Both the position numbers and the translations under genes were made by a program. The notes beneath the pieces are model-generated. The model saw only the letters and a program-made list of their open reading frames with translations, ran no database searches and had not been told where the DNA came from. Shown here in pieces: positions 1 through 36,640 of a stretch of DNA of 36,640 nt (its first letter is position 1; each line of letters opens with the position of its first letter). The DNA is from a virus, in IMG/VR virus record IMGVR_UViG_3300013233_000298, positions 1 to 36,640 of that record; one strand, given 5' to 3'.

Positions 1-71
1 CAGAGCTAACCAAGTTAATTTGGGAAGATGATGATTTTCAAGTTGAAGTAAATTCAATTCAGGTTGTATAA
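1..71 (+). CDS. 3' end of hypothetical protein (rest at 36197-36472)
   Basis: This is the last 23 codons and TAA stop of the 91-aa gene that is complete at 36197-36472. It is present here only because the window ends overlap. It has no identity of its own. Confidence 0.9.
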   Translation, partial: ELTKLIWEDDDFQVEVNSIQVV

Positions 72-239
72 AAAAAGGAGAATATTATGAAGAAGATTAA
101 AGTGGATGCATTTCAAACGTCAGATGGTGAACAATTCGATAATGAGGTTGATGCGATGAAGCATGAAACAATCTTGGAGAATGCCCCAGCCATTGAACGA
201 TATATTGCTACGATTGAAAATAAGCGGACAAAGGCAACT
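1..239. repeat. Terminal direct repeat, left copy
   Basis: These 239 bases are identical to 36402-36640, the other end of the window. The repeat starts inside one gene and ends inside the next (the 91-aa gene and the 77-aa gene), so it does not look like a purpose-built intergenic terminal repeat. It most simply shows that the sequence closes into a 36,401-bp circle, as expected for an assembly of a circularly permuted or circular genome. A true short direct terminal repeat of the T7 kind cannot be excluded from sequence alone. Confidence 0.95.
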
Positions 240-320
240 ATTCAACGTCATATCGAGGCATACTTGCTATTAGCTGTAGAGAGCAATGAAGCCGAAAGTG
301 AAGTGGTAGTATCAGAATAG
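87..320 (+). CDS. Small hypothetical early phage protein (77 aa)
   Basis: A strong ribosome binding site (AAAAAAGGAG at 70-79) lies 7 nt before the ATG. The protein is small and soluble, with a lysine-rich N-terminus that reads KKIKVDAFQTSDGEQF. This looks like the short 'xAFQTSDGxxFDxExxAxxHE' proteins common in phage early regions, for which I know no function. The rest is a charged amphipathic helix, possibly coiled coil, with an acidic C-terminus. A partial second copy is at 36488-36640 because of the terminal repeat. Confidence 0.8.
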   Translation: MKKIKVDAFQTSDGEQFDNEVDAMKHETILENAPAIERYIATIENKRTKATIQRHIEAYLLLAVESNEAESEVVVSE

Positions 321-348
321 AATAAAAACGTCTTACAAGCGATTTTAG

Positions 349-381
349 ACAGCATGGCATCGAAGGGTGCTGTGCTTTTTT
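349..381 (+). terminator. Possible Rho-independent terminator
   Basis: A 6-bp stem (ACAGCA at 349-354 with TGCTGT at 368-373) closes a 13-nt loop, and six T residues follow at 376-381. It sits in the short gap between the 77-aa gene and the next gene. The loop is large and the stem short, so termination may be partial. Confidence 0.4.
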
Positions 382-407
382 ATGCCATATATAAAAGGAT
401 GGAATAC

Positions 408-749
408 ATGGATAATTTGAATAGATATAAATCAAAGGCTGAAAATAATTCATTATTACACCAAAGCAACTTGGTCAATGAGTTCTCTAAATTCTTAGTT
501 GATAATGATTTTACTGGTGAAGATATATTGTCGGAATATGAATATATCAAGAACAGTCCAACAATCCCTATCGCACAGCGTAGCGTTCATCTATGGGTAT
601 GGGTTCAAGAGCGTATAGAAACATTGAATGAAGCCGCTGAAGAAGCCTTAAACGAGTCGCAGCTATGCGATGCATGCAATGGTAGCGGCGAAGGTTGCGC
701 GGACGGTACACGATGCGCTGTATGTGGAGGAACGGGGGCTGAACAATGA
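408..749 (+). CDS. Hypothetical protein with C-terminal DnaJ-like CxxCxGxG repeats (113 aa)
   Basis: I chose the ATG at 408, which has AAAAGG 10 nt upstream. In-frame ATGs at 354 and 399 lie in the preceding terminator-like region or too close to that site. The first ~85 residues are charged and helical with no recognised domain. The C-terminus has two cysteine clusters, CDACNGSG and CAVCGGTG, of the CxxCxGxG type found in the DnaJ zinc finger, so one Zn ion is probably bound. No J domain is present, so this is not a chaperone of the DnaJ type. The stop overlaps the next ATG (ATGA). Confidence 0.7.
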   Translation: MDNLNRYKSKAENNSLLHQSNLVNEFSKFLVDNDFTGEDILSEYEYIKNSPTIPIAQRSVHLWVWVQERIETLNEAAEEALNESQLCDACNGSGEGCADGTRCAVCGGTGAEQ

Positions 750-880
750 AACTATTGGGAGGAACGCGAATCAACGGAACATGGCGCAAGAGATATGCCA
801 GCAATGATTTTATCCTAGAAATTGAAATAGACGCATTGGGCAATCGTGTTGTAAAATGGTTTACGCGGAAGGTTGTATGA
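746..880 (+). CDS. Small hypothetical protein (44 aa)
   Basis: The start ATG overlaps the TGA of the preceding gene, and its own TGA overlaps the next ATG, a typical translational-coupling layout. The peptide begins MKLLGGTRINGTWRKRY, is basic and has alternating hydrophobic residues suggesting a small beta fold. No family recognised. Support is from position in the overlapping gene chain rather than from homology. Confidence 0.55.
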   Translation: MKLLGGTRINGTWRKRYASNDFILEIEIDALGNRVVKWFTRKVV

Positions 881-975
881 GTCTTGACATAATACTTCAT
901 ATCGCTGCTCTGTTTATTATTTCTTGTTTGTTGCTTGTTGCTGCGTGGTGTTTGATTGCACCTGATGAACAATGA
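877..975 (+). CDS. Small single-span membrane peptide (32 aa)
   Basis: It starts with the ATGA overlap at 877-880 and ends in another ATGA overlap at 972-975. Nearly the whole peptide is hydrophobic (residues 5-27, including AALFIISCLLLVAAW) and would form one transmembrane helix, with a short acidic tail (PDEQ). It has the appearance of a small phage membrane peptide. Function unknown. It is short, but the four-base overlaps on both sides support it. Confidence 0.5.
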   Translation: MSLDIILHIAALFIISCLLLVAAWCLIAPDEQ

Positions 976-1487
976 TATTCTCAATGTTGCAAAAAAACGT
1001 AACACCGATACTTATTGACGATTGCATAATCAAGAAAGCACGGGGATGCAAGCGCAAGAAGAAAGACAAAAACAATGGCAAAAAAATAAACCATGAAAAC
1101 CGCGTGTATTTTCGAGCTTCAATGATTGAGCAATACAAAGCTTTCAGCGATGCAGTTTTTAATGGTGGGGCAACATATAAAAACGCGCTTGAAGCATGCT
1201 CATCCAAAACTGCATATTCACGCGACAAATTTGTTGAGCATATGTCCTCCTATAATCGCGTTGTAAAGCTTGAATTACTTGAAGGATATAAAGCCTATCC
1301 TATGCCTAAAGCATCGATTGCAAGGGATGCTACACAAGACCTACCCAACATTATGCGATGTAAAGAGCTCATTGATAAGGGAATATCAAAAACTAATGCA
1401 TACACACAGCTTGCCATGTGGCTTAAATGTCATCCTGCAACCGCGGGGGCTGTTTATCGCAAGTGGTCAAAAGGAAAGAAAAAATGA
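972..1487 (+). CDS. Basic hypothetical protein, possible DNA-binding (171 aa)
   Basis: Residues 20-42 are highly basic (CKRKKKDKNNGKK) and the C-terminus ends WSKGKKK. The C-terminal third (about 128-167) has a helix-turn-helix-like rhythm: a helix, then GISKTNAY, then a second helix and CHPATAGAVYRKW. This suggests nucleic acid binding in the early region, but no family is recognised. It is translationally coupled on both sides by 4-nt overlaps. Confidence 0.7.
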   Translation: MIFSMLQKNVTPILIDDCIIKKARGCKRKKKDKNNGKKINHENRVYFRASMIEQYKAFSDAVFNGGATYKNALEACSSKTAYSRDKFVEHMSSYNRVVKLELLEGYKAYPMPKASIARDATQDLPNIMRCKELIDKGISKTNAYTQLAMWLKCHPATAGAVYRKWSKGKKK

Positions 1488-1771
1488 ACTTTTGGAATAG
1501 TAAAGTAGGTGAAGAAATCGAAGCTCTAGCGCAAGCCATAGAGAACACGCCTTCATCATGGATTCAAGGTGAGTATTCATTTTATAACATAAACAACCCA
1601 AGCATTTCAATCTGGACTGCCAACGGATTCTTTGGTTTTAAGATTTCAGGGCAAGGTAAAGATTCGATGAACAGTAAAGAGAAAAAACGTTTAATGAAAT
1701 CTATTCGTATTTGCCTACGTAAACAAATTTTTATTGCAGCAAAAGAGGTTTTAGATAATGAAATGGAATAA
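1484..1771 (+). CDS. Hypothetical protein (95 aa)
   Basis: The ATG at 1484 overlaps the TGA of the preceding gene. A longer upstream in-frame start exists but would run deep into that gene, so I prefer the overlap start. The protein has an N-terminal helix (KVGEEIEALAQAIENT), a beta-rich middle with several aromatic residues (SIWTANGFFGFKI), and a basic C-terminal helix. No known family recognised. Its end overlaps the next gene by 14 nt. Confidence 0.65.
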   Translation: MNFWNSKVGEEIEALAQAIENTPSSWIQGEYSFYNINNPSISIWTANGFFGFKISGQGKDSMNSKEKKRLMKSIRICLRKQIFIAAKEVLDNEME

Positions 1772-1997
1772 AACACCACCACCTAAAGACATGCATCATC
1801 CGTTTATCGCTGTAGTTGAAGGCTATCCATGGGCAAGTGAGATTGCATGGAATGAGAGTGATAGGCGTTACAATTATGTCGAGCTTCAAGCAAGCCATAT
1901 AGGGGATGATGTCGATGTATGGTTTGAAAACGAACAAGTAGAAGAAGACAAGATAATTGCATGGATGCCAATGCCAGTATGGGAGGATGCGAAATGA
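1758..1997 (+). CDS. DUF551-like small hypothetical protein (79 aa)
   Basis: The layout 'KWNKTPPPKD...' at the start and '...IIAWMPMPVWED' at the end resembles the DUF551 family of short phage/prophage proteins, which typically end in 'WMPLPEPP'. Function of that family is unknown. The gene overlaps its neighbours on both sides in the same chain. The DUF551 assignment rests on pattern only. Confidence 0.7.
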   Translation: MKWNKTPPPKDMHHPFIAVVEGYPWASEIAWNESDRRYNYVELQASHIGDDVDVWFENEQVEEDKIIAWMPMPVWEDAK

Positions 1998-2101
1998 GCA
2001 AAGAATATTTTTTAGAGCGCATTAAATACCATCGTGAACAAATAAAACTTTGTGATCGTGAGCTTCGAGAGTTGGCAAATAAGGTGGTTAAGAAGAAATG
2101 A
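1994..2101 (+). CDS. Very small hypothetical protein (35 aa)
   Basis: Start and stop codons both form 4-nt ATGA overlaps with the flanking genes (1994-1997 and 2098-2101). The peptide is a single charged helix (ERIKYHREQIKLCDRELREL) with a basic tail, likely coiled coil. No family recognised. Confidence 0.5.
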   Translation: MSKEYFLERIKYHREQIKLCDRELRELANKVVKKK

Positions 2102-2523
2102 CCCTACAAGTTAAATTATTACGTAAAGATGCCATTCTACCAAGGCGTATAAACTCAACTGATGCAGGATTGGATATATTCCTATGTGAAGAAACACATA
2201 CCTGTTTTGCAGGCTGTAGAAGCGTTGCTGCCACGGGTATTGCTGTTGCCATACCCAATGGCTACTACGGAAGAATTGCACCACGTAGCGGTTTAGCGGT
2301 GCGCTATGGCGTAGATGTGCTTGCAGGTGTTGTAGATTCATCATATCGAGGTGAAATCAAAGTTGTGTTATTCAATACAGATGAACGCCCACATACATTT
2401 GTTCAAGGCGACAGGATTGCTCAACTCATTATTGAGAAGATTGCATTACCTGATGTTGTCGAGGTGGATGTATTGGATGATACAAGCCGTGGGGATGATG
2501 GGTTTGGCAGCACTGGCATATAA
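2098..2523 (+). CDS. dut: dUTP diphosphatase (dUTPase)
   Basis: Hydrolyses dUTP to dUMP and pyrophosphate, keeping uracil out of phage DNA and supplying dUMP for thymidylate synthesis. All five motifs of the trimeric dUTPase family are visible in the 141 residues: motif 1 near STDAGLDIF (20-28), motif 2 APRSGLA (61-67), motif 3 GVVDSSYRGEI (77-87) with the catalytic Asp80, motif 4 GDRIAQLII (104-112), and C-terminal motif 5 RGDDGFGSTG (131-140). Motif 5 is usually RGxGGFGSTG, so the second D is a mild variant. Length is typical. It is coupled to the preceding small gene by an ATGA overlap. Confidence 0.97.
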   Translation: MTLQVKLLRKDAILPRRINSTDAGLDIFLCEETHTCFAGCRSVAATGIAVAIPNGYYGRIAPRSGLAVRYGVDVLAGVVDSSYRGEIKVVLFNTDERPHTFVQGDRIAQLIIEKIALPDVVEVDVLDDTSRGDDGFGSTGI

Positions 2524-2548
2524 CAAGAAATATAAAGAGGTATAAATA

Positions 2549-2836
2549 ATGGACATCGACAAAACATTAAAAGAACGTGGAAAACGCTATGGGGATTTTG
2601 AAGGGCATGCAGCAATTACACAAATGCTCAAATCTGCCATGAAGTCGCATAGGCATGGTGCAGGTTGGGAAACATTAAGCCTAAGCCAGAAGGAATCTAT
2701 GGAAATGATTGCTCATAAAATGGGGCGTATCCTCAATGGCGACCCTGACTATGCGGATTCATGGCATGACATCGCAGGTTATTCGAAGCTCATTGAAGAT
2801 GAGTTATACGCTAAAAAGATTGACCGACCTGAATAG
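2549..2836 (+). CDS. DUF6378-like phage protein (95 aa)
   Basis: The sequence pattern 'LKERGKRYGDFEGHA', 'MEMIAHKMGRILNGDPDYAD' and 'SWHDIAGYSKL' matches the phage family I know as DUF6378, often found near nucleotide-metabolism genes such as the dUTPase just upstream. The conserved E, H and D residues in the helices recall all-alpha NTP pyrophosphohydrolases (MazG-like), but that link is inference. It is the last plus-strand gene, and its last 26 nt overlap tail-to-tail with the minus-strand tailspike gene. Confidence 0.85.
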   Translation: MDIDKTLKERGKRYGDFEGHAAITQMLKSAMKSHRHGAGWETLSLSQKESMEMIAHKMGRILNGDPDYADSWHDIAGYSKLIEDELYAKKIDRPE

Positions 2837-5162
2837 GCTTCGTAGGAGCTGTAGTGGCTGCTATATCCGCTTTAGTCGCTCTAGTTGAGACAGGCGCATC
2901 AAGATAAGAAAGCTCTGAATTAGTCACAATTTTACTGGATGCAGCCCATACAGCTGTTGCTGTCATTCCTGCCAGCGTCCCCATCGTAACTTCCACGACT
3001 TGCACATCGGATGCGCCACTCAAGCCCTGCACATGGATGGCATAATAGTGTTCACCGATAGCTTGCGTCCAGTCGATTGTACCTTGATAATTGGCACTTG
3101 TACCAAGCTCAACCATCGCTGCGGCTGTTATGTAGTTTACTGGTGGGTTAGCTGTTATATCAATCACATCAAAGGTAACAGTATCAGTTGCCACGCCCTG
3201 AAACATAATCTGTGAGATAGATGTGAGTGATTCATTATGTGTGATTGCCAGCTTTGGATTTGAGACTAGGAAGTTACCTATAGCGGCAGGGTTGGTTAAG
3301 CTACCAACAGGTGTATTCCATAAGTCATTTGCTGTTACAAAGTTGGCATTGATAACCTGTACTGGTGCAGCATTATCCCAGTAACCTTGTAAGCCTAAAT
3401 CCACTGCAATAGGTGCTGGTGCCGCGCATTGGTCAATATATATGCTACCTGTAGCCGACGAGCCCTGAATCTGAATAGCTAGCAAACCATTTGCTCCACT
3501 TGTTTGAGTAGCTCCAACTACAAACTGAATCCATTGGTCTTTCGGTGCATTGGTAGGCATCGTCCAAGTCACAGGTATGATGCCTAAGCCACTCACTATC
3601 ACCTTTGGCATCATAAAGTCGTCATAAGCTGCTGTGCGCATGATATAGCCTGTCACTGCCACTGGAGCATTGTTTGGGGCAATCATCTTATAGTCGGTCT
3701 TTGATGGCGCCACCGTTCCAACATAGTCAATGCGTGTGGAAGCAACACCCTGTCTGAACACAGTGTTGTCACGATACTGTGAGCTTACTGGATAGTAGGC
3801 TTCTTGAAGTAGTGGGTTGGCGTTCCTGTTTGAAATCTTGAAAAAGAACCCATCAAGAGCGGTTGCCGCTGTATTAAGGTTGATTACCTGGTATGAGTTA
3901 TCGTAACAGTTATTAAGAACGGCGGAAGAAATTGAGCGTGGAAGATTAGCTACAATATAAAGACAACGAGAATCGTAGCCTCCATGTGCCATCGTCGTAC
4001 CAAAGATGCAGTTATTAAACGTGTGTGTTAGCCCAACACCCAGTAGGATAGGGAAGTTACAAGCATTGAAGATACAGTTATTGAACGTACCGCCCATGCA
4101 AACTGCAAGGCTTACTCCCGTATAGCAGCCAATAAACTTACAATCATTGAACACGCTTCCACGAAAGCCTTCTGACCAACTTGAAACTACGCCTGTTCTG
4201 TCGTAGTGATTACAACGAAGCTCACCACATGAAGAACTCTGTCGGATGTATATGCCGCCATTAAGATTATTATAGCTCGCACAATCCACAAAGGATTTTA
4301 TTGATGCCTCAAGGTACGTATCTATACCGTACATAGCAGAATCAGATAAGGTTATATTATCTGTTAAGCCGTAGCAATTAAGTACAGTATTGTTTCCTTG
4401 AAAGCGGAAGCCGTACTTAATGTTCCCAGAACTATTTCCACAATACTGCACTTCTAAATGATTAATTGATATTGAGTTGGAAGGAGAGGATGCACTTGTT
4501 GTAATGTTCCAATAAGCTGTCCGTCCAGCGAACCCCTTGAAGCTCACGTTCTTTGTCATATCCGATACAGCACCATTAGCCTGGTGTGCCACAGCAAAAG
4601 GCGTTGTTGTTGTGCCAACACCTGTAAGTGGGTCAATGGTTGCTATGATGAGTGCTTCATTATTCGCAAGGGTAGATTCACCATCTGTAGTGCCAAACAC
4701 CACCTTATCACCCACAAGCCATCCTGCTGCGTCTGCCACTGTAAATGCTACCGTTGCTGCTGTAACTGCTGTAGTTAGAATGGTGTTGGTTGTCTTAACT
4801 GCGCCATGAAAATAAACACGCGTTGTAGAGGAAGCTTGATTCTCCATGCCATAACGTCCAGCCCATGTTGAATCGACTACAATCGCTGCTGTGATGTTTG
4901 CAGGGATAGGGCTTGCCACAGTACCATAATCAACTGTGCCTGTGTTTATGATTGAACCATTCGCTGTGATTGAGCTGCTCACTGTACGACTTGCTTGAAG
5001 TGTTCCTGTAGGTGATATGGTCAGGGCTGCTGTAAGATGTACACCATCAACTATCACAAGGTGATTGATAGTGACGGTATCGAGCGTGGTTGGAACCACT
5101 CCCCCAACCCATGTTGTAGTCGCACTGAATAAGCCGTTGGCTGCTGAAACAATTGCTGCCAT
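2811..5162 (-). CDS. Large tailspike / receptor-binding beta-helix protein (783 aa)
   Basis: This is the last gene of the late arm. The N-terminus (TTWVGGVVPTTLDTVTINHL, then 'VIVDGVHLTAALTI') resembles the G8-type beta module of cell-surface and phage proteins. The middle (about 200-420) is rich in short N-, C-, G- and I-containing repeats such as 'FNNCIFNACNF' and 'LNNCYDN', typical of right-handed parallel beta-helix tailspikes. The remainder looks like C-terminal beta-domains. The likely role is host glycan or surface recognition, possibly with enzymatic activity. No catalytic motif could be picked out. It starts with a TAATG overlap with the small gene upstream. Confidence 0.75.
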   Translation of the reverse strand: MAAIVSAANGLFSATTTWVGGVVPTTLDTVTINHLVIVDGVHLTAALTISPTGTLQASRTVSSSITANGSIINTGTVDYGTVASPIPANITAAIVVDSTWAGRYGMENQASSTTRVYFHGAVKTTNTILTTAVTAATVAFTVADAAGWLVGDKVVFGTTDGESTLANNEALIIATIDPLTGVGTTTTPFAVAHQANGAVSDMTKNVSFKGFAGRTAYWNITTSASSPSNSISINHLEVQYCGNSSGNIKYGFRFQGNNTVLNCYGLTDNITLSDSAMYGIDTYLEASIKSFVDCASYNNLNGGIYIRQSSSCGELRCNHYDRTGVVSSWSEGFRGSVFNDCKFIGCYTGVSLAVCMGGTFNNCIFNACNFPILLGVGLTHTFNNCIFGTTMAHGGYDSRCLYIVANLPRSISSAVLNNCYDNSYQVINLNTAATALDGFFFKISNRNANPLLQEAYYPVSSQYRDNTVFRQGVASTRIDYVGTVAPSKTDYKMIAPNNAPVAVTGYIMRTAAYDDFMMPKVIVSGLGIIPVTWTMPTNAPKDQWIQFVVGATQTSGANGLLAIQIQGSSATGSIYIDQCAAPAPIAVDLGLQGYWDNAAPVQVINANFVTANDLWNTPVGSLTNPAAIGNFLVSNPKLAITHNESLTSISQIMFQGVATDTVTFDVIDITANPPVNYITAAAMVELGTSANYQGTIDWTQAIGEHYYAIHVQGLSGASDVQVVEVTMGTLAGMTATAVWAASSKIVTNSELSYLDAPVSTRATKADIAATTAPTKPIQVGQSF

Positions 5163-5332
5163 TAGATAGCCCCATTCAAAATATCGGTGATGTATTCAAG
5201 GCGTTGGCATAGCTGCCATTCTGAATGGGCATAGGCAATACACTCGGCATCGGTTGTGGCTTCAATCAAGCTGGCTTGCTCTTGCTTTAAGTCAATAATG
5301 TCCTGCGCTGTTGGTTTATTGCCTATGTACAT
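5162..5332 (-). CDS. Small hypothetical protein (56 aa)
   Basis: The ORF starts at ATG 5332, directly after the TAA of the upstream 60-aa gene, and its TAA overlaps the tailspike ATG (TAATG). It fills the only gap in this operon. The peptide is helical and acidic (DIIDLKQEQASLIEATTDAE, then SEWQLCQRLEYITDIL). No family recognised. Its position right before the tailspike would suit a chaperone or small tail accessory, but that is a guess. Confidence 0.55.
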   Translation of the reverse strand: MYIGNKPTAQDIIDLKQEQASLIEATTDAECIAYAHSEWQLCQRLEYITDILNGAI

Positions 5333-5515
5333 TTAATCACCCTCACATTTACCGTACTCATCAACCAAGTGATCAATGGTGTCTGCCTGGAATTGAACTT
5401 CAGCGCGTAACTGTCCAAGTTCAAGTAGCAAGTTAGTGTACCCGCCTACGCCACTGATAACTAGGGTGGACACCATAGCTATTGCTTTCCAGTTGTTCTT
5501 AATCCAGTCGTTCAT
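5333..5515 (-). CDS. Small membrane protein of the lysis region (60 aa)
   Basis: There is one N-terminal transmembrane helix (WKAIAMVSTLVISGVGGYTNLLL, about residues 9-31) after a short charged segment, followed by a coiled-coil-like tail ending KCEGD. It overlaps the holin-like gene by 4 nt. Small bitopic proteins beside endolysin and holin are often i-spanins or holin partners. No spanin signature (such as an outer-membrane lipobox partner) is clear, so the role is unassigned. Confidence 0.65.
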   Translation of the reverse strand: MNDWIKNNWKAIAMVSTLVISGVGGYTNLLLELGQLRAEVQFQADTIDHLVDEYGKCEGD

Positions 5516-6024
5516 TTGGCTGCTAGGTGTGCCGTCTTATCTTTTGAACCCTTGGATGATCCAAAGAAGAAATTATAAACTTGTTCGGCTTTGGAACTAA
5601 CTGCACCAAGAACAAAGCCTGTCAACGTACTGTCGAGAGGAACCTTCCCAGTCATAATCAAACCAACAACTGCAAAGAAACCACCTACTGTGAACATCGC
5701 TAATACAGGTACAACCCAAGAGTGCGTGTCAATCTGCATCTTACGTGCGGATTTCAAGCCTTCTTGATTCAAACGCTCAAGGTCAACACCAACCTTTTCC
5801 ATATCAAGTTTGAACTGATTCTCTGCTTGCTTTATTTTCAGTAGGTCTTCAGGTGTAGCGTTCTGCATAGCCTTGGCAAGTTGCTTTTCTTCATTGCCTT
5901 GTTCTGGTTCAATACCAAGAGCAGCGAGACCTGCGGATACTGCAAGCCCTGCTATGGGCGAACCTACTGCACTAGCAAGCATAGGTGCTACAGTGGCAAG
6001 TGTTTCTTTCCAGTTGAAAGACAT
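5512..6024 (-). CDS. GTA-type three-TM holin-like protein (170 aa)
   Basis: The pattern 'GSPIAGLAVSAGLAALG', an acidic helical stretch with 'ATPEDLLKIKQAENQF', then 'SARKMQIDTHSWVVPVLAMF' with two hydrophobic spans (about 105-122 and 130-148) and a final 'YNFFFGSSKGSKDK' matches the holin family known as GTA_holin_3TM. Such proteins permit endolysin access to the cell wall from the inner membrane. The endolysin gene is about 760 nt upstream in the same operon, which supports a lysis role. Confidence 0.8.
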   Translation of the reverse strand: MSFNWKETLATVAPMLASAVGSPIAGLAVSAGLAALGIEPEQGNEEKQLAKAMQNATPEDLLKIKQAENQFKLDMEKVGVDLERLNQEGLKSARKMQIDTHSWVVPVLAMFTVGGFFAVVGLIMTGKVPLDSTLTGFVLGAVSSKAEQVYNFFFGSSKGSKDKTAHLAAK

Positions 6025-6362
6025 TACGCAGACTCCCTTTGAACATAATACTCAATGCGTTCAGACACCTCAACAGTAGAAACCTTTAAGTTATAGCTAT
6101 TGGCAAGTGCAAGGATACAATCAACTTCATCACGACCATACTTGATGGATGTTGCATACGCTTCTGCTTCATATTCAAGTCGCCATTGCTTTGAGAAGTT
6201 ATACTTGAAATAGAAAGCGATAGGTTCTTTACGTTGCTGTTCAACATGTACAAGCTCATGTTGCCAATCAGCATTGTTCAGTTTACCTCTTGAGTAAATT
6301 GTACCAAATAGCGTAATGCCATTGAACCGTTTAAGTAGTAACCAAAGAATAAGCTTTTTCAT
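6024..6362 (-). CDS. Putative HExxH zinc metallopeptidase-like protein (112 aa)
   Basis: An HELVH motif (residues 35-39) and, about 25 residues on, 'EYEAEAYA' (63-70) form the HExxH...E arrangement of gluzincin-type zinc peptidases. Residues 1-15 are hydrophobic/basic (KKLILWLLLKR) and may anchor it to the membrane. The family is small and common in phages as 'hypothetical'. Being in the lysis cassette it could cut a cell-envelope or virion protein, but no substrate can be inferred. Its ATG overlaps the stop of the small gene upstream, and its stop overlaps the holin ATG. Confidence 0.65.
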   Translation of the reverse strand: MKKLILWLLLKRFNGITLFGTIYSRGKLNNADWQHELVHVEQQRKEPIAFYFKYNFSKQWRLEYEAEAYATSIKYGRDEVDCILALANSYNLKVSTVEVSERIEYYVQRESA

Positions 6363-6481
6363 TTCTTACCCTTACTTTTCATGTGCCAGTCTTGTAGGAT
6401 TTTCCCTGCTTCGCTTTGCATCTTTGGCATACTCCATAAGTTGATAGGTGGAAAAGTTAGTTTAGCCCAAGCTATTTTCAT
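6359..6481 (-). CDS. Small hypothetical protein (40 aa)
   Basis: A longer open frame starts at 6619, but its first 46 codons lie antiphase inside the Phage_gp49-type gene, so I place the start at ATG 6481. The peptide contains TFPPINLWSMPKM and a basic end (KSKGKK). Short peptides with this 'PPINLWSMP' pattern occur beside lysis genes in other phages, as I recall. It overlaps the next ATG by 4 nt. Function unknown. Confidence 0.5.
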   Translation of the reverse strand: MKIAWAKLTFPPINLWSMPKMQSEAGKILQDWHMKSKGKK

Positions 6482-6770
6482 GTATTCTTTGTTGAAGCAA
6501 GTAACTTTCAAAACCCCATATTTTATTGCGCGCATCTTCACGTGATATTTCTTGTCCGATTCTATAATCGAAATTATCTTTTGACACACATGCAGACTTA
6601 CCAAGAACCGTAAATCCATTGATTAGGGTTAGTTCGCATATCATGCACTTCCCGCTTGGTAGTACTGAATAGCTTTCACCCATGATTACTGCATCAATTT
6701 TATTTGGATTCAGTCTAGGTGCATTAAGACCTTTATCCTGTAATTTCTTTTCAATTTCTTGTTCGCTCAT
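6462..6770 (-). CDS. Phage_gp49/66-family protein (102 aa)
   Basis: The spacing of 'AVIMGESYSVLPSGKCMICELTLINGF', 'GKSACVSKDNFDYRIGQEIS' and 'ARNKIWGFESYLL' fits the small phage family Phage_gp49_66, widespread and of unknown function. AAGGAG lies 9 nt upstream of the ATG. It sits between the endolysin and the HExxH gene. The last 20 nt overlap the following small ORF. Confidence 0.85.
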   Translation of the reverse strand: MSEQEIEKKLQDKGLNAPRLNPNKIDAVIMGESYSVLPSGKCMICELTLINGFTVLGKSACVSKDNFDYRIGQEISREDARNKIWGFESYLLQQRIHENSLG

Positions 6771-6785
6771 AGTAAAGCTCCTTGA

Positions 6786-7337
6786 TTATGCCACACGATT
6801 TGTGAACCACCCATAGATAAATTTTTCGTCTTTTTCTCTGCGTTCTGCAAGCTCAACATAGAAAGCCCCCTGCAAACAATTCAACATTGATTTAAGGACG
6901 CGCATTCCTGCATCACCACGGTGATTATAATAAGACCGACAAGCTCTAACTGTAGTATTGCCACACAGCCCATCCACTAACATATCATCGTAGTATTCCT
7001 GACTATGGTTCAAAACATTAAGTGAACGCTGCAAGAACTTAATAGCTCGAAGGGTTCCCATGTTCACGCCTGTATCGGCAAGCTCGGATGCTACTTGCAG
7101 TGATAATGTAGCAATCTCATCAAGACGCATGCTGTGCCAGTACACCTTCTCGTAAATATCAAAAGCTGCAGACATGAACATATCTTTCATTTCACCGCTA
7201 TAACCGTTTGCTCGTGCCACGGCTTTGGTTATTCCATAGTTCGTTTCACCGCCGCTGTCGCTTGGGTCGTTTACATAACCACCCTCGGCACGGATAATGT
7301 TATTGATAATAGCATTCTTTGCGTGCTGTGTGTTCAA
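6786..7337 (-). CDS. Endolysin, GH108-type muramidase with C-terminal peptidoglycan-binding domain (183 aa)
   Basis: This enzyme degrades peptidoglycan at lysis. The N-terminal glycoside hydrolase 108 signature EGGYVNDPSDSGGETNYG is at residues 18-35, with Glu18 the expected catalytic residue, followed by the helical 'YEKVYWHSMRLDEI' segment. The C-terminal half (about 100-180: 'LQRSLNVL', 'DGLCGNTTVRA', 'ERREKDEKFIYGW') fits the PG_binding_3 domain. There is no signal peptide, so it should depend on a holin. Full length for the family. It is coupled to the coiled-coil membrane gene upstream by a 4-nt overlap. Confidence 0.93.
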   Translation of the reverse strand: MNTQHAKNAIINNIIRAEGGYVNDPSDSGGETNYGITKAVARANGYSGEMKDMFMSAAFDIYEKVYWHSMRLDEIATLSLQVASELADTGVNMGTLRAIKFLQRSLNVLNHSQEYYDDMLVDGLCGNTTVRACRSYYNHRGDAGMRVLKSMLNCLQGAFYVELAERREKDEKFIYGWFTNRVA

Positions 7338-7702
7338 TGAAAAACCCCTTTTGTTGCGGTAGTGAGAATGACGACTAAAACACTTGTAACCAAGGCTATG
7401 ACCACGCCATTCTTTGCTTGCTTCACTTCAATTTGTTTTTCTGATTCTGCCAACGCATCATATTTTTTAAAGAGTGTCTCAATAGCTTTGCCTTGAATGA
7501 CGCCTTGTTGCCCTTGGACTTGCATTTCATTTGCTTGCTTATGTGATGATTCACGCAACTTCATAACTTCTTCTTTCATAGTATCAGAAGATACACGAAG
7601 TTCGACAAGTTGAGCTAGGTTGACAGCCATAGCTCGGAGAGCTTCCTCCACTCGCTGCTGACCATCTTTTAAATATTGTAATTCAACATGCGTTTCAGGC
7701 AT
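7334..7702 (-). CDS. Coiled-coil protein with C-terminal membrane anchor (122 aa)
   Basis: Residues 1-95 are charged and helical (for example 'LKDGQQRVEEALRAMAVNLAQ'), consistent with a long coiled coil. Residues 98-116 (NGVVIALVTSVLVVILTTA) form one transmembrane helix near the C-terminus. Position directly ahead of the endolysin suggests a lysis accessory, either a tail-anchored holin-like or spanin-like protein. Family not recognised. Confidence 0.7.
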   Translation of the reverse strand: MPETHVELQYLKDGQQRVEEALRAMAVNLAQLVELRVSSDTMKEEVMKLRESSHKQANEMQVQGQQGVIQGKAIETLFKKYDALAESEKQIEVKQAKNGVVIALVTSVLVVILTTATKGVFH

Positions 7703-7703
7703 A

Positions 7704-7997
7704 TCACTTCCTTGTGTAGATGGCTAGAGGGTACAGAAACCATAGCCATGTAGTTAAAATATCATAAATGCTTTCATGCTGTTTAATCTGGAAGTGCCCT
7801 CGCTGTAATCGCTGGACGCATTCAATACCAATGCCTGCAAGCAGAGGCAGTAGAAACGCCGCTAAGAGCATATAAGGCGATTGGGTAAGCCAATATAAGG
7901 CAAGCGAAGCAGAGGAGCATGTAGCTCCAATGCTTGCGTGCTTCCAAGCGTTTGGGTCAGTACGCATGTGGGTGAATAAAGTTCTATTATCGTTCAC
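7704..7997 (-). CDS. Hypothetical membrane protein of the lysis region (97 aa)
   Basis: At least two hydrophobic segments (about 25-58, 'SASLALYWLTQSPYMLLAAFLLPLLAGIGI', and 82-93) flank a central 'IECVQRLQRGHFQIKQHESIYDILTTW' segment. The 'ESxYDILTTWLW' signature occurs in small phage membrane proteins near endolysins, as I recall. It may be a holin component. It is the first gene after the tailspike. Confidence 0.65.
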   Translation of the reverse strand: MNDNRTLFTHMRTDPNAWKHASIGATCSSASLALYWLTQSPYMLLAAFLLPLLAGIGIECVQRLQRGHFQIKQHESIYDILTTWLWFLYPLAIYTRK

Positions 7998-8015
7998 TTA
8001 CAGCCACTATCTCCC

Positions 8016-9902
8016 TTATACAACTCGTACTTGTACGATACTACCGTTTCGGTACATTCCATTTAGACTTACTCCAGCAGCAGCAGCAGCAGCATCATTG
8101 GCAAAGTTAAGCAAAATAGTATGGGGCGACTTAACAACATCAGCTTCAAACATATTGTTTGCAAACTGCACCTGTATCCCAGCCCTACTAACATTATATG
8201 TTGCTGTTGCGACGAAATAATTATTTGTAATAACGCCTGAACAAATGTTTGCGCCTGTGCCTAATGCATCCATAAACCGCAACATTTTACTTATAGTGTT
8301 ATTCATTATAACCCAATTTGTCGGTGGATGAGTTCCGTTAGAGTTTGTTGAGGTTCCAATATCCTCTAACAAAGTTCCTATGAAATGGTTGTTTGTTATA
8401 ATATAATGGTTACCACCACCTGATGTTGCCGTTGCAGCCAAGGCAACACCATAATCACATGCAAAACATAAATTACCATCAAATTTTATTTCTGACCCAG
8501 ATGAAAAATTAAGTGCCCGTGAAAGCTTAAAAAAATAATTAGTAGCTATCAACATGCCTAAGCCACCGTTAAAGGTTACATCGAGTCCTGCTAGGTTTTT
8601 AACTGTACCATTACCTATAATTTTATTGTTTGTAAATATAACTTCATCACCATAATACCCTGAGCCGCAAGAATAAGCGTAGGCTAAAGGTAACGTAGTG
8701 TCTGTTCGTTTGAACATATTTCCTGTTACGACAGTGTTTTCAGATGCATTTAAAACATATATGTAGCCTGTATTACCAGCTGATACTACAATGTTATCGA
8801 ATATGTTATTTGATATAATAGTGTCACCAAGAGTATCTTCAAGATGAATGGCTGCATCCCCATTGGACTTCTCAACTATATTGCCTGTAATAATAACATT
8901 TTCAACCGAAGTTATACCTACAAATCGTCCTTCCAGAATCCCTACAGGGTACGCAGCATTTCCAAGGTATTGGTTATTTTCAATACGCCAATTTTTTGAT
9001 GGTGCAGTGGAAGCACAGTTAGCCTCAATAAAATCGTTAATCATTTGGATTGCAGTGCAATTAGAAATAGATACATCACTAGAGACATTACCAAGCTGTT
9101 GAATTACACCGAAGCCTGTATTGTTGAAAGTACAGTTATTGATAGCTATCCTACTACATGTATAAAGCAACACTCTCTGTTGACCTTGGTAAAATGTAAT
9201 ACTATCAAGCGTAATGTCAGAGGCGCTATTACCTATAGTTATGCCAGCAGATGCAATTGTTCCAATAAGCTTAATGTCTCTTATAGAGACAGAGGATGCC
9301 CTTATATTTATATATGCCGTAGCAACGCCTTGTGTGATTACAGATTGGTCACCAAGCCCTACGAGCTCTTGTCCTAAGGTACTAAAGGTAATAAGCGAGT
9401 TAATTTTAAAGTTACCTGTAGGTACAAGAATGGAATCACCTATTGAGAGGGCTTGGGTTATTGAAGCTGTATTATCAAAAACCCCATCGCCTACAGCTCC
9501 GAACCATAAAATATCTACTAGCCCAGTATACTCCCTAATCCAAGCCGATGTACCTGTAGCGTTTGCAAATATAGTGCCATTATTGGCAGGCTTTGTACCT
9601 GTACCTGCTGTGTAATATCCTAATGCTGCGCCTGTAACACCTCTGAAAACGCCATGTCCACCATCCCCTGGTGTTGTGTGATACGCTAGGTACACACGGC
9701 TATCAGAGGCAGGAGCTAAAGCGTTTAATTCAGCGATGCCATATATCGTTGGCATTCCAGCTTCGTAGCCGCCCGCCTTTACTCCATCGTGGACTCGGAG
9801 TGTTTTCGATTCTGTATCAATGGAAATTTCTGCTTGAAGCCCTGTAAATAGGTCATTTTGAAGGCGATTGCCTCTACGTCTTTTCGATGCTGTTGCTACC
9901 AT
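8016..9902 (-). CDS. Tailspike with pectate-lyase-like beta-helix (628 aa)
   Basis: The N-terminus ('RRRGNRLQNDLFTGLQAEIS', then 'DTESKTLRVHDG' and 'AGGYEAG') is the short repeat found at the N-terminus of many phage tail and head fibres. From about residue 128 the signature 'WFGAVGDGVFDNTASI' marks the start of a pectate-lyase-type right-handed beta-helix, and residues 160-560 carry N- and I-rich rungs such as 'ITGNIVEKSNGDAAIHLED'. The likely role is polysaccharide recognition or depolymerisation at the cell surface. Catalytic residues cannot be assigned from sequence alone. Its ATG overlaps the stop of the preceding fibre gene. Confidence 0.85.
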   Translation of the reverse strand: MVATASKRRRGNRLQNDLFTGLQAEISIDTESKTLRVHDGVKAGGYEAGMPTIYGIAELNALAPASDSRVYLAYHTTPGDGGHGVFRGVTGAALGYYTAGTGTKPANNGTIFANATGTSAWIREYTGLVDILWFGAVGDGVFDNTASITQALSIGDSILVPTGNFKINSLITFSTLGQELVGLGDQSVITQGVATAYINIRASSVSIRDIKLIGTIASAGITIGNSASDITLDSITFYQGQQRVLLYTCSRIAINNCTFNNTGFGVIQQLGNVSSDVSISNCTAIQMINDFIEANCASTAPSKNWRIENNQYLGNAAYPVGILEGRFVGITSVENVIITGNIVEKSNGDAAIHLEDTLGDTIISNNIFDNIVVSAGNTGYIYVLNASENTVVTGNMFKRTDTTLPLAYAYSCGSGYYGDEVIFTNNKIIGNGTVKNLAGLDVTFNGGLGMLIATNYFFKLSRALNFSSGSEIKFDGNLCFACDYGVALAATATSGGGNHYIITNNHFIGTLLEDIGTSTNSNGTHPPTNWVIMNNTISKMLRFMDALGTGANICSGVITNNYFVATATYNVSRAGIQVQFANNMFEADVVKSPHTILLNFANDAAAAAAGVSLNGMYRNGSIVQVRVV

Positions 9903-10402
9903 TATATCACCATCCCATAATCTATTGTTTGAGCTATCACTTGGTCATATACAAATCCATAATCTAGTGGAATTGTAAACGACGTTGGAATCTGTGATAT
10001 TGCAGCATTTGCATCAATCGCAGATTGATTTGCATTTGCTTCTGATGTTGCACTTGCTGCTTGACTTAATGCTGCTGCATTTGCACTGCTTGCCGCGTTA
10101 GCGGCGTTTGTAACGGCTTGGTCTCCATTATTCAAGATTGTATTTGCAATAAACTGAACAGATTCGCCACCAAGCATGGCTGCATTGAATGTAACTGTTG
10201 TCGCTGATGTTTCAATGTAATCTGTAAAGATATGCTTTTTCAATCCATTCACATAAACATCAAGTACATCAAAGCCAATGGCATATGTAGCCAGTACAAG
10301 TGTAAATGCCGTTTGCCCTGCTGTAGCCACCTGCACTTCACTCTTTCGAGTCTGTGTATCTATAATCCTTCCTACTGGTGCTAAAACTGCTGCTAAAGCC
10401 AT
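9902..10402 (-). CDS. Tail fibre / adaptor protein (166 aa)
   Basis: The first ~95 residues follow the pattern of a fibre N-terminal module ('ATAGQTAFTLVLATYAIGFD', 'VYVNGLKKH', 'DYIETSATTVTFN'), which attaches fibres to the tail. A ~45-residue alanine/asparagine-rich segment (about 96-140) follows and looks like a coiled-coil stalk. The protein ends shortly after. It probably connects the adjacent tailspike to the tail or acts as a short fibre. Confidence 0.75.
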   Translation of the reverse strand: MALAAVLAPVGRIIDTQTRKSEVQVATAGQTAFTLVLATYAIGFDVLDVYVNGLKKHIFTDYIETSATTVTFNAAMLGGESVQFIANTILNNGDQAVTNAANAASSANAAALSQAASATSEANANQSAIDANAAISQIPTSFTIPLDYGFVYDQVIAQTIDYGMVI

Positions 10403-13357
10403 TTAATCCTCCGTGTATACATTTCCACTACCTTCCTTTAAAGACTTTCTTATAGAGCCATATATGGGATGCCCGAAGAAACCATAGATGCCATCCATTC
10501 CATTCTTGCTAACATCTTGAACGAATATAGGGGCGAAGTGAGAGCCTGCAATATTTATGCTGTCTCCAACCTTCTCAATAGCTGTATCACTATCGCTTCT
10601 GATAGGGTGTCCATTTCCTAAGGCCCCTACATATTTTTCATTTCCAAGCTGTTCTTCAATAAGCTTAGCAATACTGCTCTGCTTAACTGTGGCTTCATGC
10701 AATGGGTTTTCAAGCCACTTGAATGGCTCTGATAGTTGTTTGCTGAATGTAAGTTCTCTACCATCACCAAGGTCGATTCTTGTGGGGTCATCATTCATCC
10801 AGATAGGTTTTCCTGTCAGCATCATTTGAATAGCTGTTCCCATTATCATGTAATACATAGCTGCCCTTACAGCATACCGCTGATACATCTGGCGACTTAA
10901 TTTACTCTTATTTATGAGAGGAAATGACTTGGCAATAATTCTCAAGTTTGAAATAGTCCAATCAGGAGCGAACATAATTAAGTTTGTCCAAACCTTACCT
11001 TGAGGAGTTGCCATAGTAGCTGCAATACGGCGACCAAAGGCATTATCAACACCTTCAGCAAGCTTACGCCAGTTCTGGCCACCAAAGGCATCATTGACGA
11101 ATTGCCCTGCCATTAAGCCAAGCTCATGTTCTGATGCTCTAGCATTCAATGGAAGGTCTAAATTCTTCAATGTGAGCTCTTCCATCTTACGCTCAAACAC
11201 AAGTAGCTTAGAACCACTCATAAGCCTATCCCACATAACTACGTCAATAACCTTGTTGATGCCGCCTATGGCCTTTGTGCCGCCTTTAAGGATGCCTTTT
11301 GCTAGGTTGGATGGTACATGCTTATCAATGAAAGTCTGTGTTGCTTCTAGCGAGCTAAAGAATGCATCATTATCAACATCCCTTGGGGGCTTTACATCGA
11401 CATATCTCAATGCGAAATCATACCTATCACCATACTGTCCATGCCTTAGAGCATCTGAAATATGATGGGTTGAAATCATTGATTTGATACCTGCACCAAG
11501 ACTTCCTCCAACAACTGCTCCTGCTGGATTAAGGCCTGATATAACATATCCCCCTGCTGCACCTGCTAATACAGCTCCTATGCCCCCTGCACCAGCGAAT
11601 AAGGCACTTTCTGCTAGAGCATTGAAATGAAATAATGAACCGAAGATGAGAAGCCGTTTCATTACAGCATTTAGCATTGTTGCAGCTTTCACTGTTGAAT
11701 TTATATCGCCTGTTTTGAATAGCATGTCCAGCGTTGGGAGGTAGTCGTTTTTAACATTCAGCACTGTGTTTTTGAAAAACTTATCAAAACTTATTTGGTA
11801 TTGTTTATCGGCATAAGCTTTGGCATTTATTTCACTATAATGCATGACATTGATTGCTTTCTTATAGTCTGCTTTCCATAAAGCCTTTAATGCTTTTGAA
11901 TATGTATTTTTAATATAGTGTGATATAACTGATGGATGAGAAACGTGGTCTATATAAGTTCTATTGTCGGATGCTTTTGGCAGGCCTTTCCCTATATCAA
12001 ACTTCTCTTTAACATGCTTGAACTCAATACTATCCAGTACATGCTTAGTTGTTGTTGCTCGTGTCACTTGTTGGCCATATAGCGAAACAAGCTCTGCAAT
12101 ATCCAATGTCTTGTAGTTTTTGTCTTTTAGTTCTCTGTCATCAACACGAGCTTTAGCTCTATCAGTTGTTGAGCTAATGTGAGAGCGCTTACCAATAGAA
12201 TCCATAATGTCATTTAGTGGATTCCCTGATTCTTCAATATTCAATATATGAGGCACATAATCGCTTCTAACACCTTTAATCACATTCGCCTTAACAAGTA
12301 GTTTGGCATATTTATCAAAGTGTTTTCTGATTGCTTTAGCAACTAATACTTCATGGTCTGTCAAGGCTTTCCAATCATTTGGGTTTCCAGAATCGAGAGC
12401 TTTAGTTATCAATATACGGCGTTCAACATTTGGCACAGCTTCTTTGATAGAAATACCAAGAGCGTTTGAATGTCTTAGTGCCTGATGGAGATGTGCATCT
12501 GCATTATCACCAGCCGCTCTTGTTTCAGCTACAGCATCTTTGACATCCCCTTTAATGCCACTTGGTGGCTTTATAATACTATCTTCCCACTGATGTAACG
12601 TAGGGATTTCTGATGCGCTAAGGTCTTCTGAATATGCACCAAAAAGCTTATCAAATAATGACGTTTTCTTGTTTGACTTAAATTTAACAGTGGGATGGAT
12701 ATTACCAATGGTGGCTCGAAGCATATTTTCATTTGATTGAATTTGTGCTTCAAGCTCTTTCAGTGAGGCTATTTTATCTGCCTCTGTCATCTTCCATATT
12801 TTCGGAGCTTCATCCAACGGAATGCCAGCATCAAGAAATACGTCTTTGATATATTTCTTCTGCTTAATTTTACTCTTTATATGACGTGTTCCAAGAATTG
12901 CCCCATGAGTTATCGTAGCAAGCCCTAGGGTGAGCGTAGCGTCCATCAATCCTGATTTGATAGCATCACTATCAGTGCCATCAACAGAAGCCTTTGCGAG
13001 CGATTCTATAGCCCCATAGGCTCCCATCGTTGCAGACGTAAGCCCAATATCCATTGCTGTCTTTCGTCTTTTGGCTTGGGCCTCTGTTAAGCCTTTCTTA
13101 ATAGCTCTGTTGTATGTCTTTTGGTGAAGGGTTTTAGCGAATAGCTTTGAAGGCAAGAATATATATGGAACAAGCTCGCCGACAAATTTTGCAGGGTCAT
13201 TCTTGATGGTGTTGATTATCCCATCTGTATCGTCGTTATTATCAAGCCCAAGGAACTCTTGGGTGTGTTGTTGGTCAGCTCCAAGAGCTACAGCCGCTCC
13301 GCCCACGAGCTCGCGAGGAAGGGTTGTAGCTCCGTCTATAAAACTTGATAGGCTCAT
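10403..13357 (-). CDS. Putative internal virion / ejection protein (984 aa)
   Basis: This is the largest uninterrupted gene. The protein is mostly helical, with small-residue hydrophobic stretches (about 110-150 and 590-640, including 'GGIGAVLAGAAGGYVISG') that could enter a membrane. Length, late-operon position between the tail and the tailspikes, and membrane-seeking segments match the internal proteins that short-tailed phages eject with their DNA. No enzymatic motif found. This is an inference from context. Confidence 0.6.
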   Translation of the reverse strand: MSLSSFIDGATTLPRELVGGAAVALGADQQHTQEFLGLDNNDDTDGIINTIKNDPAKFVGELVPYIFLPSKLFAKTLHQKTYNRAIKKGLTEAQAKRRKTAMDIGLTSATMGAYGAIESLAKASVDGTDSDAIKSGLMDATLTLGLATITHGAILGTRHIKSKIKQKKYIKDVFLDAGIPLDEAPKIWKMTEADKIASLKELEAQIQSNENMLRATIGNIHPTVKFKSNKKTSLFDKLFGAYSEDLSASEIPTLHQWEDSIIKPPSGIKGDVKDAVAETRAAGDNADAHLHQALRHSNALGISIKEAVPNVERRILITKALDSGNPNDWKALTDHEVLVAKAIRKHFDKYAKLLVKANVIKGVRSDYVPHILNIEESGNPLNDIMDSIGKRSHISSTTDRAKARVDDRELKDKNYKTLDIAELVSLYGQQVTRATTTKHVLDSIEFKHVKEKFDIGKGLPKASDNRTYIDHVSHPSVISHYIKNTYSKALKALWKADYKKAINVMHYSEINAKAYADKQYQISFDKFFKNTVLNVKNDYLPTLDMLFKTGDINSTVKAATMLNAVMKRLLIFGSLFHFNALAESALFAGAGGIGAVLAGAAGGYVISGLNPAGAVVGGSLGAGIKSMISTHHISDALRHGQYGDRYDFALRYVDVKPPRDVDNDAFFSSLEATQTFIDKHVPSNLAKGILKGGTKAIGGINKVIDVVMWDRLMSGSKLLVFERKMEELTLKNLDLPLNARASEHELGLMAGQFVNDAFGGQNWRKLAEGVDNAFGRRIAATMATPQGKVWTNLIMFAPDWTISNLRIIAKSFPLINKSKLSRQMYQRYAVRAAMYYMIMGTAIQMMLTGKPIWMNDDPTRIDLGDGRELTFSKQLSEPFKWLENPLHEATVKQSSIAKLIEEQLGNEKYVGALGNGHPIRSDSDTAIEKVGDSINIAGSHFAPIFVQDVSKNGMDGIYGFFGHPIYGSIRKSLKEGSGNVYTED

Positions 13358-14953
13358 TTATCTATATTGCGCATTGTGCATAGATGTAAACTGTGGCTGC
13401 ACAGAAGGTGTAAACGGTGCTGATAAGGCTTCGCCAACACCATTTCGTAGCATATAGAATACATTATCACCAAAATTCATAATTCCTTGTGGAAGGTCAT
13501 CAAGCTTAGAATTTGTATTTATCATAGAGATTCTATTTAAAGCTTGTCGGCGGAGCATCGGGTCTTTCATGGTTAGAATTTTATTGATTGCAGCATCAAC
13601 TTTAACCATGCCTGCTGCATCAACACCGAGATTTCTTTTCCAATAATTTGAAATGAATGCGCGACCTTCTTTGTTATTGATATTCATTACACCATTTTCT
13701 GTGTTGAAATATCCCTTTGCACTATCTGCTAATGGGACTAATTTATTATCTTTTACAATACGATATACAGATAATCTTCGAGCCTTATCTACAAGGTCTT
13801 TTAATGATGTTGGTTCTGTGGTGCTTTGAAGAAGCTTTAAGAATGTTCTTTTGAATGTAACTTTCTCATAAGGCTGTAATTCAGCTTCTTTGCTTGGATA
13901 TTGGCTTATATATTCCGATAATGATGCATCTGCTAAGCCCATAATCTTAGCCTTAAATTCAGGATTTTGAGTCATGTGTTTAGCCACTAATGTTGTATTG
14001 TGTTTTTCAGTGGCAAAGTTTTGGTCATTAACATTATATGCATGTGCAACTATTCCACGCTTAATATCTTTAGGGGTTGTAAAATTACCCATTTCAGCAT
14101 CAGTAGGATGCTCTAATAGTGCAAGTCCACCCATTGGGTTGGCTGCAAAGAAGTTGTTCCCAATCTTCAATGTCATCCCCGATTCTGTAATCGTTTTTAG
14201 AACAGAATTATACGAACTAATAGCCTCTATTTTTTGTGTTTGAGTTTTATAACCGCGTAATCCCATGTATTTAGCAAGTTCAGTTTGTGCAATGTCGTTA
14301 TAATTATTGTTTAGCATTTTCGTCTTTGCTTTTAAGGAATCTGCATTATTCAACTTATTCTGAATAGAATTTGCTTTTAGCCTTGATTCATAGGCGGCGG
14401 AATCTGTTTCTGAATTAAGCTTGTGATTAACCACCCCTTGATTACCAGCTTGCATGGATTGAATGAAAGCCCTTGCATTTGCAGGGCTCATATTGAAGTT
14501 ACCTTGTTTATCAATAATGCCATTATGCAAAGCTTCTTGAGGATGGTCTGCTGACCAAGCCCTAACTTGATTCAGGTTTGCTGTATCAGATTGCTGTGCT
14601 TGCAGGATTTGAGCGTTCTGCATATCCATAGCTCTTTGCTGTAATCCCTGCTGATGCTCATGCTGTGCTTGCTCTGCGTTAGCTTGATGCGTGCCTACCA
14701 CAAGTTCATTTACAGCATCAAAAGGCGACCCTGTGCCTCTAGAGAGCATGTTAGCTGTATGCTGTGACAATCCACCACCTTGGTCTTGTGGCATAGGCTG
14801 TTGCACAATGTTTTTATAAGCATTGTCAACTTGTGATGTGTATGGGTTTTGATGTGCTTGAGCTGCATTGGCAAGAGCTGCATTCTGTGCATCTCTTGAA
14901 ATTTCATCAGGTGTTTTATTGGCAGGTTGTTGCGGAGCTGGTTGATTAGCCAT
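13358..14953 (-). CDS. Putative internal virion protein (531 aa)
   Basis: The N-terminal ~110 residues are rich in Q, N, A and P (PQQPANKTPDEISRDAQNAA and similar), then a long helical region follows. No family recognised. It lies in a run of four proteins of this low-complexity helical type between the nozzle gene and the tailspikes, the usual place for ejection/internal proteins in short-tailed phages. Confidence 0.55.
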   Translation of the reverse strand: MANQPAPQQPANKTPDEISRDAQNAALANAAQAHQNPYTSQVDNAYKNIVQQPMPQDQGGGLSQHTANMLSRGTGSPFDAVNELVVGTHQANAEQAQHEHQQGLQQRAMDMQNAQILQAQQSDTANLNQVRAWSADHPQEALHNGIIDKQGNFNMSPANARAFIQSMQAGNQGVVNHKLNSETDSAAYESRLKANSIQNKLNNADSLKAKTKMLNNNYNDIAQTELAKYMGLRGYKTQTQKIEAISSYNSVLKTITESGMTLKIGNNFFAANPMGGLALLEHPTDAEMGNFTTPKDIKRGIVAHAYNVNDQNFATEKHNTTLVAKHMTQNPEFKAKIMGLADASLSEYISQYPSKEAELQPYEKVTFKRTFLKLLQSTTEPTSLKDLVDKARRLSVYRIVKDNKLVPLADSAKGYFNTENGVMNINNKEGRAFISNYWKRNLGVDAAGMVKVDAAINKILTMKDPMLRRQALNRISMINTNSKLDDLPQGIMNFGDNVFYMLRNGVGEALSAPFTPSVQPQFTSMHNAQYR

Positions 14954-15504
14954 TAGTTATTACCAATATAATTTTGGAGAACATTATTCCATTGTGAAGA
15001 TGAATTACCAAAATTGTAATTTGTATTCAGAGGGTCTGAACTATTGTTATTTTTATCGGAAGGTTTTTTCATAAATAAATTAGCCCCCCCTTTCATCATT
15101 GATAGAGCCGCTTGAATTCGATGCATCTTATTTTGATATGCCATTTGTGCTGCTGCATTCTGTGAGTTGGTTGCAGCTACTTGATTCAATGCGCCTTGCT
15201 GTGCAATGTTTTGAGCGTTCTGTGTGCGCAGGGCTACATTTTCATAAGCTGCTGCACTGCCCAACCCACCTTGTGCTGATTGCACTGAATTAAGCTGCGC
15301 TTGCCGTTGCTGTGCTGCCTGTTGCATTGCAGGAAGTGTTGCTGCATCAAGCTGTGCTTTTGATGTTGTATGGTAATTCTGCTTTGGTTGCATGAAGTAT
15401 CCAAGTGCTGCTCCTGCCAGTCCACCTAAAGCTTGATTGCCTGTTTGGCTTCCTGTTGGGTTTTGCATTGAATCCCATAAGCCATAATTCTTTGTTGCTG
15501 CCAT
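14953..15504 (-). CDS. Putative internal virion protein, Q/A/N-rich (183 aa)
   Basis: A glycine/alanine-rich segment with membrane-like character (ALGGLAGAALGYFMQPKQNY, about 25-44) precedes a Q- and A-rich helix (about 45-135, 'QQAAQQRQAQLNSVQSAQGG') resembling small ejection proteins of podoviruses. The C-terminus is N/S-rich. Its stop is 5' adjacent to the next late gene and its start lies 1 nt from the upstream stop. Assignment is by composition and position. Confidence 0.55.
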   Translation of the reverse strand: MAATKNYGLWDSMQNPTGSQTGNQALGGLAGAALGYFMQPKQNYHTTSKAQLDAATLPAMQQAAQQRQAQLNSVQSAQGGLGSAAAYENVALRTQNAQNIAQQGALNQVAATNSQNAAAQMAYQNKMHRIQAALSMMKGGANLFMKKPSDKNNNSSDPLNTNYNFGNSSSQWNNVLQNYIGNN

Positions 15505-15505
15505 T

Positions 15506-16165
15506 TTATCCTCCTGTTGGGGCTACGCCATTGATTTGGTTGTTAAGTCCGCCCTGCATCAATCCTTGCCCTGCATATAGCTGTCTGTCCTGTGTTTGAT
15601 TTTGCGCTCCGCCTGCAGGGAAAGCTTGTGCCAATCCTGCAGTTGAAGCAACTCTTTGAGGCTGTTGCCAGTAGCTTTGTTGCTGTCCCAATCCTTGACC
15701 CCTACCTAACAATGACATTCCAGTCCCAACCTGCCCCATTGTGCTTCCAATAGAACTTGCGATACCACTAGCTCCGCCACCTGCTGAATATGCAAGTTGA
15801 GCTGATTCAGTAGGTGTCAATCCTGCTTTCAACCCATTATTAAATGCTTTGCCTGATGTTGAATGCCCTGACATATAACCAATAGCCGCAGGAGCTATAA
15901 TATTATTAACTGGCTGATATGAATGGCTATTCGTATCTGATGTTGCTCCATACAATCCACCAGCAATAGCTCCTGATACACCACCTGTTAAATATGCAAT
16001 TCCAATATCTGATGCAATCTTTACTGCTGGACGACCGTATTGTTTCCAGCCTTTGGATTCTCTAAGGTTTTTACTTAATAGTGATTTCTCTGGGTTATGT
16101 AATAAATTCCCTGCACTTTTAAGATTTATTCTTGATGCAAGATAATTCCCTATGCTAAAGCTCAT
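15506..16165 (-). CDS. Putative virion protein, glycine-rich (219 aa)
   Basis: Residues 50-80 ('IASDIGIAYLTGGVSGAIAGG') look membrane-active, and the C-terminal half is rich in G, Q and S. No family recognised. The ATG overlaps the stop of the nozzle gene by 4 nt. Probably part of the internal/tail protein set with its neighbours. Confidence 0.5.
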   Translation of the reverse strand: MSFSIGNYLASRINLKSAGNLLHNPEKSLLSKNLRESKGWKQYGRPAVKIASDIGIAYLTGGVSGAIAGGLYGATSDTNSHSYQPVNNIIAPAAIGYMSGHSTSGKAFNNGLKAGLTPTESAQLAYSAGGGASGIASSIGSTMGQVGTGMSLLGRGQGLGQQQSYWQQPQRVASTAGLAQAFPAGGAQNQTQDRQLYAGQGLMQGGLNNQINGVAPTGG

Positions 16166-17868
16166 TCTCTTATCCCCCCTGTATTCACATAAGCTTCAAT
16201 AAGCTTAAATCTAAAGTCTATCATATCGGCATTCGACACAATAATTGATAGAAGTTCACCTCTTGCTGATAATGGTATTTTAACTGTGCCTTCAAGGATA
16301 GCTCCAGTTTGAACTGCTGTTGGAGTAGTTGGAATGATTGATGTTTGTTTTGTAGCGACATTTAAATCAATAAATGATGAAAGCGTTAGGCTTGCAGCAC
16401 CAGTCGATTCATATATCACAGAGGCTTTATTCCATCTAATCTGCACGTCTGTTCCAGCTTTAAATGGAGAAGTCTCCCATGACATTACCACTGGTAATCC
16501 ATTATCAGAAAAAGCTGTATTTGTGAGCTTATTGATTGTTGCATCAAGATAATACGTTTCTTGTGTGCTTGCTGTGAATAAATTGCCAATCAATCCTTGC
16601 CATAAAAACCAGCCATCAAAGGCAGGCTGCATAACCCATACATCGCCATCGCCAAAAGAACACATATACAAGCCATAGGTTGGATTGTAAGACGAGCTAA
16701 TCTTGTCTAGCTGTATTTGTGTCATTGGACGTAGCTTACGCTTTATAACGTTGTTTATAGGTTGTGACACATCATTGACTTGGCTATCACCTTGAATGAG
16801 TGAAACAGACAATTTTTTGAATCCGTTTGGTGATAGGAAGATGACATCCTCACCAACTGGTTGAATAGCATCTGGAGATACACATCCTTCACCTTGCACT
16901 ACTTTATACAGAGAATGTCCTAAAACGCCTGATGCTTTAGTTTGTGATATGTAGAATAGTATGTGATTTTTACAGAATACAACAATGAATCCTCGATGGG
17001 TTGTAATACCTGTAATTATATCACCTGTTGTAAGGTCTGCTGATATATCAATAAATCCTGCAAGCTCTCCATTTACACCAAGTGTTGCGCTCCAATAGCT
17101 AACACCTGATGAGTTCATAGCATCTGAATACAATAATGTCATTGGGAATGCAGGATTACCTGCTGCATAGCATCGCCCTCTATGAACATGAAACATTGAA
17201 CCAATGGCATTTGTTCCAAACGATGGATCGGGTGGAACAAGCCTTCCTGCTGCCTTTGCTACAGCAAGCGCTGCATCTGCAGTAGATAGCGTAGCGTTTG
17301 CTGTAGCTAGCGTTGTTCTCAATCCAGTTAAAGCTGTTAGTAATGCAGGTGTTGTGGCAGTTGGAGCTGCCGCTAATACTGCTGCATTTGCCGCCACTTG
17401 CGCTGTTTTTGCTGCTGTTCTAGCAATCATTGCAGACGTAACTGCTGCTGTAGTAATTTGAGGGGTTGAGAATGGAGTAAATGTTGCTCCATTATATATC
17501 TGTGCTGCTCCAATACCGTCACCACAAACCATTATTTTATTTAATGTTGCTGTTCGAACTTTATTGGCAAAAGTGGCTGTTGTTGGTGTTATTGAATTTA
17601 CTCCAAGCTTACTAACCAAGCCTGTAACTGAATCTTGAATGAATAAATCTTGCAATGTAACTTTATATTCAAACATAGTTTTAATTGGATTTGGCAGAAT
17701 AGCTGTATTCGATTGTAAGGCACAAAGTCTGCGCTTCAACGTAACACCATCGTCATACCAACAATTCACAATACTCGGAGAATATTCATCGGAGAAATTG
17801 CGTTTGGGTGCAACTGTGTTCATTCCTTTGATAGGCACATTTCTACGAATAGGTTGTTGGCGCATCAT
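16162..17868 (-). CDS. Tail nozzle / hub-like protein with an alanine-rich coiled-coil insert (568 aa)
   Basis: The pattern 'ITGITTHRGFIVVFCKNHIL', 'YKVVQGEGCVSPDAIQP', 'VGEDVIFLSPNGFKKLS' is that of the beta-propeller tail proteins of short-tailed phages (tubular protein B/gp10-like). It would form the distal tail ring below the adaptor. Residues ~139-208 (17245-17454) are an alanine/threonine-rich helical insert that interrupts the propeller and looks like a coiled coil. Its start overlaps the adaptor stop by 4 nt. Confidence 0.75.
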   Translation of the reverse strand: MMRQQPIRRNVPIKGMNTVAPKRNFSDEYSPSIVNCWYDDGVTLKRRLCALQSNTAILPNPIKTMFEYKVTLQDLFIQDSVTGLVSKLGVNSITPTTATFANKVRTATLNKIMVCGDGIGAAQIYNGATFTPFSTPQITTAAVTSAMIARTAAKTAQVAANAAVLAAAPTATTPALLTALTGLRTTLATANATLSTADAALAVAKAAGRLVPPDPSFGTNAIGSMFHVHRGRCYAAGNPAFPMTLLYSDAMNSSGVSYWSATLGVNGELAGFIDISADLTTGDIITGITTHRGFIVVFCKNHILFYISQTKASGVLGHSLYKVVQGEGCVSPDAIQPVGEDVIFLSPNGFKKLSVSLIQGDSQVNDVSQPINNVIKRKLRPMTQIQLDKISSSYNPTYGLYMCSFGDGDVWVMQPAFDGWFLWQGLIGNLFTASTQETYYLDATINKLTNTAFSDNGLPVVMSWETSPFKAGTDVQIRWNKASVIYESTGAASLTLSSFIDLNVATKQTSIIPTTPTAVQTGAILEGTVKIPLSARGELLSIIVSNADMIDFRFKLIEAYVNTGGIRE

Positions 17869-18527
17869 CTGTAGCTTTCCGTCTCGATGCGATATTGCTC
17901 ACTTTGGTATGTCTGTTGCCATAAATCGTTCTTAGCTTTAATGTACAAAGCCATATACCCACGCTCTAAGCCATCGTAAGCATCTGTATGAGCTAATGCA
18001 CCAAGAACAAGCAGGTCGTTGTTAGCAATCTCTGTAACCGATGTATCAATAGTGGTGAATTTGGTTGGGCTTAGATTGGCAAGAACAGAAATAACTGTAC
18101 CTACTGCTGGAAGTGGAAAAACCTCCAGGGCAAGCTCTCCTGATACGCCTGCTTGTCGTGCGAACACTGATGGTTGCCCATAGACGCCAATATTATTTGG
18201 CTTGGCTTTCATATCCATAAGCTTACTTCGGCTTATTTCTTCAAGCTTACCGATACCATCAACAACACAATTTACACCACTGGCTACAGAGGCATAATTG
18301 ATTGTTGAAATAAAGATTGAATTCACTCCATCGGCTACTACTTGAAATGTTGATTCCAAAACTGGAAATTCAATTTTTCGTGCAAGGTCATCAAGAGTGA
18401 TATTTAGGAAATCAATGATTCTATCAGCAATACCTGCTGGGCTGGCTACAACTGTTGCAAGCTGTGAATAGTCGCCTGTTGTTCTCAACACCCTGTTTAC
18501 GAGGGTTAGTGCGTTATCTGAAGGCAT
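17865..18527 (-). CDS. Tail adaptor / tubular protein A-like (220 aa)
   Basis: The N-terminus 'LVNRVLRTTGDYSQLATV' followed by 'IIDFLNITLDDLARKIEFPVLE' is characteristic of the podovirus head-to-tail adaptor (tubular protein A/gp4-like) that sits under the portal. Helical C-terminus with 'ALAHTDAYDGLERGYMALY'. Length is normal for the group. Neighbours (connector-region gene upstream, nozzle downstream) fit the usual order. Confidence 0.8.
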   Translation of the reverse strand: MPSDNALTLVNRVLRTTGDYSQLATVVASPAGIADRIIDFLNITLDDLARKIEFPVLESTFQVVADGVNSIFISTINYASVASGVNCVVDGIGKLEEISRSKLMDMKAKPNNIGVYGQPSVFARQAGVSGELALEVFPLPAVGTVISVLANLSPTKFTTIDTSVTEIANNDLLVLGALAHTDAYDGLERGYMALYIKAKNDLWQQTYQSEQYRIETESYR

Positions 18528-18539
18528 ATAAACCTCATG

Positions 18540-18815
18540 CTATAAATTGGATGATGTTGCAAATTCTGGATGTTCGAGAAGAAATGATTTAATGAAATTC
18601 TTATCACGCCAGCATTCTTCACCAAGAAGATTCGACCAATGCTTATGTAGCTTGGCAGGAATACTTGCAATCATCCGTCTGTCTCTATCTTGAGACCACC
18701 CGCCACTACCCTCACGGATAACTCTGTTTTGATTAGCAATATCTGTATTATCTTCGGTCATATTCAGAATAATGTCACCATTTGGTGACTGGATGATGGA
18801 CTGTTCAATTATCAT
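18540..18815 (-). CDS. Hypothetical head-region protein (91 aa)
   Basis: Contains 'GWSQDRDRRMIASIPAKL' and 'LLGEECWRDKNFIKSFLLEH', a pattern I have seen in small proteins after the major capsid gene in other short-tailed phages; no function is known to me. It follows a strong intercistronic hairpin after the capsid gene. Confidence 0.7.
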   Translation of the reverse strand: MIIEQSIIQSPNGDIILNMTEDNTDIANQNRVIREGSGGWSQDRDRRMIASIPAKLHKHWSNLLGEECWRDKNFIKSFLLEHPEFATSSNL

Positions 18816-18824
18816 AATAAAGAC

Positions 18825-18853
18825 GCAGGAGACAACGTTATGCTGTCCCCTGC
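18825..18853 (-). terminator. Hairpin / partial terminator after the major capsid gene
   Basis: On the minus strand GCAGGGGACA pairs with TGTCTCCTGC over 10 bp (one G-T pair), with a 9-nt loop, and is followed by GTCTTTATT. It lies between the capsid gene and the next gene. Such a hairpin would protect the capsid mRNA and lower downstream expression, as is common after phage capsid genes. Confidence 0.6.
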
Positions 18854-18860
18854 TATTTCC

Positions 18861-20015
18861 TTATGCCAAGCCTAACATTAATGCAGACGCATTTTCAGCG
18901 CGTGCTTCAAGTGTTACAGCCGATTCAATCATAAAGTCACGAGAGGAGCCTACACGAGCAAGTTCTTCTGCTTTTACAGGGCGCAAGTACGCTGCTGCAA
19001 ATTGACCTTTTTCAATAATAGCCAAAGAACCCAAAGGCATCCAGCGATTCAATGCGACTTCAAACACACCAAATGGAGACTCATAAATATCAATAGAGCT
19101 TCCGATTTTCTTAGCATCGCCAGTTAAGCGGCGTTGCTGATTGGCTAGATTTGAAATAGCAATCTTTTGAGATGGGTGAGCAAAGATGCAGTTTGGATTA
19201 CCGCCTTGTTCATAAGTTGTTTGAAATGCTGAATTCAAAGCAACTGTAGTAAGGGCAGCCGTTTTGAAGATTTTATATTGGTCGCCAGTGCTTGGTACTA
19301 TATCCCATGCAGCTACGTTTGCGACATTCACGCCGCCAGTAAAACTACTAATACGACGATATTGACCTTGTGCTCCAGAAGAAGTTGCTGGGTTTACTCC
19401 CGCGGCTGGATGCCGCACAATTAAGATATAGTCGCCAATTACTGCACCATGCCCTGCTGTTAAAGTTACAGTTGTTGAAGTTGGAAGCGTTAGCGTTCCA
19501 GTTACCGCTACTGCTGGAGCAGTTCCTCCAGCGTTAAGTGTGCCGCCAATTTGATTGGTTTGTGTGAAGCTAAACAGTCCTTGCATCAATGGAGCGCCAT
19601 TAGCTAACGTTCCTTGAGTACCTTGAAGCATTGCACGTTCTGTATCACGAGCAATTTCCTTCGTAGCTTTTTCCAGCTGATATGAATATTCAGACTTGAT
19701 TCCTGCTTTCAATACAGCTTCTTGGTTATCAGATACAGAACCAATCTTACGGATGTTCTGAATTGTATTACTTACTCGCACACGAGGAGTATGCGAGGCT
19801 GATGTGTTTGCTGTAAATGCAGCTGCTCCTTCAACTACAGCATTTAATACTGGAGCTGCTAAAACATCTGTAAGCCATTCATGCTTTGTTCCAGTGGCTT
19901 TTTTTGTACCCATAGCTGATAGGAATGGGGTGTCTTCTGGTGAAATCATTGTAATCAGTGGAATTAAATCTTCCCGATTACCTGCTGCTGATGCTGTGGT
20001 GGTTAATACTGGCAT
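18861..20015 (-). CDS. Major capsid protein, SU10/DUF5309-type (384 aa)
   Basis: The N-terminal sequence 'NREDLIPLITMISPEDTPFL' followed by 'TGTKHEWLTDVLAAP', 'EGAAAF', and 'RVSNTIQNIRKIGSVSDNQEAV' matches the DUF5309/SU10-type major capsid family. It forms the icosahedral shell from the scaffold-guided procapsid. The ORF sits directly after the scaffold gene. A central glycine/alanine/threonine-rich region (about 135-195) with beta propensity could be a surface loop or insertion domain. No N-terminal prosequence is obvious. Confidence 0.9.
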   Translation of the reverse strand: MPVLTTTASAAGNREDLIPLITMISPEDTPFLSAMGTKKATGTKHEWLTDVLAAPVLNAVVEGAAAFTANTSASHTPRVRVSNTIQNIRKIGSVSDNQEAVLKAGIKSEYSYQLEKATKEIARDTERAMLQGTQGTLANGAPLMQGLFSFTQTNQIGGTLNAGGTAPAVAVTGTLTLPTSTTVTLTAGHGAVIGDYILIVRHPAAGVNPATSSGAQGQYRRISSFTGGVNVANVAAWDIVPSTGDQYKIFKTAALTTVALNSAFQTTYEQGGNPNCIFAHPSQKIAISNLANQQRRLTGDAKKIGSSIDIYESPFGVFEVALNRWMPLGSLAIIEKGQFAAAYLRPVKAEELARVGSSRDFMIESAVTLEARAENASALMLGLA

Positions 20016-20027
20016 ATTATGCTTTCC

Positions 20028-20840
20028 TTATCCGAATGAACTAGCGAGGTTATCAAAAAATTCTCGCTGTGATTTTGGTTTTCTGCTTCCGTTACTCTTA
20101 GTGCCAACGACACGTTTGCGTGACTTCGCAGGTTTTCGTACTGCTGCTTTCTTCTCTTGAGTGATTAAGCTACTCACGAGCTTCATAGCGTATTCTACGG
20201 CATCTTCCTTTTCTGCGCCTAGGATATGTGCAGATAGGGATAGCCCTATAATCAGTTGCTCTTGCTCTTTGCTGGCTCCATCAATCATAGGATATTCACC
20301 CAAGAAATCTGAAGCTTCGCTCCGAAGCTCGTTTATAGCTGTCTCCATCTGATGTTCAGTGGCTTGAGCCTGCTTTTCTTGTCGCATTTGCAATACTTCT
20401 GGGTCAACATCTTTTGGCTTATTAAAGTCAATAGAGCCTTCCAATCCATATTCTTTGAGTTGTTCTTCAATCTTTTCAAATGATTTTTCATATTCATCAA
20501 TCTTTGATTGAAGCTCTTGGTCATGCTGTCTGTATCCACCGATTTCAGCTTGAAGCTCTTTACGTTTCATGCGTTCTTTATGGAGAGCCGCATGTGGAAC
20601 TGTATCTACTTCTGCTGATTTAGATTCTTCCAACTCATCAAGGATGTCGTCGATTTCTTCATCTGTAGCTTCGCCAAGCTCATCTGATTCTTCTTCACCA
20701 TCATCTTCTAAGTCTTCATCGCTATCATCTTCATCGGATTCGATTTCCGAATCATCTTCTTCGATTTCTCCTTCTTCTTCCGTATCGAGTTCTTGCTCCT
20801 CAACATCGCTTTCAAAAGGTGAGCCTTGTTCAACTTCCAT
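20028..20840 (-). CDS. Scaffolding protein (270 aa)
   Basis: Residues ~8-72 are almost entirely D, E and S (runs such as EEGEIEEDDSEIESDEDD), then coiled-coil helices ('QSKIDEYEKSFEKIEEQLKEYG', about 110-160) and a basic C-terminus ('RKPAKSRKRVVGTK') follow. This acidic-coiled-coil-basic design, and position right before the major capsid gene, are typical of capsid assembly scaffolds, whose basic tail contacts the shell. An ACAGGAG site lies 9 nt upstream of the ATG. Confidence 0.85.
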   Translation of the reverse strand: MEVEQGSPFESDVEEQELDTEEEGEIEEDDSEIESDEDDSDEDLEDDGEEESDELGEATDEEIDDILDELEESKSAEVDTVPHAALHKERMKRKELQAEIGGYRQHDQELQSKIDEYEKSFEKIEEQLKEYGLEGSIDFNKPKDVDPEVLQMRQEKQAQATEHQMETAINELRSEASDFLGEYPMIDGASKEQEQLIIGLSLSAHILGAEKEDAVEYAMKLVSSLITQEKKAAVRKPAKSRKRVVGTKSNGSRKPKSQREFFDNLASSFG

Positions 20841-20932
20841 AATTACAACTCCTGTGTTTTCGAGTATCTATTCTCGTAGAGAGCTTAACGTGCAAACAGT
20901 CGTGGCGTTTAACGAGACCATCGCTCGAAATT

Positions 20933-21262
20933 TTATTCTTCGCCGTATTCCATTTCATTAAATGTCTTAACAGCTTGCTTAAATGATTCGTTCTCTGCCG
21001 TGTATCCAGCGATAACGCCCTTCATGTATGAAGCAACTCTTATCTCTGCCTTAGCTTGTGCTACACGGTGTTTGAAACTTGTTTTATACAGCGTATTAAA
21101 CGCCTGTGCTTCAATATCATCAAGTGCTTTAATCAATAGAACACCAAAAGGGCTATTGATTGCGTCAGTGATGTTATCGAGATATGAACCACGCTTCTGC
21201 ATGTCATCAATATAATCATTATCTTCAAATGCAGCTTTCACATTTTTTTTAACACGTCTCAT
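20933..21262 (-). CDS. Hypothetical head protein between portal and scaffold (109 aa)
   Basis: Mainly helical, with a basic start (MRRVKKNVKAAF) and acidic end. No family recognised. Its ATG overlaps the portal stop by 4 nt. The 92 nt between this gene and the scaffold hold two small inverted repeats (CGAG...CTCG) but no clear terminator. Confidence 0.65.
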   Translation of the reverse strand: MRRVKKNVKAAFEDNDYIDDMQKRGSYLDNITDAINSPFGVLLIKALDDIEAQAFNTLYKTSFKHRVAQAKAEIRVASYMKGVIAGYTAENESFKQAVKTFNEMEYGEE

Positions 21263-23046
21263 TGGCTACCACTCCCTGCGCCCATAGCTCCGCCACCTTG
21301 AAACTGCGCTCTTGGCTGGATGCTTGGTTTACCTTGTGGGTCAATACCACCCATATCTGCTTGGGCAGGGCTTGTCATCTGTTGAGCCATTGGGTTGGGA
21401 ATGATGCTATCAGGGTCGTATCCAGCAACTTCCAATACCTTATCAATTAGAGGCTTATAATTGGCTTGCGAGCCGTATGTAGTCTGAATGATGCCCATTA
21501 GGTTAGAACTGTTAGCTAAAGTATTTGCAAGCTCATTCTGTGAGCTGCTAGAGAACACGTTGTACTTAAAGTCGCCTTGAACTGCGCTTAGATATGGGTC
21601 TAAGTTTGATTTCACACCAATATCTGCTGCTGCACCTGTGAATAGTTCTTCAGGGGCATGTTGAGCAATGGCATTACCAAGCTTCTCATTGAGAGGGAGA
21701 ATAGCAGAGGTCATAAGCATTGTAGCATCAAGTCCTGTAGCTGCGCTGGCATTATTACCCATCATCTGCATAGCTGTAGCTGATTCTTTGCGAACACCTG
21801 ATGCACCTTGACGTAATGGTCCTTCACTAAGCAATTTATCCAAATCACCTTCTGCACGTGATTCTTCATTATGCCCTGTGCTTGTAACATCTGGAACTGT
21901 TTGCCATTGAATCGCATTAAGGTTGTCAACGGAAACAATTTTACCTGGATATGAATATGACAACTGGGCAGGAGTTACGCCAGCATGTGGAGTTACATAT
22001 TTTTCTGGATTTAGGATTAGGGCAACATTATCACGGCGTTGGTTGCGAATGGCATTAACTTCAATTTGAAGGTCGCGAGCCTGTTCTGGCAATGCTGCTG
22101 CATATTGCTCAAATGGTTTAGGATATATTTGTCCAACAACGAACGGCCATGCATGTCCACCATTACCACCCCATTCTGTTTCCAAGGGTTGCGCATCTTC
22201 AAGGATGATTGCATCGCCTAGAGTGACAGTTCTTACAGGCTCCCATTCACCTTTAATCTTTTCAAAATAGAAGTGATAGCGGATTTCCACCATATTATTA
22301 TCGCCACCAAGAACATTGCTGTTTGCAAATGGTGAGATTTGTGATTGACGTTCATACTTAACTGTATTGCCAACAAGGCTTGATTGGTCATTACCATAAT
22401 AGTCGGAAGCTTCTTTAGGCCATTCCTTAGCTTTAACCTTAGAGTCGATATATTCCTTTGTACGGAAGGTTCTAAAGGCTATGTAACGTGCATCATCCAA
22501 ATTATCCCAAGATACGCTGGGGTCAACGCGGAAGTCTTCTGGAGGGATTGTTTCCATTGTTGGATATGATTCAGCGAGGGTTTCTTCTGTAGTTGTATTT
22601 GATTGAATACTTCCATCAGGCATAGTGACGTTTTGTGTCACTTTATTCTTTTCGTATGTTTCAACCCAATCCAGAAAAACTGGGGCATAGTTGTACACAT
22701 AAGCACTATAGCCAACATTATAAATAACCGACGTATAATCTAGGACTGTCTTTAGGTAATAGTTGTGAACCTTCTGCTTAATTTTTGCCCCTACAGCATG
22801 TGAAGTGATGCATTCTTTAATGCTAATAGGCGACTCGCCATCAAATTGAGAAACAACATCGGCAAGTTTGCGGCGTATGTAAGCAGGTATCTTCGGGACA
22901 AACAGTGACGACCTACCAACTTTACGTGGCGTAAGGTGTCTTCCATTTGCTAGAGATTCATTGATAGCCCATTGATGCTGTTGCTGTTCAGCATAAATAG
23001 ACGCATCATCCCATAGCTGGGTAATTTCATCGAGTGTATCAGACAT
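21259..23046 (-). CDS. Portal protein (595 aa)
   Basis: Dodecameric ring at the capsid vertex through which DNA is packaged and ejected. The protein is of portal length, starts with a helical N-terminus ('DTLDEITQLWDDASIYAEQQ'), has 'PPEDFRVDPSVSWDNLDDARY' in the clip/wing region, the stem-like 'ALPEQARDLQIEVNAIRNQR' and the crown-like 'GPLRQGASGVRKESATAMQMM'. I placed the start at ATG 23046, which overlaps the terminase stop as TAATG. An in-frame TTG at 23055 is possible but lies inside the terminase gene. It directly follows the large terminase, the usual order. Confidence 0.88.
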   Translation of the reverse strand: MSDTLDEITQLWDDASIYAEQQQHQWAINESLANGRHLTPRKVGRSSLFVPKIPAYIRRKLADVVSQFDGESPISIKECITSHAVGAKIKQKVHNYYLKTVLDYTSVIYNVGYSAYVYNYAPVFLDWVETYEKNKVTQNVTMPDGSIQSNTTTEETLAESYPTMETIPPEDFRVDPSVSWDNLDDARYIAFRTFRTKEYIDSKVKAKEWPKEASDYYGNDQSSLVGNTVKYERQSQISPFANSNVLGGDNNMVEIRYHFYFEKIKGEWEPVRTVTLGDAIILEDAQPLETEWGGNGGHAWPFVVGQIYPKPFEQYAAALPEQARDLQIEVNAIRNQRRDNVALILNPEKYVTPHAGVTPAQLSYSYPGKIVSVDNLNAIQWQTVPDVTSTGHNEESRAEGDLDKLLSEGPLRQGASGVRKESATAMQMMGNNASAATGLDATMLMTSAILPLNEKLGNAIAQHAPEELFTGAAADIGVKSNLDPYLSAVQGDFKYNVFSSSSQNELANTLANSSNLMGIIQTTYGSQANYKPLIDKVLEVAGYDPDSIIPNPMAQQMTSPAQADMGGIDPQGKPSIQPRAQFQGGGAMGAGSGSQ

Positions 23047-25478
23047 TAGTAACAAACAATGTCATCTTGGAAATCAAGGTCTTTTGGTATGTAAGCTTCA
23101 AATTTATCTCCCACTGTTACAGCAAATCTAAGTGATAGTGAAACGTATCTTGATGCTGCCATCAAATCATCGTGCCTATCAACAATCTTACCATTTTTTC
23201 TATGGTACATTCTATATTCATTAAACCATTCGGTGCATGTCTTAAACACTTTGAAGCGGCCAGTTTCCATTCTATCTAGCATAAATGCAATACCTGCTTC
23301 AATGCCGATGCCGCCACTTCCTTCTTGCGCTCCCATAATTGGAGGGTTTGAAAACTTCTCTGGAAGCATCTTTATCCCCTCAAAGCGATATAGTTCAGAG
23401 ATTGTTTTACCTGATGTTATATCATGTTTCAATCCATCGTGCGGCCATGCTACAGGAATCTTTCCAGCACCTTTCTTTTTTAATACAGAAGCAATCTCTG
23501 TAATGATTGTTCGCTCAATCTTAATTGCTTGGGTGATATATATAATATCCGACTCTGGGTCGTATGCCATATTAGCCCATGCAGTTGGATGGTCATAGCC
23601 AAAGTCAATTCCAGATAGTCTTCGCCAATGGTCGGGGATTTTGAAATCATCGCATGTGATGGCGTCCTCTGGGACGGAGAAAACCAATCCGCTACCAACC
23701 ATTGGCAGCCCCTTCATTCTCATATCACGTTCATGCGGAGGTAAGGATGCTAACATCTGCTCCTTCACACTCTTGGTGATGTGTGGTGCATCATCCCATG
23801 TGGCATTCTGTAGATATTGATGAGGGGCAATCTCTTGTGTGAAGCGTCGTACAATCTCTGTCACGCCATTTTCAGGGGTGAAGGTCATCATTAGGTCACC
23901 ATCTAAATCAACCATGGCTCGGAGGGCTTGTGAATAGATGTCTTGGGGAGGTTCTTCATCAAGCCATACAATATTGGCATTATTCCCCATCCATGCTTCT
24001 TTGCCTGATTCATACGACTGGATGGTGATTTTACTATTCTCACCAGAAACATGCTTAACAAAAACAGCTGATAGGGCATTAGGGATGCCAGCACGCCGAA
24101 CAACGTGAGAGATTGTGTGTTTAGGTAATGCGCCTGTTCCGAATTTTGTAGGGTCGGAGGGCTCACCACATAATTCCTTCTGTACAATATCCCTTGCCCG
24201 TTCAGTGGTTACACCACCAGCAATAATCTTAATGGCATGTGTGTAGCGTTTTCCACGCCACCACTTAGGATATAAGCCTGTTGCATGTATGGCAATTTCC
24301 ATTGCTCCTGCATACGAATTGTGATGCACCATATCGCAGGCAATATAATTGTGGAACTTTTCCACTTCAAAGTCATATACTTCCTTGCGTCCAATAGGAT
24401 TAACGGCTACTATACGCTTACCACTAAGAAGCATAGGAGATGAAAATGCTAGAGAAGATAAAGAGGATGAAGATGGAAGAGAAGAAGTCCCACAAAATGA
24501 TAGCAGAGACTTTAGAGATTCCAAAAAGCCGTGTTGACCGCATGTGTTCAAAGCACGGCTGGACTCATAGGAAGCGTCCTGCTTGTAAGTATGATGTTGG
24601 TTCAATACGTAAGATGATTGAGGTTGAGGAAATGCAGCAATGGAAGGTTGCTGAAATATTTGGAACTGACCGAACAACCATTGAGAGAATTTGTCAAAGA
24701 GAGGGGATACAAACTCAACGCACTGGTCCTCGAACTGGTTCAAACTGCGGCTCATTAAATCCTGCTTGGAAAGGTGGGGTTGCAACTGATAATGGCTATA
24801 TTCTGATAAAGAAGCCAGAGCATCCTCAAGCTGATAGACAAAACTATTGCTATGAACATCGACTTGTTGCAGAGGAAATCCTAGGGCGTTACCTAACTTC
24901 TCACGAAGTAGTGCATCATATTGATGGGAATCGAGTGAATAACTCCCCTCTAAACTTGGAGGTGTTTGCAGATAATGCGCTACATTTAATTCATCACAAA
25001 ATGGAAAAGGGCTTGTGTCCTGCTGGGTCTTATATGCGTCATATAAATCTTCTACAAATGAGTAATTTCCATTTTTCAAAAGAACTCTGTGATGGTCGGC
25101 TGCGCCTAAGCGACTTCCATCATCAAAAATAATATCATAGCAATCGTGCATGCCCTTACTGAATGGGGCGTGCGCTTTAGCCACCACCTGCTTATTGCCG
25201 TCCCAAGCCATAATATCAAAAGACTTGCCTTCTTCATATAGGCTTCCTATAGTGCGTTCACCTGTAGGAGTGGACGTAAGTGTTTGATATATAACGCACT
25301 TCCCAATACGATTGGCTGCCATAAGAAGTCTATGCTTCTTGTCTTTAGAAGACTTGAAAAACTTCTTTTGGTATGGATAGGGAACGAAAGCATTAAGCTG
25401 ATTCTCACGAACACGCCTATCACGCTCTTTAAGAAGCGAGGCAAGCTCAATCTTTCTATCCCTATCCAATTCAGTCAT
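23046..25478 (-). CDS. Large terminase (packaging ATPase-nuclease), interrupted by an intein
   Basis: This is the motor that packages DNA into the procapsid and cuts it. The 810-codon frame encodes extein residues 1-60 and 388-810 around an intein at 61-387, so the spliced protein would be 483 aa, normal for the family. Joined, the Walker A motif reads AANRIGKS. Walker B is IVWLDEEPP (503-511). The C-terminal nuclease has GIDFGYDH (623-630), a central HDGLKHD and DRHDDLMAASRY (767-778), with the acidic residues expected for metal binding. The uninterrupted precursor cannot bind ATP normally because the P-loop is split, so packaging should depend on protein splicing. The gene overlaps its neighbours by 8 nt (upstream) and 1 nt (portal). 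Confidence 0.93.
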   Translation of the reverse strand: MTELDRDRKIELASLLKERDRRVRENQLNAFVPYPYQKKFFKSSKDKKHRLLMAANRIGKCVIYQTLTSTPTGERTIGSLYEEGKSFDIMAWDGNKQVVAKAHAPFSKGMHDCYDIIFDDGSRLGAADHHRVLLKNGNYSFVEDLYDAYKTQQDTSPFPFCDELNVAHYLQTPPSLEGSYSLDSHQYDALLREKLGNALGFPLQQVDVHSNSFVYQLEDALASLSEYSHYQLQPHLSKQDLMSRSLNQFEDQCVEFVSPLFDKFSQWLFGQFQIFQQPSIAAFPQPQSSYVLNQHHTYKQDASYESSRALNTCGQHGFLESLKSLLSFCGTSSLPSSSSLSSLAFSSPMLLSGKRIVAVNPIGRKEVYDFEVEKFHNYIACDMVHHNSYAGAMEIAIHATGLYPKWWRGKRYTHAIKIIAGGVTTERARDIVQKELCGEPSDPTKFGTGALPKHTISHVVRRAGIPNALSAVFVKHVSGENSKITIQSYESGKEAWMGNNANIVWLDEEPPQDIYSQALRAMVDLDGDLMMTFTPENGVTEIVRRFTQEIAPHQYLQNATWDDAPHITKSVKEQMLASLPPHERDMRMKGLPMVGSGLVFSVPEDAITCDDFKIPDHWRRLSGIDFGYDHPTAWANMAYDPESDIIYITQAIKIERTIITEIASVLKKKGAGKIPVAWPHDGLKHDITSGKTISELYRFEGIKMLPEKFSNPPIMGAQEGSGGIGIEAGIAFMLDRMETGRFKVFKTCTEWFNEYRMYHRKNGKIVDRHDDLMAASRYVSLSLRFAVTVGDKFEAYIPKDLDFQDDIVCY
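24385..24413 (+). promoter_or_regulatory. Possible weak promoter for the antisense HNH gene
   Basis: TTGCGT (24385-24390) and TACTAT (24408-24413) are spaced by 17 nt and lie about 30 nt upstream of the HNH start, within DNA that codes on the other strand for the intein C-terminal splicing region. The matches to sigma-70 consensus are only 3/6 and 4/6, so this is a candidate only. Confidence 0.25.
24446..25132 (+). CDS. HNH homing endonuclease encoded antisense within the intein (228 aa)
   Basis: The open frame begins at ATG 24440, but AGGAG (24435-24439) abuts that codon and is 6 nt before the next ATG at 24446, so I prefer 24446. Numbering from 24440: residues 9-41 and 52-90 each look like a helix-turn-helix DNA-binding unit ('MIAETLEIPKSRVDRMCSKH' and 'VAEIFGTDRTTIERICQREG'). 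'LNPAWKGG' (106-113) is the element that often precedes phage HNH domains. 'YEHRLVAEEILGRYLT' (138-153) then 'VVHHIDGNRVNNSPLNLEV' (157-175) with H182/H185 is an HNH_3-type core of the 'EHRLV...VVHHIDGN..NN...NLEV' pattern. It lies wholly inside the intein DNA, between the N- and C-terminal splicing segments, on the opposite strand. It would be expected to cut intein-less terminase genes and spread the intein. Its last ~17 codons also lie opposite intein block B. Confidence 0.9.
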   Translation: MLEKIKRMKMEEKKSHKMIAETLEIPKSRVDRMCSKHGWTHRKRPACKYDVGSIRKMIEVEEMQQWKVAEIFGTDRTTIERICQREGIQTQRTGPRTGSNCGSLNPAWKGGVATDNGYILIKKPEHPQADRQNYCYEHRLVAEEILGRYLTSHEVVHHIDGNRVNNSPLNLEVFADNALHLIHHKMEKGLCPAGSYMRHINLLQMSNFHFSKELCDGRLRLSDFHHQK

Positions 25479-25845
25479 TTTGGTTTCTAGCCTCCAGCCA
25501 TTTAGCTACATTCAATTCATCTGAATCGAGATATTGTTTATACAAGCGTGGCGACTTCTCTTTCAAGGCTTCTTTAGCTTCGTTGTTGGGTTTATTTTTA
25601 AGGAAGTCATAAATCACTTTAGTAGACATCGCCAAAGATGCGTCGCCAAATAAATCTAAAGCAACGTTGCCTGCACGCTTGCGTCGCATAGCCCACTTCT
25701 CACCCGACTCTGTTAAAACCTTACCCTTGGCTTTGGCTGTGTCTTGTACGCGCTCACGCATGACATTTTTAGTCTCATCACTCATCTTCTTTAAGCCATA
25801 GCGCCTAAGAAGCCACATTGCTGCACCTGCTAATGGTAGTGGCAT
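25471..25845 (-). CDS. Hypothetical protein upstream of terminase (124 aa)
   Basis: There is a small hydrophobic N-terminus (PLPLAGAAMWLLRRYG) followed by a basic helical domain ('RERVQDTAKAKGKVLT') and a 'KSPRLYKQYLDSDELNVAKWL' C-terminus. No family recognised. The start follows a stop/start junction with the gene upstream, and its end overlaps the large terminase start by 8 nt. Confidence 0.6.
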   Translation of the reverse strand: MPLPLAGAAMWLLRRYGLKKMSDETKNVMRERVQDTAKAKGKVLTESGEKWAMRRKRAGNVALDLFGDASLAMSTKVIYDFLKNKPNNEAKEALKEKSPRLYKQYLDSDELNVAKWLEARNQND

Positions 25846-26390
25846 TATTTATCCCCTTTGCCTGATGAGCCTAGTACATATCCTATTCCACCAGCTCCTA
25901 GCATCATTCCTGAAAAGGCTGTGATGTCTTTCTTCCTTGTTCTTTCATAAGGTTTTTTAGCATACTTTTTTTCGAAATCTTTTTTGAAATTTTCAGTATT
26001 TTTTGTCCAGCTATTAAATGTTTTTTCATAATCATCAGAACCGCTCCAATGGTTGCTTTTCTTCTTACTGTTATTTTTAGAATTTTTCTGCCTCTTGTAA
26101 GCGTCCTGTTTCTTTTTATAAAGGTCTTTCTCTTTCTTTGAAAGCTTTGAATATTTGAAAGTATCTCTAACTTCTGATGTTGCTTTTGAGGACATAGCAG
26201 CACTTTCAAAAGCCCTGTGAAATTCTTTCATATTATCAGGAGTTAAATGTTTGTTTGACTGTATCTTGTTAGTGATACGTCTGAAATCAGATAATTTTAT
26301 TTCACTTTTATCATGAAGACTATGAATTGACTTTAGGATAGTTCTGACAAAAACATCATTAAAAGCTCTTGTGAGAGCTGTATTAGCCAT
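25845..26390 (-). CDS. Hypothetical lysine-rich protein (181 aa)
   Basis: I chose ATG 26390 because GGAGGTG lies just upstream; the longer start at 26405 would place that site inside the gene. Residues 85-150 are strongly lysine/asparagine-rich (for example YKRQKNSKNNSKKKSN), and a small glycine-rich membrane-like segment (GMMLGAGGIGYVLGSSG) closes the protein. No family recognised. The basic middle suggests nucleic acid or membrane contact. Confidence 0.6.
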   Translation of the reverse strand: MANTALTRAFNDVFVRTILKSIHSLHDKSEIKLSDFRRITNKIQSNKHLTPDNMKEFHRAFESAAMSSKATSEVRDTFKYSKLSKKEKDLYKKKQDAYKRQKNSKNNSKKKSNHWSGSDDYEKTFNSWTKNTENFKKDFEKKYAKKPYERTRKKDITAFSGMMLGAGGIGYVLGSSGKGDK

Positions 26391-26422
26391 TTTATTCACC
26401 TCCATCTTTAGACGCAGCTCTT

Positions 26423-26731
26423 TTATTCATCTCCGTCATTGTCTTTAGCACCTAAAGAATAAGCCCCACCAAGAGCAACGCCAGCACCAGCTGCTTTGCC
26501 GTTCCTTTTAAGACCAGCGACGACTTCCTCGTATTTTTTATCAACCAATTTACGGCGTTCTTGGATTCCAATACCACGCCATTTTTTCTTGCCCATCTTA
26601 TCCATCATGTGGGCTTCAATTTTATCACGGAGCTTATCTTTTCCTTTAGCTACGTAGCTACCAACCTTTTTCTTAGCCTCTGTCATAAACGGACTGCCCA
26701 TCATCTTTTTAGCAAAATCCATCTTACTCAT
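26423..26731 (-). CDS. Hypothetical basic protein with glycine-zipper tail (102 aa)
   Basis: It is basic throughout (for example 'AKKKVGSYVAKGKDKLRDKI') with a C-terminal Gly/Ala segment (AAGAGVALGGAYSLGA) like that of the neighbouring 181-aa protein, then an acidic end. The similar design suggests the two neighbours have related roles. No known family. Confidence 0.6.
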   Translation of the reverse strand: MSKMDFAKKMMGSPFMTEAKKKVGSYVAKGKDKLRDKIEAHMMDKMGKKKWRGIGIQERRKLVDKKYEEVVAGLKRNGKAAGAGVALGGAYSLGAKDNDGDE

Positions 26732-26732
26732 A

Positions 26733-27161
26733 TCATCTCTCCATTACATCAGCATCAATAATATTACCACTTGACAACAATGCCTGTATTTCATTGTTAA
26801 GCTCTGCATCAGACTTATCACCAATAGAGATCTCAACCTTCTGTGCTTCCTTATATCCAGCTCTATTCAATATGTCCTGTGCGGCTGCGAGCTGTATCCT
26901 AGGGTCTGGACATTCCGTTGCAAGCGTATAAATCGTTTCTAAGGCACTGGGAACACATTTCCCTATCATAGCTCCAATGTTAGCTTCAATAAACGGAGCA
27001 AGCCTTCTACGCATTCTAGCTGCATGTTGAGCAGGGCATTTCTCCACCCCACATATCCTTGATGCTTCACTGCCATTGCCTGTGTCCATATACGCTTCAA
27101 GCCATGCTTGTTCATGTGGCTTCATAGAACGCTTACTGCCACGCTTCAATGTTAATATCAT
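26733..27161 (-). CDS. Putative small terminase (142 aa)
   Basis: The start is placed at ATG 27161, which has AAGGAG 7 nt upstream; a longer open frame up to 27266 lacks this site. The N-terminus 'KPHEQAWLEAYMDTGNGSEASRICG' is the helix-turn-helix of small terminases of the Terminase_2/terminase-small type ('...AFVxxYxxxgNaxxAa..aGy'), followed by helical 'ALETIYTLATECPDPRIQLAAAQDILNRAGY'. Small terminase recognises the phage DNA for packaging. First gene of the late arm, three genes before the large terminase. Confidence 0.8.
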   Translation of the reverse strand: MILTLKRGSKRSMKPHEQAWLEAYMDTGNGSEASRICGVEKCPAQHAARMRRRLAPFIEANIGAMIGKCVPSALETIYTLATECPDPRIQLAAAQDILNRAGYKEAQKVEISIGDKSDAELNNEIQALLSSGNIIDADVMER

Positions 27162-27275
27162 ATAATACTCCTTATTCAAATATTGAAATTCTCTGTAGGA
27201 AAAATCTGTAGAATATCCTATATACAACCCACCTATAGCTTCAACACCCCCCCTATGACACCTCACAACTAGACT

Positions 27276-27306
27276 AATATAAAGCTATCGTATCACAGTT
27301 GTTCAA
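27276..27306 (-). promoter_or_regulatory. Candidate promoter for the late operon
   Basis: On the minus strand TTGAAC (complement of 27301-27306; 4/6 match) and TATATT (complement of 27276-27281; 5/6 match) are spaced by 19 nt, about 110 nt before the small terminase. The spacer is slightly long, so confidence is low. Confidence 0.3.
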
Positions 27307-27450
27307 TGGTATTCATATATTATTTAATCGGAGTGTAAATTAATTTCCATTTCAGCTTATATCTGCCCGACCAAAGGGAAGTATTTAGTCATGTTTTTGC
27401 ATGTGATTTGGGGTGAGATGGATATTTCAGTGTAAATCAGAGTGGATATA

Positions 27451-27470
27451 GGGGTGGAGGGAGGAGGGAA
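27451..27470 (+). other. G-rich purine tract
   Basis: The run GGGGTGGAGGGAGGAGGGAA has one T in 20 bases and three tracts of at least three G plus two GG tracts, so a two-layer or imperfect G-quadruplex is possible. It stands out in AT-rich intergenic DNA. Function unknown. Confidence 0.5.
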
Positions 27471-27538
27471 TGTGGTTATATATAGAGAGGGTGGATGTAA
27501 TGATATATACAGTGGGCATACTCATAGAGAGATATAAA

Positions 27539-27589
27539 AGGTATCTTTATTTATCTTTTAGGTATCTTTATTTGTAATAGGTATCTTTA
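27539..27589 (+). repeat. Three direct repeats AGGTATCTTTA (iteron-like)
   Basis: Exact copies of AGGTATCTTTA lie at 27539-27549, 27560-27570 and 27579-27589, with period 21 then 19. The first two copies extend to AGGTATCTTTATTT. Spacing near two helical turns puts the sites on one face of the DNA, as expected for binding sites of an initiator or repressor. They lie 50 nt ahead of the first early gene. Confidence 0.7.
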
Positions 27590-27640
27590 GAGATGTATTT
27601 ATCTTGGTGTAAGAGATGTGTTAGTTAATAGGAGTTTATT

Positions 27641-27757
27641 ATGAATTGCTTAACAGATGAGAAGTTTATATTACGTATGTATTTGTCATGTATGTATGCA
27701 TTGAACACGTTATGGATTATATACGTTTTACATTGGATACATGATATATATATGTAA
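27641..27757 (+). CDS. Small hydrophobic peptide (38 aa)
   Basis: ATAGGAG lies 7 nt upstream of the ATG, an excellent ribosome binding site. The peptide ends in a hydrophobic stretch (NTLWIIYVLHWIHDIYM) that could cross or sit in the membrane. No family recognised. It is supported mainly by the site and its place as the first plus-strand ORF. Confidence 0.4.
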   Translation: MNCLTDEKFILRMYLSCMYALNTLWIIYVLHWIHDIYM

Positions 27758-27774
27758 ATGTATGTTCTTGTATA

Positions 27775-27798
27775 CATGCTTATTGAATACGAAGCATG
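27775..27798. promoter_or_regulatory. Inverted repeat, possible operator
   Basis: CATGCTT (27775-27781) and AAGCATG (27792-27798) are perfect 7-bp arms around a 10-nt spacer. The site overlaps the -35 region of a possible promoter just ahead of the 55-aa gene, which would suit repression by a dimeric regulator. Confidence 0.4.
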
Positions 27799-27809
27799 CT
27801 GTGTATTAT
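27783..27809 (+). promoter_or_regulatory. Candidate early promoter
   Basis: TTGAAT (27783-27788) and TATTAT (27804-27809) are separated by 15 nt. A TATTGA with 17-nt spacing (from 27781) is an alternative -35. It lies ~35 nt upstream of the 55-aa gene. Low confidence because AT-rich DNA produces many such matches. Confidence 0.3.
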
Positions 27810-27843
27810 TTAGTTGGTGTCAAATTATTAATAGGAGAATGAT

Positions 27844-28011
27844 ATGAAAATTGAAGAAATGAGTGATGAAGAGTTGGCTAAGTTGAAGGCTGAATTGGTT
27901 AAAGATGTAGCTGAGAAGCAAGGCTTTAAGCTTGATAAGCGTGATGCTGCAGGAGCTGGGATTGGGGCTTTATTAGGAGCTGGTGTTATGTGGTTGGTTG
28001 AGAACATGTAA
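27844..28011 (+). CDS. Small protein with C-terminal membrane helix (55 aa)
   Basis: AATAGGAG is 6 nt upstream of the ATG. The acidic-basic helix (IEEMSDEELAKLKAELVKDV) is followed by a glycine-zipper membrane segment (AAGAGIGALLGAGVMWLV, about 35-52). Unknown function; the design resembles small phage membrane proteins that act on the host envelope. A minus-strand open frame over the same DNA has no ribosome site and is ignored. Confidence 0.65.
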   Translation: MKIEEMSDEELAKLKAELVKDVAEKQGFKLDKRDAAGAGIGALLGAGVMWLVENM

Positions 28012-28021
28012 AGCATGTTTA

Positions 28022-28314
28022 GCTGCTGCGCAGCGCCTGGTGTTGTTAGTCGTTTAGAGGGCGTTCTCTGTGTTTAAGGGGAGTGCATTGATTACAATTA
28101 CATGTCGCTGCGCGACGGCTGTCAGCAATGGAATATATTAGCCCTAAAGGGCTGTTTATTGCCATATAAAAGCTTTCAGCTTTTACGCGCAGTAATGCCT
28201 TAGGGCATCAAGCACAGCTTCGCAGATGGGGAATAATTACGCTTTGAGGGGTAATCTTTTCCCTATTCGATAGTGATTTATTCGATATAATTAATTCACC
28301 CCGTCAGAGGTGAA
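28022..28314 (+). repeat. Dense cluster of short hairpins in an intergenic region
   Basis: In the ~330 nt gap between the 55-aa and 47-aa genes there is no ORF with support, but at least six inverted repeats follow each other: GCTGC-TGC-GCAGC (28022-28034), GTCGC-TGC-GCGAC (28104-28116), AGCCC-TAAA-GGGCT (28140-28153), an 8-bp stem around TTC (28167-28185), ATGCC-TTAG-GGCAT (28195-28208) and TTCACC/GGTGAA (28295-28314). A direct repeat ATTCGATA occurs at 28265 and 28280. The stretch could be a structured leader RNA, an origin or REP-like elements. Confidence 0.7.
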
Positions 28315-28339
28315 ACAAGTAAAACAAGGAGTTTTTGAA

Positions 28340-28483
28340 ATGGTGACATTTAGAATATATCCCAATGGCGAAGTTGTCATAGATGATGATTTTGAAGAAT
28401 ATGATAATGCAAGCCCGTATTATGATGATTATTCAGTGCATGAAATACCTGATGAAATAGTCGAGTATTTAACAGAAATTTGA
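28340..28483 (+). CDS. Very acidic small protein (47 aa)
   Basis: CAAGGAG lies 8 nt before the ATG. About a third of the residues are D or E (for example DDDFEEYDNASPYYDDY), with almost no basic ones. Small acidic phage proteins often mimic DNA to block host nucleases or bind host enzymes, but that is only a possibility here. Its stop overlaps a possible weak TTG start of the next frame. Confidence 0.55.
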   Translation: MVTFRIYPNGEVVIDDDFEEYDNASPYYDDYSVHEIPDEIVEYLTEI

Positions 28484-28518
28484 TTAAACCAAAACAACCA
28501 ACACAAGGAAAGCATATT

Positions 28519-29310
28519 ATGAAAACAGAAATTACAGTAAACTTAGCAGGAACTATATCAGGCTTTATGGGCAAGGCTCGCAAGCCTTTTTCTATTCTAA
28601 ACAACGGCAGTAAACTTGACCTTGATGGGTATGTCATGGGCAACGTTCAAACGGTTGCATCCAATCGTTTTCAAGGCGTTTACAAAACTAAAACAGGCTT
28701 ATTCATGGGTGTGAGTCTGATTGATGATGAGATTGAAATCGTAAGCATAAACAAGAAGCTAGGCGAAAGCCTGACTATCATTACAGAAGAAGAACGTCAG
28801 CCAAGTATTGAATCACAGTTCAATGATATTGAAGCTGCAACAGTTGCAGACCTTCCAAACGCTGCACCAATGGTTTACCAATCAAATGGTAATTATTTCG
28901 AGGCTATGCTACAGCTTGAACATAGCCGCCGTGTATGTTCTGTTTTCGTAAACATTGAAAAACAACTTGTGAAAGTCATAGAACAGAAAACAGGCAAAAC
29001 TTGTTTGCTGCCTTTACAACCTGCTGGAGGTGTTAAAGCATCGTTGAAAGCTAAAGCAGAGGGCTACGGGCTAACATTCCTTATCTTTGCGCCCAAGTCT
29101 GATGGCTTATTCATTGTAAGCATTGAACAAGATGCGAAGGCGGTGCAAGCCGTCAGTCAACTATGTGAGGCAATGGACGACATGAAGAACGTCCAAAAGC
29201 AATGCAGTACAAGCCATGAACAAGCCGATATGACGGCGCATGGTCGCCCCGATACATCAGATGATGCACTTGCTGAAGAAGTCAGAGCGACTAACGCATT
29301 GAACGAATAG
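28519..29310 (+). CDS. Hypothetical early protein (263 aa)
   Basis: I chose ATG 28519 (AAGGAA upstream); the frame opens at a TTG at 28480. The protein seems to have two related halves, each with beta-rich segments ('LNNGSKLDLDGYVMG', 'QGVYKTKTGLFMGVSLIDDEIEIVS' and later 'YFEAMLQLEHSRRVCSVFVN'), then an acidic, disordered C-terminus. No family recognised. It is followed by a strong terminator, so it ends a transcription unit that starts in the 27.7 kb region. Confidence 0.7.
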   Translation: MKTEITVNLAGTISGFMGKARKPFSILNNGSKLDLDGYVMGNVQTVASNRFQGVYKTKTGLFMGVSLIDDEIEIVSINKKLGESLTIITEEERQPSIESQFNDIEAATVADLPNAAPMVYQSNGNYFEAMLQLEHSRRVCSVFVNIEKQLVKVIEQKTGKTCLLPLQPAGGVKASLKAKAEGYGLTFLIFAPKSDGLFIVSIEQDAKAVQAVSQLCEAMDDMKNVQKQCSTSHEQADMTAHGRPDTSDDALAEEVRATNALNE

Positions 29311-29318
29311 CATCAAAG

Positions 29319-29348
29319 AGCCTGCCCTTCATGGGTGGGCTTTCTTTT
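29319..29348 (+). terminator. Rho-independent terminator
   Basis: AGCCTGCCC (29319-29327) pairs with GGGTGGGCT (29333-29341) over 9 bp with two G-T pairs, a 5-nt loop TTCAT and then TTCTTTT. It closes the first early operon. Confidence 0.75.
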
Positions 29349-29452
29349 GCTCAAATTTCTAGGCTTCCCCTTACAACACCGAGGAAGCATGATTGTATGT
29401 AATTACAATAAAAACATGCTACAGAGCATTCTGTGGCTTATAAGGAGCATTT

Positions 29453-29647
29453 ATGAGCGATAATGTAGAAGGGTTGTTTAAGTATAATAAACGGGGGCTT
29501 CTTTCATTAAGAATCAAGGACGATATTTTTGTATTGGACAAGGAGCATCAAGAAGAAGGGTGGTATGATTTTGCACCACACCGAGTAACGGGCGAATCAC
29601 ATAAGGTGACATTCTATAGTTGCCGAGATGTATCATTTATTATCTAG
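29453..29647 (+). CDS. Small hypothetical protein (64 aa)
   Basis: TAAGGAG lies 7 nt upstream of the ATG. Beta-rich protein with several aromatic residues (LFKYNKRGLLSLRIKDDIFV, then EEGWYDFAPHRV). No family recognised. First gene after the terminator at 29319. Confidence 0.6.
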   Translation: MSDNVEGLFKYNKRGLLSLRIKDDIFVLDKEHQEEGWYDFAPHRVTGESHKVTFYSCRDVSFII

Positions 29648-29653
29648 GGGGTG

Positions 29654-29831
29654 GTGTTAAATACTCAAACTTATCAGGACAATCAACAGTATTCATAGTG
29701 CGTATTACATCATTAAGAAAATTGGCATTCCTCTCATAAGGCGCGTTAAAGAAGCCGATTGGAGAAGGGATAGTCAAAAGATTGACGATGCTATAAAACA
29801 CAAGCAAAGCAAGGAGAAGGAAAAATGGTGA
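29654..29831 (+). pseudogene. Small gene that reads through only with a +1 frameshift
   Basis: After TAGGGGG, a GTG at 29654 opens a 14-codon frame (LNTQTYQDNQQYS) that meets TAG at 29696-29698. The +1 frame has no stop from there and reads SAYYIIKKIGIPLIRRVK... then an acidic-basic helix (ADWRRDSQKIDDAIKHKQ) to TGA at 29829-29831, overlapping the next ATG by 7 nt. Neither part alone makes a complete gene, since the second has no ATG, GTG or TTG near its beginning. It may be a programmed +1 shift at the TCA-TAG junction, a broken gene or a sequencing error. The protein shape (helix, IGIPLIRR, basic helix) suggests a small helix-turn-helix. Confidence 0.4.
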
Positions 29832-29971
29832 GGGCAAAATTATTTATATTATCATTTATGACATTGGTAATAGTTATTGGATTATATTTTATATTTCCAG
29901 TATTGATTTTAGTAAGCTTGGTAGGGTTTGGGCTAAATCATTTATGGTCAAAGCTACCTAGCAGACAATGA
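29825..29971 (+). CDS. Small two-span membrane protein (48 aa)
   Basis: AAGGAGAAGG precedes the ATG by a few nt. Residues 5-37 are almost wholly hydrophobic (LFILSFMTLVIVIGLYFIF then PVLILVSLVGFGL), one long or two short membrane helices, with a basic end. It overlaps the next gene by 4 nt (ATGA). Function unknown. Confidence 0.55.
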   Translation: MVRAKLFILSFMTLVIVIGLYFIFPVLILVSLVGFGLNHLWSKLPSRQ

Positions 29972-30366
29972 TTTATGAGTTTGGTGTAACCTTTAATAAG
30001 GACATGGCTTGCATCAAGCAAGGTGATAACATTGTTGTTATTCATCCAGACGATATAAACCAATGTATTCTTATGCTGCAAGGAAAGAAATTGCAGAATA
30101 AAAGCAATGGATTCGATGAGTTCTGGGCTTTATATCCAAACAAACAACAGAAGAAGAATGCAAAGACTTCATGGAACAAGATTCCTATGGATGATGCGCT
30201 ATTCATTAAAATAATCAAAGCAGTTGAAAGTAAAGTGGGGGATGACTCTTGGCAGAAGGATGGTGGAAAGTGGATTCCTATGCCTACAACGTGGCTTAAT
30301 CAGGAACGATGGAACGACTGTATCGAAATAGTACATACAGTTAATTATATAAATAAGGAGTGGTAA
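29968..30366 (+). CDS. Replication-protein C-terminal-like (132 aa)
   Basis: From about residue 49 the pattern 'FDEFWALYPNKQQKKNAKTSW', 'GGKWIPMPTTWLNQERWND' is the C-terminal signature of many phage replication initiator/helicase-loader proteins ('FxxFWxxYPxKxxKxxAxxxW ... PxxxWLNxxRWxD'). The N-terminal ~45 residues are a short unrecognised domain. Directly upstream of the DnaB-like helicase, it is the likely partner that loads or guides it. The longer N-terminal DNA-binding domain of typical initiators is missing. Confidence 0.75.
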   Translation: MIYEFGVTFNKDMACIKQGDNIVVIHPDDINQCILMLQGKKLQNKSNGFDEFWALYPNKQQKKNAKTSWNKIPMDDALFIKIIKAVESKVGDDSWQKDGGKWIPMPTTWLNQERWNDCIEIVHTVNYINKEW

Positions 30367-30689
30367 TGATTTATCAAACAGTGAGTTTAGACAGGTTTAG
30401 GCAAGCTTTTCAAGATTATGGACGGAGTGATAACTTCTCATATGAAGCATTAGAAGAATTGTATAATTTTTATGATTCATTATCAGATGATGGAGGGCAG
30501 AATATTGAACTTGATGTCATAGCTATTTGCTGTGAATGTACTGAATACAGCGAAGAAGAATTTATTGAAGCATTTAAGCACCTTGCTTTAGAAGCTGATG
30601 AAGATGATTTGCTGTGTGCAATCCAATGTGAATTAAATTCATGCTATTATATTGAAGGTAATGACAGTTATTTGGTTATGGATGAATGA
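30366..30689 (+). CDS. Conserved hypothetical phage protein (107 aa)
   Basis: I place the start at ATG 30366, 5 nt after AAGGAG, overlapping the preceding TAA as TAATG. The pattern 'FRQAFQDYGRSDNFSYEALEELYNF' and 'IELDVIAICCECTEYSEEEFIEAF' is a conserved phage early-protein signature I have seen often, without known function. Acidic, all-helical look. It ends in an ATGA overlap with the helicase gene. Confidence 0.75.
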   Translation: MIYQTVSLDRFRQAFQDYGRSDNFSYEALEELYNFYDSLSDDGGQNIELDVIAICCECTEYSEEEFIEAFKHLALEADEDDLLCAIQCELNSCYYIEGNDSYLVMDE

Positions 30690-31879
30690 CAGCTAAATAT
30701 GAGATGTCGCTTATTGGTAGTGCCATCACCCTTGAAGGGCAAGGCGTTGAAAGCCTTGAACTGCCATCTAAGGCATTTTCAAACAGAGAATGTCTATTGA
30801 TATGGCAAGACATATTAAAAGGCACTACGGATGCTGTGAGCTTAGCTGAAGCCCATGATGAGATGTTGCTAAAGGAATGTATTCTAAGCAGCTCTCCAAG
30901 TGCAATTAAGAATTATGCTGAAATCATTATCAAGGCACATCAAGTTAGACTATTGGAGCTTGAGTTTTCAAAAGCTCTATCAAAGGTTGGTAACGGATGC
31001 AGTATTGAAGAAGCTGTGGGTGGTATAACCATAGCCCAAACTGAAAAGACGTCTTACAAGGCTATTGGTGAAGCTTCAGCTAAGGTTTATGAGTCTATGT
31101 CAAATAGGGGCAATGAAGAAAGCTCTCGTTTTATCAATACAGGATTCACTAAATTTGACGAGAAGCTTGGCGGACTTGAACGAGGTAATCTTGTTATCAT
31201 CGCTGCAAGGCCTTCAATGGGCAAGAGCGCGATTTTGATGGATATGTGTGCCAATATTGCTGTAAAGCATAACGTATTATTCAACAGTATTGAGATGGAT
31301 GATGTATCCATTGCTTACAGGGCTATCAGCTCAAAAGCTGGGTTAAATTTAATGTCATTGCGTACAGAGACAGAGTTTCCAACAGAGGTTTGGAGGAAGA
31401 CATCTGATGCTGCAATGTCTATGGGCAACCTAAAGCTTTTTATTGATGATAATGCTGATATGTCTGCAAGTAAGATTTGTGCACGTTCAGAAGCATTTAA
31501 TAGGCATACACATGTGGATGTACTTGCCATTGATTATATTGGATTGCTATCAAGTGAGGATACATCGCGAAGAAGGCATGAAGATATTTCAACAATGACA
31601 CGAATGCTGAAGAAGCTAGCTAAGAAGCTTAACTGTGTCGTTATATTGCTCTCACAGCTTAATAGGGAAGCAGAGGGGGTAAGACCATCCTGCGCTCATT
31701 TAAGGGAGTCTGGGAGCATTGAGCAGGATGCTGACATGATTATTTTCCCATATAGGCATGAGAAAGGGAAGAGCCTCATTGAGGATGCTTTGCTAATTAT
31801 TGGAAAGAATAGAAATGGTCCTATTGGGGACATAGAAGTATTGTTTGAAACAAAATGTGCTTCATTCAGGAATAAATAA
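30686..31879 (+). CDS. dnaB: DnaB-type replicative helicase (397 aa)
   Basis: A 5'-to-3' hexameric helicase that unwinds the replication fork. The C-terminal RecA-like domain has Walker A ARPSMGKSA (174-182), Walker B VDVLAIDYIGLL (277-288), the DnaB 'LLSQLNREAEG' motif (321-331), 'LRESGSIEQDADMI' (339-352) and the 'GKNRNGPIGDIEV' finish. The N-terminal domain is short and divergent (about 1-110). It is a complete helicase except for a shorter N-domain than bacterial DnaB. Start codon forms ATGA overlap with the gene upstream. Confidence 0.95.
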   Translation: MTAKYEMSLIGSAITLEGQGVESLELPSKAFSNRECLLIWQDILKGTTDAVSLAEAHDEMLLKECILSSSPSAIKNYAEIIIKAHQVRLLELEFSKALSKVGNGCSIEEAVGGITIAQTEKTSYKAIGEASAKVYESMSNRGNEESSRFINTGFTKFDEKLGGLERGNLVIIAARPSMGKSAILMDMCANIAVKHNVLFNSIEMDDVSIAYRAISSKAGLNLMSLRTETEFPTEVWRKTSDAAMSMGNLKLFIDDNADMSASKICARSEAFNRHTHVDVLAIDYIGLLSSEDTSRRRHEDISTMTRMLKKLAKKLNCVVILLSQLNREAEGVRPSCAHLRESGSIEQDADMIIFPYRHEKGKSLIEDALLIIGKNRNGPIGDIEVLFETKCASFRNK

Positions 31880-32074
31880 ATGTATAAATCAGAAAGATAT
31901 AAATCCAAACAGAAGCCATTGATATTATGTAAGTGCGGAGACTTAGTGATCCAAGGCGACCAATGGCATATCAAACACAACATACCAAAGGATGAAGGAT
32001 TTGTTGGTGTCAGGAGAATAGCAGCAAGCGAAGAAACTATTGAGAATTTTATGAAGGAGGGAATGCATGAATAA
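31880..32074 (+). CDS. Small hypothetical protein with a CxC pair (64 aa)
   Basis: It starts immediately after the helicase stop. It contains 'LILCKCGDLVIQGDQWHIKH', where C17/C19 with H30/H33 could bind a metal. No family recognised. Its last 8 nt overlap the next gene. Confidence 0.6.
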   Translation: MYKSERYKSKQKPLILCKCGDLVIQGDQWHIKHNIPKDEGFVGVRRIAASEETIENFMKEGMHE

Positions 32075-32453
32075 ACTAAAAAAAGCTGTACAAAACTATA
32101 TGAAGCTTGATGACGAATCGTTTAAGGATGAGATGGAGGATGTACGTAGTAGCCCTTTCGGAGCAGCAATAGGCTTTACGAACTTTTGTTATTTTTCAGA
32201 TACAGATAGATTTTATTCTCATTATAGGAAGTTAATCTTACGTGAACTTGTTAAGTCTATTGATGATACTGGAAAAGGGGATTTATTTAGCGTAATCAAA
32301 GGCTTTTCTTCATTGACAGGAGATGAAACTAATGAGGAGATTATTGATACAATAACTGACCATGCCATAAACAATTTGGTATCAAATTCACTGGCCTGGT
32401 GGGCTTTAGAACATGTTGCATGGGAAATGAAAGTTGACAATGAAGAAGAATGA
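32067..32453 (+). CDS. Hypothetical acidic protein (128 aa)
   Basis: GGAGGG lies 7 nt upstream of the ATG. Helical, acidic protein with 'SPFGAAIGFTNFCYFSDTDRFYSHYR' and an acidic end. The 'FYxxYrxxI' pattern recalls a small phage family of unknown function, but I cannot name it. Last gene of the helicase operon. Confidence 0.65.
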   Translation: MNKLKKAVQNYMKLDDESFKDEMEDVRSSPFGAAIGFTNFCYFSDTDRFYSHYRKLILRELVKSIDDTGKGDLFSVIKGFSSLTGDETNEEIIDTITDHAINNLVSNSLAWWALEHVAWEMKVDNEEE

Positions 32454-32519
32454 TTGAGTGTTCTCAACACCAGGACTTGCAACGAGGGGTGTTGATTTCC
32501 CCCTCAATCTTGTTTTGGT
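32452..32519 (+). terminator. Nested hairpin / terminator after the helicase operon
   Basis: An outer 7-bp stem GATTGAG (32452-32458) with CTCAATC (32503-32509) encloses CAACACC (32465-32471) with GGTGTTG (32488-32494). An alternative GAGGGG/CCCCTC hairpin (32484-32489 with 32500-32505) uses part of the same sequence. TTGTTTTGGTTT follows. Consistent with a terminator with two mutually exclusive folds. Confidence 0.6.
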
Positions 32520-32615
32520 TTCTATGTAGGTTCTGGTAAGCATATATAGAATGAATGAATATATAGTTTATTTATGCTGTTTCTCCTATATACCTAAAAA
32601 AACAGAGTAGCCGTT

Positions 32616-32876
32616 TAGAGTGTTACGTCCCTAAAACTCTACAGTTGAAACGCTTAGTTATGGTGGTCAATGCCATGTGTTATGCTGAAAGGATTGATAA
32701 CGACCTATCCCCTCTGTCGTCCCTACCTGTATGGAACCCAATTGAATGAAGAGGCCTTAGTTTATCCTTTACTCAATGCAAGACGCTCGCTTATGAGTAG
32801 TCCCCTTGAGTAAGTCGTTACCGACCAAAGTGGATAAAGAGGGGATGCTATGCTTCTAAAATAAGGAGCGTATAAA
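32616..32876 (+). ncRNA. Candidate structured RNA upstream of the winged-HTH gene
   Basis: The ~420 nt between 32454 and 32876 contain no supported gene. Many perfect inverted repeats nest: TAGAGT/ACTCTA (32616-32621 with 32636-32641), ACGAC/GTCGT (32700-32704 with 32716-32720) whose loop carries ATCCCCTCT (32707-32715) complementary to AGAGGGGAT (32838-32846), TTTATCC/GGATAAA (32761-32767 with 32832-32838), TTACTCAA/TTGAGTAA (32769-32776 with 32806-32813) and GTCG-TTAC-CGAC (32814-32825). The loop-to-3' pairing makes a pseudoknot-like fold that ends near the ribosome site of the next gene. This may be a regulatory leader or a ncRNA. No known class recognised. Confidence 0.5.
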
Positions 32877-33143
32877 ATGTATCGCATAAATAATGCATCA
32901 AAGCTTGATTGGATGCTTCTAAACCTACCCACAAACGCAACCAGATTGTTCCTGAGGTTATGTAGCCTCATGAAGGGTGATAATGTACTGATAATAAAGC
33001 AAACTGCCCTTGCAGACGATTTGGGCATTGGAAGGAATACAGTGCAGAGGAATATGTATGCATTAAGGAAGATGGGAGCCATAAGCTTCAAAAGCATAAG
33101 ATTTGGTGTGAGAGTAGAAATCAATAAGGATATTGTCAGTTGA
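32877..33143 (+). CDS. Winged helix-turn-helix DNA-binding protein (88 aa)
   Basis: Residues ~40-74 ('KQTALADDLGIGRNTVQRNM YALRKMGAI') are a clear winged-HTH, with the recognition helix near GIGRNTVQRNMYAL and a wing thereafter. The architecture is similar to RepL-like plasmid/phage initiators and MarR/ArsR-type regulators. With AAGGAGCG just upstream of its ATG and the candidate structured leader before it, it may be an autoregulated initiator or repressor acting on sites such as the repeats at 27539 or the inverted repeat at 27775; that pairing is inference. Confidence 0.75.
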   Translation: MYRINNASKLDWMLLNLPTNATRLFLRLCSLMKGDNVLIIKQTALADDLGIGRNTVQRNMYALRKMGAISFKSIRFGVRVEINKDIVS

Positions 33144-33176
33144 TTTGATTGGTTATGTGGGATAAGGAGTATAGAT

Positions 33177-33341
33177 ATGAAGGGTATTGATTTAAGCAAG
33201 CCCATGAGCGAGTGGGTAACCCTCGCAGGACTGGACGATTATACAATAAAGGCTATTAAACAGATGATTTATCTTGATAGATCAACAAGAAGTCTTTCTA
33301 TAAAATTGAAAGATTTAATGGATAAAGAGCATGCCACATAA
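33177..33341 (+). CDS. Small hypothetical protein (54 aa)
   Basis: AAGGAG lies 8 nt upstream of the ATG. The basic-helical peptide (for example 'DDYTIKAIKQMIYLDRSTRS') has no recognised family. Confidence 0.55.
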   Translation: MKGIDLSKPMSEWVTLAGLDDYTIKAIKQMIYLDRSTRSLSIKLKDLMDKEHAT

Positions 33342-33415
33342 GGGAGAGTGCATGATGGGAGCTCCGCGTCCCTCTCGATGCTGTGGTTAGATTTAATATA
33401 CAAGGATATATACTT

Positions 33416-33628
33416 ATGAAAGAGATAAAATCAAGAAAAAAAATGATACCTATCGAAAATGGAATGACAATTATGGATAACGGTTTTTGCCTCCAAATTA
33501 TATCAATTAAGGGTGCGCCCCCGATAATTTCAAAAGAGGAATTTCAAAAGTTCAAAAGCATCAAGGGAGTTAGAGAAGTTAAAAATCATGGCTATGATGA
33601 TACTATTTCTCTTTGGAAATATAAATAA
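33416..33628 (+). CDS. Small hypothetical protein (70 aa)
   Basis: I chose ATG 33416 (AAGGAT 8 nt upstream) over the longer frame from 33383. Basic, beta-rich ('MIPIENGMTIMDNGFCLQII') with a helical end. No known family. Ahead of it lies a hairpin (GGGA/TCCC with GAGA/TCTC, about 33345-33375). Confidence 0.55.
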   Translation: MKEIKSRKKMIPIENGMTIMDNGFCLQIISIKGAPPIISKEEFQKFKSIKGVREVKNHGYDDTISLWKYK

Positions 33629-33648
33629 ATATAACGGCGATAAATAAG

Positions 33649-33680
33649 CGGACGGCGAAGCACGTCCGTCTTGATTTAAT
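33649..33680 (+). terminator. Candidate terminator
   Basis: CGGACG (33649-33654) pairs perfectly with CGTCCG (33663-33668); inner GC/GC can extend it around a GAA loop. TCTTGATTT follows, so the T-run is interrupted. It sits 20 nt after the stop of the 70-aa gene. Confidence 0.5.
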
Positions 33681-33713
33681 TGGTTAGGATTGAATGATAA
33701 AGGGGAGAATGGC

Positions 33714-33917
33714 ATGAAGAATGAAACAAATTGGCGTGAGTTTGGCAATGAAATATCAGATTCAGAAGGGGAGCTAAGAGATATTTCTGCAATAAGAAAC
33801 GAATTAAATACCATTAAAGAAAACCTATCAACGCATTCTATGAATGAACATCAACTATATTTGAATGGCAGGAAAGACATGCTTATTGAAGTAATCAAAT
33901 ATTTAGAACGGGTTTAA
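33714..33917 (+). CDS. Small coiled-coil hypothetical protein (67 aa)
   Basis: I chose ATG 33714, with GGGGAG 6 nt upstream; an in-frame TTG at 33690 is less likely. Nearly all helical and charged, with a heptad-like pattern ('AIRNELNTIKENLST'). No family recognised. Confidence 0.55.
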   Translation: MKNETNWREFGNEISDSEGELRDISAIRNELNTIKENLSTHSMNEHQLYLNGRKDMLIEVIKYLERV

Positions 33918-33946
33918 AGACAGTGTAGAAATACATAGAAATCTAA

Positions 33947-33976
33947 CTTCAGCCCAAATAAGGGACTGAAGCTTTC
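33947..33976 (+). terminator. Candidate terminator / hairpin
   Basis: CTTCAGCCC (33947-33955) pairs with GGG-A-CTGAAG (33962-33971) in a 9-bp stem with a one-base bulge and 6-nt loop, then CTTTCT. It lies 30 nt after the 67-aa gene and may end that unit or act as a processing hairpin before the SSB-like gene. Confidence 0.45.
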
Positions 33977-34044
33977 TAAGTCCTTGAATATGACCTGATA
34001 ATCGTCACAAAAAGTATTTAGCAAAATAAAAAGGAATATAAACG

Positions 34045-34617
34045 ATGAAACTAATTGATAAGTATAAAGGCAGTGGAGTTGAGCCTATTGGAGAAGGAAC
34101 ATTTCCAGCGCGTATTTCGCAGGTATTGGACTTAGGTCGTCAAAAAAATGAATACGAAGGCCGAGAAACAAATAAGCCAACGCTCTGGATTACGTTCGAA
34201 CTTCCAACGGAAACAATCAATGTTGATGGAGTGGATAAGCCTCGATGGCTAAGTAGTGAGTTCACCAAATCAACAAATGATAAGGCGAAGCTATTCAAAG
34301 TGGTTAAGGCAGTTGATGACAATGAACTAAAGGAATTTAGTGACCTATTGGGCAAAGGGCTTCTTGTCGTTATTGGGACAACCAAGGGTGGCAAGGATAA
34401 ATTCGCAGGTGCTACAGCATTACCAAAAGGAATGGCTGTTGCTCAATTGGCGAATAAGCCAGTTTACTTCGATATTGAAAACCCTGATTTTGATATTTTT
34501 AATAAGTTGCCTAAGTTTTTACAGGATAAAATTACTGGCAGTAGTGATTGGAAGTTTGAGGAAACTGTAGGTATACCATCACACGGGGGACAGCCAGACG
34601 ATGAACCTCCTTTCTAA
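34045..34617 (+). CDS. Single-stranded DNA-binding protein-like (190 aa)
   Basis: Coats single-stranded DNA during replication or recombination. The beta-rich N-terminal part ('GEGTFPARISQVLDLGRQKNEY', 'PTLWITFELPTE') fits phage SSB-like/DUF669-type proteins, and the C-terminus ends QPDDEPPF. That acidic tail with terminal Phe is like the SSB C-terminal tip (DDIPF in E. coli SSB) that recruits replication partners. It is followed by a terminator and the PDDEXK nuclease gene, a common SSB-recombinase-nuclease neighbourhood, but no annealase is visible. Confidence 0.75.
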   Translation: MKLIDKYKGSGVEPIGEGTFPARISQVLDLGRQKNEYEGRETNKPTLWITFELPTETINVDGVDKPRWLSSEFTKSTNDKAKLFKVVKAVDDNELKEFSDLLGKGLLVVIGTTKGGKDKFAGATALPKGMAVAQLANKPVYFDIENPDFDIFNKLPKFLQDKITGSSDWKFEETVGIPSHGGQPDDEPPF

Positions 34618-34647
34618 GGCGTATAATCGATTGTAATAGGTATTTAG

Positions 34648-34680
34648 GGCTATTGGCATACGTCAGTAGCCTTTTTAATT
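34648..34680 (+). terminator. Rho-independent terminator
   Basis: GGCTATTG (34648-34655) pairs with CAGTAGCC (34664-34671) over 8 bp with one G-T pair around an 8-nt loop, then TTTTTAATTTT. It separates the SSB-like gene from the nuclease gene. Confidence 0.75.
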
Positions 34681-34693
34681 TTAAGGAGCTTTA

Positions 34694-35530
34694 ATGATGA
34701 AGCAAGTTGTACAAGATATTTTAGATATGATGTCAAATCCACCCAAGGTTACACAAGAATGGGCAGATGAGCTTGGCAATGGCATTAGCAATATGTTGAT
34801 GAATAGGCTTAATGATACAGAACCACGTTACAAACTACGTCTTAGTGCGCTAGGACAAGGCGATAGAAAGCTATGGTATGGTGTTCGTCCTGATACACCT
34901 AAGGAAGAGCTCTCTCCAGAAACACGCATTAAGTTTCTATACGGAGACATTATTGAACTTGTTTATTTCGCCTTAATTAAACTGGCAGGGCATAAGGTAA
35001 CTGGAGAACAAGACGAAGTTGAGCTTGAAGGTATTAAAGGCCATATTGATGGGTATGTCGATGGTGTTCTTATTGACGTGAAATCAGCTAGCTCGTTCTC
35101 GTTCAATAAGTTCAAGGATGAAACAGTGCAGATGTCAGACCCCTTTGGATATTATGCACAGATGGGAGCATACGCAGAAGCCACCAATTCGCCTGTAGGG
35201 GGTTGGTTTGTCATGGATAAGCAATTAGGCAAGCTATGCTTCTCAAGGGCGCTTGAGAGTTATGTGCCTAACATGAGACAGCGTGCTATTGATGTGAAAC
35301 AGATGGTTGAGCAGCAGTGTGAACCAGAACGATGTGCAGAGCCTGTTCCTGATGGTAAGAGCGGGAATATGAAGCTGGCAACAATCTGTTCATATTGTGA
35401 TTTCAAGAAGCATTGCTATCGAGATGCGAATGATGGACAAGGATTGAGAACATTTATTTATTCAAATGGTCCTCGATTCTTAACATCAGTTACAAAACTA
35501 CCAAAAGTATCAGAGGCTTATGATGACTAA
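34694..35530 (+). CDS. PDDEXK (Cas4/RecB-like) nuclease (278 aa)
   Basis: A nuclease of the PD-(D/E)xK superfamily, the Cas4/RecB-type group. Motifs: 'GDIIELVYF' (84-92) with the N-terminal acidic residue, GHIDGYVDG (116-124) with D119, LIDVK (126-130) with the catalytic D128 and K130, and QMGAYAEA (156-163) with the Q motif. The C-terminus has five cysteines (209, 214, 232, 235, 241), including CSYCDFKKHC, reminiscent of the Fe-S cluster of Cas4/AddB. The N-terminal cysteine of that cluster is not seen. It may process DNA ends for recombination with the SSB-like protein. AAGGAG precedes two tandem ATGs (34694 or 34697). Confidence 0.85.
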   Translation: MMKQVVQDILDMMSNPPKVTQEWADELGNGISNMLMNRLNDTEPRYKLRLSALGQGDRKLWYGVRPDTPKEELSPETRIKFLYGDIIELVYFALIKLAGHKVTGEQDEVELEGIKGHIDGYVDGVLIDVKSASSFSFNKFKDETVQMSDPFGYYAQMGAYAEATNSPVGGWFVMDKQLGKLCFSRALESYVPNMRQRAIDVKQMVEQQCEPERCAEPVPDGKSGNMKLATICSYCDFKKHCYRDANDGQGLRTFIYSNGPRFLTSVTKLPKVSEAYDD

Positions 35531-35681
35531 AAAAGAATTGGAAGAAGATAACTTAAAGCTTCGTGATAAATACCAAGAAATATATCGTGTTTATACAGAG
35601 CTATATAACCATTATAATGATGTGGTTATGGCTGAAGGAGTTGTGCTTACAGATAGGCAGAAGGAGTTTGTGAGAAAATGA
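35520..35681 (+). CDS. Small coiled-coil hypothetical protein (53 aa)
   Basis: It overlaps the nuclease stop by 11 nt (ATG at 35520 or 35523) and ends in an ATGA overlap with the next gene. Highly charged helix (KKELEEDNLKLRDKYQEIYR). No family recognised. Confidence 0.55.
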   Translation: MMTKKELEEDNLKLRDKYQEIYRVYTELYNHYNDVVMAEGVVLTDRQKEFVRK

Positions 35682-35851
35682 AAGTATTACAGAAGGCATT
35701 TGATGAATCTGGATATGCAAACTTACATAAACTGCAAAAGCATTGTTTGGCTATGTCATTGGTTGAAACCATTAGAGCAGCAGGAAAACTTAAGGTTGAT
35801 ATTGATGATGTTATCCTTGAAGCTTATAGGATGATAAAAGATGGCAGTTGA
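35678..35851 (+). CDS. Small hypothetical protein (57 aa)
   Basis: ATGA overlap with the upstream gene; its end overlaps the HNH gene by 11 nt. Helical peptide with basic and acidic faces ('LQKHCLAMSLVETIRAAGK'). No family recognised. Confidence 0.55.
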   Translation: MKVLQKAFDESGYANLHKLQKHCLAMSLVETIRAAGKLKVDIDDVILEAYRMIKDGS

Positions 35852-36200
35852 AAAGCCATATAACAATGGAAGCTGGACTCGTGCCAGATACTTCCAACAA
35901 ATCCGCTCACACTTAAGAAATGCGTTCAAATTTTGGCGGCCCATCACTGAATGTAAAATCAAGGCAAGACGTAAGTCACAGTCTGAAAACAAACGGCTTA
36001 AATGGGAATTTCACTGTGCTGAATGTAATGGATGGTTTGCATCAAAGAATGTGCAGATTGACCATATAACCCCATGTGGAACACTGAAGGAATATGATGA
36101 TATTGTGCCTTTCATTAAACGCCTTACAGCAGAAAGCGGATATAGATGTTTATGCAAGGCATGTCATCAAAATATTACGAATATGGAGCGAAGTAAATGA
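35841..36200 (+). CDS. Free-standing HNH endonuclease (119 aa)
   Basis: A compact HNH nuclease with a zinc knuckle: 'FHCAECNGWFASKNVQIDHITPCG' (57-80) holds CxxC and the H of the HNH, and 'YRCLCKACHQNITNMER' (101-117) holds the second CxxC and final H-N. The basic N-terminal segment (IKARRKSQSENKRLKWE) should bind DNA. Many phages have one such gene. Here it is in the early region, away from the terminase. It is of a different type from the antisense HNH in the intein. Confidence 0.88.
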   Translation: MAVEKPYNNGSWTRARYFQQIRSHLRNAFKFWRPITECKIKARRKSQSENKRLKWEFHCAECNGWFASKNVQIDHITPCGTLKEYDDIVPFIKRLTAESGYRCLCKACHQNITNMERSK

Positions 36201-36472
36201 ATAATATTGTAGGACAAACACACGATAATGGTCAGAGAATTGGAAGCAATCTTGAGCTTGTAGTAAAGCATACATTAGACTATGTATGTGTTAGCTTATG
36301 CGAGAGTGAAGATATTATTCCAGTGCTATCAGTTAAGGCTGATAATATTGAAAATGCATGTTGTTTAATGAATATGAAGATTGAATCTTTTATTCATAAA
36401 GCAGAGCTAACCAAGTTAATTTGGGAAGATGATGATTTTCAAGTTGAAGTAAATTCAATTCAGGTTGTATAA
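36197..36472 (+). CDS. Hypothetical early protein (91 aa)
   Basis: Overlaps the HNH stop by 4 nt. The protein has a beta-rich/cysteine-containing middle (VVKHTLDYVCVSLCESED) and an acidic end. No family recognised. Its 3' end recurs at the window start. Confidence 0.6.
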   Translation: MNNIVGQTHDNGQRIGSNLELVVKHTLDYVCVSLCESEDIIPVLSVKADNIENACCLMNMKIESFIHKAELTKLIWEDDDFQVEVNSIQVV

Positions 36473-36640
36473 AAAAAGGAGAATATTATGAAGAAGATTA
36501 AAGTGGATGCATTTCAAACGTCAGATGGTGAACAATTCGATAATGAGGTTGATGCGATGAAGCATGAAACAATCTTGGAGAATGCCCCAGCCATTGAACG
36601 ATATATTGCTACGATTGAAAATAAGCGGACAAAGGCAACT
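36402..36640. repeat. Terminal direct repeat, right copy
   Basis: Exact duplicate of 1-239. See the left copy; it joins the last gene to the first when the sequence is circularised. Confidence 0.95.
36488..36640 (+). CDS. 5' part of the 77-aa early protein (complete at 87-320)
   Basis: First 51 codons of the gene that is complete at 87-320, cut by the window end and present because of the terminal overlap. Confidence 0.9.
   Translation, partial: MKKIKVDAFQTSDGEQFDNEVDAMKHETILENAPAIERYIATIENKRTKAT

Follow-up and report, generated by a model that had tools for sequence, protein, structure and literature searches.

The large terminase (TerL) gene of a 36,640-nt viral contig (IMG/VR record IMGVR_UViG_3300013233_000298, positions 1 to 36,640; hereafter the window) very probably carries a mobile intein with a homing endonuclease that is encoded separately, by a gene antisense to the linker of that same intein. 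Both reading frames, their joint conservation, selection on both, the splice-site residues, exact empty sites and a wide distribution were established by sequence comparison. The features of the locus are given in Table 1.

Table 1. Features of the terminase intein and its antisense HNH gene in the window, and two mini-intein loci from related contigs.
Feature	Position	Strand	Basis or remark
Large terminase (TerL) ORF, 810 codons, intein-interrupted	23046..25478	-	ORF call, family matches
N-extein, ending ..AANRIGK, first part of Walker A	25299..25478	-	
Intein, 327 aa, Cys1 to His-Asn before Ser+1	24318..25298	-	residues 61-387 of TerL ORF
Hint N-half, intein residues 1-95, blocks A and B	25014..25298	-	AF2 pLDDT 93-98
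Intein linker, residues 96-289, antisense of HNH gene	24432..25013	-	predicted disorder (AF2 pLDDT mostly 31-45), divergence pattern
Hint C-half, residues 290-327, blocks F and G	24318..24431	-	AF2 pLDDT 89-98
C-extein, remainder of terminase ATPase and nuclease	23046..24317	-	
HNH endonuclease gene, 228 aa from ATG 24446 (alternative ATG 24440)	24446..25132	+	antisense to intein
Shine-Dalgarno-like AGGAG, 6 nt before ATG 24446	24435..24439	+	conserved in L001
First helical HTH-like unit, HNH protein residues 2-37	24449..24556	+	model
Second helical HTH-like unit, HNH protein residues 51-86	24596..24703	+	model
HNH (bba-Me) catalytic core, EVVHHIDGN..NN..N..H	24854..25006	+	family matches, alignment, model
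Double-coding stretch: HNH C-tail (+), Hint block B region (-)	25014..25132	both	
Natural mini-intein, 135 aa, GK↓T site	L114:2602-4695		
Natural mini-intein, 135 aa, GK↓T site	L116:2812-4905		

The terminase intein and the gene opposite its linker

In Pfam, the TerL ORF matches Terminase_6N, Terminase_6C and Intein_splicing, the last at 1.8e-6, under the curated cut-off. Cys1 of the intein directly follows AANRIGK, and the intein ends in ..VHHN↓S (..FHNYIACDMVHHN, then Ser+1 of the C-extein; arrows mark splice or insertion points). Joined across the intein, the exteins read AANRIGK↓SYAG (AANRIGK↓SYAGAMEIAIHATG) and match intein-less TerLs such as that of Pelagibacter phage Baldr, AGNRVGK↓SFSG (AGNRVGK↓SFSGAMEIAYHATG), in keeping with the joined Walker A motif noted in a preliminary description of this DNA. 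The class 1 residues C1, block B His, H326 and N327 are present, with Ser+1 in the window, and block B reads A..H, not T..H. The intein is an exact in-frame insertion for which there are empty-site homologues, and it lies in one open frame of 810 codons rather than in the separate ORFs of a split intein. No Rfam family was found in the window, and there is thus no evidence of an intron.

The AF2 model of the intein gives pLDDT 89-98 for both Hint halves (residues 1-95 and 290-327) and values mostly below 50 for linker residues 96-289, and the nearest solved structure found by Foldseek is the NpuDnaE intein (E 2.7e-6). These halves and the Cys1 and His-Asn residues bear out the earlier view of a complete intein with splicing motifs only at its ends. 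Its own frame lacks an endonuclease domain; the HNH sits on the other strand, where the ORF at 24440-25132 (+, 230 aa) matches HNH_3 (4e-8) and several PHROG HNH families (best 7.7e-26). Some 70% of the intein (residues 57-285) lies opposite the HNH gene. The preliminary description had placed this gene antisense to the spacer; the spacer is indeed covered, but the HNH tail also overlaps part of the splicing domain.

ATG 24446, the start chosen in that description, is the likely one, favoured by the AGGAG upstream of it. A Shine-Dalgarno match of at least 5 nt stands in front of 36 of 76 HNH starts; for internal start-like codons the figure is 26 of 367. A promoter scan for the HNH gene returned six promoter-like matches on the two strands (2.6 expected), with none just upstream of the HNH start on the plus strand. 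The product has the features of an HNH homing endonuclease, namely the HNH motif, a predicted bba-Me fold and a predicted DNA-binding module. Its model (mean pLDDT 84) contains two helical HTH-like units, which agrees with the tandem HTH noted earlier, followed by the bba-Me core and a disordered C-tail. No PDB match to this model was significant by E-value in Foldseek; the most relevant was the HNH enzyme I-HmuI (probability 0.98, E 0.06). According to the two models, folded domains on one strand mostly lie opposite disordered sequence on the other; the clear exception is a short stretch near intein residues 82-95, where both products are predicted to be helical.

A related viral contig (L001), whose terminase is 72% identical, keeps both open frames: the same 810-codon frame and an antisense ORF of 230 aa that aligns without gaps to the window HNH at 60% identity. 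The stretch from the Shine-Dalgarno sequence to the ATG is conserved as well.

Distribution of antisense HNH genes within inteins

Single-sequence HNH scans retrieved no relatives, and alignments of two and four rows were needed. An HNH alignment search of IMG/VR yielded 80 loci, and in 68 of them the HNH lies antisense inside a long open frame that also gives splicing-domain matches. Among the remaining 12, one (L083) has the HNH antisense between split-intein halves and 11 lie under no long antisense frame. The HMM built from four inteins spans the linker, whose sequence is the reverse reading of the HNH gene and might alone produce a match; the loci were therefore re-scored with Hint-only HMMs. 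In a second search seeded from another clade, all 77 new loci were antisense within an intein; a few of these contigs also occur in the first set, and the 77 are drawn from at least 525 relatives detected. The divergent terminase inteins L012 and L013, found by an intein-guided search, each have an antisense HNH too. The layout seen in the window is real, and is one instance of a widespread family.

A single register is kept in 75 of 75 sequences of the first set and in 77 of 77 of the second: codon position 1 lies opposite position 1, and position 2 of each strand opposite position 3 of the other. The HNH tree put the window and L001 near free-standing HNHs; a tree with all antisense HNHs as one group had a higher likelihood and was not rejected (p-AU 0.70), so a single origin is the simplest reading of these sequences.

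Most of the inteins occupy two P-loop positions, GK↓S/T and before SGK[ST]. Host proteins are mostly terminases of several families, and also include an SNF2 helicase (L087), a primase-helicase (L183) and an AAA ATPase (L083). HNH distances correlate better with Hint distances (Mantel r 0.72) than with extein distances (0.53), and median identities are 18% for exteins, 42% for HNHs and 35% for Hint domains. HNH distances that track Hint over diverged exteins are as expected if intein and HNH gene spread together, although fast TerL divergence could partly explain the contrast. A second intein in addition to the antisense-HNH intein seems to be present in the hosts L133:452-3976 and L122:1701-4892, from LAGLIDADG_3 matches, and in L123:1608-4877, from a Hint_2 match and two Intein_splicing stretches.

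The layout is present in nine cultured phages: the Pectobacterium/Dickeya phages Koroua, Amona, Ymer, Abuela, Sabo, Taid, Pappous and Setonix, and Pseudoalteromonas phage PHS3. PHS3 (L100:2896-5019, KX912252) has a single 708-aa intein-bearing terminase frame overlapping the antisense HNH, a region that GenBank annotates as an HNH gene between terminase fragments, with a shortened terminase; the Koroua TerL is annotated as a hypothetical protein. Mobile inteins and their homing enzymes can evidently be missed or mis-annotated in this way, and the cultured phages make the antisense-HNH intein directly testable. Among the phage-collection records opened, the layout occurs only in the Pectobacterium/Dickeya phages and PHS3, and in the others the HNH and its neighbouring genes share one strand. 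An empty site corresponding exactly to that of Koroua (FVAGFG↓TGKSQTM) is present in Klebsiella phage phiKp_7-2, and the empty sites of intein-less relatives, FVAGFG↓TGKS and NRVGK↓S, fall in the ATPase P-loop. Homing predicts patchy presence among near-identical genomes; such a presence/absence contrast was seen here only at ~67% DNA identity, between the Pectobacterium and Klebsiella phages.

Proposed mechanism and the role of the HNH protein

Our account of splicing, HNH expression, the cleavage site and homing draws on the known behaviour of these protein families and on the patterns above. The terminase precursor would be translated with the intein, and the Hint halves would excise it; the linker peptide, a mere antisense reading of the HNH gene, would be discarded along with it. 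The HNH protein would be translated from an antisense transcript using its own ribosome-binding site, an arrangement that would uncouple endonuclease expression from host-gene expression within an intein. It may bind DNA through its two HTH units and would probably cut or nick intein-less terminase genes at the Walker A DNA during mixed infection, after which the cut allele would acquire intein and HNH gene as one unit by recombination.

The HNH could instead be a genuine, selected gene with another main job, such as aiding DNA cutting by the terminase or excluding rival phages through cuts in terL, with the intein merely sheltering it. There are precedents for HNH proteins acting together with terminases (HK97, for example; PMC10448857), and terminases make up most of the hosts found. 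The helicase, primase-helicase and AAA ATPase hosts, however, tie the HNH to P-loop insertion sites and not to packaging. Moreover, most of the TerL relatives among the matches listed in the phage collection align only outside the intein, and all six that were checked have no intein, which argues that packaging does not need the HNH. We consider this explanation unlikely.

We lean towards a broader interpretation of the mobile intein and its antisense endonuclease gene, as an undescribed and large class of viral inteins. In this class, splicing would license an antisense gene inside an essential gene, the discarded linker being free to serve as the negative of the mobility enzyme; the unit would have moved into several P-loop positions and proteins, with mini-inteins arising by deletion and split inteins when the frame breaks. 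Splicing away one of the two protein readings would be a neat way out of the difficulty that overlapping antisense genes pose.

Selection on both strands

Across 52 distinct HNH genes, the intein frame contains no stop codon, against about 318 expected from synonymous shuffles. The contrast with 11 free-standing relatives, which have 2-14 stops each in the family register, is the fairer statement because open frames helped define the loci. L083 had been considered as a free-standing control and was dropped from this comparison, because its antisense HNH lies between the two parts of a split intein.

Differences by codon position were counted over 18 non-overlapping pairs. In the HNH core they number 261/207/631 at positions 1/2/3, and HNH identity (76%) exceeds intein-frame identity (46%). 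In the HNH tail, which lies opposite the Hint N-half, the bias is gone (145/195/178), and the intein frame is the more conserved (65% against 61% for the HNH). The two patterns differ with a chi-square p of ~3e-20. The counts argue strongly that, opposite the linker, the HNH core is under purifying selection while the linker protein drifts; absence of such selection had been named in the preliminary description as a finding that would tell against it. All 33 aligned antisense members share the same HNH core residues, and C1, H70, H326 and N327 show no variation across 33 inteins. The strand under constraint can be seen to change along the gene, and antisense-HNH inteins offer a large natural data set for double-strand coding.

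The same description had also named, as a result that would tell against it, a broken HNH ORF beside an intact intein in most relatives. A search with the splicing domain as bait recovered 17 loci: 15 have an intact antisense HNH, two (L114 and L116, near-identical and of one lineage) are 135-aa mini-inteins without linker and without HNH, and none combines an intact intein with a broken HNH. On their sequences, L114 and L116 are a deletion form of the antisense-HNH intein family. Such mini-inteins might serve as small splicing tools.

These results bear on whether the HNH is a once-active, now decaying relic whose frame persists merely through the need for an uninterrupted terminase frame. 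In favour of this, loss forms (L114 and L116) exist, and terminase constraint alone would hold the minus frame open; the plus frame, however, is itself constrained, as seen in the third-position excess in the core, the invariant catalytic residues and the conserved Shine-Dalgarno sequence, and the 17 bait-search loci include no broken HNH within an intact intein. We regard decay as very improbable. That the HNH frame is a long antisense ORF arising by chance, as GC-rich genomes do contain, or an assembly artefact has a negligible likelihood and is already refuted by the comparative data, given the strength of the HNH family matches (to 7.7e-26), a GC content of 42%, recurrence in one register in nine cultured phage genomes and more than 100 independent contigs, and avoidance of stop codons (with synonymous codons of the window HNH shuffled, the intein frame acquired a mean of 7.7 stops and stayed open in 0 of 20,000 shuffles).

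In L083 (L083:2802-4808), at the P-loop of an AAA ATPase, the family register is kept but the frame is broken by six stops, and the antisense HNH lies between an N-half of 146 aa and a C-half of 36 aa, the latter starting from an ATG of its own that has an SD-like GAGGT. This looks like a fractured gene, a split intein derived from the continuous form, and suggests a route from continuous to split inteins.

Relation to known systems

Mobile class 1 inteins with an in-frame LAGLIDADG or HNH domain share with the window intein the Cys1, His-Asn and Ser/Thr/Cys+1 chemistry, the Hint fold, insertion at a conserved active-site motif of an essential gene, an endonuclease between the Hint halves and mini-intein loss forms. 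The window intein differs in that its endonuclease is an opposite-strand gene with its own Shine-Dalgarno sequence, while the in-frame insert is a disordered antisense reading.

Fractured genes, which Dassa and co-workers reportedly described in 2009, are said to have split inteins with an endonuclease gene between the halves. A separate endonuclease gene between intein halves is common to both systems, and L083 is such a form with the HNH antisense; in the window, by contrast, an unbroken intein frame overlaps the HNH gene. Group I introns, such as nuclear rDNA introns, can carry endonuclease genes on the antisense strand and likewise have a mobility gene antisense within a splicing element, but they use RNA splicing and have no second protein frame to keep open.

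The nearest described case found is the ShiLan domain, a same-strand, out-of-frame HNH in a phage methylase, expressly distinguished from inteins (Arsenault, Gosselin, Gogarten 2025, PMC11855218). Here too an HNH is hidden in a stretch that is open in the host gene frame, and the antisense family is distantly related in sequence to the methylase HNHs of ShiLan type (Mantra, Starcevich, Totinger). ShiLan lies on the same strand, with no intein or splicing domain and no Shine-Dalgarno sequence reported, whereas the window HNH lies on the strand opposite a complete Hint domain. Mycobacteriophage TerL inteins (Kelley et al. 2016, PMC5050341) share the insertion in the terminase ATPase domain; that report does not mention antisense or opposite-strand endonucleases. 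PMC11855218 refers to a preprint (10.1101/2025.01.02.630785) that deals with actinobacteriophage inteins of non-canonical architecture. We found no intein with an antisense endonuclease in the open full-text literature, whose coverage excludes that preprint, which may describe something similar, and Gorbalenya 1998.

Other HNH-type genes

A scan of cellular genomes returned only more distant HNHs, nearly all of them not antisense to a Hint domain. One locus in an Actinomycetes MAG (L219:2730-4385) pairs an intein-like Hint ORF, ending in VHN↓C, with an antisense HNH that uses another register and belongs to another subfamily, one rich in cysteine (zinc-finger-like). Its sequence suggests that L219 is possibly an independent origin of the architecture; a search of viral contigs found no relatives of it. 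Cysteine-rich HNH ORFs also lie antisense inside the long frames of polyvalent-protein genes at L237:2-3358 (LPD5/LPD1) and L244:3-4382 (LPD37), with no intein seen. Within the window, a small ORF at 35841-36200 (+) with CXXC pairs and a QIDHITPCG motif resembles a separate HNH-type protein.
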